Origin: Moorella glycerini | GTDB lineage: Bacteria; Bacillota; DSM-521; Neomoorellales; Neomoorellaceae | Assembly: GCF_009735625.1 (NCBI RefSeq) | Contig: NZ_CP046244.1 | Location: 2,728,001 to 2,792,000 of the forward strand | DNA: 64,000 nucleotides | Direction: 5' to 3' | In this document: in pieces, positions 1-64,000 of the stretch | How positions within the stretch are numbered: position 1 is the stretch's first letter | How the letters are laid out: every line of letters begins with the position of its first letter | Notes under the pieces: model-generated | Databases searched by the model: none | The model's input: the letters and a program-made list of their open reading frames with translations, nothing else | What the model was told of the DNA's origin: nothing | Translations under genes and position numbers: made by a program

Positions 1-132
1 GAGATAAAGGCTGTTGACCAGCAGTTTCTTGATAAGCGGATTTATAGTATCACCCAGCCCGGACAAAGCCAGAGTGAATTGTTAAAAATTTTGGGCCTTC
101 CACTTCCACCTAAAATTTTAACCTTCAGGTAG
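1..132 (+). CDS. Transposase C-terminus, IS1634-type (5' part outside window)
   Basis: An open frame enters from the left edge and ends with TAG at 130-132, giving 43 residues. The tail ends in LGLPLPPKIL, which resembles the C-terminus of IS1634-type DDE transposases; this is recognition from memory. A CCCC-loop-GGGG hairpin lies shortly downstream (181-199) and may mark the end region of the element, but the terminal inverted repeat cannot be confirmed because the other end is outside the window. Confidence 0.55.
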   Translation, partial: EIKAVDQQFLDKRIYSITQPGQSQSELLKILGLPLPPKILTFR

Positions 133-257
133 CCACTAAGAGCCCCAGAAAGGGGTTGTAGTGACAATTGTCCCTATGGACCCCTTGATTTTTAAGGGGC
201 GGTGTCAAAGTTGGGTTAATAATATTCTTTGACTTGTATACCGTGTTTTATTTTTCC

Positions 258-286
258 TTGACAAAAAAGAGCTCAAGCCCTAAACT
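258..286 (+). promoter_or_regulatory. Candidate sigma-A promoter for the permease pseudogene
   Basis: TTGACA at 258-263 is followed after 17 bases by TAAACT at 281-286. The -35 box is perfect and the -10 box weaker. It lies about 80 bases before the permease start at 364, whose ribosome site is GGGAGTAAGG. Apart from this promoter and the hairpin at 181-199, I see nothing in 133-363. Confidence 0.5.
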
Positions 287-363
287 ATATATGCTGATAT
301 ACGAATATAAATTTAGAATGGCGCTCATGCAGGGATTAAATAAAGCGAAAGGGAGTAAGGAAG

Positions 364-1322
364 ATGTTTAAACGGCTGGTAGATTTTCTAGTATACGATG
401 GTTTGCACCTGGCACCAGGAACGCGCCTGGCAGAAGCCCTTAACTTTTTTATTTATGATACCGTTAAAAATTCTCTTTATGCTTGCGGTCATTATTTTTC
501 TGGTATCCTTGTTACGCAGCTTTTTCCCGCCGGAAAAGACCAGGGCGATTTTAAACCGCAAGCATAAATTCTGGGGCAATATTCTGGCCGCCATACTGGG
601 AATTGTAACACCTTTTTGTTCCTGCTCGGCAGTCCCGGTATTTATCGGCTTTGTAGAATCCGGGGTACCACTGGGGGGTTACTTTTTCCTTTTTGATTTC
701 ATCGCCGATGGTTAATGAGGTAGCCCTGGTAATGCTCTGGGGGATGTTCGGCTGGCGAATCGCCGCTCTTTACATTGGCAGCGGCCTCCTGGTGGCAATT
801 GCCGGCGGGATTGTTATTGGCAAACTACACCTAGAAAATGAAGTGGAAAGCTATGTTTATCAGATCAAGTTCGGCGGTCTGGTAGCAACCCAGGAAAGGG
901 AGTTGACGTGGGTTGATCGTTACCAGTATGCCCTAAATTATATGAAGGACATCTTATGCCGGGTATGGTTATATGTGGTCATTGGCATTGCCATTGGCGG
1001 CTTCATCCATGGTTATGCGCCGGAGGACCTGCTGGTACGCTATGCCGGACCTTCCAACCTGCTCGCCGTACCCATAGCGGTAGCTATTGGGGTACCCTTA
1101 TAGTCCAACGCCGCCGGTACCATTCCCATTGTACAGGCATTAATGGAAAAGGGTATGGCCATGGGCACGGTCCTGGCCTTTATGATGTCAGTTACGGCCC
1201 TCTCCTTGCCGGAAATGATTATCCTGCGCAAGGTGCTGAAGCCTAAACTGATTGCCATCTTTGTCGGTATTATTGCCGTAGCCATCATGATGGTGGGTTA
1301 CCTGTTTAATGCCATAATTTAG
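364..1322 (+). pseudogene. Broken UPF0718/YraQ-family permease
   Basis: Three overlapping frames together spell one multi-pass permease of about 320 residues that carries the family motif TPFCSCSAVP. The frames join if one A is removed from the AAAAA run near 458-465 and one G from the GGGGGG run at 673-678. A third lesion is an in-frame TAG at 1107-1109, inside GVPL-stop-SNAAG where the family normally has Tyr. After it the frame stays open to TAG at 1320-1322. Two homopolymer shifts alone could be sequencing errors, but the nonsense codon argues for true decay. Such permeases often sit beside sulfur or metalloid genes, which fits the operon that follows. Confidence 0.85.
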
Positions 1323-1454
1323 GTGCCATCCCGGTTGGCGGCCTGGAGATTTACCGTCTGCTTTATTGGTATTGTGCGCAAGTCCCCCTAATCCAAAGCA
1401 TGAAGTAAAAGGGAAAGAGCGCCCAATATATTAGTATAATGGTATATAATAACC

Positions 1455-1482
1455 TTGACAAATAAGTAGAAAGTTATATAAT
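1455..1482 (+). promoter_or_regulatory. Promoter of the sulfur-carrier operon
   Basis: TTGACA at 1455-1460 and TATAAT at 1477-1482 are separated by 16 bases. This near-perfect promoter lies about 60 bases upstream of the first gene of the operon at 1545, which has the ribosome site AAAGGAG. It is the only strong promoter I find before the terminator at 4283-4311. Confidence 0.65.
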
Positions 1483-1544
1483 AAACCTGTCAAAAGATAA
1501 ACGGAACAAACTGCCAGAGAAACTAAAGGAAAGGAGAAACAAAT

Positions 1545-1922
1545 ATGCCTGAAAAAAAGCCAGGTTTAATCATGTGCGTCTGCACCGGCAAGTGCCCGGG
1601 GTTTGCCAAGATGGACATCTGGGACTTCATCAACCGGGTGCGGGTGGAGTTACCGGTGGAGTATGGTTTTATCCACCCCCAGTTATGCGAGGAGGATGGC
1701 GACCGCTTCCTGGCCGACTTCCTCAAGGCCCACCGCAAGGTCATGATTGCCGCTTGTGCCCCTAACATGCAGAATAAAATGTTCCGGGACGCCCTGGCGG
1801 CAGCCGGGATGGACTTAAAGACCGATTTTTACCCCCTGGACATCCGCGACCTGACCACCGAGGAAGCCTTCCAGAAAGTGGCCGGCGCCCTGGCGGATTG
1901 GGAGGCGCGGGCCAATGGCTGA
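1545..1922 (+). CDS. Stand-alone HdrA N-terminal-domain-like protein
   Basis: A soluble 125-residue protein opening with MCVCTGKCPG and carrying a later Cys pair context (PQLCEE, AACAPN). This Cys pattern and the VMIAACAPNMQN segment resemble the N-terminal domain of heterodisulfide reductase subunit A, which normally precedes a large FAD/Fe-S protein; here the domain stands alone. It overlaps the next gene, a ferredoxin, by 8 bases, so the two are probably translated together and may work as a pair passing electrons or sulfur. The ATG at 1545 follows AAAGGAGAAACAA. The family assignment is by motif memory only. Confidence 0.6.
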   Translation: MPEKKPGLIMCVCTGKCPGFAKMDIWDFINRVRVELPVEYGFIHPQLCEEDGDRFLADFLKAHRKVMIAACAPNMQNKMFRDALAAAGMDLKTDFYPLDIRDLTTEEAFQKVAGALADWEARANG

Positions 1923-2202
1923 AAACACCTTTATGGGCGTGCCGCGGGAAAAGATTACCTGGGCGCCGGTGATTGATTATACCAGGTGCAACTACTGCCT
2001 GGAGTGCGCTAAATTCTGTCCCCATAAGGTATATGAAATGCGGGAGGAAGAGCCCCGGCTTATCGTGGCTAATCCCACAAACTGCGTCGTCTTTTGCCGC
2101 GCCTGCGCCAAGACCTGCGGGCCGGATGCCATTTCCTTTCCCGAGAAATCCCAGGTCCTGGAAGCAATCAAGGCCCTGCGCCAGGACGAAGGGGGTAAAT
2201 AG
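1915..2202 (+). CDS. 4Fe-4S dicluster ferredoxin
   Basis: A 95-residue protein with two ferredoxin Cys clusters: CNYCLECAKFCP at about residues 24-35 and CVVFCRACAKTCGP at about 58-71. It therefore probably holds two 4Fe-4S clusters and carries electrons in the cytoplasm. The start overlaps the end of the HdrA-like gene by 8 bases, and only two bases separate its stop from the next gene. Neither cluster follows the plain CxxCxxCxxxCP spacing exactly in its second copy, so one cluster could be of a different kind. Confidence 0.85.
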   Translation: MAENTFMGVPREKITWAPVIDYTRCNYCLECAKFCPHKVYEMREEEPRLIVANPTNCVVFCRACAKTCGPDAISFPEKSQVLEAIKALRQDEGGK

Positions 2203-2204
2203 TT

Positions 2205-3077
2205 ATGGCTGCAAAGTATGTTATCTTGCCCTGTAACGGCCTGGATAAAGAAGCCGGCTGCCTGGCCCGGGAACTGGCCCTGAAAATGGCGGCGGCCACC
2301 GGGAGCGAGATTATCTGCCCGGTGCTTTACCAGACGGCGCCGTCCCGTTATGCTCCTCTTCTCCGGGAAGGCAGCCTGGTGGTCATCGACGGCTGCGCCA
2401 CCCGTTGCGCCAGCCGGATCGCCGCCAACAACGACCTGAAGATATATCGCAAGATAACCATGGCCGAAGAAGCTAAAAAGAGGGATTATAACCCCGGCCC
2501 GGACTGGCGGGTGGGGGCAGGGGCGGCGGCCTTCGTGGAGGATGTCTGGCGGTCCTGGCAGCCTGTACTCAGGGAACAGGAAGCCGGCCGGGCGCCGGGA
2601 GAAAACGCCGGCCTTTTTGCCGGCCCGCTGGAATACGCCATCCATCGCCACGATAAGTTTATCTTCCGGGTACCCCTGGAAGGCTTTTACTTCAACGAGA
2701 ACGACTGCTGGGTCCAGGTCCAGGGGAACAGGGGCCGCGTAGGCATCAGCGACTACCTGCAGCAAAACCTTTCCGATATTACCTTTGTCACGCCCCCTGA
2801 TCCGGGTACGGAAGTGGAGCAATTCGGCGAGATGGGTACCATCGAGTCGGCCAAAGCGGTTTATGAACTGGTTTCCCCGGTTACCGGCAGGGTGGTAGCC
2901 ATTAATGAAGCCATCCTGGAGGCGCCGGAACTCATCAATGAAAACCCTTATGAAAAGGGCTGGATTGCCGAACTGGAACTGACCAACTTTGAGGCTGACC
3001 GCGAATTTTTATTGGACGGGCGGCGCTATCTGGAAGTTTTAAAGGAAAAGGTGGCTGATTTTAATGCCGGAAAATAA
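2205..3077 (+). CDS. DGC-domain (putative zinc-binding) protein fused to a GcvH-like lipoyl protein
   Basis: A 290-residue two-part protein. Residues 1-120 resemble the DGC-domain family: an N-terminal ILPCNG segment and DGCATRC at 62-68. Residues 143-290 resemble glycine-cleavage H protein: the lipoylation loop ESAKAV places the lipoate-accepting Lys at 217, followed by SPVTGRV and the late helix NENPYEKGWI. No glycine-cleavage P or T gene lies nearby. The neighbours (HdrA-like protein, ferredoxin, two more DGC proteins, cysteine desulfurase) suggest the lipoyl arm carries sulfur, as proposed for lipoate-binding proteins of the sHdr pathway; that role is inference. It overlaps the next gene by 14 bases. 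Confidence 0.8.
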   Translation: MAAKYVILPCNGLDKEAGCLARELALKMAAATGSEIICPVLYQTAPSRYAPLLREGSLVVIDGCATRCASRIAANNDLKIYRKITMAEEAKKRDYNPGPDWRVGAGAAAFVEDVWRSWQPVLREQEAGRAPGENAGLFAGPLEYAIHRHDKFIFRVPLEGFYFNENDCWVQVQGNRGRVGISDYLQQNLSDITFVTPPDPGTEVEQFGEMGTIESAKAVYELVSPVTGRVVAINEAILEAPELINENPYEKGWIAELELTNFEADREFLLDGRRYLEVLKEKVADFNAGK

Positions 3078-3483
3078 CTCCCGCAAAGTTTACGTGATCC
3101 CCTGCAGCGGTATCGGCAAGATGTACGGCCTCCTGGGCCGGGAAGCAGTACTGAAGACTGTAAAAGAGCTGCGGCCCGATAAAGCGGCGACCATGTGCCT
3201 GGCCCTTCTGGTTTATGGCGACAATGAGGCCAGGAAGGAGATCGCCGGCGCCAGGTGCATTACCGTGGACGGCTGCCCGAAACTCTGCGCGGCCAAGAAT
3301 GTCGAGCACGCCGGCGGCCGGGTGGTGGAAATGGTCCGCGCCGTGGACGCTTTCCGCAACCACCGGGGCGTTGATGCCGGGACGGCCGCCCACCTGACGG
3401 CGGCAGGGTGGCAGATCGCCGAGGAGCTGGCCGCCGACCTGGCCGCTAAAGTCGACCGCTGGTATGACGCCGGAGAAGAGTAA
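3064..3483 (+). CDS. DGC-domain putative zinc-binding protein
   Basis: A soluble 139-residue protein of the same family as the first half of the preceding gene. It has the N-terminal IPCSGIGK segment, a MCLALL strand and VDGCPKLCA. The paired Cys residues around DGC are the likely metal or sulfur site; the family's reaction is not established. It begins inside the 3' end of the fusion gene (ATG of TTTTAATGCCGG), so it is translationally coupled to it. This is one of three DGC-domain copies in the operon. Confidence 0.7.
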   Translation: MPENNSRKVYVIPCSGIGKMYGLLGREAVLKTVKELRPDKAATMCLALLVYGDNEARKEIAGARCITVDGCPKLCAAKNVEHAGGRVVEMVRAVDAFRNHRGVDAGTAAHLTAAGWQIAEELAADLAAKVDRWYDAGEE

Positions 3484-3509
3484 TAAACGCGTGGTGGGGA
3501 GGAGAAAGC

Positions 3510-3929
3510 ATGAGCGAAGAAGGAAAAATATCCATCGGCCTGATCTCCTGCAGCGGTGAGGCCTGCCCCGGGGGAACCATTTCCCGCCTGGCCACCCAGA
3601 AGGTGCTGCGGTCCATCAGGCCGGGCTATAATTTCGTAACCATTTGCCTGCCCCTGTTTATGGCCGGCGGCGAGGAAGAGCGCCATTTTGCCCGCCATTA
3701 TCCCACTATTACTATTGACGGTTGTGAAAAGTGTTGCGCCCTCAAAGCTACGGAGGTCTTAAGCGGGCCGGTTAGCGGCAAGGTGGTGGTTACGGACCTC
3801 ATTGCCGGCGAAAAGCTCGGTGAGGGGACGTTAGCCACCCGGGAGCTTACAGCAGAGCAAAAAGCCATGGTCGACCAGGTAGCGGCAGCTATCCTGGAGC
3901 AGGTCGATAAAATTAACCGGGAGGGGTAA
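3510..3929 (+). CDS. DGC-domain putative zinc-binding protein, second paralogue
   Basis: A soluble 139-residue protein, third DGC copy of the cluster. It shows LISCSGEACPGG near the N-terminus, a conserved ICLPLFMAGG strand and the Cys-rich core DGCEKCCALK at about residues 71-80. The start ATG follows GGGGAGGAGAAAGC. It sits 26 bases after its paralogue and 3 bases before a Cys-rich thioredoxin-like gene, so it belongs to the same transcript. Function is unknown; a role in holding or passing sulfur or metal is suggested only by the Cys-rich core and the neighbours. Confidence 0.7.
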   Translation: MSEEGKISIGLISCSGEACPGGTISRLATQKVLRSIRPGYNFVTICLPLFMAGGEEERHFARHYPTITIDGCEKCCALKATEVLSGPVSGKVVVTDLIAGEKLGEGTLATRELTAEQKAMVDQVAAAILEQVDKINREG

Positions 3930-3932
3930 ACA

Positions 3933-4265
3933 ATGGCTAAAGTTAAGGTGGAGATTTATGATTACCCGAGTAGCGGGGGCGGCTGCGGTTGCGGTTGTGG
4001 CGGCGGTGCGGCCATGACCCCGGCGGCGATTAAAAAGCAGGTCGGCGCGTTGCAGCAGCAGCTTGAGGAAAAGTTTGCCGGCCAGGCGGAGGCTGTTTAC
4101 ATCGACCTCCGGGCAGTACCCAAAGATCAGGTGCCGTCAGAGCTGCGGGCCCTCACCAACGGCCCTTACCCGGCGCCCCTGGTGGTGGTCGACGGCACGC
4201 CCCGCTATGCCGGTGATATCCCCTTTGAGGAGATAATAAAAGAAGTAGGAAATATTCTTGCTTAG
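3933..4265 (+). CDS. Small thioredoxin-fold-like protein with Gly-Cys-rich motif
   Basis: A 110-residue protein whose N-terminus is a beta strand followed by the striking run GGGCGCGCGGG at about residues 16-26. The C-terminal half (PLVVVDGTPRYAGDIPFEEI) looks like the end of a thioredoxin or glutaredoxin fold. Three closely spaced Cys residues could bind a metal or persulfide. It is the last gene before the terminator at 4283-4311, so I place it at the end of the HdrA-like/DGC operon. Confidence in a fold-level match is moderate; there is no evidence for a classical CxxC redox site. Confidence 0.6.
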   Translation: MAKVKVEIYDYPSSGGGCGCGCGGGAAMTPAAIKKQVGALQQQLEEKFAGQAEAVYIDLRAVPKDQVPSELRALTNGPYPAPLVVVDGTPRYAGDIPFEEIIKEVGNILA

Positions 4266-4282
4266 TTGTCCGGGGCCGGACA

Positions 4283-4311
4283 GGGAGGATAGTAGGTTAT
4301 CCTCCCTTTTT
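4283..4311 (+). terminator. Intrinsic terminator of the DGC operon
   Basis: Stem GGGAGGATA (4283-4291) pairs with TATCCTCCC (4298-4306) around a 6-base loop and is followed by TTTTT (4307-4311). It separates the DGC operon from the cysteine desulfurase gene; some read-through is possible as no strong promoter is seen in the following 56 bases. Confidence 0.85.
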
Positions 4312-4367
4312 CAGATTGCGGAAAAAGTTAAGGCCGAATAAAAAGGCCCTGACAGGGGGTGTAAATA

Positions 4368-5525
4368 GTGGCCATTTACCTGGATAACGCGGCTACCACC
4401 TTTCCCAAGCCGCCGGCGGTCTGGCAGGCCATGGAGCAATTTATGAAAAATATAGGGGCCAGCGCCGGCCGGGGCGGCTACCGCCGCGCCCTGGCGGCGG
4501 AAGAGATAGTCTTCCAGTGCCGGCGGCTACTGGGGAAGTTATTTAACATTAATGACGCCACCCGCATCATTTTTACCGCTAATGCCACCGAGGCCATCAA
4601 CCTGGTCCTCAAGGGCTGGTTGAACCCCGGTGATCATGTCATTACTACGGCTATGGAGCATAATGCCGTCTGGCGGTGTTTGAAAACCCTGGAGAAGGAG
4701 CGCGGGATAAGCATTACGGCAGTGCCCTGCCGGGAAGACGGTGAACTGTTAATGCCAGAGTTGGATGCGGCCTTCCGGGAGGAAACGCGCCTGCTGGCCT
4801 GCACCCACGCCTCCAATGTTACGGGAACGGTGATGCCGGTGGAGGCAATTACGGCCGCAGCTCACCGGCACGGGGTGCCTGTTCTGCTGGACGCCGCCCA
4901 GACAGCCGGGGTCTATCCCCTCGATGTCCGGGAACTGGATATCGATTTCCTGGCCTTTACCGGTCACAAAGGCCTGCTCGGCCCCATGGGTACCGGCGGC
5001 CTCTATATACGTCCCGGTTTCGACCTGCGTCCCCTGAAGGAAGGGGGTACCGGGTCGGTGTCCCGTTTGGAGTACATGCCGGAGAATTTGCCGGATCGCT
5101 TTGAGGCCGGGACGCTGAACGTTGTCGGCATCGCCGGCCTCAAAGCCGCTGTGGAATACATCCTCAACCAGGGGATCAGCCGTATCCGTTCCCACGAGGA
5201 GGTCCTGACGGCCAGGATGCTAACCGGGTTGGAAGAGATACCCGCCGTCACCGTCTATGGCCCCCGGGAAACGGCACATAAGGTGGGCGTGGTTTCCTTT
5301 AACCTTAAAGAACTGGCCCCGGAAGAGGTGGCCTACGCCCTGGACGAGGGCCACGAAATTATGGTCCGGGTGGGACTGCACTGCGCGCCCCTGGCCCATA
5401 AAACTATCGGCACCCTGGAGCGGGGAACGGTGCGGGCCAGCGTAAGTTATTTTAATACCGCGGAAGAGATAGATGCCTTTTTAACGGCGGTCAAGGAAAT
5501 TGTAGAATTAACAGGCTGGCTTTAA
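4368..5525 (+). CDS. Cysteine desulfurase (class V aminotransferase family)
   Basis: A 385-residue PLP enzyme that would take sulfur from cysteine as a persulfide, leaving alanine. Visible motifs: N-terminal YLDNAATTFPKP, MEHNAVWR, the PLP-ring Asp in LLDAAQTAG (Asp175), the Schiff-base Lys in FTGHKG (Lys201), and the catalytic Cys in GLHCAP (Cys339). The length and the GLHCAPLAHKTIGT ending are typical of the SufS/CsdA-like family members found singly in anaerobes. GTG start at 4368 after AGGGGGTG. Next to the lipoyl/DGC operon it is the natural sulfur donor for it. Confidence 0.9.
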   Translation: MAIYLDNAATTFPKPPAVWQAMEQFMKNIGASAGRGGYRRALAAEEIVFQCRRLLGKLFNINDATRIIFTANATEAINLVLKGWLNPGDHVITTAMEHNAVWRCLKTLEKERGISITAVPCREDGELLMPELDAAFREETRLLACTHASNVTGTVMPVEAITAAAHRHGVPVLLDAAQTAGVYPLDVRELDIDFLAFTGHKGLLGPMGTGGLYIRPGFDLRPLKEGGTGSVSRLEYMPENLPDRFEAGTLNVVGIAGLKAAVEYILNQGISRIRSHEEVLTARMLTGLEEIPAVTVYGPRETAHKVGVVSFNLKELAPEEVAYALDEGHEIMVRVGLHCAPLAHKTIGTLERGTVRASVSYFNTAEEIDAFLTAVKEIVELTGWL

Positions 5526-5576
5526 TGGCGGTTTCTAAAATGTAAGCCTTTTTATTAAGAGGATTAAGAGGCTAAC

Positions 5577-5609
5577 TTGACATATGTTCATTAGTTGAAT
5601 ATAATATTC
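5577..5609 (+). promoter_or_regulatory. Consensus promoter with an overlapping palindrome
   Basis: TTGACA (5577-5582), a 17-base spacer and TATAAT (5600-5605) form a consensus sigma-A promoter for the TSUP gene. The -10 box lies inside the perfect palindrome GAATATAATATTC (about 5597-5609), which would make a good operator for a dimeric repressor such as the nearby ArsR protein. The regulator is inferred. Confidence 0.7.
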
Positions 5610-5656
5610 TTGAATAAGGAAATATAAAATATAAAACCATGAAAGGAAGGGTTAAA

Positions 5657-6445
5657 ATGGTATATTTAATTTATCTAATTACTGGTATCCTGTCTGGAAT
5701 AATGGGTGGTCTCCTGGGAACGGGAGGTTGCGCTCTGATGATGCCGGTTATTCGCTTCGGGTTTAATTTTGATCCGGCGATTGCAGTGGGAACCACTTTA
5801 ACGGCTGTTGTTTTTACGGCGGCTTCTGGAGCGATTCAGCATATTAAGATGGGTAATGTAGAAGGAGAGACTGCCAAGATTACGGGTTATAGTGGCGTGC
5901 TGGGCGTAATAATAGGTTCGGTAGTCTTTAATTACGTAAAAAACTACGGCGATCTGATCGATCTGATTATAGGTATTGCTTTTATCATAGTTTCGTTAAG
6001 GATGCTTTATGAAGGTTTGCAGCGTCGACCGTCAAATAGTACCCAAAATTTACCATCGGCCCGGGAAATACCCGGTAGCCCCACCCAAAAAAGCATTTTG
6101 GGGTCAATCATCGGATTTTTAACAGGGATCATTGGCCTTGGCGGCGGTTATGCTTTAGTGCCGTCATACTTGTATCTATTTAAGGCGCCGATGAAATTAG
6201 CTATTGGTACTTCCATGGCTTCGTTTATCTGGATGGCCCTGGTAGGCGCTATTTTTAAACTGGCGGCGCATACAGTAAATATTCCGGTCGCCGTCGCGCT
6301 GGGTATCGGCGCTGTCATAGGGGCTATCTACGGAGCCAAACTGGTAGCCAGATTTAGCTCAAACACCTTAAAATTTCTTTTCGGCTTGTTGTTTTTATAT
6401 GTGTCCCTTAAATATATTTTTATCTACTTTGGTATTCATATATAA
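5657..6445 (+). CDS. TSUP/TauE-SafE family anion exporter
   Basis: A 262-residue inner-membrane protein with about eight hydrophobic segments. Both halves carry the family glycine signature: MGGLLGTGGC near residue 15 and TGIIGLGGGYALVPS near 160. The family moves small sulfur-containing anions (sulfite, sulfoacetate, thiosulfate) out of or into the cell; the substrate cannot be read from sequence. I chose ATG 5657 (MVYLIYL), which follows GAAAGGAAGGG, over the ATG 18 bases upstream. It has its own strong promoter and lies next to the cysteine desulfurase and DGC genes, consistent with disposal of a sulfur anion. Confidence 0.85.
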   Translation: MVYLIYLITGILSGIMGGLLGTGGCALMMPVIRFGFNFDPAIAVGTTLTAVVFTAASGAIQHIKMGNVEGETAKITGYSGVLGVIIGSVVFNYVKNYGDLIDLIIGIAFIIVSLRMLYEGLQRRPSNSTQNLPSAREIPGSPTQKSILGSIIGFLTGIIGLGGGYALVPSYLYLFKAPMKLAIGTSMASFIWMALVGAIFKLAAHTVNIPVAVALGIGAVIGAIYGAKLVARFSSNTLKFLFGLLFLYVSLKYIFIYFGIHI

Positions 6446-6509
6446 ACGGCACTAAATACGCCTCTGTAAATTAGTCGTTTTTTAGATAAAAACTTTTGCA
6501 GCATGATAA

Positions 6510-6720
6510 CCCAGACAGCGTAGAAACCTCCGGCCCAGGCAAGTGGGCGACGGCCGATTGGTGGAGTCGATCCGTGCCCACTTTGATCTGCGGCCGGGGG
6601 CGATTATCTGCGACCTGGACTTGCATCTACGGCCACTTCGGCCGGCCCGACCCGGATTTCCCGTGGGAGCGCTTGGACAAGGTCGAGCCCTGCGGGCTGA
6701 AGCCGGGTTGTAGTAGCGAA
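6510..6720 (+). pseudogene. Relic of metK (S-adenosylmethionine synthetase) 3' end
   Basis: This GC-rich block inside AT-rich sequence spells the C-terminal part of MetK across two frames. SVETSGPGKW matches the usual SVDTFGTGKV; then, in another frame, DGRLVESIRAHFDLRPGAII; then, back in the first frame, YGHFGRPDPDFPWERLDKVE. The order and spacing match MetK, with two compensating frameshifts and loss of the usual ending. No 5' part of the gene is present. It is a decayed fragment, left by rearrangement or transfer. No open gene occupies 6446-6785. Confidence 0.8.
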
Positions 6721-6785
6721 ACGGTATGTTTTGGGCCTCCATGACAGCTTAAATTCCATGATCTGAAGTGAGAGGTTGATATAAA

Positions 6786-7322
6786 ATGCAATTGCTATAT
6801 ATATCTGGTAGCCCACGATCAAATAGTAATACAGAATATCTTTTACACATTATGCGTGAGATTACGGGCGGGAAAATAATAAAACTTGTAGATTATAAAA
6901 TAAAACCTTGCCGAGCTTGCCAGGATTGCCGGGGGAAAGGTGAGTGTACAATTTCCGATGAAATGCAGGACTTAATTATTCCTGAACTTTTACAATGTGA
7001 AGGAATTGTCTTAGGAACTCCTGTTTATTTTAACAATGTCTCAGCGCAATTAAAAATGTTTATGGATCGAACCCATTGTCTCATCGGGTTGCTGAAAAAT
7101 AAGATAGGTGGAGCCGTTGCAGTTGGGCGAAGATATGGGATAGAAGGCGCTATATCCGCGCTTAACGGCTTTTTTCTAAAACACGAAATGATTCCCGCAA
7201 ATCGAGGGATATATGGTTTTGCTTTTCGGCAGGGTGAAATTGACAGCGATAAACAGGCGATTAAATCTGCGGAAGAACTTGCTCAACGTTTTATAGAATT
7301 ACATCATTTGCTTCATAGATAA
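6786..7322 (+). CDS. NADPH-dependent FMN reductase / iron-sulfur flavoprotein-like
   Basis: A 178-residue flavodoxin-fold protein. The N-terminal ISGSPRSNSNTEYLL is the FMN phosphate loop, and CRACQDCRGKGEC at about residues 38-50 is the compact Cys cluster seen in iron-sulfur flavoproteins and related reductases. GTPVYFNNVSAQLKMFMDR is the family's second flavin-contact region. It probably reduces flavin, quinone or metal species. ATG 6786 follows TGAGAGGTTG. It stands alone, 155 bases before an ArsR gene. Base composition is AT-richer than the operon upstream. Confidence 0.85.
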   Translation: MQLLYISGSPRSNSNTEYLLHIMREITGGKIIKLVDYKIKPCRACQDCRGKGECTISDEMQDLIIPELLQCEGIVLGTPVYFNNVSAQLKMFMDRTHCLIGLLKNKIGGAVAVGRRYGIEGAISALNGFFLKHEMIPANRGIYGFAFRQGEIDSDKQAIKSAEELAQRFIELHHLLHR

Positions 7323-7477
7323 AGCATATGATTTTTGCCGGGGCCATAAAGGCAAAGCTGTTTAATCTTAAGATGCTGGTGAAATGTTTTACTAAAAATA
7401 ATAGATTTGATATTTCCTGATAAATAGAGGCTAGGGCTTGAGATACTATTATAAGAATTTATAACTGGGAAGGGGGC

Positions 7478-7807
7478 ATGTTTATGAAAGGCATTGATTT
7501 TATGAAGGCTGAGTTTTTTAAAGCCCTGGCCCATCCAACGAGAGTAAGAATAATAAATCTTTTGTTCTATGATGAGCGTTGCGTATGTGAATTAATGAAT
7601 GAACTTGATTTGGAACAACCTAATGTTTCACAGCACCTGGCCATTTTACGCAAGCAAGATATCGTTGATACAACCAAAAAGGGCTTGCAGGTGTTTTATC
7701 GTATTGCTGATCCCCATATAATTACTTTAATGAAATTGGTCGAAGAAATTATTAGTGATAAACTCATTATTAATACTAGTCTAACGCAGAAGTCTAATAA
7801 AACATAG
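7478..7807 (+). CDS. ArsR/SmtB-family repressor
   Basis: A 109-residue winged-helix regulator. ALAHPTRVRIINLL begins the DNA-binding fold, DERCVCELMNEL carries the CxC metal site on the recognition-side helix typical of arsenic/antimony-sensing ArsR proteins, and QPNVSQHLAILR is the recognition helix. It should repress in the metal-free state and release DNA on binding thiophilic metalloids. A candidate promoter (TTGAGA, 16 bases, TATAAC at 7460-7465) lies just upstream. It differs in sequence from the second ArsR at 12093. Targets may include the TSUP or FMN reductase genes; this is inference. Confidence 0.88.
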   Translation: MFMKGIDFMKAEFFKALAHPTRVRIINLLFYDERCVCELMNELDLEQPNVSQHLAILRKQDIVDTTKKGLQVFYRIADPHIITLMKLVEEIISDKLIINTSLTQKSNKT

Positions 7808-8015
7808 TAAATAACAATCACTTCCTAATCATGTCGGAGTGAACAACAAAAACATAACAAAACATAAGGAGACGTTTGTTAAAGGCTTTTTAAGCGATGC
7901 CTATAGATCGCATCGTTAAAAAACTTTGGAGACCGGATGGCTCTTAATTTTGCCAATAAACTATCTCTGTTGTACTAGGATTCAGGCAGCAATAGAGATA
8001 TGGGAGGCAGCACCT

Positions 8016-8534
8016 GTGTTTCTGGAAAAGATAGACGTCACCAAAGTGGAGACCTGCCTGGCCGATGCGGAAAAGATCCGCCTGCAGGCGGTTTTGAGCC
8101 AGGACATTGAGGAGTTATTACCCTACCTCAATACCGTGATTAAGAATGCCGTATATAACCATTACGCTAAAAACCTGACCTTTATGAAAGAGTTTCGGCT
8201 CATAACCCTTTACCCCCGCAAGCTTACCATGGCCAAAGCGGTCAATATGACGGACGCCCTCCAGGTGCTGGACTGGCTCAAGGATTTAATCAACAATACC
8301 CACCGGCGGCAAAAGGAAATCCCTCCTTTATTCACCAAAAAGGAGAGGCCCACAGCGCTGCAAATATACAAATGGCTGCCCGGGACCAATTGCCGCCGGT
8401 GCGGCCAGTTGACCTGCCTGGCTTTTGCCGCCAGGTTGCTGGCCGGTGAAAACGCCCTGGCGGATTGCCCGCCCCTGGCAGAGCCGGAAAATAGTGAACG
8501 CTTCAACGCCCTGCAGGGGTTGCTGGAAGGTTAG
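8016..8534 (+). CDS. Fe-S cluster domain protein (PF04060-like C-terminus)
   Basis: A soluble protein of 172 residues. The C-terminal part has PGTNCRRCGQLTCLAFA and a later DCPPL, giving the Cys spacing of the four-Cys Fe-S domain found in CODH/ACS-related corrinoid proteins and Rnf-associated proteins. The first 100 residues are helical with no motif I recognise. I use GTG 8016, which follows GGGAGGCAGC, rather than the TTG 90 bases upstream. It could be an electron carrier or an accessory protein. The 3' end overlaps by 4 bases the convergent cupin fragment. Confidence 0.65.
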   Translation: MFLEKIDVTKVETCLADAEKIRLQAVLSQDIEELLPYLNTVIKNAVYNHYAKNLTFMKEFRLITLYPRKLTMAKAVNMTDALQVLDWLKDLINNTHRRQKEIPPLFTKKERPTALQIYKWLPGTNCRRCGQLTCLAFAARLLAGENALADCPPLAEPENSERFNALQGLLEG

Positions 8535-8782
8535 TTGGCCTGATTTTTAGTTATTTGGATGCCCATAATTTTAACCCCTTGTTCCGTCTGCATTGATATA
8601 GTAGCGGGCACAGTTATCAGGCCCTGTCCTTCTTTCAGGATTGTTCTTTCCCCATTAACTTCTATTATGACTGTGCCCTTAATCACATAAAAGATTACAT
8701 AATTATCCATCTGGCATGCCGGCATTGCTCCTCCGGGTTCGAGTTCGATTATCCTGGCTTTAAATTCAGTACCGCATGGTTT
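8531..8782 (-). pseudogene. Cupin-domain protein, probably 5'-truncated
   Basis: The open frame from ATG 8725 gives 64 residues with a cupin core (VIFYVIKGTVIIEVNG, KEGQGLITVPA). The cupin-like reading continues 19 codons upstream of this ATG (ELEPGGAMPAC is clearly part of the fold) to an in-frame TGA at 8783-8785, with no start codon in between. The usual first strand is therefore missing or broken. A shortened protein from ATG 8725 is possible but would lack one beta strand. Confidence 0.55.
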
Positions 8783-8811
8783 TCACTGTGTATTGGTAAA
8801 ACCGGCTTTGT

Positions 8812-9354
8812 TTAAGGATTTGCCATCTGGCGCCGGTAGAATTCCGCTTTGTCTTCCGCTCCTATGAGGCGGTCGATAATATAAGCAATCGCCAGTATCC
8901 CGGGGATGTTGACCAGCCAGCGGGTCAGGGCAAACTTTATGCCCAGGGCAGACATTTCAAAGAGAAACATAGGGATTTTTAAAGTCGACCAGGAACAGAG
9001 GAAAATGATAATGTTGCTGTATTTGGTGCCTTTCTTCGCCATGACGGCGGCCACCGGGAAGGCGCCGTAAAGGGGCCCGGCGGCGGCTGCCCCCAGTACT
9101 ATGCTTAGGACAATGCCCTTTAGCCCGGAACCCTCACCTAGATAGCGGATAATTGTTTCCCGCGGTACCCAGACATCTAGGAGGCCCAGGAGGAGAAAGA
9201 TCGGCGGGATAATGGCGAGCATCTCGGCAAAGTTACCGGCGGTGTATTTAAAAATTGTCAAGCCGGTGCCGGGATGGAAGACGGTTATTACCACATCAAA
9301 GAGGATGATTAATAAAAAGTAGCGGTAAGTCTTGATTAAGTTAAGCAAGTTCAC
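8812..9354 (-). CDS. Permease half-protein, second of pair
   Basis: A 180-residue membrane protein with about five hydrophobic segments, including FAEMLAIIPPIFLLLGLLDV and the conserved GAAAAGPLYGAFPVAAVM region of UPF0718-type permeases. It overlaps the upstream gene by 4 bases (ATGA-type arrangement), so the two are translated as a pair and probably assemble into one transporter. Family members are often linked to arsenic or thiol stress; the substrate is unknown. The stop is followed by the cupin fragment on the same strand. Confidence 0.7.
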   Translation of the reverse strand: MNLLNLIKTYRYFLLIILFDVVITVFHPGTGLTIFKYTAGNFAEMLAIIPPIFLLLGLLDVWVPRETIIRYLGEGSGLKGIVLSIVLGAAAAGPLYGAFPVAAVMAKKGTKYSNIIIFLCSWSTLKIPMFLFEMSALGIKFALTRWLVNIPGILAIAYIIDRLIGAEDKAEFYRRQMANP

Positions 9355-9833
9355 GCTCCCACCACCATCCCGATGATCATAGCCACGATAAAGGAAAAGA
9401 CATAGCTCAAAGAATTACGGAGGATAGTTTCTTTTTTACCGAAATACCTGCTTTCCAGGGGAGCGGTGACGACGCCCACCATCATCAGGGTCGAAACAAA
9501 GACGGCCATCTGCATGATACCGGCGCCCCGGTCGAGCAAAGATTTGGCCAGGGGAAAGGCGACAAACCCGGGAATAAGGGTAACGGAGCCCACTATGGAG
9601 CTGGCCAGCATGCCCGGGAAGCCGCTGTTTTTGCCCACCAGGGCGGCAATGGTATGAGGTGACAGGTAAGTCAGCATGATCCCTATCAGGGCTAGGACGA
9701 CAGCAAAGTCGGGTAAGATGTTGGTAAAGGCCTTCCAGCCTTTCATTAAAGCCAGCCTGGTTTTATGGCGGTCTTTCCCAAAAGAAATTAACAGCCCGCC
9801 CAGGGCCAGCAGGTAAAGAAGCAGGGTAAACAT
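9351..9833 (-). CDS. Permease half-protein, first of pair
   Basis: A 160-residue membrane protein with about four hydrophobic segments. GSVTLIPGFVAFPLAKSLL matches in position the GPLYGAFPVAAVM segment of its partner, so the pair looks like the two internal repeats of a larger permease encoded by separate genes. ATG 9833 follows GGAGAGAGGCC on the minus strand. It is divergent from the PadR gene at 9945, and the 111 bases between hold no other gene. Confidence 0.7.
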   Translation of the reverse strand: MFTLLLYLLALGGLLISFGKDRHKTRLALMKGWKAFTNILPDFAVVLALIGIMLTYLSPHTIAALVGKNSGFPGMLASSIVGSVTLIPGFVAFPLAKSLLDRGAGIMQMAVFVSTLMMVGVVTAPLESRYFGKKETILRNSLSYVFSFIVAMIIGMVVGA

Positions 9834-9944
9834 GGCCTCTCTCCTTTATGGGTTATAGCGTCTTGTTGACGAGATGGAATTATTGGTTTATTCTATTATT
9901 GTATATTAACACACATATGTAAATAGCAGATAGGGAGTGAATCC

Positions 9945-10352
9945 ATGTGCGGTTATGAACCCGGCGGGCATCACAGTCGCTGCGATTGTCGCGGCGCCCG
10001 CATGGAAGGCTTTTTGCAGCCCTGCTTATTGTTGCTGCTCTATGAGAAATCCACCCACGGTTACGAGCTGATGGAAAGCATGAACCGCCTGGGGTTATGG
10101 GAGGGCGTTCCCGATGCCGGGGCCGTTTACCGCAACTTAAGGCGCCTGGAGGAAGAAGGCCTGGTACGGTCCCACTGGTCCACCGGCGGCCCGGGACCGG
10201 CCCGCCGCCGGTATGAGATAACCCCGGAAGGGATAGATTACCTCCATGACTGGGCGGTGACCATCCGGCGCAATAAAGCCGCCCTGGAAACCTTCTTGCG
10301 GCGTTACGAAGACATTTTTGGGCAGGACAAAGAGATGGAGAAGGGGAATTAA
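9945..10352 (+). CDS. PadR-family regulator with Cys/His N-terminal extension
   Basis: A 135-residue winged-helix regulator. The PadR core runs from about residue 22 (LLLLYEKSTHGYELMESM) through the recognition region AGAVYRNLRRLEEEGLV to the wing GPARRRYEITPEG. It is preceded by a short Cys/His-rich extension (CGYEPGGHHSRCDC) not usual for PadR, possibly a metal-binding arm. The stop overlaps the convergent mini-gene by 4 bases. The palindrome at 10587-10615 is a candidate operator. Confidence 0.85.
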   Translation: MCGYEPGGHHSRCDCRGARMEGFLQPCLLLLLYEKSTHGYELMESMNRLGLWEGVPDAGAVYRNLRRLEEEGLVRSHWSTGGPGPARRRYEITPEGIDYLHDWAVTIRRNKAALETFLRRYEDIFGQDKEMEKGN

Positions 10353-10561
10353 GCCCCTTCGCCCAGTTCCTTCAGCCTTTCCTCCACGGCTTTTACTTCG
10401 GCCTGCAGCTCCTTGAGGTACTCCTCCAGGCGGGCTTTTTTCTCCGCAGCAGTTAAAAAGTGGCGGTGGAAGCCTCCGTGGTGATGGCCATGGCAGCAAC
10501 ATCCCCACCGCGGGCCGCAATCATGTCCACGGTTATGACCGTAACCGGCATAGTTACACAT
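10349..10561 (-). CDS. Cys/His-rich mini-protein with C-terminal coiled coil
   Basis: A 70-residue protein. Residues 2-35 are crowded with Cys, His and Gly (CGPRWGCCCHGHHHGG), and residues 38-67 form a charged amphipathic helix (EEYLKELQAEVKAVEERLKEL) likely to dimerise. Similar small proteins with Gly/Met/Cys-rich heads are found beside metal and redox genes in Bacillota. It faces the PadR gene tail to tail with a 4-base overlap. AGGAGG lies 6 bases upstream of the ATG. The head suggests metal binding; the function is unknown. Confidence 0.7.
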   Translation of the reverse strand: MCNYAGYGHNRGHDCGPRWGCCCHGHHHGGFHRHFLTAAEKKARLEEYLKELQAEVKAVEERLKELGEGA

Positions 10562-10586
10562 TATTTCTTCCCCTCCTTTTTGATCT

Positions 10587-10615
10587 GCTTATATATGTTA
10601 TCAACATATATAAGC
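10587..10615. promoter_or_regulatory. Perfect 13-bp-arm palindrome, candidate PadR operator
   Basis: GCTTATATATGTT (10587-10599) and AACATATATAAGC (10603-10615) are perfect inverted repeats around a 3-base centre. The site lies 26 bases upstream of the mini-protein start, where a -10 box would fall. Related half-sites (ACATATGT) occur upstream of the PadR gene near 9910-9918 and before the MFS gene. A PadR dimer is the likely ligand. Confidence 0.6.
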
Positions 10616-10667
10616 TAACCACATCATACTGCTGATTAATGCTCATGTCAAGGGGTATCCCCGCCTT

Positions 10668-11861
10668 TTATGGCGTATCACCGGTTGGTTCCAGCCTGGC
10701 CGGGGCGGCTATGTTGAACCTCACCACCAGGGCCGCCAGGATAATTAACAGGAACAGGCACAGGGCATAAAGGGCAAAGAAACGGCTGAAATTAAAAGCA
10801 TGGATGAGGCGGCCGCCGATGGCTGTACCAACACCGCCGCCGCCCATAAAAGCGAAGGCTACCAGGGACATGGCCGTACCCCTGGCCCGGGCGGCAAATT
10901 CCGTAGCGATGGTTAGCAGGGTAGAGTGGGCCAGCATGAAACCCAACCCCAGCAGGGCCACGCCCAGTATTAACATAAAAAGTTGCCAGCCATAGGTCCA
11001 GAAGAGGACGTCTGCTACAGCGGCCGCCAGCAGGCCCGCCAGCAATACCGGGCGCCGGCCCCACCGGGCAGCCAGCGGGCCACTGGCCCGTCCGGACAGG
11101 ACGGCGGCAATACCAAAGGCCGTCATGATCAGGCCGATGACAAAGTTATTATAATGATAGGTCTGGGCAATATAGGCTCCCAGGTAAGAGAAAGATCCGA
11201 CGATTAGAATACCCTCCAGCAGCACTACCAGGTAGACAGGCGCGCTGGTAGAGTTGCTCAAAAGGCGCAGGTAAGGGGCGAAGAACTGGCTTCTGGGGTT
11301 GCGTACCGAGGGTATCCGGCTACCGAGGGTATAAAGCAACAGGGTGGATACCAGGGCCAGGATGGCGTAGGCGGCAAAAACTCCCCGCCAGCTTAGGAAA
11401 TAGGCGATGGTCCCGCCGATAGCCATGCTCAGCCCCTGGCCAAGGAAGGAAATTCCCATAAAGGTGCCAATGGCCGCTTGCCGTTCCTGAAGGGGGACCA
11501 CGTCGCCGATGAGGGCCAGGGAGATGGGCATTACCGAGGCGGCGAAGATGCCGGTCAGGGCGCGGTACGCGGCCAAGCCGGTGAGGCTAAAGCCCAGGGC
11601 ACTGAGGCCTGTTCCTACAGTGAACAGAGCCATGGCCAGGTTGACAACTTGACGCTTGCCGTAACGGTCGGCCAGGGGGCCAAAGATTAGCTGGAACAGG
11701 CCAAAGGGGATCATGTAGGCGGTAATCAGCAGGCCGGCCCGGACAGGTTCAATATTTAAAGAACGGGCGATAGCCGGCAGGATGGGTGAAACCACCCAGT
11801 TGTCGGCCATAACGGTAAATCCTGCCAGGCCGAGGATGAGGATAAGGGTGTTGCGCTTCAT
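10668..11861 (-). CDS. MFS transporter (12-TM drug/metabolite efflux type)
   Basis: A 397-residue major facilitator with about 12 hydrophobic segments. The loop 2-3 motif is GPLADRYGKRQVV, and a repeat of it in the second half reads GPLAARWGRRPVL. The AMAIGGTIAYFLSWRGVF segment resembles motif C of drug antiporters. I chose ATG 11861 (MKRNTLILIL), directly after TTTTAGGAGGTTATTTGCAA, over a start 75 bases upstream. The substrate is unknown. Its promoter region carries TATATAACATAG, resembling half of the palindrome at 10587-10615, so it may belong to the same regulon. Confidence 0.88.
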   Translation of the reverse strand: MKRNTLILILGLAGFTVMADNWVVSPILPAIARSLNIEPVRAGLLITAYMIPFGLFQLIFGPLADRYGKRQVVNLAMALFTVGTGLSALGFSLTGLAAYRALTGIFAASVMPISLALIGDVVPLQERQAAIGTFMGISFLGQGLSMAIGGTIAYFLSWRGVFAAYAILALVSTLLLYTLGSRIPSVRNPRSQFFAPYLRLLSNSTSAPVYLVVLLEGILIVGSFSYLGAYIAQTYHYNNFVIGLIMTAFGIAAVLSGRASGPLAARWGRRPVLLAGLLAAAVADVLFWTYGWQLFMLILGVALLGLGFMLAHSTLLTIATEFAARARGTAMSLVAFAFMGGGGVGTAIGGRLIHAFNFSRFFALYALCLFLLIILAALVVRFNIAAPARLEPTGDTP

Positions 11862-12030
11862 TTGCAAATAACCTCCTAAAAAACAATATAGGAATAAACG
11901 CATATATAACATAGCAAGCCCCAAGCAATTTGTCAAGAAAAAAGTTCGCTAAAAGTTAGTTTAAGCGAAAAAGGAAAAAAATATAGACCAACCGGCAAAA
12001 CTTAAGGTGAGCTTTAAATATTAAATAGTA

Positions 12031-12059
12031 TTGACAAAGCCCCTGAATTCCAATATTAT
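12031..12059 (+). promoter_or_regulatory. Promoter of the arsR-acr3 operon
   Basis: TTGACA (12031-12036), 17 bases, TATTAT (12054-12059). The AT-rich stretch across and after the -10 box (AATATTATATAATTAATG) is self-complementary in part and would suit ArsR binding. It is followed by the ribosome site AAGGAGGTG at about 12078. Confidence 0.65.
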
Positions 12060-12092
12060 ATAATTAATGACTTATATAAGGAGGTGAAGGGG

Positions 12093-12467
12093 GTGACTTT
12101 AAAGGAGTGGGAAAAGTCCTTTAAAGCCCTGGGCCAGCATTTGCGACTGCGGATTATTGCCCTGCTGGCCGAACAGGAACTGTGCGTTTGCGAGCTGGAA
12201 GAGATCCTGGGCATCACCCAGCCGGCCATCTCCCAGCACCTGCGGGTCCTGAAAGAAGCTGACCTGGTCTGGGAAGAAAAAGTGAGCCAGTGGGTATTTT
12301 ACCACCTTAATAAAGAAAAACTGGCCGCAGTCCTCCAGGGCTGGCTGGCCTATCTGGATGTACCCCTGGCGGATAAGAAGGAGTTTAGGGTTGATTACGA
12401 GAAGCTGCAGCAGCTCCTGGAAAACCCTAAAGTTGCCTGCCGCCCGCCCCGGAAGAGGGATAAGTAA
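12093..12467 (+). CDS. arsR: ArsR-family arsenic-responsive repressor
   Basis: A winged-helix repressor of about 124 residues. ALGQHLRLRIIALLAEQELCVCELEEI carries the ELCVCEL motif whose two Cys residues bind As(III) or Sb(III), and QPAISQHLRVLKEADLV is the recognition helix and following turn. I prefer GTG 12093, 8 bases after AAGGAGGTG, over GTG 12084, which overlaps that site. An acr3 arsenite exporter follows 200 bases later on the same strand, so this is a standard ars operon regulator. The Cys pair after residue 115 (VACRPP) is an extra feature. Confidence 0.9.
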   Translation: MTLKEWEKSFKALGQHLRLRIIALLAEQELCVCELEEILGITQPAISQHLRVLKEADLVWEEKVSQWVFYHLNKEKLAAVLQGWLAYLDVPLADKKEFRVDYEKLQQLLENPKVACRPPRKRDK

Positions 12468-12487
12468 AGACGGCAACGGTTAAGGTT

Positions 12488-12613
12488 GTGTATTACGAGG
12501 TGGTGACGCTGTTACTTGCTTTTACTAACCGGCTATACCCTGAGGCCAACTGCCTGGAAGGCACAACCAATCATGATAATAGGGTATTTTCCTACGAAGG
12601 GGCTATGCCATGA
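12488..12613 (+). CDS. Possible small ORF between arsR and acr3
   Basis: A GTG-initiated frame of 41 codons runs to TGA at 12611-12613 in the 200-base gap between arsR and acr3. It has no recognised motif and only a weak ribosome site (GGTTAAGG). It could be a remnant of an intervening ars gene or non-coding. The rest of the gap holds the acr3 ribosome site AAGGAGG at about 12650. Confidence 0.2.
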   Translation: MYYEVVTLLLAFTNRLYPEANCLEGTTNHDNRVFSYEGAMP

Positions 12614-12667
12614 CGGTACAACCAGTTATGCATAACAAAGAAAGGGTAAGAAGGAGGAATTCAATTA

Positions 12668-13741
12668 ATGGCGCCAGCAAATAACTATCAGTCCGTGGCC
12701 AGGTTATCCCTGCTGGATCGCTTTTTGACCCTGTGGATCTTCCTGGCCATGGCCTTTGGCGTAGCTCTGGGTTATATCGTACCCGGGGTGGCGGAGGCCT
12801 TGAATAAAATGTCTGTGGGCACAACCTCCATCCCCATCGCCATCGGCCTGATCGTCATGATGTATCCGCCGCTGGCCAAGGTGAAGTATGAAGAACTGAG
12901 CAAGGTGTTCCACAATGGAAAAGTTATGGCCCTGTCCCTCGTCCAGAACTGGATTATCGGCCCCATCCTGATGTTTGTCCTGGCCATCATCTTTTTACAC
13001 AATTACCCCGAATACATGGCCGGCCTCATTTTAATCGGCCTGGCGCGGTGCATTGCTATGGTCATTGTCTGGAACAGCCTGGCCCGGGGCGATGCCGAGT
13101 ACGCCGCTGCCCTGGTAGCCCTGAACTCCATCTTCCAGGTTATCTTTTATTCAATTTACGCCTATATTTTCATCACCCTGCTGCCGGCGTGGCTGGGCTT
13201 TCAAGGAATGAAAGTCCACGTCTCCATCGGCGAGGTGGCCACCAGCGTAGCCATTTACCTGGGTATCCCCTTCCTGGCCGGCGTTATCACCCGCTTTACC
13301 CTCATGCCAGCTAGGGGCAAAGAATGGTACGAGAAAACCTTTGTCCCGAAAATCAGCCCCCTGGCTTTAATCGCCCTGTTGTTTACCATTGTTGTCATGT
13401 TTTCCCTGAAAGGGCAGTATATCGTCTCGTTACCCATGGATGTGGTCAGGGTAGCCGTTCCCCTGATCTGTTACTTTGTCCTCATGTTCTTGATTTCCTT
13501 TTTCCTCAGCATGCGCCTGGGGGTCAACTACGAGCAGACCACGACCCTTTCCTTTACGGCCGCCAGCAACAACTTTGAACTGGCCATCGCCGTAGCCGTT
13601 GCCGTCTTCGGCATCAACTCCGGCCAGGCATTCGCGGCGGTTATCGGGCCCTTGATTGAAGTGCCGGTGATGATCGGCCTGGTGAACGTGGCCTTAAGCT
13701 TCCAGCGGCGGTATTATGGAGCGGTACCGAGCAGGAAGTAA
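12668..13741 (+). CDS. acr3: ACR3-type arsenite efflux permease
   Basis: A 357-residue inner-membrane protein with ten hydrophobic segments, the usual size and topology of ACR3 in the bile/arsenite/riboflavin transporter superfamily. The essential Cys lies in [14 protein letters not shown], and [17 protein letters not shown] is the family's conserved helix with EXAIA-like signature. It exports arsenite using the proton-motive force. ATG 12668 follows AGAAGGAGGAATTCAATTA. Expression is probably under the ArsR protein encoded upstream; a terminator follows directly. Confidence 0.93.
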
Positions 13742-13774
13742 GCAGGAAAAAAGACGGGAAATGAACGGGAAGAG

Positions 13775-13803
13775 GGAGGCGGTAAGCATTCGCCTCCATT
13801 TTT
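13775..13803 (+). terminator. Intrinsic terminator of the ars operon
   Basis: GGAGGCG (13775-13781) pairs with CGCCTCC (13791-13797) across a 9-base loop, followed by ATTTTT. It lies 34 bases after the acr3 stop. Confidence 0.85.
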
Positions 13804-13904
13804 ACATATTGATTTGCAAGGGACCCGGGAGGTTTTTAAGCTAATTTCTGAAAAAGCAAGGATAGAATTTATAATATGTAAGAAAAAAGTGCAGGAATTT
13901 TAAT

Positions 13905-13945
13905 GAATGGTGTTGAAGCTTTTTGCAGAAGTTTCAATACCATTC
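13905..13945 (+). repeat. Imperfect 17-bp inverted repeat before a truncated lipoprotein gene
   Basis: GAATGGTGTTGAAGCTT (13905-13921) and AAGTTTCAATACCATTC (13929-13945) match in 15 of 17 positions, both exceptions being G-U compatible in RNA. The hairpin ends 16 bases before the ATG at 13962, so it could act in the leader or be an old insertion-sequence end. A TATAAT lies upstream near 13870. Nothing else is seen in 13804-13961. Confidence 0.5.
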
Positions 13946-13961
13946 TTATTTATTGCAGGGT

Positions 13962-14078
13962 ATGAGCATGAAAAGATTAATTGCTGGTGTGCTGTTAATA
14001 TCTCTGTTAATTTCAGGTTGCCAGCAGAAAAAAGTTACCAGGATAAGCTTGACAGCTACTTCTGCTAATAATGACTAA
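13962..14078 (+). pseudogene. Truncated lipoprotein gene (signal peptide only)
   Basis: The frame starts MSMKRLIAGVLLISLLISGC: a short charged N-terminus, hydrophobic core and lipobox LISGC, i.e. a lipoprotein signal peptide. It ends after 38 residues. From about 14040 the plus strand is the complement of the IS4 transposase 3' end (14013-14303 on the minus strand), so the lipoprotein reading probably ran into the insertion element and lost its mature domain. The start is supported by ATGAGCATG after TTGCAGGGT, a weak ribosome site. Confidence 0.4.
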
Positions 14079-14303
14079 GGGGTCATAGGTTACGTCATTA
14101 AGATAATCAGCTTCGCCAGCCAGAACTTGCCTTACTATTTCCCGATAGACACCTTCATGGTCCATCCGGCGCCGCCCCCGGGAACTGCGTTTAGGCTTTA
14201 GGTGCAGGGTTTGAACGAAGAAGGTAAAGGGTTCATACAGGTAGATACGGATTAAACGTTTAATGGTGAGCAGCGGTCCCCGGTAACCGGCTTTTAACTG
14301 GAG

Positions 14304-15998
14304 CCTGAATCCGTGATAATAACAACTGGGTAGAACTCGCACTAACAGTAAATGGTATTAACAGTTATATTTAACATCTGCTGATACATTGAATTGGGTC
14401 TAAAGTTGATTATGTGGACGAAGGCTATTTACTCTTACCTTGGGTCCCCTGGATAAGGGAATAACAAAGTAGACCTCTCGTCCTAAGAGGCTTGGAGCCT
14501 GCTTATACAGCTAACTGGAGCTAGAAGTTCTGTATTAAGCCAACGCTTTATATAGGTACCGGAAAGCTGGATACCACGGGCTGTGCTGCCCAAATCGTAA
14601 TTTGACCTGCCGGGCGTGGTGAACCAGCCGGGACGCTATGGTAATCAGGTTTTGTATAACGGTACGCAGCCGCCGGCGTTGAGCTTTCTTATTGCGCAGC
14701 GGTACCTCCTTTAGCGGGAGGCTAAACTGCCCCAGAAGCCTTAGAATGTTGTAGGCGAAAACACCCAGGTGTAGCACCAGGTCATTGGTGGCAAACTTGC
14801 CGCTGGGCAGCCGTTCCAGGTCTAAATCGTTTTTGATTTCACTGTGGAATTGCTCACTGGTGCCGTGGTCGTGGTAGAGGGTAATGATATCCTCCACCGG
14901 GTCGGGTAAAGTGGTCCAGTAGGTTTCGACCTCAATTTCCGGGACCAGGAGAAGCTGGCCGTTTCGTAATATCGTCCGCTCGGTGACCTTATACACCAGA
15001 CGGACAGGGGTGTCAGCACCCTCGATTTTCACCATCTGGTGCCCCCGATAGACGGTTTTTCCCTCCCGTTCTAGGGTGGCGGTACCATTTTCCTTGGCAA
15101 TGGCCAGCCAGGCCTCCGGCGTTTCCTTGCGCAGGTTACGCTTAATGATAAAATCGGCTTTGATTTCCGGGTCCAAACAGACCTGGAGATTATCCTGGCT
15201 GTCATTACCGCCATCCATCCGTACTAAAAGTGGCAGCGAAGTGATAGCGCGAGCAAAGGTTAGAGCTTGTCGCAGGAACTCCGGCGTCCCTTTTTGGCAA
15301 TGCTGTTTCCCGGCCCGCAGTTCGGTATGGACGCAGTAGCCTTCCCTACCGAGGTAGGCGAAGATAGGCGCATAACCGTCGTAGCCCTTATAGGTCCTGG
15401 AAACACCCTCTTTCTTGGAATTTGAATTATCAAAGGGAGTAACATCAATATCCAAAGGGACATATTGGCGCTTTAGTTCCCTGGAACCCAGGGTAACAGG
15501 AGTTACCGGTGCCTTAAGTTTCTTAAGGAACCTGGCCGTTTCCTCGAGGATAATCTCCTGGTAGGGTACACTATGAGCTATCATATCCAGGCGCTGGCGC
15601 AGGGTAGGGCTTGAAGGCACATCCTGAATACCCAGCGCCGCAGCGAAGAAGGGGTCATCCCGAAAAAGCTCAATATGGTCAAAATCACTGCGACCCTGGC
15701 AAAGCAGGCCCACGTAAGAGGTGATAACATCCCCGTGAGAAATATCCGGAGAAGAAACACCAGGTATCCGGGTCTTATTTAGCCTGAGTTTCAGAGCAGT
15801 ATGATCAATGATTTCCCCCACCAGAGCCAGTCCGGCAACGGGGGTAAGGTGTTCATCAGACTGTTCAATGATGAATTTCATGGCCGCACCTCGCAGGTGA
15901 ACATGGATTCGTTTGCCATCCAGCCTATTATACCTTATTTTTCGCGAGGTTTTGAGCCATATCCAGATATTTTGTTATTGGGTTGTCACGGATTCAGG
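14304..15998. mobile_element. Complete IS1380-family insertion sequence, 1695 bp
   Basis: The left end CCTGAATCCGTGA (14304-14316) and right end TCACGGATTCAGG (15986-15998) are perfect 13-bp inverted repeats. Both are flanked by the direct repeat TGGAG (14299-14303 and 15999-16003), the 5-bp target duplication. The only gene inside is an intact transposase on the minus strand. Ends starting with CC and a 4-5 bp duplication fit the IS1380 family. It is inserted in an older IS4-family transposase. About 230 bases between the left end and the transposase stop carry no other gene. Confidence 0.92.
14535..15881 (-). CDS. IS1380-family DDE transposase
   Basis: A 448-residue, apparently intact transposase that cuts and rejoins the element's ends. 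Recognisable blocks are LDIDVTPFDNSNSKKEG with the first acidic pair, GYDGYAPIFAYLG, LLVRMDGGNDSQDN with the second catalytic Asp region, and YHDHGTSEQFHSEIKNDLDL with the catalytic Glu. The C-terminal LVLHLGVFAYNILRLLGQ is also typical. Length is normal for IS1380. It lies inside well-defined inverted ends, so the element may still be active. Confidence 0.92.
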   Translation of the reverse strand: MKFIIEQSDEHLTPVAGLALVGEIIDHTALKLRLNKTRIPGVSSPDISHGDVITSYVGLLCQGRSDFDHIELFRDDPFFAAALGIQDVPSSPTLRQRLDMIAHSVPYQEIILEETARFLKKLKAPVTPVTLGSRELKRQYVPLDIDVTPFDNSNSKKEGVSRTYKGYDGYAPIFAYLGREGYCVHTELRAGKQHCQKGTPEFLRQALTFARAITSLPLLVRMDGGNDSQDNLQVCLDPEIKADFIIKRNLRKETPEAWLAIAKENGTATLEREGKTVYRGHQMVKIEGADTPVRLVYKVTERTILRNGQLLLVPEIEVETYWTTLPDPVEDIITLYHDHGTSEQFHSEIKNDLDLERLPSGKFATNDLVLHLGVFAYNILRLLGQFSLPLKEVPLRNKKAQRRRLRTVIQNLITIASRLVHHARQVKLRFGQHSPWYPAFRYLYKALA

Positions 15999-16453
15999 TG
16001 GAGAATAACCATCAAACAGTAGGTTATTAGGGCTATAAAGAGCTGGTTTTCTACAGCTTCTTCGCTTTTGCCGTAAAAGTGTTTTACCTGGAGGTGTTGT
16101 TTGATCCACTTGAAGAAGAGTTCTATCTACCGGCGGTTACGGTAAATCTCGCTTAATTCTTCCGCCTTTAGCTCGAAATCATTGGTGACAATTACTACTG
16201 GTTGTCCCTGGGTATCTTCGGTTGTTATCAGCCTTAAGGGATGCTTCATTTTAGTAACGCCGTCCTTGCCCAGGTAAACCATCTGATCTTTTTTAACCTT
16301 GCTCTTAGAGTTTACCGCCAAGTCGGCAATCACTTCCACTATGGCATTACCCTTTAAGCGGCTGGCAAAGCGGATGCCTTCTTCACAGTACCTGTCAAAC
16401 TTCTTATAGTCAACGTAGCCACGGTCAAAGACGTTTAAGGCATCTTTTTCCTC

Positions 16454-16508
16454 GTAAGCGTAAAATAGCCCCCACCTATCACCTAAGGTGGGGCTATTTT
16501 ATGCTTAC
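16454..16508. repeat. Long inverted repeat at the IS4 remnant boundary
   Basis: GTAAGCGTAAAATAGCCCC (from 16454) and GGGGCTATTTTATGCTTAC (to 16508) are inverted copies with one mismatch; with one bulged C the arms extend to about 23 bp over an 8-base centre. The A-run and T-run flanks would also let it act as a terminator in both directions. It stands exactly where homology of the IS4 transposase stops. Confidence 0.65.
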
Positions 16509-16773
16509 CTTTTTACGGCTTTTTTGTCCGAACTGCAAAGCCGTATCGAAGAATTACAAAACGGAAGAAAGGCCTGAGACTTACGGCTGGATAGTTGGCA
16601 GCCGCCGTCGTCTAGGCGGGGCTGGTGCACGGGTATTGAGGATAAACCATGACGGCCGGGATTATATCAGCGGCCGTACCGGCGGCCTGGTGCCCCTGGA
16701 GCACGCTACCGGGGCCGAGTCCATAGTGATGCTGGAAAGGCTGAGGGAAAAAGGCTTTACGCCGGGATTGTAG
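16501..16773 (+). CDS. Hypothetical protein, possibly a fragment
   Basis: A 90-codon frame beginning right after the inverted repeat. The first 30 residues include CPNC and overlap the repeat arm. The remainder is moderately charged and ends LREKGFTPGL. I do not recognise it. No ribosome site precedes the ATG, so the visible part may be the 3' end of a gene cut by the rearrangement that left the IS4 remnant. Confidence 0.3.
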   Translation: MLTFLRLFCPNCKAVSKNYKTEERPETYGWIVGSRRRLGGAGARVLRINHDGRDYISGRTGGLVPLEHATGAESIVMLERLREKGFTPGL

Positions 16774-16828
16774 GCTATAGTTCCTTCCGGGTGGTACCTG
16801 GTCAGCTAAGGCAAGGGTTCCATAAAAC

Positions 16829-17065
16829 CTATGCAAAGTTAATGACACGCCGGGGAGCAAATTCCAGGATTGCGCCCGGCTGGTAGGGACCGGCCAGGTA
16901 GTCGGCCGGGTTGGTGCTGATCAGGCGCACCACCCGGGCCTGGTTGAAACTTAAGGGTTCGATTTCCAGGGTCAGGTGACCGACCTTGATTTCCTGGCGG
17001 CGGGGGCAGAAATTCTCTGCCCCCTCCCAGATGAGCTCCCATGGCATGGGGCTGTAGATGTACAT
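16829..17065 (-). CDS. ylzJ: YlzJ-like protein
   Basis: A 78-residue protein of the YlzJ family of endospore-forming Bacillota. The N-terminal MYIYSPMPWELIWEG is the family signature, followed by GHLTLEIEPL and a typical late YLAGPYQPGA. Function is unknown. In many Firmicutes ylzJ follows tepA, as here: the tepA remnant ends 13 bases upstream. I chose ATG 17065 over the in-frame upstream start at 17116. Confidence 0.8.
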   Translation of the reverse strand: MYIYSPMPWELIWEGAENFCPRRQEIKVGHLTLEIEPLSFNQARVVRLISTNPADYLAGPYQPGAILEFAPRRVINFA

Positions 17066-17078
17066 AATTATCGCCCTC

Positions 17079-17470
17079 TCAATGTAGTTTCCCCGGCCCG
17101 GGGATGCCTTCGGCAATGAGCTTCTTTAAATTCTGGACGGCCTGGGAAAGCCCGCCGACTTCATCAATCAAGCCCACCTTCACGGCATCCTTCCCCACCA
17201 GTATGGTACCGATATCCCGGGCCAGCTCACCTGTCTGTAACATCAGGCGGCGCAGTTCTTGCTCCGAAATATTAGCGTGCTCCACAATAAAACGGATGAC
17301 CCGGTCCTGCATTTTGTCCAGGTATTCATAGGTCTGAGGGACGCCAATGACCAGGCCGGTGAGACGAATGGGGTGGATGGTCATGGTGGCCGTTTCGGCA
17401 ATGAAAGAATGATTGGCTGCTACGGCAATGGGCACGCCGATGCTGTCAAAGTAGCGGCCAACAAAAAGAG
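17079..17470 (-). pseudogene. tepA: tepA (ClpP-like translocation-enhancing peptidase), 5'-truncated
   Basis: From [15 protein letters not shown] to the stop at 17079 the sequence reads as the C-terminal half of the ClpP/SppA-like protease TepA, including [23 protein letters not shown] and [20 protein letters not shown]. Full TepA proteins are about 240-260 residues; here about 130 remain. The N-terminal half, including the strand before SIGVP, is replaced at about 17460-17470 by AT-rich, non-homologous sequence next to the integrase. The element starting here therefore appears to have interrupted tepA, or the gene was cut by deletion. Confidence 0.8.
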
Positions 17471-17490
17471 AACAAAAGGTAAAATGAAAG

Positions 17491-17606
17491 ACGCAAAACA
17501 ACTACGCAAAATACCCCAAATGCGAACTAAAAGCCCCTTTCCATGCCAGGGAAGGGGCCTTTTTATGGGTGATAACGCATGAAAAACAGTTCGCAAAACG
17601 ATTTTG
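17491..17606. repeat. CGCAAAA repeats: candidate recombinase binding sites / left attachment region
   Basis: CGCAAAA occurs at 17492-17498, 17505-17511 and 17592-17598, the last as half of the palindrome GCAAAACGATTTTGC (about 17593-17607). The first two lie between the tepA break and the integrase gene. Clustered short repeats next to a tyrosine-integrase gene are typical of attachment regions; the core site cannot be set without the right end. Confidence 0.4.
17533..17564. terminator. Hairpin terminator between tepA remnant and integrase
   Basis: GCCCCTTTCC (17533-17542) pairs with GGGAAGGGGC (17549-17558) and is followed by CTTTTT. A-rich sequence on the other side means it could work in both directions. 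It ends 15 bases before the integrase start. Confidence 0.8.
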
Positions 17607-18468
17607 CCGCATTTCATCTATGGCTGATGGAACAGGGTTGCACTCCCGGTACCGGGAAGGGTTACCTGCAAAACCTGCAGGATTTTGCCTCCTGGTTTGA
17701 GGGGACGAACGGCTTATTCTCCCCGGAAGCCGTTACCGGCCTTGACCTGCGCGATTACCAGCAACATTTGCTCGCTGTCAGGGGGTTGAAACCCGGGACC
17801 ATCAACAGGCGCATGGCGGCGATCAGGAAGTGGATGGCCTGGGCGGTAGAAACCGGGGAGGTGAAGGAGCCGCTGAAATTTCCAAAGCCTGTTGTAGAGA
17901 GCAGGAAAAGGCGCCGAAGGCCCTCAGCCGGCGGGAACAGAACCGCCTGTTGCGGGCCGTGGAAAGGGGCGGGAAGCCGAGGGATGTGGCCCTGATAAGG
18001 TTGATGCTTAATTCAGGCTTGCGGGTCGGGGAGGTGGTGGCTCTCAAACTGGAGGATATCGAGATCGGGGAAAGGCACGGCAAGGTGGTGGTCCGGAGCG
18101 GCAAATGAATGAAACGCCGGGAGGTGCCCCTGGGGCCGGAAACCCGTGCTGCTGTTAAAGAATGGTTGGCGGTCCACCCTGGCGTCGAATGGCTGTTTCC
18201 TAGTAAAAATGGGGCCGTCATGACCAGCCGGGCCGTCCAAAAGATGCTAAAGAAATACGCCTACCAGGCCGGCCTGCCGCTGGAGTCCGTGCATCCCCAC
18301 GTCCAGCGCCATAGTTGCGCCACCAATCTCCTTAACGCTGGCGTGGACCTGGTGAAGGTGGCCAGCATTCTTGGCCATGAAAGCCTGGATACGACGGCGG
18401 TCTACACCCGTCCTAAAGCGGCTGAACTGGAGGAGGCGATTGAGAAGGGGGAAACATTTATGCCCTGA
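17579..18468 (+). pseudogene. Tyrosine recombinase (XerC/D-type integrase), frameshifted and with an internal stop
   Basis: The first frame (from ATG 17579) has the SAM-like N-terminal domain (FHLWLMEQGCTPGTGKGYL, GLKPGTINRRMAAIRKWM). Near 17905-17915, in an A-run, the reading shifts by one base to KAPKALSRREQNRLL. The catalytic domain then carries the first Arg (SGLRVGEVV), the box HPHVQRHSCATNLL and the last LGHESLDTTAVYTRP. A TGA at 18106-18108 cuts it between GK and MKRREVPL, where the family has a sense codon. All catalytic residues remain, but one frameshift plus one nonsense codon make it inactive unless rescued. Confidence 0.88.
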
Positions 18469-18496
18469 ATTTCCGGGGACAATTTAAATTCAACGG

Positions 18497-18811
18497 CTAT
18501 TCACCTTTCATGCTCTTAATGAACTCTACCAGTTTTTTACGCTGAGATGGTGTGAGACTTTCAGCTTCCCTGAGTAGCTGACGAAGGTCAGGGGGAAGGG
18601 AAGGGGTTTCTTCTGCGAAGAATTCGGCCAAAGTGAGGCCAAGCCCCTTTACGATACGCTCCAAGACTTCAAAAGTAGGTTGACGTTTACCATTTTCTAT
18701 TTCACTTATAGCAGATTGGGAAGCCCCGGATCTTTTAGCAAGCGCATTCATGCTTAAGTTTTGACGCTCTCTAAAAAACTTAATTCTTAACCCTATATCC
18801 AATATGTACAC
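18497..18811 (-). CDS. XRE-family repressor, candidate element master regulator
   Basis: A 104-residue protein with an N-terminal helix-turn-helix (LSMNALAKRSGASQSAISEIE, about residues 19-39) and a C-terminal helical tail likely for dimerisation. It is divergent from the small XRE gene at 18930, the classic arrangement of a lysogeny-type repressor facing an early gene. The GTG start at 18811 reads MYILDIGLRIKFF. The 118-base intergenic region has a strong promoter on the plus side. Confidence 0.85.
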   Translation of the reverse strand: MYILDIGLRIKFFRERQNLSMNALAKRSGASQSAISEIENGKRQPTFEVLERIVKGLGLTLAEFFAEETPSLPPDLRQLLREAESLTPSQRKKLVEFIKSMKGE

Positions 18812-18878
18812 CTCAGTCTAGGCTATCTTAATTCAGATTGTACCATAGAAAATTTAATGATGATTATCCGATTACGTA

Positions 18879-18907
18879 TTGACAATATATCCAAAATCAG
18901 ATATATT
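18879..18907 (+). promoter_or_regulatory. Strong rightward promoter with operator-like AT repeats
   Basis: TTGACA (18879-18884), a 17-base spacer and TATATT (18902-18907). Inside and around the spacer, ATATATCC and AGATATAT form partial inverted repeats suited to XRE-dimer binding. It drives the gene at 18930 and possibly the following early genes. Confidence 0.7.
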
Positions 18908-18929
18908 TGAGAACGGTGAGGGAAGATCA

Positions 18930-19133
18930 ATGAGTACATTATCTCAACGTTTAATTGAATTAAGGGGTAATCTTAGTCAAGCTGAGCTGGCAAGAAAAGC
19001 TGGAGTTCCGCAGTCTGCAATAAGTAATATAGAAAACGGTAAACGAATTCCCCGCATTGATACACTCCAAAAAATAGCCCTGGCCCTAGGTGTTAGAACT
19101 TCCGATCTTCTCGACGAAGATAACGCGAGCTAG
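18930..19133 (+). CDS. Small XRE-family DNA-binding protein
   Basis: A 67-residue helix-turn-helix protein (LSQAELARKAGVPQSAISNIENGKRIP, residues about 14-39) with little outside the domain. ATG 18930 is preferred over an upstream in-frame start that falls inside the promoter. It resembles the Cro-type partner of the divergent repressor at 18497-18811. It is first of a short run of small plus-strand genes. Confidence 0.82.
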   Translation: MSTLSQRLIELRGNLSQAELARKAGVPQSAISNIENGKRIPRIDTLQKIALALGVRTSDLLDEDNAS

Positions 19134-19155
19134 CGGTACATAAGGGGGGTTCAAA

Positions 19156-19416
19156 ATGGCCAAACGGCAACCGCAAGAATGGCCGCGAGATATAGAGTAT
19201 ATCCCAATATTTGACCCGGATATGACCCGCATGGTCAAGGCCCTACAAATTCTTCTGGATTACAATCCAGAGGAAAAAACCAAGACCATCAATCAGGAGA
19301 ACACGATTAAGGATATATGTTTTTTAAGTGCAGAAGATAGGGGGGTAACTTCTAAATGCCAATGTACCTTCTCAAGGTTACAGCAAAACGGGAAAAAGAA
19401 AAGCCGGTTACCATAA
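19156..19416 (+). CDS. Hypothetical early-region protein
   Basis: An 86-codon frame with ribosome site AAGGGGGG before ATG 19156. The N-terminal two thirds (QPQEWPRDIEYIPIFDPDMTRM) look like real coding; the last 20 residues, overlapping the next frame, are low-confidence. No recognised domain. Its true end may be upset by a frameshift near 19350. Confidence 0.45.
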   Translation: MAKRQPQEWPRDIEYIPIFDPDMTRMVKALQILLDYNPEEKTKTINQENTIKDICFLSAEDRGVTSKCQCTFSRLQQNGKKKSRLP

Positions 19417-19556
19417 ACAGGGAAATTATTGGAGAACTACCCCCCGATCCGAACTACTGGGATGCGGCAGTCAATTTCCTGCTAAAACGCATGGAAGCCG
19501 ATGGATGGCTACCCCAGCCGGACCACAAATCCTTAAAAAGAACTGTCGCCAGTTAA
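19356..19556 (+). CDS. Hypothetical early-region protein
   Basis: A 66-residue frame starting at ATG 19356 after GATAGGGGGGTAAC, overlapping the previous frame by 61 bases. Charged N-terminus, then PPDPNYWDAAVNFLLKRMEADGW, a plausible amphipathic helix. No recognised family. The large overlap suggests either that only one of the two frames is used in this stretch or that they were once joined. Confidence 0.45.
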   Translation: MPMYLLKVTAKREKEKPVTINREIIGELPPDPNYWDAAVNFLLKRMEADGWLPQPDHKSLKRTVAS

Positions 19557-19640
19557 TTCAGAGGTATTGTGTTTATATTCGTCATTTGTGTTCCATATCC
19601 TTCCAAGATAAAAACAGAAGCATCAGGGAGAGGATAAAAA

Positions 19641-20384
19641 GTGCCGGAGCAACCTTATATAGCCGTAGTATGCCCATCAGAAGATAAAACCGACAGAAAA
19701 AACCGGACACCAGACGCGGAACGGAAGTGGCGCAAGCGTCATGGGTTGCCTCCAGTAAAAGGGCAGGGTAAACGTGGCCCCGGCAAGGCTCCCAGGGTAG
19801 ATCGGCAGGAGGTTGCCCGGGCGGTTGCCAGGGTGATAGTAGGTAACCCAATAGCCCCGGCGACTATCCTAGCTCAATTAGCAGGCCTGATCAGGGAAGA
19901 TGCAGATGAAAAGGAACGTGAAGCTGTAGTTGCAAGAGTAAGGCGAGCCCTGCAAGACCTGCAGCAAATGCCGGGCCTGGCCGGGGATGAAAAACTGGCT
20001 GAAGCTGTCCGGCAGGCATTTATGAAGCGTGAAGAAGAAAAGGAAAGGCGGCGACAGGAACTGGAGCAAAAGACATCTATGGCTCGTGCTTCTAAATACG
20101 ACCTCGATATCAAATGGCTAATGGAGCAGCAGGCGATACATGCCGCCGAGATGTCTAAAAAGATGAGGGTAGCGGGTATGGACCTGCTGAAATGGGCAGG
20201 GAGTGCGTATGAATTAAACTTAAATCGCAATAAGTACATATGTACCCTAGAGCCCACCAGCTGGCCGGCAGACTTGCCGTTAATGATATCAACACTGGGT
20301 AATATACCCGTTGCCAGCGGGTTCAAGAAAGGCAAAGGCGGCGGCAAAAAAGCTGTAGGATTTCCCACTCAAACTGAACTCTAG
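19641..20384 (+). CDS. Hypothetical charged, coiled-coil protein
   Basis: A 247-residue soluble protein starting at GTG 19641 (after AGGGAGAGGATAAAA). The basic N-terminal region (AERKWRKRHGLPPVKGQGKRG) could touch nucleic acid. Residues about 55-150 are highly charged and helical (KEREAVVARVRRALQDLQQM, KREEEKERRRQELEQK), predicting coiled coil. The C-terminus is Gly/Lys-rich. I do not recognise the family. Its place after the element's regulatory genes suggests an accessory or replication-control role, unproven. Confidence 0.65.
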   Translation: MPEQPYIAVVCPSEDKTDRKNRTPDAERKWRKRHGLPPVKGQGKRGPGKAPRVDRQEVARAVARVIVGNPIAPATILAQLAGLIREDADEKEREAVVARVRRALQDLQQMPGLAGDEKLAEAVRQAFMKREEEKERRRQELEQKTSMARASKYDLDIKWLMEQQAIHAAEMSKKMRVAGMDLLKWAGSAYELNLNRNKYICTLEPTSWPADLPLMISTLGNIPVASGFKKGKGGGKKAVGFPTQTEL

Positions 20385-20407
20385 CATTTGCTAGAGTTAT
20401 TCTTTTA
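20377..20407 (+). terminator. Intrinsic terminator overlapping the stop of the 19641 gene
   Basis: AACTCTAGCA (20377-20386) and TGCTAGAGTT (20389-20398) are perfect inverted repeats with a 2-base centre, followed by ATTCTTTT. The stop codon TAG of the preceding gene lies inside the stem. Confidence 0.75.
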
Positions 20408-20415
20408 GGGGTGAC

Positions 20416-20742
20416 ATGAATGGATCCAGCTTTATTAGTTATAAGATGGGCGGGAGGCTTATGAGGTTTAAAGCTGTGATAAATTTATTAAAACACATTT
20501 GGGATTTTCCACCACCTGGGATGTATTATAAAAATGATTCTAAGAGGGATTTGGGGCTGCGATATGCTTCCAGGTTTATTCTTACTTCGATTACAGGTAC
20601 GATGCTTGGCGCGTTTGTGGCTTGGCTTCCCGGGTTGGGTACAACCAATCGTTTTTTAGTCGGCTGTATAGTCCTTCTAACTTGGGTTTCTATATATTTC
20701 ATTTATTGGTTATGGGAAAATGACCAACGCGATGGAGATTAA
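20416..20742 (+). CDS. Small two-TM membrane protein
   Basis: A 108-residue protein with two hydrophobic segments (about residues 52-75 and 81-99) and a charged C-terminus (WENDQRDGD). ATG 20416 follows AGGGGTGAC. No family recognised. It stands between a terminator and a convergent membrane-protein gene. Confidence 0.5.
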   Translation: MNGSSFISYKMGGRLMRFKAVINLLKHIWDFPPPGMYYKNDSKRDLGLRYASRFILTSITGTMLGAFVAWLPGLGTTNRFLVGCIVLLTWVSIYFIYWLWENDQRDGD

Positions 20743-20763
20743 TATACTTTGGAAGAAGGGGAG

Positions 20764-21357
20764 CTATAAGTTTTCAGTTTTTTTAATGGTTACTGGATCT
20801 ACAATTTTAATCTCCATAGGTTTAGGAATAGGGCTTGGTGTTATTAGCTCATCCAAGATCACCTGGATTAGAAGTACTGCGCTCACAATGGCAGGAAGGA
20901 TAACAAATAGCATAAGGAAAACAAAAGGGAGGCGGCTGGAAAAGACCTTAAATAGCAGCGCAACCTGTATTTCTCCGCCGAGAAAATAGATTAGAGATAC
21001 CGATACCCACATCCAAGAAAAACCATATAGGATGATATCGTTAATTGTCCGATAATGCCATCCAGGGGGGAGAGTCACGTTAATCTGGTACCGGTCCAGG
21101 AAAATTCCCACTAATTCTAGCATCCAGCAGCAGAGGGTGAGAATACCTCCTATCATACCGTATATGGCTGTAGCGAGAGTAATAACTTTTAGTATATTAA
21201 GGGCAACGGGAATTGAACCCTGAATGGGGGCCAAAGCTGCTGTGAACGAATCTGGATCGAAGTGCCTGGTAATTATAAGAACCATTATAACCAATAAAAT
21301 TCTGGGGGGATATTTAAGGAGATTAAAGATCTCCTTTAAAATCGAGCCTATATCCAT
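20764..21357 (-). CDS. Multi-pass membrane protein of unknown function
   Basis: A 197-residue protein with about four hydrophobic segments (IRLLVIMVLII-type near residue 20, then near 50, 110 and 145) and a short cytoplasmic tail rich in Pro and Lys. It is the only minus-strand gene between the repressor at 18497 and the toxin genes at 31238, so it is transcribed against the conjugation train. No ribosome-site conflict: AGGAGACC lies before ATG 21357. I do not recognise a family. Confidence 0.6.
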   Translation of the reverse strand: MDIGSILKEIFNLLKYPPRILLVIMVLIITRHFDPDSFTAALAPIQGSIPVALNILKVITLATAIYGMIGGILTLCCWMLELVGIFLDRYQINVTLPPGWHYRTINDIILYGFSWMWVSVSLIYFLGGEIQVALLFKVFSSRLPFVFLMLFVILPAIVSAVLLIQVILDELITPSPIPKPMEIKIVDPVTIKKTENL

Positions 21358-21494
21358 CTGTCAGGTCTCCTTTCCATGTAACCTGCAACCGGCTTTTATT
21401 GAGGAGGTTTGTAGCAGGGGTTTTCTTTTGTATATTCGTTTTTTATATCTATTTTCCCTTTCTCGTTACCCTAATGTCCAAGGAGGTTTTCCTT

Positions 21495-22676
21495 ATGCGT
21501 AAACCCATGCTACTCGTTCCGTTATTACTTGCGCTCCTTATCACCGGAGTTCCCATATTTCCGGCCGCCGCCCAACCCTATCAAGACCCAAACGGCGTCT
21601 ACTACAAGCAGGCCCGCGTTTTTGGCAAGGTAGTAACTTTCGACCCCCAGCGCAACCTGGCCGTCATCTTCGGCTCCATCTACGTCTACGAGCCCAACAG
21701 CGGCTGGCAGCTGGTGGACTCCCGCAAGTTTCACCTGGTGGCGCCGGTCAACTATCAGATCGGCGACGGCCTGGCCGGAGCCATCAATAAAACGGTAGCC
21801 GTAGAAGGGCCGTACCAGGCCTGGCCGGGGCAAAAAGAGGAGGTGATCGAGGCCCACAAAGTCGAGATTACCGATTACCCGATAGAAACGCCCCCCTGGT
21901 ACGCCTTCGGCAAGACCGTCACCACCGATCACATCGTCAAATTCAACCTCAGCCAGGCAACCGACCTAGTGGATGTCCTGGCCGGCCTGCGGGAGGCAGC
22001 TGGCATCCCCCAGGATAGGAGGTTGGCCCCCGGAGAAGTAGCCAAGATAGCTGGCGCGATCACCAGCCCAACCGACGACGCCGGCCGCAGCCTGGCAACT
22101 AGAATGCAGGCTGAACTGGCCAAAGCCTGGAACGACAAATGGGTGGTCACTAAAGACAACGCCGCCGCTAACGACCTGCGGGCCGGGGTAGGGGGGTGGC
22201 AGTTCTATGAGGGGCTTCTCGGTTATAACAACTCCTATATCGAAAAAGCCCCCCTTGTCCGCAATAACCTGGACTCCTTTATGGAGGTTATCCATCCCGG
22301 CAGCGGCACTCCTGAAGAAGAGGGACCGGCCGCCATGTACGCCCTGGTGCAGGCCGAAAGAGATAAATACGGCAAGATAATAAAAGTTACGGTTTCCGGT
22401 GCTCTTATGGACACCGTGCCGGGTTTGCTGCAGGCAATAGCCGATCCATCCAGCGCACATATAGAAACCTGGCGCCTGGAAGGCTGGACCGAAAAAGAAG
22501 CGGCAGAAATGGACGGCCGCTACTGCTGGCTTTCCGGTAGCCGGGTCCTGGTCCGGGATGAAAAGGGCAACCTGAAAGACCAATATTTCAGCTTGCGTAA
22601 CTATCTAACCCGTGAAGGGTTTAACAACACCCTGGACATCACCAGGGATGTGATCGGGGAAGGGGGTGTTTTCTAA
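21495..22676 (+). CDS. Exported protein of unknown function at the head of the conjugation operon
   Basis: A 393-residue protein with a clear signal peptide (MRKPMLLVPLLLALLITGVP, cleavage probably after PAAAQ). I chose ATG 21495, which follows CCAAGGAGGTTTTCCTT; the frame extends 96 bases further up without a ribosome site. The mature part has no motif I know; KVTVSGALMDTVPGLLQAIA may be a membrane-proximal domain. Its TAA overlaps the first base of the TcpC-like gene, so it is coupled to the transfer genes. Confidence 0.7.
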   Translation: MRKPMLLVPLLLALLITGVPIFPAAAQPYQDPNGVYYKQARVFGKVVTFDPQRNLAVIFGSIYVYEPNSGWQLVDSRKFHLVAPVNYQIGDGLAGAINKTVAVEGPYQAWPGQKEEVIEAHKVEITDYPIETPPWYAFGKTVTTDHIVKFNLSQATDLVDVLAGLREAAGIPQDRRLAPGEVAKIAGAITSPTDDAGRSLATRMQAELAKAWNDKWVVTKDNAAANDLRAGVGGWQFYEGLLGYNNSYIEKAPLVRNNLDSFMEVIHPGSGTPEEEGPAAMYALVQAERDKYGKIIKVTVSGALMDTVPGLLQAIADPSSAHIETWRLEGWTEKEAAEMDGRYCWLSGSRVLVRDEKGNLKDQYFSLRNYLTREGFNNTLDITRDVIGEGGVF

Positions 22677-23599
22677 CGGAAAGGAAGCTGTTATACCGCT
22701 GGCTGGCCGGAGGCCTCTTCTGGCTGCTGCTGTTCGGCGGCGCCTTTTTATCGATCCGTAGCGCCAACATCGTCCGCCTGGCCGCCGGCAAGATTGCTGC
22801 TAACGCCATTACCCGCAATCAAGAACAGGCCATCAATAGCGCCCGGGAAGTCGCCCGGGCGCTGGCCGTAGAATGGGCCACTTGGAACGGCAGTCCTGAC
22901 GATTACAACCGCCGCCTGGGAGCCTTCTTTAAAAACGCCGGCAGTTTTACCCTCCCGGACGGCATCCAGGAGGTGGTTTCCGCCTCAGTCGTATCGGTAA
23001 CCGGCCGAGAGCCGCAGTACCGGGTGCAGGTCCTGCTGCACCTGCGCCGGCTGGTGCCGGTCACCCCGGCCGAAGCCCAGGCCGATGCCCCGGTCAACGT
23101 CCCTGTAACCCAGGAAGACCTCTTGCGGTGGAAGCAGGGCGGGACGTGGGACCAGCAGAAAGCGATCCCGGTCTGGAGGGATTACCTGCTCAAGGTAGAA
23201 GTGCCGGTGCAGGTAAAAGAAAACCAAGCCCAAGCCGCCGGCCTCCCGGTGATTATCGCCAACAATCAGGGGGAAGGGGTGATTAAAGAACCTGGGTATA
23301 ACGAAAGCGCCTCCCAACCATTTATAACCTTCATCAACCAGTTCCTAAACCTCTATTATACCGGAGGGTCCCTGGTAAACTTCCTGGCGCCGGGCGCCTC
23401 GGTAACCGCCGTTGGCGGCTGGAAGCTGGAGAGTGTCGAAGAAGTGCTTGTAGACAACAGCGCCAATCCCGCCAGGGCCTGCGTCCGGGCAACGATATCC
23501 GCGCCCGGAGCCGGGCGCCTAGTGCAAAGAATTTTTCTTAAAATCAAGATAGAAAGGGGGAGCTATCTGGTAGAGGACCTGAGCGCCCAGCCGCAGTGA
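22676..23599 (+). CDS. TcpC-like conjugation protein (VirB8-type), apparent ACG start
   Basis: About 307 residues: a short cytoplasmic tail, one TM helix (GGLFWLLLFGGAFLSI, about residues 12-27), then an outer region with two NTF2-like domains, the second showing FINQFLNLYYTGGSLVNFLAP and LEDLSAQ-type ending, as in TcpC of Clostridium conjugative plasmids. The coding reads clearly back to LTERKLLYRW, but no ATG, GTG or TTG is available there. The codon 7 bases after the ribosome site GGGGGTG is ACG (22676-22678), overlapping the upstream stop as TAACG where TAATG is usual. The first standard codon (GTG 22973) would delete the TM helix. Confidence 0.75.
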   Translation, partial: TERKLLYRWLAGGLFWLLLFGGAFLSIRSANIVRLAAGKIAANAITRNQEQAINSAREVARALAVEWATWNGSPDDYNRRLGAFFKNAGSFTLPDGIQEVVSASVVSVTGREPQYRVQVLLHLRRLVPVTPAEAQADAPVNVPVTQEDLLRWKQGGTWDQQKAIPVWRDYLLKVEVPVQVKENQAQAAGLPVIIANNQGEGVIKEPGYNESASQPFITFINQFLNLYYTGGSLVNFLAPGASVTAVGGWKLESVEEVLVDNSANPARACVRATISAPGAGRLVQRIFLKIKIERGSYLVEDLSAQPQ

Positions 23600-23642
23600 C
23601 GCGGCCTTAATAATTTTACTTCCCAAAAGGAGTTGATGGACC

Positions 23643-23978
23643 TTGCGTTTCAACCGCTATTTTCCCTTTCTAGTGCGCTTGGGACCCGCGCTTCTAGCTA
23701 CTTTGGTTTTCGCCGGCGTCGTCCTGGCCCCGTCTATCGCTTACGCCTACGACCTCAAGGCCGGTGCCCAGAGTATTCTGGATTTGGCCAAGATATTGGT
23801 CATGATCGGTGTCCTTGTAGGTGCTATGTGGGCTTTCTTTAAAAATCAAGTAGCGGCTATGATAGTCATAATTGTTATCGGCGCAGTTTTAATCGCAATA
23901 ACTACGCCGGGGGTTATGGATAGTATTGGCAAAGCAGTTGTCGCGTTATTTGGCGGCAGTACCAGCTCATCACCCTGA
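23643..23978 (+). CDS. TcpD/VirB2-like small two-TM protein
   Basis: A 111-residue protein from TTG 23643 (after AAAAGGAGTTGATGGACC). The N-terminus looks like a long signal sequence (about residues 8-36, ending SIAYAYD), followed by two hydrophobic helices, ILVMIGVLVGAMWAFF and AMIVIIVIGAVLIAI, and a short Gly/Ser tail. This build matches VirB2/TrbC-type subunits and TcpD of Gram-positive transfer systems. Its place between TcpC- and TcpE-like genes supports the call. Confidence 0.65.
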   Translation: MRFNRYFPFLVRLGPALLATLVFAGVVLAPSIAYAYDLKAGAQSILDLAKILVMIGVLVGAMWAFFKNQVAAMIVIIVIGAVLIAITTPGVMDSIGKAVVALFGGSTSSSP

Positions 23979-23997
23979 ACTAACTTATTGAGGATAA

Positions 23998-24028
23998 GGC
24001 AGCCTTTACGCGGGCTGCCTCTTTTTTT
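23998..24028 (+). terminator. Intrinsic terminator within the conjugation operon
   Basis: GGCAGCC (23998-24004) pairs with GGGCTGCC (24012-24019), followed by CTTTTTTT. It ends 1-2 bases before the ribosome site of the next gene, so it would reduce or gate transcription into the TcpE/VirB4 genes. Confidence 0.8.
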
Positions 24029-24043
24029 GAGGTGGCTGCTATT

Positions 24044-24430
24044 ATGGAGAAACAAGAAACACGCCTTTTCAAAAGTTATAAGTCGCTATTCCACATCAGG
24101 TTCAAGATCCATAACATCGGCGACCGCACCCTGCCGCGGGGGCTATCCCTGGAAACCCTGGCCATGTTCGCGGTACTCTACTTGCCTCTCTGGCCTTTGG
24201 GCCGCCTGCTGTACCCGGCCCACCCCTGGATCGGGGCGATAATCGCCGCCGGGGCGGCGGCCGGGTTGCTATCCCAGTCCGATCCCCAGGGCAAGTTCTT
24301 GCCCCTGTTTATCCTGGGCCTGGTTGAATACGTGGCCAGGCCCAAAACCACCGACTACTCCGGCCGGGCCATCGCCCGCCGCCGGCGCCAACGCCTGGAG
24401 TGGGAAGTAATGGAGGTAGACGACAAGTGA
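24044..24430 (+). CDS. TcpE-family conjugation membrane protein
   Basis: About 128 residues. Positive N-terminal tail, two hydrophobic segments (LETLAMFAVLYLPLWPLG and WIGAIIAAGAAAGLLS), then ARPKTTDYSGRAIARRRRQRLEW. TcpE-family proteins of Tcp-type transfer systems have this two-helix form and help place the VirB4 ATPase at the membrane. ATG 24044 lies 8 bases after GAGGTGG. The stop overlaps the GTG of the VirB4 gene (GTGA). Confidence 0.75.
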   Translation: MEKQETRLFKSYKSLFHIRFKIHNIGDRTLPRGLSLETLAMFAVLYLPLWPLGRLLYPAHPWIGAIIAAGAAAGLLSQSDPQGKFLPLFILGLVEYVARPKTTDYSGRAIARRRRQRLEWEVMEVDDK

Positions 24431-26850
24431 AATTCCCTCTCATCGCCTTTAAGAACAACATCGTCTTCAACAACCAGGGCGAAGCATACGCCGTCTACCG
24501 CCTCAAAGGCGAGGCCTACAACCACCTGCCCTTGGCGGAAAGGCAAATAGTTATCAAACGCCTGGAAGAGGTCTTTTACGGCTATGAGGGTAAGGGCCAG
24601 ATCCTCCTGCTCTGCGAGGAATTGCGTCTGGACGAAGGCGGTTATTTGGCAGCTGCCGGCGTTTCTTACGATCTTCCCCGGGAAGTGGCCCTGGAGGCCT
24701 CCCGCCACGCCCGGTCCGTGCGCCAGGCTTTAAGCTACGGCGCCCGCCGCCGGCGCCGTTACCTGGTCTTGCAGCTGCGCCTGGAACCCCAGCTGGATGA
24801 TATCAAAACCCTGCTGGCTGAAGCCCGCGACCTGGCCGTGGGGACTTTCCTGCGGTCGGAAAAGTGGTTGCTCTCGCCCCGGCGCCTGCAGGAGGCCCTG
24901 GAAGCGGAAAAAGAATTATACCACCGCATCCGGAACATCACCGCCGGCCGCGCCGATTTCGGCGATCTGGATTTCATCATCCGCCGCAACACACGGCGGG
25001 TAGGGATTCTCTCGCCGCCCCTGCCGTCCCGCAACGCCGGCCGCTTCACCCCGGCCCTGATCAGCGCCTTCAGCGACGGCTGCCTTTTGGAAGAACACCC
25101 AAGTTACATCGCCATCACCGAAGGCAGTGACGAAACCCATTACCAGGTTTTCATCACCTTTCCCGATCTGCCCAAAAGCATACCGGAGATAGGAGCCGAA
25201 TGGCTGGCCAGCCTAGATATCAACGAAGCGGCCATTGATGCCGTGGTCCATTTCCGGATTACCCGGCCCTTCAAGGCTAAAAAGGCAACAGAAAGCCGGA
25301 GGCGCTTTCTGAGAGGCCAGATTGAAGAAGCTTTACGGGGCCGGGATGAACCAAGCTTAGACGAAGAATACGGCCTGACCGAGGGACGCTTCCTGGAAAG
25401 CAAAATCCAGGCCGGCCAGCCCTTAGCGGCCATAGCCGTCACCCTGGCCGTGGCCGGTAAAGACCTGAAAGAAGTCCGGGCCACTGCGGCAAAGACGATA
25501 GAAAGGCACACCTCTTCCGGCTACCGCGCCGTCCGGCCGGTAGGCGACCAGATCAAGTGCCTGTACTCCTTCCTGCCCGGCGCCCCGCCGGCCGCGTCGT
25601 TAATCGAGTGCGACCCCGGCTTCATCGCCGCCGCCGGTCCCCATATCTCTTTGGAAACGGGCGACGGTAAGGGTTTTTTCCTGGGTTGGTCAGGAGCCGC
25701 CCCGGTCTGGTGGCGGCCTGGCTACGCCGCCCGGGAATTGGGCCGTTCCAACGCCGTCTTTATCACCGGCGGACTGGGCGGGGGTAAGAGTATGACCATC
25801 AAGACCATGGGCTATTTCATCCGCCTAGCCGGCGGCGTGTTGTTCGTCATCGACCCCAAAAAGAACGAATATCGAGCATACGAGCGCCTGTTTCCTATCA
25901 AGCGTATAGACCTTTCTCCTGGCGGCGACCGGGAATTGAACCCCTTCATGCTGGCTGCCGACGAGCGCCGCGCCAAGGGGATTGCCCTGGACTTTTTAAG
26001 CATTGCTTTAAACCTTCGTGACGACAACGACGTGCGCCGGGTGGCCGTATCCCAGGCGGTGGAGAGAGTAGCTACCAGGCCGCCGGCCGAGCGCAACCTC
26101 CAGGCCTGCCTGGAAGAATTGAACCGGATGGCCAGGGAGAAGGCCCATCCCCAGGTTGCCCGGGAGGCCGGCCAGTGCGCCCTGCTTTTAGAATCCCTCC
26201 GGGACGGTTCCCTGGGCCACCTGGTATTCGGCAAGGAAAAGGAAAACGAGATCGCCCCGGTCACGGTGGTCAGCCTTCAGGGCCTGCCTCTGCCACGCAC
26301 CGCCCAGAACCTCCTGGCCGGCCGGATTACCGAAAGCGAGCGCCAGGGCTTAGGTATGCTCTACCTGGCGGCGGCCATGGCCAGGGAGGTGGCCTTCTCC
26401 CTACCGGCACATATCATAAAAGGTCAGATTTTTGATGAGGTTTGGATGCTGGCCGGCATCTCTGAAGGCGCCCGCCTGCTGGACGAACTGATCCGCATGG
26501 GGGCCAGAAGCTATAACGCCATCCCCATCCTGGCCACCCAGAACGCCAGCGACGTGGCCGGCATTCAGACGATTAAAAACAACGTCAGCTACGTACTATG
26601 CTTCCGGGCGCAGGATAAAAGCGAGATACGTAGTAATATAGAGCTGTTGGGCGCCGATGTAGAAGAAGAGGAAGGGAAGAAAGGGGCCGGCCTGGCCAAT
26701 CTCTTCCGTTCCCTGGAGAGCGGCTGGTGCCTCATGAAGGACGCCCTGGGCCGTATCGGCCAGGTATACATCGACCCCCGGCCGGAATACCTCTTGCAGG
26801 TGTTCGATACCACGCCAGGCAAGGAAGGGGAGGTAACAAAAAGTGGTTGA
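24427..26850 (+). CDS. VirB4/TcpF-like conjugation ATPase
   Basis: An 807-residue cytoplasmic ATPase that would power assembly or transfer in a type IV secretion system. The N-terminal half is the VirB4/TraC pilus-assembly domain; the C-terminal half is a RecA-like domain with Walker A GGLGGGKS at about residue 450 and Walker B GQIFDEVWML at about 667, followed by ATQNASDV. Start GTG 24427 (VKFPLIAF) overlaps the TcpE stop; an upstream frame start is inside tcpE. The stop overlaps the AAA+ gene start. No HUH relaxase or FtsK-type coupling gene is near it. Confidence 0.92.
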   Translation: MKFPLIAFKNNIVFNNQGEAYAVYRLKGEAYNHLPLAERQIVIKRLEEVFYGYEGKGQILLLCEELRLDEGGYLAAAGVSYDLPREVALEASRHARSVRQALSYGARRRRRYLVLQLRLEPQLDDIKTLLAEARDLAVGTFLRSEKWLLSPRRLQEALEAEKELYHRIRNITAGRADFGDLDFIIRRNTRRVGILSPPLPSRNAGRFTPALISAFSDGCLLEEHPSYIAITEGSDETHYQVFITFPDLPKSIPEIGAEWLASLDINEAAIDAVVHFRITRPFKAKKATESRRRFLRGQIEEALRGRDEPSLDEEYGLTEGRFLESKIQAGQPLAAIAVTLAVAGKDLKEVRATAAKTIERHTSSGYRAVRPVGDQIKCLYSFLPGAPPAASLIECDPGFIAAAGPHISLETGDGKGFFLGWSGAAPVWWRPGYAARELGRSNAVFITGGLGGGKSMTIKTMGYFIRLAGGVLFVIDPKKNEYRAYERLFPIKRIDLSPGGDRELNPFMLAADERRAKGIALDFLSIALNLRDDNDVRRVAVSQAVERVATRPPAERNLQACLEELNRMAREKAHPQVAREAGQCALLLESLRDGSLGHLVFGKEKENEIAPVTVVSLQGLPLPRTAQNLLAGRITESERQGLGMLYLAAAMAREVAFSLPAHIIKGQIFDEVWMLAGISEGARLLDELIRMGARSYNAIPILATQNASDVAGIQTIKNNVSYVLCFRAQDKSEIRSNIELLGADVEEEEGKKGAGLANLFRSLESGWCLMKDALGRIGQVYIDPRPEYLLQVFDTTPGKEGEVTKSG

Positions 26851-28090
26851 GCTTAAGGGTATTATCCTCGATTTCCGCCAGGCGGTGGCGGCCCAGAACT
26901 TAAGCAGGGTCGCCTTTGACGCCGCCCTGACGGTGGGCGTCCTCGTCCTCCTGGCCGAGGTGGCGGCCAATTACAAAAAGCGCCAGTACATAAAAAACGC
27001 CCTGGTCAGCCTCATCGCCTTTATCATTACCTACGCCTTTATCCGCTATTTCCCAGCCAGGGGCTCCGAATTCGAGCTGTTGACCATGCTCCTGGGGCTC
27101 TGGTACGCAGCCCAGGTTATCTACCGTTTCGCCAGCCGCGCCTTAAAGATATACAGCGAAGCCTTTAGCGGCGGCTGGCACGCCTTCAGGCAGGCGATAA
27201 ATGGTAAGAGAGCCTACCAGCATAGTTACCGGCAGACTTACCAGGCTTACCAGGAAGCCAGCCAGGGCAACAACCAGGAAAAAGAAGCTTCCACCGCAGG
27301 ACCACCACCTGGGGTGGAATACCTGCCGCCCCGGCGCCCGGACCCCAGGGCCTTCGACGGCCTCATCGGTCTGGATAAAGCAGTTGACGCCATTAAAACG
27401 GCCCTGGAACTACCATTAAAACAGCCGGAAAAGATCCGGGAGTACAACCTGGAATTGCCGCGGGGAATCCTGCTCTACGGCCCTCCCGGCACCGGCAAAA
27501 CGAGTTTCGCCCGGGCGGCGGCCAGGTACTTCGGCTGCTCCTTCTACGCCGTTAACGCCTCTTCTCTTATCGGGCGTTACGTCGGCACCAGCGAGGCCAA
27601 TTTGCGCAACCTCTTCGCCCACGCCCGCCGTCACCGGCCTGCCGTGATCTTTTTCGACGAGATCGACGCCATCGGCCGCCGCCGCGACGACAGCAACTTG
27701 AACCGCGCCTCGGACATCCTTCTGCAGCTTCTCCTGGGTGAACTAGACGGTTTTGCCAGCCGGGAAGGGATCTTCATCATTGCCGCCACCAACCGCACCG
27801 ACGTGCTGGATGAGGCCCTGATGCGGCCGGGACGCCTGGACCAGAAAATCGAGCTGCCCCTGCCTGGCGCCCGCGCCCGGCGGCAGCTCTTTGAGGTTTA
27901 CCTCCGGAACAGGCCCACCGAATTAAACGAAGCCGACTACCAGACTGTGGTGGCCAGGACGGAAGGAGCTTCCGCCGCTGATATCAAGGCCATCTGCGAC
28001 ATGGCCGCCCTGGCGGCCTCCCGCGTCCGGGCCAGGATCGACTGCGCTTACCTGATGGAAGCCATCGACGAATTAAGGGGGAAGGGTTAA
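26843..28090 (+). CDS. Membrane-anchored AAA+ ATPase in the conjugation operon
   Basis: A 415-residue protein. Residues about 20-100 have two or three hydrophobic segments, so it is membrane-bound; residues 160-400 are a classic AAA+ domain with Walker A GPPGTGKT at about 213, Walker B VIFFDEIDAIGRR, sensor IIAATNRTDVLD, and the box RPGRLDQKIELPLP. It ends near the lid domain, with no FtsH-type zinc protease domain. Start GTG 26843 overlaps the VirB4 stop by 8 bases. It may remodel or disassemble the transfer complex; this use is not one I know from Tcp systems. Confidence 0.88.
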   Translation: MVELKGIILDFRQAVAAQNLSRVAFDAALTVGVLVLLAEVAANYKKRQYIKNALVSLIAFIITYAFIRYFPARGSEFELLTMLLGLWYAAQVIYRFASRALKIYSEAFSGGWHAFRQAINGKRAYQHSYRQTYQAYQEASQGNNQEKEASTAGPPPGVEYLPPRRPDPRAFDGLIGLDKAVDAIKTALELPLKQPEKIREYNLELPRGILLYGPPGTGKTSFARAAARYFGCSFYAVNASSLIGRYVGTSEANLRNLFAHARRHRPAVIFFDEIDAIGRRRDDSNLNRASDILLQLLLGELDGFASREGIFIIAATNRTDVLDEALMRPGRLDQKIELPLPGARARRQLFEVYLRNRPTELNEADYQTVVARTEGASAADIKAICDMAALAASRVRARIDCAYLMEAIDELRGKG

Positions 28091-28091
28091 A

Positions 28092-28640
28092 ATGCGGGGC
28101 AGCACGCACCTCTTCAGCGGCTTGGCGGCGTTTTCCCTGCTCGGCATGAATTTGCCAGGGCTGGGACTGGCCGCCCTGGGAGCCTTGCTTCCGGATATAG
28201 ACCAGCCGGGTAGTATGATAAGCCGCAAGGTTACCGGAGTTCCCTTTGGCCGGATAGGTCGGGGGTTAGTAGGGATTACGATACTGGGAGTCTGGCATCA
28301 GACCAGGCTTTCTTTGTTGCTACCGGTAGGGATCACCTTTGTGGCGCTGGCGTTTCTTCCCCACCGGGGGATAACGCATTCACTGTTGGGCCTGGTGTTG
28401 GCCTGGCTAGCGGTAAAGGGGCTGGGCTGGCCGGAGGCGCCTTTTCTTACTGGCTACGGCATCCACCTGGCGGAAGACTTGTTGACACCTTCTGGTATAC
28501 CTCTGCTTTACCCCTGGCAGGAGCGTATGCGCGTACCGTTAGTGGAAACGGGAGGAATATTGGATAGGGTTCTCGGCCTGGCAGCCATGGCAATCTTCTT
28601 GATAGCTGCATGGAAATATGTACCGGTTTTATTACATTGA
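28092..28640 (+). CDS. YdjM/DUF457-family membrane metal-dependent hydrolase
   Basis: A 182-residue inner-membrane protein with about four hydrophobic segments. The metal ligands of the family appear as STHLFSGL (His6), PDIDQPGS, HRGITHSLLG and HLAEDLLTPSG. Proteins of this family are widespread in Bacillota and their substrate is mostly unknown. It begins one base after the AAA+ stop, so it is in the same transcript, between the AAA+ and VirB6-like genes. Confidence 0.85.
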   Translation: MRGSTHLFSGLAAFSLLGMNLPGLGLAALGALLPDIDQPGSMISRKVTGVPFGRIGRGLVGITILGVWHQTRLSLLLPVGITFVALAFLPHRGITHSLLGLVLAWLAVKGLGWPEAPFLTGYGIHLAEDLLTPSGIPLLYPWQERMRVPLVETGGILDRVLGLAAMAIFLIAAWKYVPVLLH

Positions 28641-28672
28641 CTTCCTTTCGAAAGGAGGCGCAGAACCTCTAA

Positions 28673-30130
28673 ATGGCTAAACATCTTGAAAAATTGTGCA
28701 TGGTACTTTTAACCCTTTTACTTGCCTTCAATGTTTTGATGCCCGCCGCTCTGGCGGGCATCGGCGATCAACCGGCCAAAGATTGGAACCTCCAGGGCGA
28801 CATCGAAGCCGAAAAGGCAATTGAAGGACAGATGTTCAATATCGCCAGCATCACCTTTCTGAACCCGGCTACGACGGCTACGGCCGTCACCGCAGTCGGA
28901 CCTTTCGGGCTCCTGACCGTAGGCGCCGGGGCGGCCGCTGCCGGCCTGGCAGAAATCGCCAGGCCCGAAAACGCCATCTGGGAGAACTGGCCCCTGGGCA
29001 GATACGTTTTTTACCACTACGCACCGGATAAATACCTGGGCATGGTGCCGACCGCCCAGTATGCCACCAGCGCCATCGGCGACATGATCGCCAATTTAAT
29101 ATTTTCTCTGAGTAAATCTATAACTCGAACTTCCATCAACGTCATGGTGCTGGCTTTTCACACCGATATCGTCAGCGGCATGATCCCGTGGGTGTCCCGG
29201 GGTGTGGCCGATATCTTCACTAACCCCCAGAACCAGCTGGCGCCGGTTTTGCTCATATTAGGCATGAGCCTGCTACTGATTTACAGCGTCTTTAAGCTCT
29301 TACGCGGCCAGGCCGTTTCCGTTCTGGGGGCGCTCTTAATTGCCCTTTTAGGCGTAGGGGGCGTTTTCTTTTTTACCGCCAACGCCGAAAAACTGATCGG
29401 CGACTTCACCCGGTTCACCGATAGCACCGCCGGCCTGTTCCTGGGCACCATCAGCAGCTATACCGTTAAGGGCCAGAATGTAAACATCAGCAATCCAATC
29501 GACCGGGGCCTGGTGGTCGCCGGGCAAACGGCCTGGAATACAATCATCACCCGGCCCTGGGCTGTAACCATGTTCGGCACGGCCGACGAAAGCAAGCTCA
29601 AGCTCACCCAGGATGAATACGACAAAATGGATAAAAGTTCCTTCCCGGCCGAAAGCCTGGCCAAGATCCAGCCGGGTATGCGCATCGACACCTTGTTCCT
29701 GGGCTGTGGCGGCGACGCCCGGGACGCCGTGGCCGATATACTGGGTCGGCCGAATAAACGTTACCTGTTGGTAGTTAGGGAAGACATCGACCACGGCCTT
29801 CATCCCGGTACCATGATCGGTTTCAACCCCGCCAATACCCAAAACCATATTGAAACGGCCCTGCTGACCCTCCTGCCGACCATCGGGTTTGCCATATTGA
29901 TCGGCCTGGTAGGCCTCAGCATCATCGTCTGCCAGGCCGTCCTGGCGGCCCTGCTGCTGATGCTGCCCCTGGCGTTATTCGCTCTAATGATCCCGGAAAC
30001 CGGTTGGACCCTGGCCGGCCGCTACTTCCGCACCTTGATCGGCTTCTTCTCTGTTAAGCTCATTTATGGCGTCTACCTGTCCCTGGTCCTGGTAGTGGCC
30101 ACCAGCTTTACGAAGGCGGTGATTGGCTGA
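28673..30130 (+). CDS. VirB6/TrbL-like polytopic membrane channel protein
   Basis: A 485-residue protein with a signal-like N-terminus (LEKLCMVLLTLLLAFNVLMP) and about six further hydrophobic segments in two clusters (residues 165-245 and 400-480). Between them lies a soluble loop with CGGDARDAV. This layout matches the TrbL/VirB6/TcpH inner-membrane channel of type IV secretion systems. The TGA shares its last base with the ATG of the next gene. Confidence 0.75.
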   Translation: MAKHLEKLCMVLLTLLLAFNVLMPAALAGIGDQPAKDWNLQGDIEAEKAIEGQMFNIASITFLNPATTATAVTAVGPFGLLTVGAGAAAAGLAEIARPENAIWENWPLGRYVFYHYAPDKYLGMVPTAQYATSAIGDMIANLIFSLSKSITRTSINVMVLAFHTDIVSGMIPWVSRGVADIFTNPQNQLAPVLLILGMSLLLIYSVFKLLRGQAVSVLGALLIALLGVGGVFFFTANAEKLIGDFTRFTDSTAGLFLGTISSYTVKGQNVNISNPIDRGLVVAGQTAWNTIITRPWAVTMFGTADESKLKLTQDEYDKMDKSSFPAESLAKIQPGMRIDTLFLGCGGDARDAVADILGRPNKRYLLVVREDIDHGLHPGTMIGFNPANTQNHIETALLTLLPTIGFAILIGLVGLSIIVCQAVLAALLLMLPLALFALMIPETGWTLAGRYFRTLIGFFSVKLIYGVYLSLVLVVATSFTKAVIG

Positions 30131-31209
30131 TGTTGGGATTAGCCATGATCCTGCAAGCTGCCATATTCCTGGCGGCCGCTTTCTTCCGCAAAAAGTTTTT
30201 AAACCTCATCATGGAAAGCGTCCAGGAAGGCGCCTCGACGTATCATGAAAAGGCAACCGAACGCATTATCCAGGCTAACGCCGCCCTGGCCCGCCGCCTG
30301 GGCCTGGCCGACATGATCAGCGACTGGTGGATCGCCAGGCATAACAGGGGGACGGGGGGAGGCCCCCCTGATGATGATCACAAAGACGCTGCTTTAGGCG
30401 GCGTATGGGAGCAGATGCCGCCCCCACCGCCCCGGCCTTCCAACGCCAAGCAGCTGCCACCCGGAGGCCCGGTCACCATAGATATCGAACCGGAGCCAGA
30501 AGCCTGGGAAGGACGGCCGCCCCAGGGTTATCCCTTCAAAGAACTGGGCGACGGACATGAGGAAACCGGCTTCATCATGGTAAACAAAGACAATGCCCCT
30601 GGAACCGGCCTGGATACGGCGGCGGCGGTGCCCAGGGGGGTCAACGCAGCCAGGAAAGCAGCCGCTAGTGGCAATGCACCCGCCGTTGCTACCAGCGGAA
30701 CGGCAGGAGTAGCTGCCGCGGGGCCGCCGGCCGCTTTGGCGGCAAAGAAAGAGGTGCAGGCTATGGCCGGCCCGGCAGCCGGCAGGCCTGCAGGGGGAGT
30801 GCGCCTGGAAGGGGGTAGGGAAACCGGCAATTTGCCGCCGGCGGCAAGAGATGGGGCCATAGCCCCCGAACAGGTACAAACCTTGGATACAGTTAAACAG
30901 GCACCGGTGCCAGCCAGGCTTGATCCCCGACCCGTTGTAACCAACCGGAAGGCGCCGCCTGCGTCCGGGGAAGCACAGCGGCCTGTTGCGGTTGCCGGTA
31001 TGGCAGGTACCACTGTTACTCCGGCTAAACCAGCAATACAGGTACAGCCAGTTCCCCCTAGCGGGCAAGAAGCCCCTGCTTCTCAAGCTATCCACCGGTC
31101 CCAGGAAACCTTTGCCGCCGAACCAGCTGCCGCCTCCCATAAAACGGACGGCGGGTCGCTCCGCCATTCCGGTATGCCGGTAGCAAACAAAAAGCAGCAG
31201 GAGCGCTAA
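30130..31209 (+). CDS. One-TM protein with long Pro/Ala-rich tail
   Basis: A 359-residue protein: one N-terminal membrane segment (MILQAAIFLAAAFF), a basic helical part to about residue 75, and then an Ala/Pro/Gly-rich, low-complexity tail (PPPPPRPSNAKQLPPGGPV, repeated PAVAT and GAP blocks) of about 260 residues. No folded domain is visible in the tail. It is coupled to the VirB6-like gene by a 1-base overlap. Possibly a TcpH-like C-terminal extension coded as its own gene; I cannot say more. Confidence 0.6.
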   Translation: MLGLAMILQAAIFLAAAFFRKKFLNLIMESVQEGASTYHEKATERIIQANAALARRLGLADMISDWWIARHNRGTGGGPPDDDHKDAALGGVWEQMPPPPPRPSNAKQLPPGGPVTIDIEPEPEAWEGRPPQGYPFKELGDGHEETGFIMVNKDNAPGTGLDTAAAVPRGVNAARKAAASGNAPAVATSGTAGVAAAGPPAALAAKKEVQAMAGPAAGRPAGGVRLEGGRETGNLPPAARDGAIAPEQVQTLDTVKQAPVPARLDPRPVVTNRKAPPASGEAQRPVAVAGMAGTTVTPAKPAIQVQPVPPSGQEAPASQAIHRSQETFAAEPAAASHKTDGGSLRHSGMPVANKKQQER

Positions 31210-31227
31210 AACGCGCCTGCTGTTTTA
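31196..31227 (+). terminator. Terminator at the end of the first conjugation block
   Basis: AGCAGGAGCG (31196-31205) pairs with CGCGCCTGCT (31212-31221) with one mismatch, followed by GTTTT. The stop codon TAA of the previous gene is in the loop. The convergent VapC gene ends just downstream. Confidence 0.65.
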
Positions 31228-31237
31228 AACTACTTAA

Positions 31238-31663
31238 TCAGGGGTACTCACTTAATAAACGGACAAACTTTAGGTCTTTTTTTACGGCGTTATGCAACCT
31301 TTGGTCCGCGGTGAAAAGTTCACATCCCTTTATTTGCGCCGCCGCGATATAGGCTGTATCGTAAGCGCTTATCTGGTACTTGCGGCTTAAAGAAAAAATC
31401 CTCTCAGCCTCTTGTTCGACATCTATCCAGGCGATCTGTAGGGCGGTAATTTCCTTAGCCGTTTTAATGAAAACTTCATCGTTGATCCTGCGGCGTCTGG
31501 AGGCTACCAGGCACGCATTAATAAGTTCAAGAGCCAGCAGTCTTGGACCAAAAAGATTGGTTCGGCCCAAAGCATAGTCCAGCATTAATTTTTTAGCCTT
31601 GGAGGAAAGCTCGTCGGGGAAATAAGCGCAAAGGATGGCGCTTGCATCAACTACAGCGTCCAT
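31238..31663 (-). CDS. vapC: PIN-domain toxin (VapC-type)
   Basis: A 141-residue PIN-domain ribonuclease. Acidic active-site residues are seen in VVDASAIL (first Asp), LLALELINAC, YDTAYIAAA and FTADQRLHN. It would cleave RNA when freed from its antitoxin. It follows the antitoxin gene with a 1-base overlap (start ATG 31663), as in vapBC operons. Confidence 0.88.
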   Translation of the reverse strand: MDAVVDASAILCAYFPDELSSKAKKLMLDYALGRTNLFGPRLLALELINACLVASRRRRINDEVFIKTAKEITALQIAWIDVEQEAERIFSLSRKYQISAYDTAYIAAAQIKGCELFTADQRLHNAVKKDLKFVRLLSEYP

Positions 31664-31923
31664 TATTTTTCCCTCGCTTCGAGTTCCTGCCGCGAAGCCT
31701 GGAAAATTTCCTCTGCGGTTATCCCCGAATCCTTCATGGCCTCAGAAATCTCCTGCATAGCAAGGTAATTTTTGATGCGGCTTAGGTTGGCGTATTCTTC
31801 ATAAGGAAGGAGAGCGGCCACCGGTTTCCCTCTTTTCTCCAGAATTACGCTTTCCCAACCCTCTACCCTTCTAATTAAATCAAGAAAAGACTCTTTTGCC
31901 TGGGTTACGTTTAGAGACATCAT
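31663..31923 (-). CDS. Phd/YefM-type antitoxin
   Basis: An 86-residue antitoxin. The N-terminal MMSLNVTQAKESFLDLIRR and VILEKRGKPVAALLPYEEY are the Phd/YefM DNA-binding fold; the C-terminal part (EISEAMKDSGITAEEIF) would wrap the toxin. It is first in a two-gene operon with the PIN toxin and probably represses its own promoter (AT-rich region 31924-31975). Confidence 0.85.
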   Translation of the reverse strand: MMSLNVTQAKESFLDLIRRVEGWESVILEKRGKPVAALLPYEEYANLSRIKNYLAMQEISEAMKDSGITAEEIFQASRQELEAREK

Positions 31924-32052
31924 AACTAGTCACCTCTACTAACCATATTATATGACCATTTTATAGAAAAAGCAAGTGCAGCAAGGAGAATAAAAATGGC
32001 TAAATGTCATTCCAAAGAAAACGCGCAACTTAGGGGGGAAATCCTACGGAAG

Positions 32053-32085
32053 CCCCTCCCTAACCACGGAGGGGTTAGGGAGGGG
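32053..32085. repeat. GC-rich 13-bp perfect hairpin between two toxin-antitoxin loci
   Basis: CCCCTCCCTAACC (32053-32065) and GGTTAGGGAGGGG (32073-32085) are perfect inverted repeats over a 7-base loop, without a T-run. It lies 10 bases after the stop of the minus-strand antitoxin gene, between the two toxin-antitoxin pairs. It may stabilise the mRNA end or be a REP-like repeat. No gene is seen in 31924-32095. Confidence 0.7.
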
Positions 32086-32095
32086 TAGTTCAGAA

Positions 32096-32365
32096 CTACT
32101 TGAGCTTGATTTCGATCTTGGCGTCTAGCGCCCTGGCGACCTTTTTTAAGAAACGAAGGGAGGGATTATAGGTTCCGCTTTCCAATCTGGCAATGGCTGA
32201 TTGGCGCGTTCCTACTTTACGCGCCAGTTCAGCCTGGCTGATGCCTTTGAGTTTTCGTTGTTCAATGATAGACTTGACGAGTTGGTATTCCGGTTCCAGG
32301 TCATCATAGGCGTGGCGAAAGGCTGGTTCCTTCATCAGTTTGTTTTTGAATTCCTCCCACTTCAT
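32096..32365 (-). CDS. higA: HigA-type XRE antitoxin
   Basis: An 89-residue helix-turn-helix protein (GISQAELARKVGTRQSAIARLESG, about residues 39-62) with an N-terminal toxin-contact helix region (FRHAYDDLEPEYQLVKSII). The start overlaps the end of the toxin gene by 4 bases; as usual for higBA the toxin gene comes first. Confidence 0.88.
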   Translation of the reverse strand: MKWEEFKNKLMKEPAFRHAYDDLEPEYQLVKSIIEQRKLKGISQAELARKVGTRQSAIARLESGTYNPSLRFLKKVARALDAKIEIKLK

Positions 32366-32715
32366 TTAACTCCACCCGTCCTTTGCTTGTAATCCTTCAT
32401 CCTGGCAAGAGCAGTTTTAAGTTCCTTTTGTGGTGCTTTTGAGGTTTTCTTGGAAAAAGCATGGACTACGACCAAAGTGTTACCCGAGATGAAAAATAAT
32501 AACCTGAACGCTTGGCCTCCGAAGGGAACCCGTAATTCCCAGAGGTCGTCGGCCATATGCCGGACATAGGGCATCCCGATTGAAGGGCCATACTCTTTAA
32601 GAAGGTCAATGGCCCGGGCTATTTTCGCTTGCTCGCCGGGTTTTAGCGTCGCGATAAAGTCAACCACCGGCTGGTTGCCCGAAGCGCTTTCGTATAACTC
32701 GATTTCCCACAGCAT
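32362..32715 (-). CDS. higB: HigB/RelE-type toxin (Gp49-like family)
   Basis: A 117-residue RelE-fold mRNA interferase. I use ATG 32715 (MLWEIELYE), since the 22 codons further upstream cover an AT-rich promoter. Conserved parts are FIATLKPGEQAKIARAIDLL, YVRHMADDLWELRVPFGGQAFRLLFF and HAFSKKTSKAPQKEL. It is the first gene of a pair with the HigA antitoxin (4-base overlap). Confidence 0.88.
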   Translation of the reverse strand: MLWEIELYESASGNQPVVDFIATLKPGEQAKIARAIDLLKEYGPSIGMPYVRHMADDLWELRVPFGGQAFRLLFFISGNTLVVVHAFSKKTSKAPQKELKTALARMKDYKQRTGGVK

Positions 32716-32821
32716 AAAACAATCCTCAATTGATATAACATATGTGTTATATATTGTAGTCCAAAATCTTTTTGTCGTCAACTTGAAACCTAGCAGGCCG
32801 GTAGTAATTACAACCTCGGAG

Positions 32822-32850
32822 AAAGGAGCCCGAAATAGGTCTCCTTTTTT
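32822..32850 (+). terminator. Intrinsic terminator before the wall-hydrolase gene
   Basis: AAAGGAG (32822-32828) pairs with CTCCTTT (32841-32847), with two further GC pairs inside, followed by TTTTTT. The ribosome site GGGAGGGGG starts 4 bases later. Confidence 0.6.
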
Positions 32851-32862
32851 GATGGGAGGGGG

Positions 32863-33894
32863 ATGCTTATGGGTCCCGTGACCGCAACAGCAGCAATCAA
32901 AACAGCTCAGAAAGCCGGCAAATTGGTCACGTCGGCCCGGGCCAGGGAAGGTCTGGCCGTAAAGATTGAATACCTGGCGATAGGCATCTTTTTTCTTATT
33001 CCAGCTCTGCTTATATCTCTGGTCCTAATATTTTTCCTGGCCCTTGGAATGGGTGATCAGGGCAAAACCACCGGCTTCCGGTCTGGCGCCCCGACGGCAT
33101 TTGCCGTAGCCGATATACCGGCCCAGTACCTGCCCATTTTCTTAAAGGCCCAAGAGCGGTACGGAGTATCCTGGGCGATACTCGCGGCCATCGCCAAAAT
33201 AGAATCGGGGTTTGGAAGCGACATGAAAACTTCCAGCGCTGGGGCTATCGGTTTCATGCAGTTCATGCCGGCCACCTGGGAGCAGTACAAGCAGGATGGC
33301 GACGGGGACGGCAGGATGGACCCCTATAACCCCTACGACGCCATCTTCGCCGCCGCCAATATGCTTAAAGCCAACGGCTTCGCCACCGACCCCCGTAGAG
33401 CCATCTTCGCCTATAACCACGCCAATTGGTACGTAGATATGGTGATGAGCCAGGCGGCAGCCTACGCCTCCACCATGTTGCCGGTAGGCCAAGGCGTTTG
33501 GCCCCTCCTGGGCCAATATAAAACAATCACCGACGGCTACGGCATGCGCTGGCACCCGATTCTAAAAAAATACAGCTTTCACGACGGCATAGATCTACCG
33601 GCGCCGGAAGGCACGCCAGTATTTGCAATGCAAGATGGAAGGGTGCTCTGGGATAGGGAGAACGGCGCTTATGGCCTTTGCGTAATCCTGGACCACGGCG
33701 GCCTTAAGACCATGTACGGCCACCTGGCGGATGTAGCTGTAAGAAAAGGGGAAAAGGTGAAGGCCGGCCAGGTCATCGGCTACATAGGCAATACCGGCCT
33801 CTCCACCGGCCCCCACCTGCATTTCAGCGTTTACATCAACGGCCAGCCGGCCAACCCGGAAGAGTGGCTGAAGATACCTTCAGGAAATAACTGA
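32863..33894 (+). CDS. Conjugation cell-wall hydrolase: lytic transglycosylase plus M23 peptidase
   Basis: A 343-residue membrane-anchored enzyme that opens peptidoglycan for the transfer channel (VirB1/TcpG-like role). One TM helix at about 40-65; an SLT domain at about 85-190 (catalytic Glu in AIAKIESGFG, then GAIGFMQFMPATW and FAYNHANWYV); an M23 LytM domain at about 215-335 with zinc ligands in SFHDGIDLPAP and GPHLHFSVY. The two-domain form is typical of Gram-positive conjugative elements. ATG 32863 or 32869 both fit the ribosome site. Confidence 0.92.
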   Translation: MLMGPVTATAAIKTAQKAGKLVTSARAREGLAVKIEYLAIGIFFLIPALLISLVLIFFLALGMGDQGKTTGFRSGAPTAFAVADIPAQYLPIFLKAQERYGVSWAILAAIAKIESGFGSDMKTSSAGAIGFMQFMPATWEQYKQDGDGDGRMDPYNPYDAIFAAANMLKANGFATDPRRAIFAYNHANWYVDMVMSQAAAYASTMLPVGQGVWPLLGQYKTITDGYGMRWHPILKKYSFHDGIDLPAPEGTPVFAMQDGRVLWDRENGAYGLCVILDHGGLKTMYGHLADVAVRKGEKVKAGQVIGYIGNTGLSTGPHLHFSVYINGQPANPEEWLKIPSGNN

Positions 33895-33908
33895 GGAGGC
33901 CAGAAAAA

Positions 33909-35645
33909 ATGGCCAAAATAGTAACATCCCTTGCCCTGGTACCAGGCGCCGGAGCCACGTTTATTGCCACAAATATCGGCGCCTGGACGGCCAATAAAGG
34001 CATAAAAACTTTGCTCATAGATCTAAGCGCAAGGGGCGTTTTAGGCCCATTATTCCTAGTGGAAAAAGCAAAAGAAAAGGTTTACCCAACAACGGCAACC
34101 TGGCAGGAATTCAGCGACCCCGCTTCCTCACTCATCAAAACCCAGTATGGTCTGGCTGTTCTCCCGAGTGCGGAACGCGACAAAAGTACGGATTATGATT
34201 TAAACGCCGAAGCCATCCTTAATTATTTTGACCCGTTATTTGAAGTAATAGTTATCGACCTGGGCGGGGATATATATTTACCCCACGTATTCTCCCTCAT
34301 GAAGAAGGCCTCCAAAAACATATTAGTAGCTGAACCGAGCAAAAGATGCGTCGAAGCTTTGCCGGGCCACATCAAAGAAATCTTGATGCAATATGAGCCG
34401 GAACTGATAATCAACCGTGTAACTTCCCGGGCTTATTACCATCCCAGGGACATAGCCCGGCAGTTTAACGTAGGACAGTATATAGCCATTATTGATGATC
34501 CTAAGTGTAACAACGAAGCTGTCAAGCAACGCCTTCCCCTTTCGCTTTATGGGAAAGGAAAAGCGGCGCAGGTGCTGCTGGAATTTGGGAAACATCTTTT
34601 TCCGGAAACTCTTAGAGAAAGTAAAGATACTCAAGAGGAACAGGATATTGACGTTAATAACGTTAGAAACCTGAACGAAAGCGAGGTTAAAGGAAGAGGA
34701 ATAAAAATCGATGTTGATCGGGAAAGGGAAAAAGAAGCAAGGGAAGGACTAAGGAAAAACCGGGTCAAGCCTATAAAAATCCCAAAGTTACTTCAAATAC
34801 AAGGCAGCTTAAAGAAAAAATTAGCCACCAAAATAAGGGAAAAAGTACAGGAACAATGCCGGCTTCAGGAGGATATTTTAATAACGGTCTGGAACCCTTC
34901 AGGGTTTTTTGTAAGTATGACTGCTTTGAATTTAGCCGTTGCCGCGGCAGCTGAAGGATATGATGCAGCGCTTATCAACTATAATTTTACTAACACCGAA
35001 ACGGATGTATGGTTCGGGATAAAACAAACCAGGGCTAAAGATGCAAATTATAATGATGCCGGCATTATGACCTTCGGTGAAGCCATCAGCCCGGAACTGG
35101 CCGTAAAGATGCTCAAGGAACGAGCCTGGGGCGTCAAATATTTGCCTGCAGGCAATAAACTTGGCAATATCGGGACCCCGGATTATGGTGAAGATGGGGT
35201 GCATCTGTTAGAAAACATAATTGTCGCCATAAATGCTCGGGAGGCAAGAAAACCCAAAGTGACAATCATCGAGGCTGGAACATGGTACGAACAGCCGCCG
35301 GTCTATGCGGCACTAAAAACTTGCCGCGTCTTGTTCATACCCATGTCCGGCAGCCACCAGGAAGGAGAAATAGTAAGGCAGCAACTGGCAGAACTCAAAA
35401 GGGTTGAAGTAGAACCGGTTACAGTGGAATTAATATTTGCCCCGGAAGAGATAAAGCTACCTGCCCAAGTTTGTCACGAACGTGTAGTTGTTCCGGATGA
35501 TCGGGAGAGGTACCTGCAGGCGTCAACTATAAAGAAACCTTACTGCCTAACAACAGAAGATACAAAGGAATTCTGGAGACAAGTGGTGAACTTAATTTCT
35601 AGATTGAAGGCAAAAAAGGGAAACGGGAGGGTATGGAATATATAG
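33909..35645 (+). CDS. Tandem MinD/ParA-like protein with degenerate P-loops
   Basis: A 578-residue protein made of two ParA/MinD-like halves joined by a charged helical linker (residues about 245-315). In the first half the P-loop position reads ALVPGAGATFIATNIG; in the second it reads VWNPSGFFVSMTALNLA. Both lack the KGGxGKT lysines, so nucleotide binding is doubtful. Other fold marks remain (TLLIDLSARG, VIVIDLGGD; AALINYNF, VTIIEAGTW). It follows the wall hydrolase by 14 bases. It resembles TadZ/CpaE pseudo-ATPases and could place the machine at a cell site; this is inference. Confidence 0.65.
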   Translation: MAKIVTSLALVPGAGATFIATNIGAWTANKGIKTLLIDLSARGVLGPLFLVEKAKEKVYPTTATWQEFSDPASSLIKTQYGLAVLPSAERDKSTDYDLNAEAILNYFDPLFEVIVIDLGGDIYLPHVFSLMKKASKNILVAEPSKRCVEALPGHIKEILMQYEPELIINRVTSRAYYHPRDIARQFNVGQYIAIIDDPKCNNEAVKQRLPLSLYGKGKAAQVLLEFGKHLFPETLRESKDTQEEQDIDVNNVRNLNESEVKGRGIKIDVDREREKEAREGLRKNRVKPIKIPKLLQIQGSLKKKLATKIREKVQEQCRLQEDILITVWNPSGFFVSMTALNLAVAAAAEGYDAALINYNFTNTETDVWFGIKQTRAKDANYNDAGIMTFGEAISPELAVKMLKERAWGVKYLPAGNKLGNIGTPDYGEDGVHLLENIIVAINAREARKPKVTIIEAGTWYEQPPVYAALKTCRVLFIPMSGSHQEGEIVRQQLAELKRVEVEPVTVELIFAPEEIKLPAQVCHERVVVPDDRERYLQASTIKKPYCLTTEDTKEFWRQVVNLISRLKAKKGNGRVWNI

Positions 35646-35760
35646 GAGTAAGTAAGGGTTCCAAAAAGTGAGGTTGGATTATTTTATATATAATGGTTCC
35701 AGACCAGTTAACGGTGCATGCTTTACCGTCGGTTACGAATTATAGAAAGGAGTGGAATAT

Positions 35761-35887
35761 GATGTTCAATATGCCTTTGGCTTGCTTGCTTCTTGGTACA
35801 GCTGCAATATCGACTTTTTCCCCTTCCCTTATAATGTTTGGTCTCCCGGATGGCGGCGACTATCGCCTGGAGTTTATTTTTTTATGA
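35761..35887 (+). CDS. Very small membrane protein coupled to the next gene
   Basis: A 41-residue hydrophobic protein (MPLACLLLGTAAISTFSPSL). ATG 35761 follows AAAGGAGTGGAAT. Its TGA overlaps the next ATG as ATGA. Alternatively the two frames were once one gene, since together they read as a three- or four-helix membrane protein and the junction is a run of seven T. Confidence 0.45.
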
Positions 35888-36153
35888 TAATGTTTGTGGC
35901 ATATTTCGTTATAACGATGCCAGCAGGCCTTGTCCTTGGCAACCTGGTAGAAAAGGACTACCGGAATTTCCGTGCCGTGGCGGTGGTAGCGGCTGCTACA
36001 TATATTGCCGGCTTTGCCTATTTCCTTATTGGCCGGCCAAAGATGCCGCTAGGAAGAGTTTTTATCGAACACATTGCAGTGATAGCGGTAACCTGGTTAA
36101 TAGCAACTCCTATCGCCCGGGCCATATGGGGAAGGGCTTCAAAATCGGTTTAA
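35884..36153 (+). CDS. Small three-TM membrane protein
   Basis: An 89-residue protein with hydrophobic segments MIMFVAYFVITMPAGLVLG, VAVVAAATYIAGFAYFLIG and HIAVIAVTWLIATPIARAIW. ATG 35884 overlaps the stop of the preceding mini-gene. No family recognised. It closes the conjugation block before the toxin-antitoxin pair. Confidence 0.5.
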   Translation: MIMFVAYFVITMPAGLVLGNLVEKDYRNFRAVAVVAAATYIAGFAYFLIGRPKMPLGRVFIEHIAVIAVTWLIATPIARAIWGRASKSV

Positions 36154-36360
36154 GAAGGGATGTCGTCCGATATTGATTAAATGATAATAGTGGGGTAAAA
36201 TGAACTCAGGGAAGGTGGTAAAGTAACCTTTTTGTGTTAAGAGAGTCCCCGGGAGGCATACTATATTAATAAATTAAGATGTCTCCCAAGGGGTGTATAC
36301 TTATTGAAGAAAAAAATTAAGAAGGTTAATATGTACTTAAAAAGAAAGGGGGAAACAGAA

Positions 36361-36546
36361 ATGCCAGCCTTACTGGAAAAAGAACCATCTTGCACAATAG
36401 AAGAACTGCTACAACGCGCTAAAAAATTGAATGAAAATATATCTTCAAAGATGAGGGCTGCCGGCATTACTTATAAAGATATTAAAGAAGATGTCGTCAA
36501 AGCGCGTTCAAGTATTAGAACCTCCAAAGGTCCCCGTCGTTATTGA
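36361..36546 (+). CDS. Antitoxin of the PIN toxin pair
   Basis: A 61-residue protein, helical (TIEELLQRAKKLNENISSKM) with the segment MRAAGITYKDIKEDVVKARSS. ATG 36361 follows AAAGGGGGAAACAG and is preferred over the ATG 57 bases upstream. It overlaps the PIN toxin by 56 bases, as found in type II pairs. An imperfect inverted repeat (about 36247-36295, CCCCGGGAGGCA facing TGTCTCCCAAGGGG) lies upstream and could be the operator. Confidence 0.7.
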   Translation: MPALLEKEPSCTIEELLQRAKKLNENISSKMRAAGITYKDIKEDVVKARSSIRTSKGPRRY

Positions 36547-36979
36547 TACCAATGTTTTAGTTCCTTCTCTTTATAGTAATACGCCTATAGCCCAATTTCT
36601 TTTTTCCGGCAACCTCATTCTAGTTTGGAGTGCATACATCTACAACGAAGCTTGTGAAATTATCTACAGGTTGTCAGCTCGCTATCTGCAAAAGGCGGGT
36701 GTATTTCCTGAAGAAGTTTTGGAACTTTTGAAGATAGTTACTACTATTGGCCGCGAAGTCACTGATATGCCCGAAGATTGGCCACCGTATTCCCGTGATA
36801 GAGAAGATGACCCATTTCTTTGGGCGGCCTTGGTAGGAGGAGCTGAGTATATAATCTCAGAGGACGATTCGCATATGTTGGAATTAAAATCTTTTCAGGG
36901 GATACCAATAGGGACACCAAGACAATTCTTTGAGTGGGTAAAGATAGTGCACCCAATAACACTAGCAAATAAGATTTAA
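36491..36979 (+). CDS. PIN-domain toxin (COG1569-like)
   Basis: A 162-residue PIN nuclease. Active-site acids: VPVVIDTNVLVPSL, YIYNEACEII, DREDDPFLWAALVGGAEYIISEDDSHM. This arrangement is that of the COG1569 putative toxins. It overlaps the antitoxin by 56 bases. A terminator follows at 36981-37002. It is the third toxin-antitoxin pair in 6 kb. Confidence 0.82.
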   Translation: MSSKRVQVLEPPKVPVVIDTNVLVPSLYSNTPIAQFLFSGNLILVWSAYIYNEACEIIYRLSARYLQKAGVFPEEVLELLKIVTTIGREVTDMPEDWPPYSRDREDDPFLWAALVGGAEYIISEDDSHMLELKSFQGIPIGTPRQFFEWVKIVHPITLANKI

Positions 36980-36980
36980 T

Positions 36981-37002
36981 CCGGCTAACCGCCGGGTTTT
37001 TT
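36981..37002 (+). terminator. Intrinsic terminator after the PIN toxin
   Basis: CCGGC (36981-36985) pairs with GCCGG (36991-36995) and is followed by GTTTTTTG. The stem is short, but the T-run is good. Confidence 0.65.
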
Positions 37003-37098
37003 GTTTTCGAGGAGGTGATCATCAAAAGGGTACGTATATACCGTTGTTGTTGCCGGAACTTTTTGGTAAACTAAAATCATCAAGGAGGGATTTCTACC

Positions 37099-38091
37099 GT
37101 GAAGAAAATCACTGTATTGACCACTTTACTTGCCCTGATTCTATTTCTTTTAGCCCAAGCTCTCCCAGCCCACGCCGAGATGGAGTACCGTTTCTCTGAC
37201 AAAGACACCATCACGAAAGACTTTTCCTGGGGCCAAGACGACATCATTGAAGCCATCGACTTTGAACTTTACGCCGGTTACCCGGACAACACCCTGGGGC
37301 TCAATAACAACATGACCCGGGCGGAGTTCGCCGCCGTGCTGAACCGCATCATGGACGCCGGGGGCACCACCGGACCGAACTGGTACGACGGAGCCGTTGA
37401 CGGTTTGGTGAAGGCCGGTGTAATCCACGACAAGTCCGGGGACTGGGACGCGCCTATCACCAGGCTGGAAGCCGCTAAGTGGCTGGGCAGGCTGGCGAAG
37501 GTCTACCAGGTGGCGGTCAAGGACCAGGGCGCGACCTTTAGTGACACCTCTGATGTAGACGCCATCTACGCCGACAAGACGGGCCTCATGAAGGGCATCA
37601 GCCCGGGCGTCCTGGGGGCCGACCAGAACCTGCTCAGGGGTGAGGCGGCGGTGCTGCTGCTCCGTGTGGCGAAGAGCGTGGATAATAACTTGCCGAGTGA
37701 TGAGGAGTTGATTCAGGCAGGCAAAGAGGCTTTAGAAGATGCCAGCGCTAATGCAATGGACTTTGAGGCGCGGCGTAATGTGGACTTGAGCTTCTACGAC
37801 AAGCTGCCCTACAAGAGGGTCACCCGGAATTACTTCGAGGGCGCGCGGAAGTTTATGTATGCCCTGCGGGACGACGGGAGGAAGAATTACCGGTTAACAA
37901 AGAGCGAAATAAAAGTAGCTGAAAAACATAACTCCATTGCGATAGTAGTTGCTAAATTAGAAATAGAGAGCGGCTATAAAGGGATAGGAATTTCCCGTTT
38001 CAAGAAGATTGACGGCCGCTGGATGATGACCCAGGGCGGAACCCCCCAAAATTACAAAGAATGGGGTTACGTCAGCAAAGTGGGCTGGTAA
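37099..38091 (+). CDS. Secreted SLH-domain protein
   Basis: A 330-residue exported protein. Signal peptide with core LTTLLALILFLLAQALPA, cleavage after AHAE or nearby. Residues about 45-190 hold S-layer homology repeats (GYPDNTLGLNNNMTRAEFA; WDAPITRLEAAKWLGRL; GLMKGISPGVLG), which bind secondary cell-wall polymers. The C-terminal 130 residues form an unknown domain ending GYVSKVGW. GTG 37099 follows AAGGAGGGATTTCTACC. It is first of the exported-protein and pilus region. Confidence 0.8.
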   Translation: MKKITVLTTLLALILFLLAQALPAHAEMEYRFSDKDTITKDFSWGQDDIIEAIDFELYAGYPDNTLGLNNNMTRAEFAAVLNRIMDAGGTTGPNWYDGAVDGLVKAGVIHDKSGDWDAPITRLEAAKWLGRLAKVYQVAVKDQGATFSDTSDVDAIYADKTGLMKGISPGVLGADQNLLRGEAAVLLLRVAKSVDNNLPSDEELIQAGKEALEDASANAMDFEARRNVDLSFYDKLPYKRVTRNYFEGARKFMYALRDDGRKNYRLTKSEIKVAEKHNSIAIVVAKLEIESGYKGIGISRFKKIDGRWMMTQGGTPQNYKEWGYVSKVGW

Positions 38092-38128
38092 GGATACAAG
38101 TTAGTTAATCAAAGGGGGTAAATATTAT

Positions 38129-39922
38129 ATGCTGCGCAAAGCCTTTTTCAGGGCTTTTTTCTTTTTGCTTCTCATGGCGGCGTTGGCCAACCCGGCTTTC
38201 GCCTTCTATGAAGGTGGGGATTACAGAGGCGCTCCCTCCGACTCCCAGGCCCCCCGTTCCAACGGAATGCAATGGTTCGTCCGCCGCGTCCCGGTGCTGC
38301 TCTACACCCCGGAAAACATGAGCGTGAGCCTGGATAGCAATAAAGGCGAGATAAACCTGAGCGACGTGGATTTAGTATGGGGCGAACTCTGGACCAAGCC
38401 GGGGTGGGTGAAGGAGGGCAACCGGTACGGGTTGAACGAGCTTTACATCCCCATTAATTCCAACATGGCCCCGGCCCCGGTGTCCGGGAGGAAAAAGGTC
38501 ATCCTGCCGGACGCCGATTTTGACAATCCTGACGTGTTGAGCTTCCTGGCGGACTATTTTGACGTATACGCTCAGACGCGGTTAATTGACAAAAATAACA
38601 CCTGGGCGGGTGATGCCTCTTCGGGGCTGTACGTTAACATTCCCTTACCTTCACGTCAGGACTTCTTGTCACAGGAGGAAGGGATGAATGAAGTTCAGGC
38701 GGCGAAATGGAAGCCTTTCCTGGCAAGCCAGGCGTATCCCGATGGGCTGATACCTTCCGCCGACGGGAGCAAACAATACTTGCGGGCACTGGATGCTTTC
38801 AACCACGGGTCGACGTTTTACTACCACCTGCTTTTAAACCCCGGCCCGCAGACTGGCAACTGGCAGGTGGCGGCGCAGACCAGCCCCAATTATGACGAGA
38901 ACGCCCCGGACGGCACAGGGTTTTACCGCGGCAAAGACTGGAGCGACCAGCTGAAAAGTAATCCTGCGGCGGTGCCGGGGTTCATCGGGGCGATAACGCC
39001 GTGGGCGAATTTAAAGCTGGAAGGCCCGGTTGAAATAACCGGCGCCCCCGGGGAAGAAAAAGAAGCCCAATACACAATTACGAATGAAAGCTCCGCTGTT
39101 CTGGCGCCTGACGTGGCGGTGAAGCGCGAAGGCGGGGCCTACGTCACGGCGGCGGCCGAAGTCCCGGTGAAAGCGTGGGACAAAGCGCCGGTGACTCTAA
39201 AGTTCAAAGTAGAAGACACGCCTTACAAAGTGCGGGTTGCGGTGAATCCCTTTGGGGGATTGCTCGAATCCACATATAAAGACAACTACGTAGACGTGAC
39301 GGTAAAGCCTATTTTACCGTCTCCCCCGGTCGATAACCAGGGTGGCGGCTCATCCGGCGGCGGAGGAAATGCAGGTGGGAGAGACTACAACGGCAGCGGT
39401 GAGCTGGTATTCTACGCCCGTAGCAGGGGCGGGCAGGACATATATGGCAACTATAAACCGCCGGAGGACCGGCCGGTTAATACCGCCAAGTATGCCGACA
39501 TAGTTAAAGCCGTTTTGAAGCCCGCGCCTCTAACGCCTCCCCAGGGTACACTAGTGTCCTGGAAAGTTACTTCCGCGACTTTGAGCTACCCGAAGCGGAA
39601 TCCGGAGTTTACCTTTGGTCACCCGACTATGGAGCCGGTGGGTACCATAACTGTTTCCATGACGCCTAACGACCACGAAGCCACGGTGGAGTTTGAGGAA
39701 GACTGGAGCGTGGCCGGGGCGCCCATATACGACATGCTGGCGGGCCGTGATGCCCCGCCACCAACGGAGTACACCATTACGGCGGAGTACACGGTGGAAT
39801 ATGAGTACGAATATACAGAATGCGATAAAGACGGTTGTTACACGGTGCGGGCGAAAGGGACTGCATCTGGCACGGCTTCCGGCAGTCTCCTGGTGAACGG
39901 TACGGGGATAAATATTTTGTAA
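38129..39922 (+). CDS. Large exported protein with CARDB-like domain
   Basis: A 597-residue protein with a signal peptide (FFRAFFFLLLMAALANPAFA). Residues 30-290 are of unknown type. About 300-395 reads like a CARDB/Ig-type domain (AQYTITNESSAVLAPDVAV, GLLESTYKDNYVDVTV). A Gly/Ser linker (GGGSSGGGGNAGG) follows, and then a C-terminal beta-rich domain with an acidic Cys pair (TECDKDGCYTV). Probably surface-displayed. A terminator follows the stop directly. Confidence 0.65.
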   Translation: MLRKAFFRAFFFLLLMAALANPAFAFYEGGDYRGAPSDSQAPRSNGMQWFVRRVPVLLYTPENMSVSLDSNKGEINLSDVDLVWGELWTKPGWVKEGNRYGLNELYIPINSNMAPAPVSGRKKVILPDADFDNPDVLSFLADYFDVYAQTRLIDKNNTWAGDASSGLYVNIPLPSRQDFLSQEEGMNEVQAAKWKPFLASQAYPDGLIPSADGSKQYLRALDAFNHGSTFYYHLLLNPGPQTGNWQVAAQTSPNYDENAPDGTGFYRGKDWSDQLKSNPAAVPGFIGAITPWANLKLEGPVEITGAPGEEKEAQYTITNESSAVLAPDVAVKREGGAYVTAAAEVPVKAWDKAPVTLKFKVEDTPYKVRVAVNPFGGLLESTYKDNYVDVTVKPILPSPPVDNQGGGSSGGGGNAGGRDYNGSGELVFYARSRGGQDIYGNYKPPEDRPVNTAKYADIVKAVLKPAPLTPPQGTLVSWKVTSATLSYPKRNPEFTFGHPTMEPVGTITVSMTPNDHEATVEFEEDWSVAGAPIYDMLAGRDAPPPTEYTITAEYTVEYEYEYTECDKDGCYTVRAKGTASGTASGSLLVNGTGINIL

Positions 39923-39944
39923 GCGCATTTTAACTTGCATAGGG

Positions 39945-39977
39945 AAGCCGCCTCTTTTCGGGGCGGCTTTTCTTTTT
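39945..39977 (+). terminator. Intrinsic terminator just before a ribosome site
   Basis: AAGCCGCC (39945-39952) pairs with GGCGGCTT (39962-39969), followed by TTTCTTTTTT. The next gene's ribosome site (GGGGGGATTG) begins 3 bases later. Confidence 0.8.
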
Positions 39978-39994
39978 TATGGGGGGATTGATGT

Positions 39995-40342
39995 ATGAAT
40001 TGCAAGGACTTTAAAGAGTTTCTTTATAACCACTTATTCGTCGTCATAATTTTAGGACCGCTTTTAGGTCTTTACTTTTTTTTATCTATTGCATTCTCCG
40101 ACGAGGCCGAAACCTATACTGCCCTGATTTCAATTCTCACCCTTATCGGTTCGATGGCCCTAGGCTTGGTGCTGGCGGCGGTCCTTACTGTTACAGTATT
40201 ACTGGTTGTATGGTTTCGTTTAAAAGCTTTAACAATGAAGGAAATTCCTGGGGAAACGTCGAAAATGAGCTTGCCCACTATACGAGAGAGGGTTGGCCGG
40301 TACTTTGACTTCAGGAGGTTCGATAGATGGTACAGGGACTGA
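39995..40342 (+). CDS. Small two-TM membrane protein
   Basis: A 115-residue protein with hydrophobic segments LFVVIILGPLLGLYFFLSIA and GLVLAAVLTVTVLLVVWF and a basic C-terminus (RERVGRYFDFRRFDRWYRD). ATG 39995 follows GGGGGGATTGATGT. It overlaps the next gene by 16 bases. Unknown family; membrane partner of the following DUF6338-like protein by position. Confidence 0.55.
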   Translation: MNCKDFKEFLYNHLFVVIILGPLLGLYFFLSIAFSDEAETYTALISILTLIGSMALGLVLAAVLTVTVLLVVWFRLKALTMKEIPGETSKMSLPTIRERVGRYFDFRRFDRWYRD

Positions 40343-41058
40343 CACTTCCCGTCGCTCTTTTTCTTTGCCTTATTGTTGTTCCCGGGTATATGTTTACCTG
40401 GGCTTCGGGTGTCGCGGAGGAAGGCAAGAGAAACTTTACGCTGGTTTTCTCCCGGGGCGTCGTAAATTTTGCTGTAGGTATTATACTTATTTTCCTTCTC
40501 TTCCACGATAAAGCAGGCGAAGTCTTACTCATGTTTTCGGGTGATTTGCAGGCCATCCAGCGTTTCTTCTGGTTGGCCATGTGCGGTTTTTCGGTATTAG
40601 CCAGCGTGTTGGGAGCCATACAACTGTTTTTGGATACGCAGAGCGCCCGGGCTATCAAACAGAGCATAGTATGGCGAAACTTCATGGCGGGAAAACAGTT
40701 TGAGGTTTCGCCCCGCGAGAATATTATGTGGGAAGTATTGTTGTGCTATAGGGTTATTCAGAAACGTCCTATAGTTACCGTTTTGGTAGAAGGAACGAGC
40801 ACTCCTGTGCAGGGGGAAGTCTTAAAGGCGAGTTGGGGATCCAAGGGAGGATTGCTGGTAGCCGGTATGGATGATCCTCAAAGTGTCACCTGGATTCCGA
40901 AGGACCGCATTATTACTGTACGATACATGAATCCCGGGCTTGCCCTTGCAACACATGCCCTTGATCCGGTGACAAAAAATTTTCTCAACCTTGTGCATCC
41001 TGGCTATGGGGAAGAAGTAGAACAGCGACTGTTTGACAGGTCTTCCAATGCAGGTTAA
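40327..41058 (+). CDS. Membrane protein, DUF6338-like
   Basis: A 243-residue protein with an N-terminal PVALFLCLIVVPGYMFTW helix and two more hydrophobic segments to about residue 105. The C-terminal cytoplasmic part (PIVTVLVEGTSTPVQGEVLKA, then DRIITVRYMNPG) resembles the soluble part of DUF6338 proteins. Function unknown. ATG 40327 follows TTCAGGAGGTTCGATAG. It ends 12 bases before a terminator that precedes the first Tad operon. Confidence 0.55.
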   Translation: MVQGLTLPVALFLCLIVVPGYMFTWASGVAEEGKRNFTLVFSRGVVNFAVGIILIFLLFHDKAGEVLLMFSGDLQAIQRFFWLAMCGFSVLASVLGAIQLFLDTQSARAIKQSIVWRNFMAGKQFEVSPRENIMWEVLLCYRVIQKRPIVTVLVEGTSTPVQGEVLKASWGSKGGLLVAGMDDPQSVTWIPKDRIITVRYMNPGLALATHALDPVTKNFLNLVHPGYGEEVEQRLFDRSSNAG

Positions 41059-41070
41059 AGCCGTGTGACT

Positions 41071-41102
41071 GCCGCCCTACCCGGGGCGGCTTTTTCTTTT
41101 TT
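41071..41102 (+). terminator. Intrinsic terminator just before the first CpaF gene
   Basis: GCCGCCC (41071-41077) pairs with GGGCGGC (41084-41090), followed by TTTTTCTTTTTT. The ribosome site GGGAGGTGG starts at 41105. The long open frame of the CpaF gene passes through this hairpin, but that part is unlikely to be translated. Confidence 0.85.
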
Positions 41103-41118
41103 ATGGGAGGTGGTTTTT

Positions 41119-42468
41119 ATTCCGCTGGAATTTGCCAGTCACGACTGGCTGCAGGAAATTGAGATGCAGAAGGAGGCGATAATCGAAGAAGTCGCCAGAC
41201 AGCTCACGCGGGAGCACCCGGAGCTGTTTTCTGGTGGCACCCTGGACGGCGGCGCCAGGCTGGATGCTGAAGCGCTGGTGAAAAACGCTGTCATTACCCG
41301 TAAAGACCTTACCCCGGATGAAAAAGATGACGCTGTGAGTGTCATAATGGGGCAGATAACGGGCTACGGACCCCTGCGAGACTTTTTTACCGGCCCTGGA
41401 GCGGAAGAAATAACAGAGGTTGCCGTGAACCCCACGTCCCAAGGACCGCGGGTCTTCTACGGCATGCGCGGCAGGCAGTATCCGGCGTCCGGCGTCTACT
41501 TCAAGACCAACGAAGAAGTCACCAGGTTCGCTCAGAAAATCTGCGAGGACGCCGGCCGGCCCTTTACTGCCGATTCACCCATCGTTGACGCCTGGCTGCG
41601 GGACGGGTCGAGACTTTCGGTCATAGGTTTTAAGGCCAGCCCTCTCGGCACGGCCCTGACCATAAGGAAGTCGCCCCTGACGCGGCTGCCGCTGCCGCTG
41701 TCCGTTTTGGTCAAAAGCGGCATGATGCCGCAGTTCGCTGCCGAACTTCTGGTTGACCTGATAGTGGAGGGCCACGCCAACCTGGGGGTGTTCGGGCGCA
41801 CCGACTCCGGCAAGACGACGGTCCTGCGGAGCCTGGGCGAACAAATCGCAATTGACGAGAGGATGATCATAGGTGAGACCAGCTTCGAGCTTTCCCTGCC
41901 TAGCCTTCCTAACTGCGTCAACATGGTGGAAGTCACCTACGGCGGCCAGAAGCTGGTGGACCTGGCGAGGATCTGCGAGGTGATAAACCGTTCCAACCCG
42001 GACCGGGCTATAGTCGGCGAGATCCGCGGCGGGGAGGTGGTGGCCGCATCTGAAATCGCTGAGTCCATCAGCGGCGGCTTCTGGACCACGGGCCACGCCG
42101 GGGGAGTGGACGAGCTGCGCTCCCGCCTGCCCAAGATGTTTTCCCGCGGCGGGATGCCCCTGCCGAAGGAGTACGTGGACGAGCAGCTCCGGGCCATGTT
42201 CCACTTCCTGGTATTCCTGGACAAGAGCTATGACGGGAAGCGTACCCTCATGAGCATCGTGGAGGTGACGGCTGAAGGCTACCGGACCATTCTCCGGTTT
42301 GACGAAGGGGAGTTTGCGAGGACGCGGGGGAAAGTCCGGCGGTGGGTGTATGAGGCGCCCGTGACGCCGGAGAGGCTGGGCCGGTTGGCCTTCCGCGGAG
42401 CGGAGGTTAAGCCGGAATACGAGCAGGTGCTTGAGAAGCACTTCTATGCAGAAGGAGGCGAGGCGTAA
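41119..42468 (+). CDS. tadA: CpaF/TadA secretion ATPase, copy 1, apparent ATT start
   Basis: About 449 residues. Cytoplasmic ATPase that powers Tad pilus assembly. N-terminal helical region, then the family core: Walker A GRTDSGKTT at about 226-234, Asp box IIGETSFEL, Walker B AIVGEIRGGEV, His box TTGHAGGVDE. The ribosome site GGGAGGTGG (41105-41113) points to ATT at 41119-41121 (IPLEFASHDW). The in-frame GTG at 41110 lies inside that ribosome site, and all earlier starts lie before the terminator. ATT starts are rare. The next gene begins two bases after the stop. Confidence 0.88.
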   Translation: MPLEFASHDWLQEIEMQKEAIIEEVARQLTREHPELFSGGTLDGGARLDAEALVKNAVITRKDLTPDEKDDAVSVIMGQITGYGPLRDFFTGPGAEEITEVAVNPTSQGPRVFYGMRGRQYPASGVYFKTNEEVTRFAQKICEDAGRPFTADSPIVDAWLRDGSRLSVIGFKASPLGTALTIRKSPLTRLPLPLSVLVKSGMMPQFAAELLVDLIVEGHANLGVFGRTDSGKTTVLRSLGEQIAIDERMIIGETSFELSLPSLPNCVNMVEVTYGGQKLVDLARICEVINRSNPDRAIVGEIRGGEVVAASEIAESISGGFWTTGHAGGVDELRSRLPKMFSRGGMPLPKEYVDEQLRAMFHFLVFLDKSYDGKRTLMSIVEVTAEGYRTILRFDEGEFARTRGKVRRWVYEAPVTPERLGRLAFRGAEVKPEYEQVLEKHFYAEGGEA

Positions 42469-42470
42469 GG

Positions 42471-43250
42471 TTGTTAGTGATAGCTCTTTTCCTGTCGTTG
42501 TTCCTGATGTTTTACTTTCTTACCGGCGGCGAGGTTCCCGAAAAGGCGGGTCTTAAGAAAATAGCCAGGGACAGGCTTTTGCCGGGGGCTTCCGCAGCGG
42601 TGTTTTTCCTCCTGGGTTCTGTTATGTGCCGCACTTCCCTGGGTGGTATCCCCTGGGCCGTCCTGGGGTGGTATTTGCCCGGGTGGGTTACAGGGTTTGT
42701 AGAAGAGCGCCGCCGGGCGAGGCTCAGGGAATTAGTGAAGAGCTTTGTGGTTTCCGCCGCGGGCATGTTTGCTGCCGGGCAGACGACCGCGGAGGTGGTA
42801 AAAGTTATGGCCGACCGGATGCCCGAGCCTTTTGCCGCGGAATTCCAGGATATGCTGGGCCAGCGCGAGCTGGCCGATAAACCCTATTCAAAGTCCTTCG
42901 GCAACCTGGCGAAGAAGTACGGCCTGCCCGAGTTCGAGGCCGTGGCCGCCGTGCTGGCCGCCGCCGACCGGGCCGGGGGGCCTAATGCAGCGGCCAAAGG
43001 ATTGAAGCGCCTGGGGGCCGCCCTGCAGCAGCGCGATCGGCTGCTGGCCGAAAGGCGCAAAGAGACCTTTGAGCCGAAGGTGGCCGCCGGGGTGGTGATA
43101 GTCCTGCTCTTCCTGGGCTTTTTGGGCGGTGTCCTTCTGTGGCCCGGCTACTTCGAGGGCGGCGGCAGGCTGGTCCTGACTGCGGCTTCGGCGATAATAG
43201 TCGGCATGGTCTTCCTGGCCGTCAAAGCCGGGAGCCCGGACGCGATGTAG
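42471..43250 (+). CDS. tadB: TadB-like pilus inner-membrane protein, copy 1
   Basis: A 259-residue type II secretion F-domain protein. Two N-terminal hydrophobic segments, a cytoplasmic helical domain (ELVKSFVVSAAGMFAAGQTTAEVVKVMADRM reads as the T2SF fold in shorter pieces), and two C-terminal helices. It forms the pilus assembly platform with TadC. TTG 42471 starts 2 bases after the CpaF stop. Compare the second copy at 54179. Confidence 0.8.
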   Translation: MLVIALFLSLFLMFYFLTGGEVPEKAGLKKIARDRLLPGASAAVFFLLGSVMCRTSLGGIPWAVLGWYLPGWVTGFVEERRRARLRELVKSFVVSAAGMFAAGQTTAEVVKVMADRMPEPFAAEFQDMLGQRELADKPYSKSFGNLAKKYGLPEFEAVAAVLAAADRAGGPNAAAKGLKRLGAALQQRDRLLAERRKETFEPKVAAGVVIVLLFLGFLGGVLLWPGYFEGGGRLVLTAASAIIVGMVFLAVKAGSPDAM

Positions 43251-43263
43251 AGGGGGGAATGGC

Positions 43264-44076
43264 ATGATGCTTGCGCCTGCGGGCCTTTTTGTGACGACTT
43301 TTGTCTTTCTCTATCTGCTCCTCTGTCCCGACAGGGAAGGCGTGTCGCTCGCGGCGGGCACCGTCGATTCCGTGAGGAAGAGATTGGAGAAAAGCCTGAT
43401 AACCCCGGACAGGGCGGCGCGCCTGGAAGCCGCGGGCAGGACGGTGCGGGAGCTCATGCGGAGCGGCGCTTTGATCGGCGCCGGGTTAGCCCTCCTGGGC
43501 TTCCTCATCGGGGTTAAGTTTTTAGGGGTGTTCGCCCTGGTGCCGGCCGCGGTCCTTTTTCTCCTGGGCATGTTTCTGGCTGCGAATGCCGTGGATACCG
43601 AGTTCCGCCGCTGGCAGGCCAAAGTGCTGGCGGGGGTACCCAACATATTCAACTTCGTTCCCGTCTTCCTGGAAACCGGTGCGGTCACTCCCAGGGAGGC
43701 CCTGTTCCTTTCCCTGCCTTTCATTTCCGAACCCCTGCGGGGCCTGCTGGAAAACGCCCTGAGCCGCATAGCCAGGAAGGCCGAGGTGCGGACGGCCATG
43801 GATGAGCTGGCGGGGAAGGTGAAGCATCCCCTGGTGGATGCTGTGGCCTTTCGGTTGTCTTCGGCTTGGGACGTGCGGGTGGACGCCACTATCTTCGACG
43901 ACCTGGCCGGGCAGCTGGCTCTGCTCCGGGAAGAAGCGGCAGGCAGGGTCACGGCGGCCCGGGCTTCCTTCTTCGCCCTGGTGGCCGTACTGGGACTTCT
44001 GGGCGCGGTCCTGGTTTTCGGCTACCCGGCCGTGAAGTTCATGGCCCAGAAGATCGCCGGGGGGTTCGGGATATGA
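43264..44076 (+). CDS. tadC: TadC-like pilus inner-membrane protein, copy 1
   Basis: A 270-residue F-domain protein. Hydrophobic segments at about 5-22, 70-110 and 235-260; a central amphipathic part with FVPVFLETGAVTPREAL and LVDAVAFRLSSAWDVRV. It partners TadB in the platform. ATG 43264 follows AGAGGGGGGAATGGC. The small TM gene at 44098 follows 21 bases later. Confidence 0.75.
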   Translation: MMLAPAGLFVTTFVFLYLLLCPDREGVSLAAGTVDSVRKRLEKSLITPDRAARLEAAGRTVRELMRSGALIGAGLALLGFLIGVKFLGVFALVPAAVLFLLGMFLAANAVDTEFRRWQAKVLAGVPNIFNFVPVFLETGAVTPREALFLSLPFISEPLRGLLENALSRIARKAEVRTAMDELAGKVKHPLVDAVAFRLSSAWDVRVDATIFDDLAGQLALLREEAAGRVTAARASFFALVAVLGLLGAVLVFGYPAVKFMAQKIAGGFGI

Positions 44077-44097
44077 AAGAGAAGGGAGGGGGTGAGA

Positions 44098-44199
44098 GTG
44101 CGAAAGGCTTTTGCGCTGGTGTTGATTTCCGCGCTAGTGGCGCTGGTAGTCCTGGGAGCCCTGTGGTGGCTGGCCGTCGTAAAGCGCTGGCTTTTGTGA
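44098..44199 (+). CDS. 33-residue single-TM mini-protein
   Basis: GTG 44098, 6-7 bases after GGGAGGGGG, opens a 33-codon frame: a basic start (VRKAF), one membrane helix (ALVLISALVALVVLGALWW) and a basic end (VVKRWLL). The TGA overlaps the GTG of the next gene (TTGTGAAG), so the two are coupled. It could be a minor pilin or an assembly peptide. Not a shadow: ribosome site and coupling both support it. Confidence 0.55.
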   Translation: MRKAFALVLISALVALVVLGALWWLAVVKRWLL

Positions 44200-44690
44200 A
44201 GGACCGGCGCGGCTTCCTGGAAATCTACATGCTGTCGCTTTTCACGGTCGTGGCCCTGACCGTCTTCGCCGTGCTTACGGGCGTGGCCTTCGGGACCAAG
44301 AAAAACGCCGACGTGGTGTACCAGATGGTAGGCGAGGCTATTGACTTTGCGGGCAGGGCCGCCAGCCGGGATACCGGCGGCAACCTTGAGAGTGCCGAAA
44401 CCCTGGCCCGGCAGTATTTCACTTTAGCTTTTTCCAGGATGACGGGAACTGCTTTTAACGGCAGCAGCTTTGTGCCTTCGGGGTCATCCCCGATCAAAGG
44501 GGCCGCCACCTTGGAGGGCTTCCGCTACGTGCGGCCCGGTGACCCCATTCCGGGCGGCAGAGCTTCCGTGCCGGGGTTTATGGCCACCCTGAAAGTGCCC
44601 ATCCTGGTAGGTAACGTACCTTTTGTAGGCCCGCAGTTTTTAGATGTGCAGATGCGGTGCTACCAGCCCGCCGGGCGGGTTGAACTCTAA
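44196..44690 (+). CDS. TadE-like pseudopilin
   Basis: A 164-residue protein. The N-terminus (VKDRRGFLEIYMLSLFTVV) is prepilin-like: charged leader, Gly, then a hydrophobic helix with Glu near position 3 after the Gly. The rest is a beta-type globular domain (FRYVRPGDPIPGG, FMATLKVPILVGN). It is probably processed by the prepilin peptidase encoded at 51562. Start GTG 44196 overlaps the preceding stop. Confidence 0.7.
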   Translation: MKDRRGFLEIYMLSLFTVVALTVFAVLTGVAFGTKKNADVVYQMVGEAIDFAGRAASRDTGGNLESAETLARQYFTLAFSRMTGTAFNGSSFVPSGSSPIKGAATLEGFRYVRPGDPIPGGRASVPGFMATLKVPILVGNVPFVGPQFLDVQMRCYQPAGRVEL

Positions 44691-44721
44691 AAAGCTACTA
44701 AACGAATTGGAGGTTGACGCC

Positions 44722-44919
44722 ATGTTAAAAAAATACCTGGATAACGCAGTCGATATTATCAAGGACGAGAAAGGGTCCCTTCCGGAACTGACCACGGTCC
44801 TGGGCCTGGCTATAGTTGCGGCCCTAGTGGTTGTGGCGCTCATGGTCCTTGCCCCCCAGACGACCAGGGACTTCTGGAATGCGGCCACCGGCTGGATACG
44901 CGGCCAGTTTGGTTTCTAG
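44722..44919 (+). CDS. Flp-like major pilin candidate
   Basis: A 65-residue protein: leader MLKKYLDNAVDIIKDEKG, then SLPELTTVLGLAIVAALVV and a short tail. The Gly, the Glu shortly after it and the single long helix are the marks of class III/Flp-type prepilins, the size of Tad pilus subunits. ATG 44722 is fixed by TTGGAGGTTGACGCC. It is the best candidate for the major pilin of set 1. Confidence 0.75.
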   Translation: MLKKYLDNAVDIIKDEKGSLPELTTVLGLAIVAALVVVALMVLAPQTTRDFWNAATGWIRGQFGF

Positions 44920-44939
44920 CCTGGGGGCGGTGGCTTCAA

Positions 44940-45353
44940 ATGCTTGACAGGGTGATCTCCCTTTTCGGGGTCCTCTTTGTGCTCATACTCTTCGCCGTGT
45001 GCGGGGCCGTCTTTATCGGGATGGTTTCCCAGTGGTATGCCCTCCAGTCCGAGGCCCAGTTCGTGGCCGCGGGCATGAGCAGGTACGGGGGCTACACCAC
45101 CGATATTGACGCCCAGCTCCAAAACTTTATGAGCCAGATGAAGATGGACCGCGCGAAGACCCAGGTTAAGGTGTCGGCCCCGGGGGCGCCCGTGCCCTGG
45201 GGCACGGTGGTTACCTGCGAGATAACTTACCCCTTCCGTTTTGCCGCGGGGAAATTCTTTCCGCCCTTTGAGGTGCCGGTGACAGGGAAGGGAACTTCGG
45301 TGAGCGCCTACATACCCGGCACGATGTCGGGCCTCACCTATACTTCGCCGTAG
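44940..45353 (+). CDS. TadE/DUF4320-like minor pilin
   Basis: A 137-residue protein with an N-terminal helix (VISLFGVLFVLILFAVCGAVF) and a globular part with EAQFVAAGMSRYGGYTTDID and PWGTVVTCEITYPFRF, the general form of TadE-like and DUF4320 proteins. ATG 44940 follows GGGGGCGGTGGCTTCAA. It lies between the pilin and a three-TM protein. Confidence 0.65.
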   Translation: MLDRVISLFGVLFVLILFAVCGAVFIGMVSQWYALQSEAQFVAAGMSRYGGYTTDIDAQLQNFMSQMKMDRAKTQVKVSAPGAPVPWGTVVTCEITYPFRFAAGKFFPPFEVPVTGKGTSVSAYIPGTMSGLTYTSP

Positions 45354-45364
45354 GAGACGCGGTT

Positions 45365-46057
45365 ATGCTGCGGTTTTTGTTTTCGGTTTTCTGTCTCCTG
45401 TTTGGTGCGGCCGTCGGCGTTTCCCTGAAAGGGGCGGTGCAGTACCGTCCCTTCATAGCGGTGTGTTTTGCCGGGATGCTCCTGTGCGCCGGTTATCTTT
45501 TCTGGTACCACCTGGCGCATATCCCGCGCTGGCGGGAGGCCAGCAGGGAAGCGGGTTTCAGGCTGCTGGTCCTGGTGCCCATCAGTTCCCTGCTGGCTTG
45601 GGCCGTGCTTTTCTTTTCCGGCGCGAAGCTAAAGACGAGGAAAATCCGGCGGGCCTTCGAGCTGCATATAGCCGACCGACGGAAACACCGGCTGGCCGAG
45701 TTTACCGGCCTGCTGGCTTCCGACCTCTCGCTCCTAGCGGGAGGACTGGAACCCGGGACACTAATTATCTGGGAAACGCGGGCTCCTGTGCCGTCCGCTT
45801 TCCGGCGGTACATCAGGCGGAAGCAGGCGGCGGGGGAGGCGGTGTGGGAGAAGGGCGGCTGGGGGCCGGCCCGCCGCTTTGCCGCCCGTTTGGCCCGGCG
45901 CGGGGCACTGGTGTGGACCGGGAGAGACCAGGAATATTTCTTCGGGAGGTGTTCGTTTGAGCAGGAAAGCAGGGATAATCATATCTTTTCTCCTGGCGTT
46001 GCTGTTCACGGGGCTGGTCACCATAGGGGCCAATGCCAGGTACAGGCAGGCAAGTAA
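45365..46057 (+). CDS. Membrane protein of the Tad operon, long 3' overlap with CpaB gene
   Basis: A 230-codon frame with three N-terminal hydrophobic segments to about residue 80 and a basic cytoplasmic part (KLKTRKIRRAFELHIADRRK). The last 34 codons overlap the CpaB frame and read as low-quality sequence (HGAGHHRGQCQVQAGK), so the true end may be near 45960, with a small indel having removed the stop. Function unknown. Confidence 0.55.
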   Translation: MLRFLFSVFCLLFGAAVGVSLKGAVQYRPFIAVCFAGMLLCAGYLFWYHLAHIPRWREASREAGFRLLVLVPISSLLAWAVLFFSGAKLKTRKIRRAFELHIADRRKHRLAEFTGLLASDLSLLAGGLEPGTLIIWETRAPVPSAFRRYIRRKQAAGEAVWEKGGWGPARRFAARLARRGALVWTGRDQEYFFGRCSFEQESRDNHIFSPGVAVHGAGHHRGQCQVQAGK

Positions 46058-46598
46058 GACCGTCAACGTGGTCCGGGCCGCGCAGTTTATAACGGCCGGG
46101 TCGGAGATAAAGCCGGAAATGGTGGAGAAGGTGCCGGTCCCGGCCCAGGCCGCGAGCGGTATGGCGACAGCCGTTGAGGAAGTTGCCGGCAGGGTGGCCA
46201 CCGTCTCTATGGTTAAAGGCCAGTACGTCTGGAAGGACGCAGTTAGGGAAGGGAAGGGCCTTAAAGAAGGTTACGTGGTCGTCTACGTGCCGGTTGACCT
46301 TTCGAGCTCTGCAGCTGTCCTGGCCGGCGAGGTGGTTGACGTTTACGCAATCGACAAAACCGCCGGCGGCGCTCCTGCCGCGAAGCTGCTGGCCCAGGGG
46401 GTGCGGGTCCTCCACAGCCTGGGCCAGGACGGGGTAGAGATTGAACCCGGGAAGAGCGGCGGTATTTCTCCCGTACCAGCCAGCAAATCCCCGGTAAGCG
46501 TCGGGCTGGAAGTGCCGAAGGACGTGGCGGCCCAGCTCGTGCAGTACGCCTCCGCTAAAGCGGTCTACCTTGCCAGGAGCGCGGTCACGGGTGCGTAA
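45957..46598 (+). CDS. cpaB: CpaB/RcpC-like SAF-domain protein, copy 1
   Basis: About 213 residues. One N-terminal TM helix (GIIISFLLALLFTGLV), then an SAF domain (VVRAAQFITAGSEIKPEM, VSMVKGQYVWKDAV) and a second beta domain (VVVYVPVDLSSSAAVLAGEVVDVYA in parts). CpaB/RcpC proteins guide the Tad pilus through the envelope. TTG 45957 lies 4-5 bases after GGGAGGTG. Homologous in layout to the gene at 52115. Confidence 0.8.
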   Translation: MSRKAGIIISFLLALLFTGLVTIGANARYRQASKTVNVVRAAQFITAGSEIKPEMVEKVPVPAQAASGMATAVEEVAGRVATVSMVKGQYVWKDAVREGKGLKEGYVVVYVPVDLSSSAAVLAGEVVDVYAIDKTAGGAPAAKLLAQGVRVLHSLGQDGVEIEPGKSGGISPVPASKSPVSVGLEVPKDVAAQLVQYASAKAVYLARSAVTGA

Positions 46599-47190
46599 GC
46601 TGTCCTTTGGCCCGTGGGAATCCCTTTCTCCCATGGCCTTCTTCGGTGGTGAGGGCCTTCAACCCGTCCGGCTCGCGTGGCCGCAGTTAGAGGAAAAGCA
46701 CTTAGACTTCCTCACCGGCCTGCCCAACCGGAGGGCTTTCGACGCGGCGCTGGAGGCGGCCGCGGGAGAAGCCTGCCGCCAGTGCGCCGCCTTCGGGGTG
46801 ATACTGTTTGACATCGATCACTTCAAAAAGGTCAACGACTCGCACGGCCATCACACTGGGGACTCGGTTCTTAAGATATTCGCTTCCCGCCTGCGGTCGT
46901 CGATTAAGGGCATTGACTTTGCGGCCAGGTACGGCGGGGAGGAGTTTGTGGTCCTGGTGCTGGCGGCCGAGAAAGAAAAGGTGTGGGAGATAGGAGAGAG
47001 GGTGCGCCTGGCGGTGTCCGGCGCGCCCTTTTTTGTAGAAGGGAAGGAGCTCGCCGTGACGTGCTCTTTTGGCTGCGCGGTCTTTCCCGTGGACGGGCCG
47101 ACGGCAGGGGAAGCCGTCAAGGCCGCAGACGCGGCCCTTTACCGGGCGAAGGAGGCGGGCCGCAACTGTGGTTTTTTGTATAAAAGTTAA
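46591..47190 (+). CDS. GGDEF diguanylate cyclase
   Basis: A 199-residue protein that is almost only a GGDEF domain: LTGLPNRRAFDAAL, FDIDHFKKVNDSHGHHTGD and the active site RYGGEEF. It would make cyclic di-GMP. The inhibitory site, usually RxxD just before, reads KGID, so feedback may be weakened. There is no sensor domain. GTG 46591 overlaps the CpaB stop, so the enzyme is made with the pilus genes and may set pilus or biofilm state. Confidence 0.9.
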   Translation: MRKLSFGPWESLSPMAFFGGEGLQPVRLAWPQLEEKHLDFLTGLPNRRAFDAALEAAAGEACRQCAAFGVILFDIDHFKKVNDSHGHHTGDSVLKIFASRLRSSIKGIDFAARYGGEEFVVLVLAAEKEKVWEIGERVRLAVSGAPFFVEGKELAVTCSFGCAVFPVDGPTAGEAVKAADAALYRAKEAGRNCGFLYKS

Positions 47191-47210
47191 AAGTTATTGG
47201 GGGTGTAAAG

Positions 47211-48767
47211 GTGCCTTTTTGCGTCATCGCTGCCGAGAAAGAATCTGCCGAGCTTATAAAGCAGAACTTGATTAAAACCGGGCTTTACCCTGATTGGGAG
47301 TTTCAGGTATGCACTTCTGCCCGGGATCTCTACGCTTTCAGCCCGGACAGGCCGGGAGTCGTGGTCGTGAGTCGTTTCCTCCCGGGGGAAGATACACGCG
47401 TTTTGCTCCAGCGCTTGCCCCTGCTTTTTTCGGCCAGCCATATAGTCCTTTTGGCCGGCAACCTGGATGAAAAAGGGAAGGCGTTCGTGAGAGCAGCCAG
47501 GCAGGCGGGGCTCAACAATATCGTTACGGGCAAACTCCCGGGCGACAGGCCCTACAACCTCCTGGCCGCCCTCAGATACGCGAGGGAGGACGACGAGCTG
47601 TCCGCTTTGATGAGCGGGGAGGAAGAAATCGGTCCGCCGGGGCTGGAAGTGGAGGAGAGGGAGGAATACGTTCCGGAGCCGCCGGCAGCCGCGCCTCCGG
47701 TGGATACCGCATATAAGGAGCGGCCGCGTCCCCATCCGCCGCAACCGGCAGGGCCGCAGGCGTTTTCCCTTGTCGAAAGGCAGGAGCACCGGAGGGACGC
47801 CGACTACCTGGACGAGCTTCTGGGCCGCTATGCGGGTCCGCCCGGCCCTGCCGGCGGATCTCCGACCGACCCGGCGTTTGAGCGGCCCGCGGCCCGGGCG
47901 TTTCCTGCGAAGCCCGTCCAGGAGGCCCGCGTTTACCCCCGTACAGGAGGGCGAGGGGTTTTTGTGCTTACCGCCGCCAACAAAGGAGGCGTAGGTAAGA
48001 CCACGGTGGCGGTGACCCTGGCCGTGGCCCTGGCCCGGGCGGGGATCCCGGTTGTGCTGTGGGATCTGGACTTCGGCGCGCCGGACGTGGCTTCCTTCTT
48101 CGACATATCGGGTGTGGCCGGTATAGAGGCGCTGGCTAAAGGGTTATTCCGGCCGGAGATTGCCGAAGGGCTGCTTGTCAAAGCGGAGGAAAACCTCTAC
48201 GTCCTGCCCGGACCTATGGACAGGACCGTGCCGGCTTTTGAGCCGGGTGAAATTGGTGCTATAGCGCAGCAATTGCTATCCAGATTTCCGGTGGTGTTCG
48301 GCGACACCCCTCCGGAGTTCTGGACCAAGCCCTGGCTGGAGGGAGTGTTCCCTTTAGCCGACAGGGTGCTGGCCGTGGTGGACCAGTCCAAGTTCAGCGA
48401 GCAAGAAACTGCCGCTTATGCGCCTTGCCTTCTGGCTATGGGCGTGACGCCAGAGAAGATAAGCATAGTTTTGAACCGCTTCAGCCCGAAGCTCCACAAC
48501 GCGAAAGGGGTGGAGAAGCACTTCTGTTCCGGCTTCAAGAAGGAAGTTCCCGCAAAGCTCCTGCCGAAGGTGGCGGCGGTGATACCGGAAGAATGGGAGG
48601 CTTATGTGCAAAGAGGTTACAAGGGCGAAGTGGTGGGCCTGGACGACGCCTACAGCCAGTGGCACGCCCTGGCGGGAGAGATCGCGGCGTCTGCCGGGTA
48701 CACATACAGGAAGCCCGAAGGGGAAAAGAAGGCTTTCTTCCGGTTCTTTGGCAGAAGAAAAAAATAG
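47211..48767 (+). CDS. cpaE: CpaE/TadZ-like protein with active MinD-type ATPase domain
   Basis: A 518-residue protein. Residues 1-125 look like an atypical receiver domain; 125-250 is a Pro/acid-rich linker; 250-500 is a MinD/ParA ATPase with intact Walker A KGGVGKTT at about 262-269 and LWDLDFGAPDVASFF. It would localise the Tad machine. GTG 47211 follows GGGGGTGTAAAG. Together with the degenerate homologue encoded next it may form a hetero-pair. Confidence 0.85.
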   Translation: MPFCVIAAEKESAELIKQNLIKTGLYPDWEFQVCTSARDLYAFSPDRPGVVVVSRFLPGEDTRVLLQRLPLLFSASHIVLLAGNLDEKGKAFVRAARQAGLNNIVTGKLPGDRPYNLLAALRYAREDDELSALMSGEEEIGPPGLEVEEREEYVPEPPAAAPPVDTAYKERPRPHPPQPAGPQAFSLVERQEHRRDADYLDELLGRYAGPPGPAGGSPTDPAFERPAARAFPAKPVQEARVYPRTGGRGVFVLTAANKGGVGKTTVAVTLAVALARAGIPVVLWDLDFGAPDVASFFDISGVAGIEALAKGLFRPEIAEGLLVKAEENLYVLPGPMDRTVPAFEPGEIGAIAQQLLSRFPVVFGDTPPEFWTKPWLEGVFPLADRVLAVVDQSKFSEQETAAYAPCLLAMGVTPEKISIVLNRFSPKLHNAKGVEKHFCSGFKKEVPAKLLPKVAAVIPEEWEAYVQRGYKGEVVGLDDAYSQWHALAGEIAASAGYTYRKPEGEKKAFFRFFGRRKK

Positions 48768-48779
48768 GCTGGTGGTGTT

Positions 48780-49685
48780 ATGGGCAGCTTAGAGGAAAAA
48801 GTAAAGCACATGGCCGAATACCTGGACGCAGAAGCCATATCTGCGGCCTTAAAAATACCAGTCGAAACTGTCCGGGACATCCTGGACGGCAAGGCGCAGG
48901 TGCTGGAGGTGCCCGGCGCTTCCAAAGCTCCTGCGGTAGTGCAAGTAAATTCCGCCAGAGTCGCCTACCGGCAGAGGGTAATAGCGGTCTGGCGGGCGAA
49001 GGGCGGGGTGGGCTGCACTTCCGTAGCCCTGGGCCTGGCCTGGCTGCTGAAGGATTTGATGCGCGTACTGCTGGTTGACTGTTCTTTTGATGTGGGGTGC
49101 AGCGACCTTTCCTTTGTCCTGGACCTGCCGGAGTACCCCCACCTCAAGGCATTCGAGTACGGCGGTATCGCGGGTGCCGTCATAAACGCGGAGCCCAATC
49201 TGGACGTACTCCAGGCTCCCCGGAACCGGAGCGAGATTGACGAGCTTTCACAAGACATTTTGACCCGGGCTGTTACTTCGGCCCGGACCACCTACGACGT
49301 AATAATTTGCGACCTGCCCAATGCGGAGGGGCCGCCGGTGCAGGGAGTCCTGGAGAATGCCAACACGCTCCTGCTGGTGACGGGCGGTGAAGATGGGGAG
49401 AAGTCGCGCCTGCTGGCCCGGCTGGCGGGGGTAAACCTCAAAAGCAAGGAGGTTTTTCTCCTGTGCAACCGCGAGAGCGAGGTCAACGGCCCGATTGCGG
49501 AGGTCCTATCTTTCCGGGAATTCGCTGTCCCTGAGGACCCGGAACTCGCACGTGGTTTGCGCCGGGGGCAGGTTTTCTCCGCCAATGGCCCTTTTATGCG
49601 GGCGCTGGCGGAAGTCCGTGATGCTATGTATGAGAGTTCGGCAACCCAGAAGGGCGGGATATTCCGGCGCCTGTTTGGACGCTGA
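48780..49685 (+). CDS. MinD/ParA-like protein with altered P-loop
   Basis: A 301-residue protein. A short helical N-terminus (EAISAALKIPVETVRDILDG, likely a small DNA- or protein-binding element), then a MinD fold: AVWRAKGGVGCTSVALGLAW, VLLVDCSFDVGCSDLSF, VIICDLPNAEG. The P-loop has Cys where the catalytic Lys of KGGVGKT should be, so ATP hydrolysis should be impaired; the signature first Lys remains. It follows the CpaE gene by 12 bases. Confidence 0.8.
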   Translation: MGSLEEKVKHMAEYLDAEAISAALKIPVETVRDILDGKAQVLEVPGASKAPAVVQVNSARVAYRQRVIAVWRAKGGVGCTSVALGLAWLLKDLMRVLLVDCSFDVGCSDLSFVLDLPEYPHLKAFEYGGIAGAVINAEPNLDVLQAPRNRSEIDELSQDILTRAVTSARTTYDVIICDLPNAEGPPVQGVLENANTLLLVTGGEDGEKSRLLARLAGVNLKSKEVFLLCNRESEVNGPIAEVLSFREFAVPEDPELARGLRRGQVFSANGPFMRALAEVRDAMYESSATQKGGIFRRLFGR

Positions 49686-49713
49686 GAATGAGAAATAGAA
49701 AGGAGTTGGAGCT

Positions 49714-50313
49714 TTGCGGAATCTTACGTGGAGTGCGGCATGCGGGCTGGCCCTTTTTCTTCTGTGCCTGGGAGGGGTACTGGGGGTGGCGTTCCCCGCC
49801 CACATGGCCCGAATCGCTGCGCCCGTGCTGAACAGGGTAATGGATTCGGCGCAAACGCTCCGGCCGGATGCGCTGGTGTTTGTGGCCCTGGTCCTCATAA
49901 AAAACTGCCTGGTGCTGTTCCTGGTGCTTACTGCCGGGCCTTCTTACGACCGGCTTAAGGGGAAGTTCTTCAGGTCCCGCCTGGCCGCCTGCTTATCAAG
50001 GGTGACAGACTTCTCGGTCGCCTTTTTTCCCGTCCTGATACTCTTGCTCAACGGCGCCGTACTCTCCTGGAGCGTGCTCCTGTTTGCCAGGGCCGGCGTG
50101 CCCCTGGCGGCCCTGCTGGGCGGGATTCTGCCCCACGGGGTATTCGAACTCGCGGCCCTGGTAATGGTCAGCGCCCTGGTGTTCTGCCGGCCGGGGAGCG
50201 ATTTTAAGGACAGGATGGCGTTCTTTGTGCGGCCTATATTCCCCTTGTTGGTGGTGTCCGCGCTGGTTGAGGCGTACATTTCGCCGGCGATTATGGTGAG
50301 GCTGTGGAGTTGA
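49714..50313 (+). CDS. SpoIIM-like membrane protein
   Basis: A 199-residue protein with about five hydrophobic segments. GGILPHGVFELAALVMVSAL matches the conserved HGxxEL region of the SpoIIM/DUF95 family. SpoIIM acts with SpoIID/P in engulfment, but homologues occur in many non-sporulation loci. Here it sits inside a Tad operon, so it may help remodel the wall or organise membrane proteins. TTG 49714 follows AGAAAGGAGTTGGAGC. Confidence 0.7.
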   Translation: MRNLTWSAACGLALFLLCLGGVLGVAFPAHMARIAAPVLNRVMDSAQTLRPDALVFVALVLIKNCLVLFLVLTAGPSYDRLKGKFFRSRLAACLSRVTDFSVAFFPVLILLLNGAVLSWSVLLFARAGVPLAALLGGILPHGVFELAALVMVSALVFCRPGSDFKDRMAFFVRPIFPLLVVSALVEAYISPAIMVRLWS

Positions 50314-50329
50314 CCGGGAGGAAAAAAGT

Positions 50330-51304
50330 ATGGCGTTAGCCGGGCTTGCCTATTTCATCCTTGCCCTGGCGTCCCTGATTTTGTGGTCTACAGGTTTTAA
50401 CCCGTACTGCGGCTACGGCCTCTTTCTGGGGAGACCCTTACTGCTGTGGGGCGCAACGGCTTATGCGTGTATGGCAGTCCTCTGCTTTGCCGGGGCGAAA
50501 AGGAAGGTTGCCATAGCCGGGGCCGCTTTTCTGCCTGCGGTACACGCGGCCGTACTCGCACTCGCCTGGAGGGATTCCGGCTACCTCTGCCCGGCCTGCG
50601 TTACCTTTCTCGTTATCGAAGCTGTCCTGGCCGCGTTTCTGGTTTTTGCCCGGGGCAGGAAGCAATATCCAGTCTTTCTTTCCCTTGCCGGGGTTTTCCT
50701 GCTTGTGGGCACCGGGCTTCTGGCATATAACCCTTCCGTCTCCGGGTATGTGATGCCTGCCGGCAGCGCAGCGGAGGCGGTTTCAGGGGGTGCGGGCAGC
50801 GAGGCGGTTGTACCGGATGGGGCTGCTGCTTTTGGCACCCCGGAAAAGTCGCCGGTGGGCATGGCGGCTGTTGATGCCGGGCAGGTGGAGCCCGGCCGTC
50901 CGCTGGTTTATAACCCGCCTGCGGGCGCGGCCCCGGCGCTTGCAGATAGTGCAGCGGCTGCCGTGCCGGGTAAGAAATATCCGGTTGCGAAAGGGCCTTC
51001 GGTGGCCGTGACGACCGCTGGCGGCAAAAAAGTGGAGCTCGACCTTTCGCAACGGCCTGCCCTTTACTTTGCCTGGTGGTGCCCGGCGTGCCGGGAGGTT
51101 TTACGGGAGATGGCCCGGCTGGCAGGAGAAAAAAGGCCGTACCTGGTGTCTGTTTCCTATACGGCCGGGGATGTCAACCGGTCCTTGCAGGAAGTTGCCA
51201 GGGCTGGTTTGCCAGGAGGAGAAGTGTACTTCAGCCGGGGCGTGCCGGGGAACCCGGGCGGCATCCCGGTGTTGCTATATGCGGAAGGCGGTGAGGTAAA
51301 ATAG
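50330..51304 (+). CDS. VKOR-like membrane domain fused to thioredoxin-like domain
   Basis: A 324-residue protein. The first 140 residues have four or five hydrophobic segments with VKOR-type marks: NPYCGYGLFLGRPLLLWGA and the redox pair in DSGYLCPACVTFLVIE. After an Ala/Pro-rich linker the C-terminal 100 residues are thioredoxin-like with AWWCPACREVL. VKOR-Trx fusions make disulfides in exported proteins. This would supply oxidative folding for pilins or for the secreted proteins encoded nearby. Confidence 0.7.
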   Translation: MALAGLAYFILALASLILWSTGFNPYCGYGLFLGRPLLLWGATAYACMAVLCFAGAKRKVAIAGAAFLPAVHAAVLALAWRDSGYLCPACVTFLVIEAVLAAFLVFARGRKQYPVFLSLAGVFLLVGTGLLAYNPSVSGYVMPAGSAAEAVSGGAGSEAVVPDGAAAFGTPEKSPVGMAAVDAGQVEPGRPLVYNPPAGAAPALADSAAAAVPGKKYPVAKGPSVAVTTAGGKKVELDLSQRPALYFAWWCPACREVLREMARLAGEKRPYLVSVSYTAGDVNRSLQEVARAGLPGGEVYFSRGVPGNPGGIPVLLYAEGGEVK

Positions 51305-51384
51305 GCGATAGGGAAAACGGCTATCCTGCGTTTAAGTGCGATATCGTCCACAACGCAAAAATAATCAGCAGTAAGTTGGCTGCT

Positions 51385-51507
51385 ATGGTCCAAAGCCGCG
51401 GCATTTTAATCGTAAAAGATACCTCGGGTTTTTCGCAGGGTGGCATTTTGTTTTGGGCTTTATTGGCGTCTCTTGTAGCCATAGCAATCACTGTTTTAAA
51501 AAAATAA
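51385..51507 (+). CDS. Possible 40-residue prepilin-like mini-protein
   Basis: In the 257-base gap before the prepilin peptidase, ATG 51385 (or TTG 51376) opens a frame reading MVQSRGILIVKDTSGFSQGG then ILFWALLASLVAIAITVLKK. Short polar leader, Gly, one helix and a Lys end resemble the mini-pilins of this locus. The ribosome site is weak. The rest of the gap has only the site GGAGGGAG before 51562. Confidence 0.4.
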   Translation: MVQSRGILIVKDTSGFSQGGILFWALLASLVAIAITVLKK

Positions 51508-51561
51508 TACCATCTTTTCAGCACGGAGGTACTTCTGAAAAATTGCTGGAGGGAGAGATTC

Positions 51562-52110
51562 TTGACCTGGAACTGGCTTTGGGTTTTATTCCTGGTCCCG
51601 GTGACGGCTTGCGGCATATATGATTTCCTTTCCATGAGGGTACCGAACCGCCTTACAGTACCCTTAATTTTTATCGGGCTGGCATACCGGGCCTGGGCGG
51701 GAGACTTCTGGGGCGGTCTTTCAGGGGCGCTGGTATGGTTCATTGCAGGTGCCGTTCTAGTCTCTACAGGCGGCATGGGCGGCGGGGACGTCAAGCTCAT
51801 GGCCGCCATAGGGGCCTGGGCCGGGGTGTACGGCGGGTTGCTGGTCTTTGCGGCCGCCAGCCTGATCGGGGCGGCATGGGCGGCCGCCAAATTGGCCAGG
51901 CTGGGCCTGTTGAAAAGAAAGATTCTGTATCTCCTTTACTGGGGCGGTTCTATCTTTACCGGGGTCAGGCAGCCTCTCCTGGTAAAGATGCCGGAGGAAG
52001 GCGTACCGCAGGAGGCCATTCCCTTCGCGGCCTGCCTGGCCGCGGGAGTTTGGGCGGCGACTCTGGCGGCGTGGTATGTTAGGCATTACAGCGGGATTGT
52101 GAGGTGGTGA
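51562..52110 (+). CDS. cpaA: Prepilin peptidase (TadV/CpaA, family A24)
   Basis: A 182-residue membrane aspartic protease with about five helices. The two catalytic Asp residues are in GIYDFLSMRVPN (first) and TGGMGGGDVKLMA (second, GxGD). The short form without the methylase domain is the TadV/CpaA type. It should remove the leaders of the prepilins coded at 44-45 kb and 55-58 kb. TTG 51562 follows GGAGGGAGAGATTC. It heads the second Tad set. Confidence 0.92.
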   Translation: MTWNWLWVLFLVPVTACGIYDFLSMRVPNRLTVPLIFIGLAYRAWAGDFWGGLSGALVWFIAGAVLVSTGGMGGGDVKLMAAIGAWAGVYGGLLVFAAASLIGAAWAAAKLARLGLLKRKILYLLYWGGSIFTGVRQPLLVKMPEEGVPQEAIPFAACLAAGVWAATLAAWYVRHYSGIVRW

Positions 52111-52114
52111 TGGT

Positions 52115-52867
52115 TTGGCTTTGCGTTTTCCAATTCTAAAACGGACGTGGCCCTACCTCCTGGCTATAGCGGTCGGCCTAGTGGTGGCGGCTTTCAGCTT
52201 CAAGGCCCTCAAAGGGGAGGCCTCCTCCCAGGCAGGGGTTAAGCTCCCGGTGGCAGCCCGCGACCTGCCGCCGTATACCCTGGTCCAGGCGCAGGATTTG
52301 AGCTGGAGCACTTTTCCGTCCGAGCTGCCGGGTGCGGTAAAAAAACCGGCCGAGGCCGTTGGCAAGGTCCTGTCCAGGACGGTGCCGAAAGACTACCCCC
52401 TGCGAGCCGGCGACCTTAAAGACCCGGGGAGCCTAGACGTGCAGCTAGTATCTGTCAATGTTGATTCTTCCCGCCTGGGCGGGGCCAGGCCGGGCGACCT
52501 GGTGGACGTTTACTGGATACAGCCCGCCGAGAAGACCGCCTGGACGCCGGGGACGGGAGCCACCCTGGTTGCGCAGGACGCCAGGGTGGTGAGCGTCCTG
52601 GACAAAAACGGCCAGCCGGTCGACTCTGGCCAGGGCCTGGTGGCGGCGGCCGTCCAGGGGACGGCGGCCAGGGCCCCGGCCATCGCGGTGCTGGCTGTGA
52701 GGGCTGGAGAAGTGAGGGCCATAATTCCCGGCGCGGCGCAGAACAACACGTGCATAGCCCTGGTGAGGAAGTTCAAGGAAGGAGGTGGGCAGGTTGGCGC
52801 TCTCGCTGGCGGACAGGGCGATAGCCCGCCTCAAGCTACTGCTGGGGCCGCCGGCCCCGGGAAGTAA
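52115..52867 (+). CDS. cpaB: CpaB/RcpC-like SAF-domain protein, copy 2
   Basis: A 250-residue protein with one N-terminal TM helix (YLLAIAVGLVVAAFSF), an SAF domain (LPVAARDLPPYTLVQAQDL, RTVPKDYPLRAGDL) and a second beta domain (VNVDSSRLGGARPGDLVDVY). It ends in a Gly/Ala/Pro tail that overlaps the next gene. TTG 52115 follows GAGGTGGTGATGG. It is diverged from copy 1 but has the same domain order. Confidence 0.85.
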   Translation: MALRFPILKRTWPYLLAIAVGLVVAAFSFKALKGEASSQAGVKLPVAARDLPPYTLVQAQDLSWSTFPSELPGAVKKPAEAVGKVLSRTVPKDYPLRAGDLKDPGSLDVQLVSVNVDSSRLGGARPGDLVDVYWIQPAEKTAWTPGTGATLVAQDARVVSVLDKNGQPVDSGQGLVAAAVQGTAARAPAIAVLAVRAGEVRAIIPGAAQNNTCIALVRKFKEGGGQVGALAGGQGDSPPQATAGAAGPGK

Positions 52868-54182
52868 TGTTGTTGAGGAACCCCGGGAGGAAGTTTTGAC
52901 CCTGGACCAGGCGGCAGAGTACGTTCAACAGGCCCTGGCCCGGGGGCCGGAGGGAGAGGTGGCCCGCAAGCAGGATATACTGCACCGGGCCATGGCCGGG
53001 GAGCCGGGGATGCAACTGGAGGCCCGGGCCCTCATCCGGCAGGCCCTGGAGGCGGGCAGGAAGGAAGTGGCGGGGTTTTCCCTGGAAGAGGCGGCCCGCC
53101 TTATTTATGCCCGCGTTTGGGGGCTGGACGTGGTGGAGGATTTATACCGCGACCCGGAAGTGAACGAGATCCAGGTCAACGGGCCGGGGGATATCTTTGT
53201 AGACCGCCTGGGCAGGCATGAGCGGGTCAACATGAGCTTTGACACTCCCGAAAGGGTGGAGGCCGTCATCAAGCGCATGATCCTGCACGACATGGGCGCT
53301 TCCCTGGACAGGTCCAATCCCATGGTAGAGAGCATACGAAAGGACGGCTCCCGCCTTACGGCTACCTGCTACCCGGTGACGGAGACCTGGACTTTCGTGT
53401 TGAGGAAGCACCACACAGTGGATATGAGCGTGGAAAACCTGGAGAAGCTGGGGACTCTTAACCGCCAGGTGTGGGAAGTTTTGCGGCTCCTGGCGTTGGG
53501 CAGGACGAACATCCTTTTTTCCGGGAACGTCCGCAGCGGCAAGACATCCCTGATGCGGAAGCTGGTGGGCGAACTGCCCGAAGGTTTGCGGTTAGTGGTA
53601 ATAGGCAAAGACCTGGAGTTGAGGCTCAGGCGGGAGTACCCCGGCCGCAATATTGTGGAGTTCGAGTCCCATCCCGAGGTAGGGGCGGGGATGCCGGAAA
53701 TCTTCGAGAACGCTTTGCGTGAATCTCCCGACGTGATCCTGGTGGAGGAGTTCCGGGGAAAAGGCGAAGCCGTCGAGGCCATACGGGCCTGCACCCGCGG
53801 GCATCCCGGGTCAATGGGCACGGCGCATTTTAATTCTCCTCAGGAAGCCGTAGAGGGTACCGCCATGATGCTGCAGGAGGAAGGTCTTAATATATCCTTC
53901 CAGATGGCGAAGGTAAGAGTGGCTACCGCTTTTAATGTGGTTGTCCAGATGCTCAACGACAGCATGAGGGGCGTCAAAAAACTCATCAGTATTACGGAGA
54001 TAGGCGTCCGCAACGAAGAAGTGGTTTATACCGATCTGGTGCGTTGGGAGCCCGCGGGCCGGGACTACCTGGGGGAAGGCGACTGGAAGCTGGTCAATCC
54101 CCCGAGCCCGGAGCTGCGGTTTAAGACGTTCCGCTACGGCGTCACGGACGACGACTGGAGAAGGGTGGGGTTCGAGTTATGA
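52794..54182 (+). CDS. tadA: CpaF/TadA secretion ATPase, copy 2
   Basis: About 462 residues, family core with Walker A SGNVRSGKTS at about residue 240, VVIGKDLELRL, Walker B ILVEEFRGKGEA and the His box SMGTAHFNSPQEA. The N-terminal 110 residues are helical. I prefer TTG 52794, which lies 7 bases after AGGAGGTGG, over GTG 52785. It overlaps the CpaB gene by 74 bases and the TadB gene by 4, so all are coupled. It differs strongly from copy 1, so the two serve separate platforms. Confidence 0.9.
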   Translation: MALSLADRAIARLKLLLGPPAPGSNVVEEPREEVLTLDQAAEYVQQALARGPEGEVARKQDILHRAMAGEPGMQLEARALIRQALEAGRKEVAGFSLEEAARLIYARVWGLDVVEDLYRDPEVNEIQVNGPGDIFVDRLGRHERVNMSFDTPERVEAVIKRMILHDMGASLDRSNPMVESIRKDGSRLTATCYPVTETWTFVLRKHHTVDMSVENLEKLGTLNRQVWEVLRLLALGRTNILFSGNVRSGKTSLMRKLVGELPEGLRLVVIGKDLELRLRREYPGRNIVEFESHPEVGAGMPEIFENALRESPDVILVEEFRGKGEAVEAIRACTRGHPGSMGTAHFNSPQEAVEGTAMMLQEEGLNISFQMAKVRVATAFNVVVQMLNDSMRGVKKLISITEIGVRNEEVVYTDLVRWEPAGRDYLGEGDWKLVNPPSPELRFKTFRYGVTDDDWRRVGFEL

Positions 54183-55063
54183 CCCGCCTTTCTGTCCTGG
54201 GCGTTGCTTTCGGGACCGGCCTGGCGGCCGGGGCGGGAATGTTGCTTCTGCTCCGGGTGATAAGCTACCGGAAGGCAGCCCGCCGGCTTTCTTCCCTCAT
54301 CCCCCGGGAGTCCCTGGATGCCTGGGCCGAAGCCACCGAGCAAAAGCTTGAAGCCGCCGGGGTCAGGTTCCGCGGCCGCTTCTACACGGCAGGCGTCACC
54401 CTGGCCGTGCTGGCTTCTCTCTACGTTGGGCTGTTCGTGTTCAGGAACTTCATCGCCGCGCTTCTCATGGCCACGGCGGCCGTCCTCCTGCCCGACCAGT
54501 TCATACTCCAACGCATGGAAAGCCGGAAGCTCAAGATGCTGGAGCAGATGGCCACGGCTGTGAGGATTTTTGCCGCCGAGTTCACCCAGACGCCGCAGAT
54601 CGGGAAAGCCCTGGGAGAGGTGGCCGCGCGGGTGCCGGACCCCCTGGGGGCGGTCTTCAGGAGCGCTTACCGTGACGTCTCTTTGGGTAAAGCCCTGGAC
54701 GACGTGCTTTCGGACCTGATGGTACGCCTGGACTTCGGGCCGGGCAGGATGTTCGTCCAACTGCTCATGGCCGCCCGCAGGGATTCTTCGGTGGCGCCGC
54801 TGTTTGGCGAGCTGGTGACCAGGCTGGCCGTCCAGCTTGAGCTGATCAGAAAGAACAGGAGCGAGCTTTACGCCGACCGGTTGCTTTCCTGGATCATGCT
54901 TTTTGCCATGGTGCCTGCCTATCTGGCGATGCGGGCCACGGTGCCGGAAACTTACGAATTTCTGGCGGATACCGTGGCCGGGAGAATAGTGGTGGCCCTC
55001 TGTTTTCTTTCCGTCATAGTCTGGGTGGTCATGGACCGCCTTATGGGGAGGGTGGAAGTATGA
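54179..55063 (+). CDS. tadB: TadB-like pilus inner-membrane protein, copy 2
   Basis: A 294-residue F-domain protein with hydrophobic segments at about 5-25, 78-110, 235-255 and 268-288 and the T2SF core between (KMLEQMATAVRIFAAEF, QIGKALGEVAARVPD). ATG 54179 overlaps the CpaF stop (ATGA). Partner of the TadC gene that follows, again with a 4-base overlap. Confidence 0.82.
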   Translation: MTRLSVLGVAFGTGLAAGAGMLLLLRVISYRKAARRLSSLIPRESLDAWAEATEQKLEAAGVRFRGRFYTAGVTLAVLASLYVGLFVFRNFIAALLMATAAVLLPDQFILQRMESRKLKMLEQMATAVRIFAAEFTQTPQIGKALGEVAARVPDPLGAVFRSAYRDVSLGKALDDVLSDLMVRLDFGPGRMFVQLLMAARRDSSVAPLFGELVTRLAVQLELIRKNRSELYADRLLSWIMLFAMVPAYLAMRATVPETYEFLADTVAGRIVVALCFLSVIVWVVMDRLMGRVEV

Positions 55064-55836
55064 AGGCCGGGCCGCTTCTCCTGGCCGCCGCCGGCCTTGG
55101 GCTGGCCGCCGGGGCCTGGGTGCTCATGGCCGTAAAGCTGCTTTCTTCCCCCAGCCGGCAGGACCGTGCAAAGGAGACGGGAAAAAAAAGCAGGACCAGG
55201 AAACCGCCTGATCCCCGCAGTACCAGGGAAACCGCGGCCGTCCTGGCCGGGATGGCGGGAATGCTCCTCCTGGGATGGGGCGGCAGTCCGTGGGTGCTGG
55301 CCTTATTGGCCACCCTGGGAGGGGCCGTCGGGCTGGGTCTTACCAGGATGATGGCCAGGCTCAAGGAGGGCAGCGACAGGGCCGCCGGTATCCGGGAACT
55401 GACGGTGCTTTTTGAGGCGGTGGAGCTTTACATGCGGGCGGGTTACGCCCTGCCGCAGGCCATGCGGGCGGCCGCTCTTTTGACCCCGCGCCTGCGGAAG
55501 GCCGTGGGGGAGTGCCTGGCCTGCTGGCCTGCTGGTCCCAGGCGTGCCCTGGAGGTGCTTAGGCAAAACCTGAACATACCGGAGGCCGAGATCCTGGTGT
55601 CCCTGCTGGGCCAGGTGGACCGGGTGGGCTTAAAAAATTTGGAAGGGGTGATGCAGAGGGAAGCGTACAACCTGGAGCGCCTGCGGCAGCTCGCCATGGA
55701 AGTGAACATCGCCAGGAGGCCGCTGTACTTCACCCTGTACCGTGCCCTGCCCCTGGCGGCTGCCGTGGGGCTCATCGTGGGACCCTTGCTCTACCGCGTA
55801 GCCGGGGTATTGAAGGATGCAATTTTCTTCTTTTAG
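55060..55836 (+). CDS. tadC: TadC-like pilus inner-membrane protein, copy 2
   Basis: A 258-residue protein: N-terminal helix, basic stretch (KETGKKSRTRKPPDPRSTRE), paired helices near 62-95, then ELYMRAGYALPQAMRAAAL and a C-terminal helix. ATG 55060 overlaps the TadB stop. The next frame begins 8 bases after its TAG. Confidence 0.75.
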   Translation: MKAGPLLLAAAGLGLAAGAWVLMAVKLLSSPSRQDRAKETGKKSRTRKPPDPRSTRETAAVLAGMAGMLLLGWGGSPWVLALLATLGGAVGLGLTRMMARLKEGSDRAAGIRELTVLFEAVELYMRAGYALPQAMRAAALLTPRLRKAVGECLACWPAGPRRALEVLRQNLNIPEAEILVSLLGQVDRVGLKNLEGVMQREAYNLERLRQLAMEVNIARRPLYFTLYRALPLAAAVGLIVGPLLYRVAGVLKDAIFFF

Positions 55837-55843
55837 CTGGGGG

Positions 55844-55996
55844 GTGATATGCTACGGGAAAGTTCTCCAGAAGTTCAGCCCTGATGAGCGCGGAAGTATG
55901 GATGACGCTTTAATAATGATTATGGCTTTGGTGTTGGGAATAATCGGCACTGTCATTTTGCGGAAACTGGGGCTTAAATGGTTTGCCTGGAAGTGA
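55844..55996 (+). CDS. 50-residue prepilin-like mini-protein
   Basis: GTG 55844 after GCTGGGG opens a 50-codon frame: leader with SPDERG, then SMDDALIMIMALVLGIIGTV and a basic end (RKLGLKWFAWK). The DERG motif directly before a helix is shared with other pilin-like genes of this locus. It follows TadC by 8 bases. Probably a Flp-like subunit of set 2. Confidence 0.6.
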   Translation: MICYGKVLQKFSPDERGSMDDALIMIMALVLGIIGTVILRKLGLKWFAWK

Positions 55997-56013
55997 GGAA
56001 AGGGTTGTTTTAT

Positions 56014-56178
56014 ATGTGCTCAAACATTAAGGAGTTCAAAGCCAATCTTCCTGTATGGAAAGAACAGTTAAAAGAAGATTGGGATAAAAATTGGGATATA
56101 ATTCTTATTTACGTTGAAAGACCCGGGATAAATGTTTTCAGGGGAGGTGATACCGCGGCGCCGAGGTTTTATTTTTAG
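56014..56178 (+). CDS. Small hypothetical protein
   Basis: A 54-codon frame from ATG 56014: soluble, charged (WKEQLKEDWDKNWDIILIY), no signal or helix typical of pilins. Ribosome site GAGGAAAGG lies 13 bases upstream, a little far. It ends in VFRGGDTAAPRFYF. It may be real or may cover a leader for the next pilin gene. Confidence 0.35.
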   Translation: MCSNIKEFKANLPVWKEQLKEDWDKNWDIILIYVERPGINVFRGGDTAAPRFYF

Positions 56179-56282
56179 TTGGGGGCGAGACGAAACCATC
56201 GCGCGGCGCAGAAATGCCACGGAAAGGGTCTGCTTTTCTGGCTGGCATTTTACGTCGCAAAACACTAAGGAGGGAATTTTTT

Positions 56283-56477
56283 ATGGCAAGCCTGTTAAAG
56301 AAAATCTGGCGGGACGAGAGAGGATATGAAATGGCCGAGCTTTTGGTAATTGTCGGTGTGCTGGGGGTTATAGCTACTGTGGTGTTGGGTACTATGAAGC
56401 TTGGCCTGAATACTGCAGCCGGGAACGTAGGAACGAAGGTCAACGATATTGTTAACAGCTGGACATCTACTCCTTAA
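56283..56477 (+). CDS. Prepilin-like protein
   Basis: A 64-residue protein: leader MASLLKKIWRDERG, then YEMAELLVIVGVLGVIATVV and a short tail (GTKVNDIVNSWTSTP). Gly before an aromatic residue and Glu shortly after are type IV/Flp prepilin marks. ATG 56283 follows AAGGAGGGAATTTTTT. A terminator follows the stop, so it may be expressed more than the genes after it, as fits a major pilin. Confidence 0.75.
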   Translation: MASLLKKIWRDERGYEMAELLVIVGVLGVIATVVLGTMKLGLNTAAGNVGTKVNDIVNSWTSTP

Positions 56478-56492
56478 CCTCAATGTGCTCGG

Positions 56493-56519
56493 GGCGGGGT
56501 TAAACCCCGCCTTTTCTTA
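56493..56519 (+). terminator. Intrinsic terminator between two pilin-like genes
   Basis: GGCGGGGTT (56493-56501) and AACCCCGCC (56503-56511) are inverted repeats, followed by TTTTCTTATT. A few central bases must stay unpaired. The ribosome site GGGAGGTG of the next gene starts 5 bases later. Confidence 0.75.
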
Positions 56520-56537
56520 TTCATGGGAGGTGCTTTT

Positions 56538-56726
56538 ATGTGGCTGAAAAGGCTCAAAAAATGCTTGCAAGGGGAAGAAGGCTATACCCTGGGGGAAATG
56601 CTCATTGTGGCAGCGGCGCTGGCCGCAACAGCCGCTTCTGTAATGGCGATCCTGATGCCGGAGGTGCGCTCCCTGTACCAGAAGGCAGTGGGCACCGTCA
56701 CGGATATCATGGGCTCCGGCTTTTAA
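56538..56726 (+). CDS. Prepilin-like protein
   Basis: A 62-residue protein: leader MWLKRLKKCLQGEEG, helix YTLGEMLIVAAALAATAASV, tail PEVRSLYQKAVGTVTDIMG. Its leader and helix follow the pattern of the gene at 56283. ATG 56538 is set by TCATGGGAGGTGCTTTT. The stop overlaps the beginning of the next pseudopilin frame. Confidence 0.72.
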   Translation: MWLKRLKKCLQGEEGYTLGEMLIVAAALAATAASVMAILMPEVRSLYQKAVGTVTDIMGSGF

Positions 56727-57157
56727 GGGACACGCGGGGGTTTCTCATCCTGGAGCTGCTAATCGTTTTCGGCCTGCTGTGTTTCCTCATTTTCGGCAGT
56801 CTGGACCTTTACCTGGTGCAGGTAAAACATTTTAGAGCCGAGCAAATCCTGAATTATTACCTTGACCGTATGCGGCTGGAAGGGTACCTCACGGCTGCGG
56901 ACGAGGCGGCCATGAACAGCGCCTTTAAGGGAGTAGGGTTGACCGTGATCTCCATAGAGGGGCCGCGCGAATCTGCGGGGGATGCCCGGGTGCTCCGCAA
57001 CAACCTGGACTTTACGGCGTCGGAAATAGCGCTGCGGGTTACCTGCAGTTTTGACCAGAAGCCATTCATCATGGGCCTGCTCATAAACGGTTCGCCGCCG
57101 CAGAATGTGCAGTTAAAGGTAGGGGGGAAGACCTTCAGTGAGAGGGTTAGCCCGTGA
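56714..57157 (+). CDS. Pseudopilin without a standard start codon
   Basis: Coding is clear from RLLRDTRGFLILELLIVFGL (leader, Gly, Phe, Glu: prepilin pattern) to the stop at 57157, with a globular part (RAEQILNYYLDRMRLEGYL). No ATG, GTG or TTG lies in frame between the end of the upstream pilin and the prepilin motif; the nearest upstream is GTG 56540, inside that gene. It may start at ACG 56732 or another weak codon by reinitiation, or be made by a -1 frameshift at CTTTTAA. I give the open boundary, not a proven start. Confidence 0.6.
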   Translation, partial: LRLLRDTRGFLILELLIVFGLLCFLIFGSLDLYLVQVKHFRAEQILNYYLDRMRLEGYLTAADEAAMNSAFKGVGLTVISIEGPRESAGDARVLRNNLDFTASEIALRVTCSFDQKPFIMGLLINGSPPQNVQLKVGGKTFSERVSP

Positions 57158-57746
57158 CGAGAGGGGGTTTGTAAGCCTTCTTCTGGTGATACTCCTGCCC
57201 CTGTTCATGTACCTGATAGCCGGCACGGCCCAGTATTCCAGGTTTATTACGGAGGCGGATGCCGACATGGAGAATGCGGTGGCCGAGGCTGCTAGGGCAG
57301 CGGCCTCCTGCGTAGTGGAGAGGAGCCAGGCCGAAGGTGATCCCAGGATAGACCCCGACAGGGCCGATCTTGTTTTCGTGTCGGTTCTGGCCCGGAATCT
57401 CGGATTGGATCCAGTTACGATGGCCCCTTTACAGGGTTCCGGGATGGCCGGAACTCCGGGCTATGTTTTAGTGGTCTATAACGGTGACGACCATTACGCC
57501 CCGGCGGGGAAAAAGTATATATTCGACGGGACGGGCCTTACGGTGGAAGACCTGGCCGGTACTGGGTTCCCGAAGGGCTTTGCGGTGAGCAAGAATGATG
57601 TGGACCCCGGGGGCGCCGGGGCCAGGGTCACTGTCCTGGAGATGCCCGGCGTGGTCGCCGTGGTCACGGGCAGGGCTAAAGGCGTGATGGGATCGGACGC
57701 CGATACTACCAGGTGGGCTGCGGCCAGGATTGTGGTAAGGAGGTAG
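57138..57746 (+). CDS. TadG/TadE-like pseudopilin
   Basis: A 202-residue protein. The N-terminus VRGLARDERGFVSLLLVILL again has the DERG motif before a membrane helix; then ITEADADMENAVAEAARAAA, the long helix common in TadE/TadG proteins, and a beta-type C-terminal domain. GTG 57138 overlaps the preceding gene by 20 bases. Confidence 0.7.
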   Translation: MRGLARDERGFVSLLLVILLPLFMYLIAGTAQYSRFITEADADMENAVAEAARAAASCVVERSQAEGDPRIDPDRADLVFVSVLARNLGLDPVTMAPLQGSGMAGTPGYVLVVYNGDDHYAPAGKKYIFDGTGLTVEDLAGTGFPKGFAVSKNDVDPGGAGARVTVLEMPGVVAVVTGRAKGVMGSDADTTRWAAARIVVRR

Positions 57747-57752
57747 AAGTCG

Positions 57753-57866
57753 ATGAGGATGAAGATGCCGGGGATGTGTACGCTGACCTGGTTTTTGTTT
57801 TTGGCTTTCTTCGGGTACATCCTTGCTGCAGGAATATATTTTTTGCTCAAAGGGGGCGGTCCGTAG
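57753..57866 (+). CDS. 37-residue single-TM mini-protein
   Basis: ATG 57753 (after GGAGGTAGAAGTCG) opens a frame with a Met/Lys leader (MRMKMPGM) and one helix (TWFLFLAFFGYILAAGIYFLL), ending KGGGP. Its TAG is directly followed by the GTG of the next gene. Strong ribosome site and close packing support it. Role unknown, perhaps an assembly peptide like the one at 44098. Confidence 0.55.
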   Translation: MRMKMPGMCTLTWFLFLAFFGYILAAGIYFLLKGGGP

Positions 57867-58652
57867 GTGCGACGTATTTGGCGGGTTTTTCGTAACAGTA
57901 GGGGTTCAGTTAATTACAATGTGGCATACATGACCTCGGGTCTGAGCGTTCTCGTATTGATAATCATGATAGCAGGGTTTATCTTTTTTACTTCTGAGAC
58001 TTCTGAGCTGGAAGTTACTCACGTGGCCGAGACATACCTCCGCGCCCTGGCTTCCGGGGATGCGGAGGGGGCAAAGGCGGTATCTTCCGGCAAGGCTGCG
58101 GAGGCTGCTGGGAAGCTGGAAGGGAAAAACCTGTCCGCCCGGGTGGACGAGATTTCTACTTCTGTCCAGGCCCTGGGGCGTGGCTGGGCCAGGGTGGAGG
58201 CGACGGTGGAGTTGACCCTTGCCGACGGCACGGCCGACGTGGGGTGGTACGAGCTGGACGTCATGAAAGAAGCTGGCGGCTGGAAGGTTATGTCTTTCCA
58301 CGAGGACGAACCGGACCTGTCCGGGTGGAGTTTACTTTGGGGCAGGGCCGGGGACTTAGCGGCGGCCAGGGAAGTTTTTGTCGGCTACCTGGATACCCTG
58401 GCGGCGGGGAAGTGGGATGATGCGGTCAAGTATCTGGCCGGCCCGGCCAGAAAGAGCATGGAGACCAGCCGGGAGGTGTTGGGGAAAGGAAAAGTAATTG
58501 GCAAAGTGGATGATTTGCAGGCGCAATTAGTATGGGTGAGTGGGAAGGAGATGGTGGTAAAGTTTAGTTATAAAGTTGACGGCAGAGAAGTTAATAAAAT
58601 AGCTATGTTTTATAAAATAGGAAAACGATGGTATATAATTCATATTCAATAG
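57867..58652 (+). CDS. Membrane-anchored protein with two NTF2-like (DUF4878-type) domains
   Basis: A 261-residue protein. Leader VRRIWRVFRNSRGS and a helix (SGLSVLVLIIMIAGFIFF) resemble the pilin-like N-termini; then two repeated alpha-beta domains: VAETYLRALASGDAEGAKA and FVGYLDTLAAGKWDDAVKY mark their starts. Such domains also occur in VirB8/TcpC. GTG 57867 follows the preceding stop without a gap. Confidence 0.7.
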   Translation: MRRIWRVFRNSRGSVNYNVAYMTSGLSVLVLIIMIAGFIFFTSETSELEVTHVAETYLRALASGDAEGAKAVSSGKAAEAAGKLEGKNLSARVDEISTSVQALGRGWARVEATVELTLADGTADVGWYELDVMKEAGGWKVMSFHEDEPDLSGWSLLWGRAGDLAAAREVFVGYLDTLAAGKWDDAVKYLAGPARKSMETSREVLGKGKVIGKVDDLQAQLVWVSGKEMVVKFSYKVDGREVNKIAMFYKIGKRWYIIHIQ

Positions 58653-58670
58653 AAAGGGGTTGCAGCAGTA

Positions 58671-61154
58671 ATGAAACGACTTATATCAGCATCTTTTTTG
58701 ACGACAACTTTGATATTATTTACTCTATCTTTGTTAGTATTCCCGCATATAGCGACTGCCGCAACTAACATAACTATAAACTCGCCAGTTGCTGATCAAT
58801 CCTCCATATTTCAGGGATACAGCGAATATTACAATACCAACTACGTTGAATTGGATAGTAATGATCGTGTTGACCTGAAATGGAACACCTATCCGTTTAA
58901 TGCTCCGGACACGTCTTGGTACGACGTACAGTGGATCAACGTCAAATTGTATACCATTTACGGCGGAATAAATCAACAGGCTTACCGCCACATAAATGCT
59001 AGTGCCATAAGGCATGATTGGTGGGAAGGTGGTTCCCCTCCATATAGCGAAGGCTCAAGCCCCGATTTGTATCCCTTGCCGGGTCAAGACAATACCTTTT
59101 ACGAATGGAGGGTGAGCGATTCTTGGGATCAATCCCTGCGTAAAACCGCTTTGAAGTATGGAGTGCAATTTTGGTACAGCGATATAAACGGCTGGGGATT
59201 TGCAAATTTTGCCTCCAGAGAGTATTCAGATCCAACTAAACATCCCAAGCTTATCTTGTCTTTTACTATTGTTAAGGCTCCATTCGTCACTAGCGCATCT
59301 GCTACGCAAAATAGCATTACGTTAAATATCAACCGGAATAGCATCCCCAGCGGGGTTAACATTCATATCTATCGGAACGGAACACTCATAAAGACCATAA
59401 CGGACGCAAGCACCGTTTTTACGGATACGGGCCTTCAGCCCGGAACCCAGTATTCATACACGTTGCAGGCCGAATATGCAGGTGAATATGGTCCCGCGTC
59501 GTCCCCTTTTGCCTACTGGACAATTCCGGCTACTCCTGGTGCTCCTGCTGGAACCATATCAGGATTAACCTGGTCAAACACTATTGGCAGGAGCCGGGTA
59601 GTTTTAAACTGGACTCCTGTCCAGGGGGCCACCGGCTACAAGGTATATGTTTTTGAAGGGAATGCTTACTGGGCTTTTGACGTAGGCAACACGACAACCT
59701 GGGATTCTCATGCAGCCTTAATCTATCCTGACCCTAACTGGTTAGCCAGCCAACCTAATAACAGCATCAGTTCGGACCCTTTTAACCATGCTGGCGGCGG
59801 GTATGACCTCCAAGATGACCCGAATATTTTATACGTCAAGACCATAGGGACAACCTATGATACTGCACATAATTACTGGTTCAGAATCAGCGCCTATAAT
59901 TCTTCGGGAGAATCGCCTTATAGCGACGCCTATATGCCCACATTGCCCAACCGGACTGACACTACTGCGCCCTCAAGTTCGGCCAGCGTTCTATCAACAG
60001 CGGGGCTAAAAAAGACGTATGACCAGAATGTTAACGTAACAGTCAACGCTTCTGATAGCCAATCGGGAATATACCAAATACTGCTATCCAATGATAATAA
60101 CGTATGGACACCGGTCTACACTGCTGTCAAAAATTCCGATAATAGTACCGGGTTGACTACTTATAGCAACACCTTTAGTTGGACAGTCACCCCCGGGGCC
60201 GGGACGAAGACGGTCTATGTAAAGGCGATAGACGCTGTAGGGAATGTTTCGATCTCTTCAGACAGCATAGCTTTAGCTGACGATATTCTGCCTCCAAGTG
60301 TAAGTCTTCTTATTAACAGTGGGGCAAGTAATACTACTTCCACTATCGTTACCTTATCCGTAAACGCTGAAGATAATGCCAGCGTTGCTTCCCAAATGCA
60401 GATGGCCTTTTCCAACGACGGCAATCTGTGGTCATCCTGGGAACCGTACAGCACTACCAAGACTTGGGACTTGAGCAATGCTGCCTACGGTGGGAACAGC
60501 AGCCAGGGCATAAAGACTGTTTACGTCCGCGTGTGCGACCAGGCCCAGAATATCGGCCTGGCGAAAGCCACTATAGGTTACAGCACATCAGTTATATCAG
60601 GAAACGTTACGCCTGCAACAGGTACGGCAGGCTTATTTAACGGCCTCCAGGCACAGTTTACGAATACGCCGGCCGTTACATTAAACCTGAACTACCCCGG
60701 CGCTACTCAGATGCGTTTTAGTCTTGATGGTGTAACCTGGAGTCCATGGGAGCCCTATGCGGCAACCAAGCAAATTACCTTACCCAAGGGTGACGGTCTG
60801 ACCACGGTTAGTGTACAGACGCAGGATGCCTATGGGTCAATAAGTATTCCTGTCCATGTGAATTTTGTCTTAGATACCACGCCGCCGGTGATAACTAGAT
60901 TTAGAGGGTATAATGGGGCCACTGCGACGATTACTAACAGCGTTAGTTTGGAGGTCGTAGCATACGATAACCTTCCAGGAACATTGAAATACTCTATGTC
61001 AATAAATGGCGGCACATGGGGTCCCTGGGGCGACCTGAACGTTAACATGATTAGTTATGGTGGTTTAGCAGGCATGGTTAATAATATAACAATTAAAGTA
61101 AAAGATTTAGCAGGTAACGAGGCGGTAGCAAGTACGACTATTTGGAAACTTTAA
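58671..61154 (+). CDS. Large secreted multi-domain beta-sandwich protein
   Basis: An 827-residue exported protein. Signal peptide (FLTTTLILFTLSLLVFPHIA); residues about 30-200 resemble a DNRLRE-type stalk domain (SPVADQSSIFQGYSEYYNT); FN3-like domains near 205-290 and 300-440 (GLQPGTQYSYTLQAEYAGEY, WTPVQGATGYKVYVF); then three or four Ig-like bacterial repeats, several starting with TTAPSS/ILPPSV/TTPPVI and ending in KTVYVKAIDAVGN-type lines. It should be a surface adhesin or tip protein. Base use is AT-richer than the pilus genes. Confidence 0.75.
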   Translation: MKRLISASFLTTTLILFTLSLLVFPHIATAATNITINSPVADQSSIFQGYSEYYNTNYVELDSNDRVDLKWNTYPFNAPDTSWYDVQWINVKLYTIYGGINQQAYRHINASAIRHDWWEGGSPPYSEGSSPDLYPLPGQDNTFYEWRVSDSWDQSLRKTALKYGVQFWYSDINGWGFANFASREYSDPTKHPKLILSFTIVKAPFVTSASATQNSITLNINRNSIPSGVNIHIYRNGTLIKTITDASTVFTDTGLQPGTQYSYTLQAEYAGEYGPASSPFAYWTIPATPGAPAGTISGLTWSNTIGRSRVVLNWTPVQGATGYKVYVFEGNAYWAFDVGNTTTWDSHAALIYPDPNWLASQPNNSISSDPFNHAGGGYDLQDDPNILYVKTIGTTYDTAHNYWFRISAYNSSGESPYSDAYMPTLPNRTDTTAPSSSASVLSTAGLKKTYDQNVNVTVNASDSQSGIYQILLSNDNNVWTPVYTAVKNSDNSTGLTTYSNTFSWTVTPGAGTKTVYVKAIDAVGNVSISSDSIALADDILPPSVSLLINSGASNTTSTIVTLSVNAEDNASVASQMQMAFSNDGNLWSSWEPYSTTKTWDLSNAAYGGNSSQGIKTVYVRVCDQAQNIGLAKATIGYSTSVISGNVTPATGTAGLFNGLQAQFTNTPAVTLNLNYPGATQMRFSLDGVTWSPWEPYAATKQITLPKGDGLTTVSVQTQDAYGSISIPVHVNFVLDTTPPVITRFRGYNGATATITNSVSLEVVAYDNLPGTLKYSMSINGGTWGPWGDLNVNMISYGGLAGMVNNITIKVKDLAGNEAVASTTIWKL

Positions 61155-61169
61155 GAAGGAGGTTTATAC

Positions 61170-62156
61170 ATGTCTATGTGGTTCCATTTGCGAGTAAGGA
61201 ATTTTTTTATTAAGCTTGCAGTCTTATTTGCTATCGCGTTTTTGCCTGGCTTTCTGCCAATTGCTACCTATGCCGCGGGTATTCCTGTATACCAATATGA
61301 TGTTAATCAAAGCAGTCTTCAGGGGTATGTGGCCACTTATAGTGGCTATTATGATTGGCATGATGGTGGTTATCCCTGGCGTAGATATTATAAGGTTTTT
61401 GCATATAGTCCTGGACTTTCTCCAGAGTATTATTATGCAGGAACCCTTTCTTTAAAGTCTGCTAGGGGCCAATTTTATGTTCAAGCTTTTAACGGGAATG
61501 CGTGGGTTAACATTCAGGAAATAAATACATGGGACGGATACAATGAATACTGGAGAACTCTTGACTATAATATCGTTCTCCCCTTTCCTATTCAGCAATT
61601 ACGCTATGTTACCTATGTAAGTTCATGGCAAGGTGAATCCAATAGTCATTCTTGTTCTATAGGCAGCATAACTTACCGCGTACATTTACTAGGTGCCGAT
61701 CAAAATACTGTCCAAGCCGCCTACAACGCTGCTAACAATGCAGCAGGATATGCTCAGAACGCTTATAACGCTGCTGATGCGGCAAAAAGATCAGCTGACC
61801 AAGCCACTGCCAACACCACTTACAACGGCCAATCCGCTGCCTACTGGGCCTACCAGGCAGCCCAAGGTGGCATAGACACCACGCCGCCGACGATCCAGAA
61901 AGTGCAGGGACTGAACGGAGCCACCTGTACTACTACCGGAACTTTCTCCATGGTCGTCCAGGCGACTGATAACAGGGCTGGCCAGCTTCAAGCCCGCGCC
62001 CAAGTTGACGGGGGTGCATGGACTGGGTGGTACAATATTCCTGGCAACGCAATCCCGGTAACCCTCTCATCTTCCGGTGCCCATACTATTACCGTTGAAG
62101 TCAAAGATTTGGCTGGAAATACTTCACAAGCAACAATAACGGCATTCAGGATATAG
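61170..62156 (+). CDS. Secreted protein with Ala/Asn stalk and shared C-terminal domain
   Basis: A 328-residue exported protein. Signal peptide near residues 10-36 (FFIKLAVLFAIAFLPGFLPI); a Tyr-rich beta domain to about 175; an Ala/Asn-rich helical stalk (AAYNAANNAAGYAQNAYNAA) at about 180-225; and a C-terminal domain DTTPPTIQKVQGLNGAT to DLAGNTSQATITAFRI, clearly homologous to the last domain of the protein encoded upstream. ATG 61170 follows AAGAAGGAGGTTTATAC. Likely a companion surface fibre. Confidence 0.75.
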   Translation: MSMWFHLRVRNFFIKLAVLFAIAFLPGFLPIATYAAGIPVYQYDVNQSSLQGYVATYSGYYDWHDGGYPWRRYYKVFAYSPGLSPEYYYAGTLSLKSARGQFYVQAFNGNAWVNIQEINTWDGYNEYWRTLDYNIVLPFPIQQLRYVTYVSSWQGESNSHSCSIGSITYRVHLLGADQNTVQAAYNAANNAAGYAQNAYNAADAAKRSADQATANTTYNGQSAAYWAYQAAQGGIDTTPPTIQKVQGLNGATCTTTGTFSMVVQATDNRAGQLQARAQVDGGAWTGWYNIPGNAIPVTLSSSGAHTITVEVKDLAGNTSQATITAFRI

Positions 62157-62168
62157 CCATTTCTTATC

Positions 62169-62195
62169 ACCCCGGTTCACCGGGGTTTTTCTTTT
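62169..62195 (+). terminator. Intrinsic terminator just before the last gene
   Basis: ACCCCGG (62169-62175) pairs with CCGGGGT (62180-62186) over TTCA, followed by TTTTCTTTT. The ribosome site AGGGGGGTGA starts at 62201. Confidence 0.85.
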
Positions 62196-62216
62196 GGTTG
62201 AGGGGGGTGATTTTCG

Positions 62217-64000
62217 ACGCGGAAAATTTATCTCATCCTGGCCGTCCTGGCCGGCGTCCTGTTTCTTAGGGCCGGACCGGTGTTTGCGGCCACCTGGCAG
62301 TACGGGATAACTATTTCCGATACCCCTGCCACCATTGACAGCTCTGCCACCACGGCAGTCGTGGACACCACCCTGCACGAGATCCGGCTGCCGAAGTACA
62401 ACGCCCACGCCGCTTCATTCTGGCCTGACGGCGGGCCGGACTACGTGGTAATGGCGCCCGGAAAAGTCATCCATTTCAGCTTCGACGGCACAAAAATGGT
62501 GGAGAACCCGGTGGTGAGCGTCACCATCCCGTCGAACCCCCTGGCCGTGGCGGCTGGGTGGGAGTATCCCGATGTAGTGGTGGCCCTGCCCGACAAGCTC
62601 TACCAATACTCCTTCACGGGCACGAGCATGGTGGAGAACCCGGTCCTTTCCGTTGCGGGTCTGGCCGGTGCGGTGGCTGTGGGCGTTCGTGAAGGAGAAG
62701 TGGTTGGCCTGGCGGGGAAGTCGATCAAGGACTACATGTTTGATGGCTCGCGCATGGCGGAAGTGCCATACGTGGAGCCTTCCGGGCTGACGAATCCTAT
62801 CGACTTTGCCCTGGTGGCCGGGAACTACGATATGGCTGTCCTGGATAACAACCAGGTGCGGTACTTTAATTTCACCGGCTCAAGTTTTGTAGAAAACCCC
62901 GCCCTGGCCGTGACCGGCCTGTCTTCTCCTCTGGCGGTAGCCGCGGCGGGAGAAAGAGAACTGGTAGTGGTAGACGGGAAGCAGGTGAAGCACTTTTCTT
63001 TTGACGGCTCCGTTTTCCGGTACAACGCCGCCCTTTCGGTCACTTCGGGGCTTAACAATCCCGTTTGCGTGGCCGTAAGGCCGGGGACTTTCGACCGCAT
63101 CATCATTGACGGCGACCAGGTGAAGTATTACTCCTGGGACGGCACCCAGTTAGTGTATAACCCTAATATGTCCGTTACTGTGGCCGGCCTTTCCAACCTG
63201 GGAAGCTATGCTCCTTCGGCGGTGGCGATATCGCAGGCGAAAGACCCGGGCAACAACGTAGATTACGTCCGGGTGCGGGCCTATGTGAGCGTGCCCGATA
63301 AGACCTCAATAACCTTCTCGCTTACCGCCGACGGTACTAATTGGGTGAAGGTCTGGCGGGTGAGGGGCACGCCTTCCGGGCCGGTGGCCGAGGTTACCGC
63401 CGACAACGGGGCTACCTGGACGGCCATAGGCGACAGTCAGGCCGTGAGTCCGACTTCTGCTGATACCAGGCTGTGGGCCAAACTTCCGGCGGGGCGAGCC
63501 GTCGCCTGGAGGGCCGACCTGGCGACTTCCGACCTGAACGTAACTCCCAAAATAGTAGCTTTTAACGGAGTAGCCGTAGTCTGGGACACGGATGCCAAGC
63601 CCTACCCGCAGGTGATCAATACTCAGGGGACGTGCTATACTACCACAACCCCCACTTTGACCTGGACCTTTTCTGACCCCGACCCCGGCGACAGCCAATC
63701 TGCCTACCGCGTGCAGATCGTACGGGCTTCTGACCTCCAGCTGGTGCTGGACACCGGGCAGGTGGCGGGGAGCAGCACGCAGTACACCGTCCCCACCAGC
63801 GGGGCGCCGGACGTACCAGGACCGCTGTGGGCCTCCGGCGACTACCGCTTTAAGGTGAGGGTGAAGGTGTGGGACCAGGCCGGGGTGGAATCCGACTGGT
63901 CTGCATGGGCCGACTTCTGCGTGGTGGCTTTTGAGCGGCCCAGGGTGGCCGGGATAGCCAGCCCGCCGCCGGGGCAAGCGGCGCCTGACCCGGCTAACCC
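62217..64000 (+). CDS. Large secreted beta-propeller-like protein, apparent ACG start, 3' end outside window
   Basis: The frame stays open to the window edge (at least 594 codons). It opens TRKIYLILAVLAGVLFLRAG, a good signal peptide, then APVFAAT-like cleavage. About residues 80-330 carry six repeats of roughly 45 residues, each with xYSFDGTxMVENPxLSV, the pattern of a beta-propeller. Beta domains follow (LTWTFSDPDPGDSQSAYRV is FN3-like). The frame has no ATG/GTG/TTG before the signal peptide; an in-frame TGA lies at 62208-62210. ACG at 62217-62219 stands 6-7 bases after AGGGGGGTGA. Confidence 0.75.

Follow-up and report, generated by a model that had tools for sequence, protein, structure and literature searches.

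A membrane-anchored AAA ATPase without a protease domain is encoded within the T4SS operon of Moorella glycerini described here, and its relatives form a rare accessory clade that is common to distinct T4SSs, with a putative motor function. Monoderm T4SS assembly and energetics are poorly known, T4SS substrates must unfold for the channel, and a motor outside the standard ATPase set may operate in some conjugation machines. We propose, at slightly less than even odds (roughly 45%), that the protein is a membrane-tethered, protease-less hexamer of the classical AAA type, an accessory part of the T4SS that unfolds or extracts proteins, most likely substrate proteins. If so, a dedicated membrane AAA motor in several unrelated T4SS operons would imply a physical unfolding or extraction step, for which a specific gene is now at hand for testing, and one ATPase would be added to the set of VirD4, VirB4 and VirB11. 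The sharing of the clade among distinct T4SSs goes somewhat past the initial annotation, which had seen a remodelling ATPase embedded in the transfer operon.

The window, that is the whole stretch of 64,000 nucleotides analysed, contains the AAA gene as an ORF of 415 codons with a GTG start. The overlap of 8 bases with virB4 noted at first reading is exact (26843-26850), and a GGAGGT sequence lies 8 nt 5' of the GTG, inside the 3' end of virB4; overlap and GGAGG are both retained in three related genomes. Pfam places PF00004 at residues 209-340 (E=5e-39, far beyond chance) and AAA_lid_3 at residues 364-394. Neither a Pfam match to peptidase M41 nor an HExxH motif is found in the protein. Walker A (GPPGTGKT), Walker B (VIFFDEID), sensor 1 (ATNR), a DGF motif, an RPGR motif with two arginine fingers, and a Y-V-G pore loop 1 are all present. 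The key motif residues are invariant across nine family members; the pore-loop aromatic is lost in some members of the clade. With Walker A and B, sensor 1 and the second region of homology in place, the protein is a predicted classical AAA ATPase.

An AlphaFold2 model of the monomer, for which other AAA domains supplied the alignment, shows helices at residues 20-42, 47-69 and 75-142, N-terminal to a well predicted core; pLDDT in the membrane part is roughly 60-73. By hydropathy, two segments reach the threshold in the window protein, versus three in its orthologues. Positive charges follow helix 1 (NYKKRQ) and helix 3, and the loop after helix 2 is near-neutral, a pattern that fits a predicted topology of three membrane passes with a cytosolic AAA domain. 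The order first described, membrane helices and then an AAA module with no protease domain, is thus borne out. Compared with PDB entries, the core aligns best with PAN (3whk; Z 29.4, 242 residues, rmsd 2.1) and with FtsH (2ce7; Z 28.1, 244 residues, rmsd 2.4).

Table 1. Features of the transfer operon and of the AAA gene, in window coordinates.
Feature	Position	Strand	Evidence and remarks
TcpC (VirB8-like)	22973..23599	+	Pfam TcpC 5.8e-19
TcpE (VirB3-like)	24032..24430	+	Pfam TcpE 3.2e-14
VirB4 (TcpF-like) ATPase, 8 nt overlap with AAA gene	24400..26850	+	AAA_10 1.4e-42; TcpF 1.7e-42
Ribosome-binding site GGAGGT of AAA gene, inside virB4 3' end	26829..26834	+	Sequence; GGAGG kept in 3 relatives
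AAA ATPase, membrane-anchored, without protease domain, 415 aa	26843..28090	+	Pfam AAA PF00004 and AAA_lid_3, predicted model, PDB comparison, clade
Predicted membrane segments of AAA protein (about residues 20-42, 47-69, 75-97)	26900..27133	+	Hydropathy, predicted helices; end of third segment is an estimate
AAA ATPase core	27467..27862	+	Pfam PF00004, residues 209-340
YdjM-like membrane protein	28092..28640	+	Pfam YdjM 4.6e-24; in only 2 of 4 related operons
VirB6-like membrane protein (CD3337/EF1877 family)	28673..30130	+	NCBIfam 3.6e-13, under curated cut-off
CwlT-like cell wall hydrolase (SLT and M23)	32863..33894	+

The operon runs from a conserved secreted protein through TcpC, a small membrane protein (possibly TcpD), TcpE, VirB4, the AAA protein, YdjM, the VirB6-like protein and a variable protein to CwlT. 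The operon contains no ORF that could be called a pilin with certainty, and no relaxase was identified in the window's element; a VirD4 coupling protein is encoded downstream, around 83 kb on the scale of the window and hence beyond it (locus L164). The upstream tyrosine recombinase is split into a SAM-like N part (17579-17995) and a catalytic part (18109-18468) and is a single ORF of 284-298 aa in related elements; the window's integrase is probably broken. The whole resembles an integrative conjugative element, perhaps one in decay. Further downstream (L018:1319-3497), a large serine recombinase lies beside a short ORF resembling part of a ClpP/TepA-type gene and adjoining a SpoIIIE-like gene, possibly a mobile-element insertion site. 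The same element carries two Tad-type pilus gene sets (T2SSE ATPase with TadB/TadC-like proteins; 41065-44076 and 52785-55836), accompanied by CpaE/ParA-like genes, which are also found after the T4SS in L054, L055, L059, L063 and L064. YdjM-like membrane proteins occur in or near T4SS elements of differing types, in the window and at L054:14987-15487, L159:16175-16720 and L167:7862-8506.

Is the AAA gene a lasting member of this operon? It is present in four of the 11 genomes of the genus, at 89-92% identity and in all four at the VirB4-AAA-VirB6 position, with YdjM intervening between AAA and VirB6 in only two. Its dN/dS of 0.13-0.19 lies within the range of CwlT (0.10-0.18) and slightly above that of VirB6 (0.09-0.13); VirB4 gives 0.05-0.10. 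Given these ratios and the constant position, the gene is under purifying selection as part of the window's element. Random insertion is ruled out by conservation in the four genomes together with recurrence in other T4SSs. The same genus also harbors T4SSs with VirB4 at 50-51% identity that have no AAA gene (in G006, and at an additional locus in G001).

A tree built from 48 AAA domains groups all 14 rows of the family together, supported at 100/100 against FtsH, PAN, CDC48 and other AAA proteins; Msp1, Vps4, katanin and SpoVK are absent from the reference set, so the family is claimed as separate from the tested families only. On these sequences, the family appears as a single clade of proteins with N-terminal hydrophobic segments and an AAA domain without protease. 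The label "FtsH-like" given initially therefore holds for topology and AAA motifs, but not for descent of the AAA domain, which belongs to a clade separate from those of FtsH, PAN and CDC48. Membership in FtsH is rejected (no M41 or HExxH, TIGR01241 at 220.6 bits against a cut-off of 600, position outside the FtsH clade), as is membership in PAN (224.7 bits against 500, outside the archaeal PAN-like clade) and in CDC48 (separate clade), even though the best phmmer matches of the protein are AFG2/CDC48 chains.

At least four further lineages have members of the same clade within T4SS or conjugation loci of other types: in two cases the gene lies between virB4 and virB6, and in one it follows relaxase and coupling-protein genes. 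The gene orders are VirB4-AAA-VirB6-CwlT-ParA in G132, VirB4-AAA-VirB6 in G084, VirB2-like pilins-AAA-PrgI-VirB4-VirB6 in G017, VirB4-VirB6-C39 peptidase-small membrane protein-(toxin-antitoxin)-AAA-CpaE in G355, with a pilin-like protein near the AAA gene, and NikA/MobC-relaxase-VirD4-double AAA in G410, whose membrane AAA protein has two tandem AAA domains (L158:5141-7045). In G132, G084 and G355, VirB6 was assigned from position, size and membrane segments, plus a weak T4SS_pilin match in G084, with no full Pfam VirB6 match. In G133, a 3-kb contig carries the C-terminal fragment of a VirB4 and then a RusA-like gene ahead of the AAA gene; in the main VirB4 locus of that genome a RusA-like gene likewise follows VirB4. 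T4SS or conjugation genes thus adjoin the AAA gene in the window's genus, G017, G084, G132, G355 and G410, and partially in G133. The contig of G256 is too short to judge the neighbourhood, and no T4SS adjoins the clade members of G055, G391 and G068. Among ten independent lineages, five carry a VirB4 gene no more than about 10 kb from the AAA gene (binomial p of about 4e-9 at a chance rate of 0.7% and 6e-5 at 5%, both background rates being estimates). The VirB4s of the distant AAA-bearing loci are of the TraG P-loop type, quite unlike that of the window. By gene content, the AAA protein is a rare candidate accessory part common to unrelated T4SSs, and its assignment to the transfer operon at first reading is upheld.

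Two further observations concern these loci. A toxin-antitoxin-like pair in the window's operon (32096-32781) is homologous (44% and 39%) to genes immediately upstream of the G355 AAA gene (L064:8066-8706), in an unrelated T4SS locus. At L061:2071-2853, an ORF fuses a copy of the AAA protein's membrane-spanning part to the C-terminal fragment of a VirB4 (63% to that genome's own VirB4) and looks like a recombination product.

How general is this component? The gene is missing beside the closest other TcpF-type VirB4s at seven loci (G352 at 69%, G218 54%, G006 51%, G001 50%, G332 39%, G242 36% and G280 30% identity), which rules out a general Tcp component. TraG P-loop-type VirB4 was detected in 69 of 398 genomes, and none of 20 such loci inspected, some on short contigs, has the AAA gene. 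All 27 other VirB4 loci inspected, among them those of the nearest TcpF-type relatives, thus lack the gene, so that T4SSs of this kind would work without the protein. The survey of related loci is accordingly mixed: the gene recurs in the genus operons and in other T4SS types, but not at the seven more distant TcpF/TcpE-type loci. Its total absence from related loci, named beforehand as grounds for dismissing it as a random insertion, is not what was found, as all four close relatives contain it and T4SS or conjugation loci of other types contain distant homologues.

A profile of the family was searched against the 398 genomes of the phylum without regard to gene context, and a gap separates family members (E of 4e-84 or better) from FtsH (about 1e-71 and weaker). 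No members beyond those known were found in the classes of G132 and G084; the class of G355 yielded G410. Viral contigs gave one weak match and six pattern matches, none of them judged a family member. The plasmid collection gave generic AAA matches only, none covering 80% of the query, and the two plasmid regions inspected (a haloarchaeal plasmid and Paenibacillus pSC2) have no annotated T4SS gene nearby. In a family-alignment survey of contigs from named organisms, FtsH, PAN and CDC48-like proteins overwhelmed the matches (best identity 46%), and the survey served for reference sequences only.

How might such a protein act? Six subunits would form a ring on the cytoplasmic face of the membrane, adjoining VirB4 and VirB6, and pore loops would grip a protein so that ATP-driven threading unfolds or extracts the client without degrading it. 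The most likely clients would be T4SS substrates, e.g. the relaxase or proteins transferred along with it, whose passage through the channel requires unfolding. Two points favour this choice: conjugative substrates have to unfold (PMC5826034), and the AAA gene of G410 is paired with relaxase and VirD4 genes. Complete motifs, the predicted helices with a PAN/FtsH-like core, a conserved place in the operon, purifying selection, the clade's repeated occurrence in T4SS and conjugation loci of different types, and the reported lack of VirB11 in monoderm T4SSs (PMC12857230) count for a T4SS part; the 27 VirB4 loci without the gene, the clade members of G055, G391 and G068, the pore-loop aromatic that is not universal, and the window element's lack of an identified relaxase count against it.

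The main rival, which we consider improbable though worth weighing, is that the protein dislocates membrane proteins or controls their quality, pulling pilin-like or VirB6/TcpE subunits from the membrane for assembly or recycling, like Msp1 or an FtsH minus proteolysis. Its membrane anchoring would suit this task, and the positions of the gene adjoining VirB6 and pilins favour it: directly before VirB6 in three lineages, beside VirB2-like pilins in G017 and near the pilin-like protein of G355. In G410, however, the gene follows relaxase and VirD4 genes on a 16.9-kb contig in which no VirB4-like or pilin-like ORF was seen, and the window's operon has no certain pilin. Recycling of pilus subunits or opening of the channel, the two roles suggested at the outset, are possible.

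Could the gene merely ride in the operon as mobile-element cargo, e.g. as a defence or counter-defence AAA protein of the IetA kind or a host-take-over factor? PADLOC IetA profiles do match the AAA domain, up to 1e-40 in single-AAA members, presence is patchy, and some clade members are solitary near a CRISPR locus or insertion sequences. Yet cargo would not be expected to sit between virB4 and virB6, overlapping virB4, in distinct systems. Membership in IetA is also rejected: NF042959, the anti-phage ATPase model of NCBIfam, gives 123.5 bits against a cut-off of 510, and the neighbours are VirB4 and YdjM/VirB6 instead of a subtilisin-like protease (subtilase) partner. We regard the cargo explanation as unlikely. 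Still less likely is a partnership with a host protease or host FtsH, as mixed hexamer or adaptor, that regulates VirB proteins through proteolysis. FtsH-like topology would allow it, but the AAA domain shares about 40% identity with the FtsH encoded in its own genome and falls in a separate clade.

Returning to an accessory unfoldase of the T4SS, how does the protein compare with known machines? Like FtsH, it has N-terminal membrane helices followed by a classical AAA module; unlike FtsH, it lacks the protease. Like PAN and CDC48/p97, it has the AAA fold and motifs, with PAN 3whk the best structure match (Z tied with FtsH within about 1); unlike them, it is membrane-anchored and, except in G410, has a single AAA domain. 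The resemblance to IetA is confined to the AAA core, and membrane helices and T4SS context set the window protein apart from it. VirB11 belongs to another fold family and has no membrane helices, in contrast to the classical AAA protein of the window. The two may nevertheless be alike as extra hexameric ATPases, VirB11 being located at the VirB4 base of diderm T4SSs and reported missing from monoderm T4SSs (PMC12857230). No T4SS ATPases other than VirD4, VirB4 and VirB11 are named in that 2025 review, and a word search of it for "FtsH" returns nothing, in line with the initial view that the gene is not a standard Tcp or VirB part. Among the open-licence papers searched, no FtsH-like AAA protein in a T4SS operon is described, and the family is apparently undescribed. 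One could go further and see in it an additional energy-providing ATPase of certain T4SSs of the phylum, one that takes the place left vacant by VirB11 at the VirB4/VirB6 platform and unfolds substrates or dislocates pilins, an extension that we hold to be doubtful.

Like the Tcp/MPF_FA apparatus of pCW3, Tn916 and ICEBs1, the window has TcpC, TcpE, VirB4, VirB6 and CwlT homologues in order; unlike the other such loci inspected, it has an AAA gene between virB4 and virB6, which the T4SS review (PMC12857230) does not mention. The nearest functional analogy is the chloroplast Ycf2-FtsHi import motor, likewise a protease-less membrane AAA assembly proposed to drive translocation beside a membrane channel. 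FtsHi proteins are reported to join FtsH12 in a complex proposed as the motor (PMC8042743), a precedent that also speaks for the FtsH partnership considered above. There, the complex is mixed and its FtsHi members are inactive paralogues of FtsH, whereas the window's AAA protein lies outside the FtsH clade.
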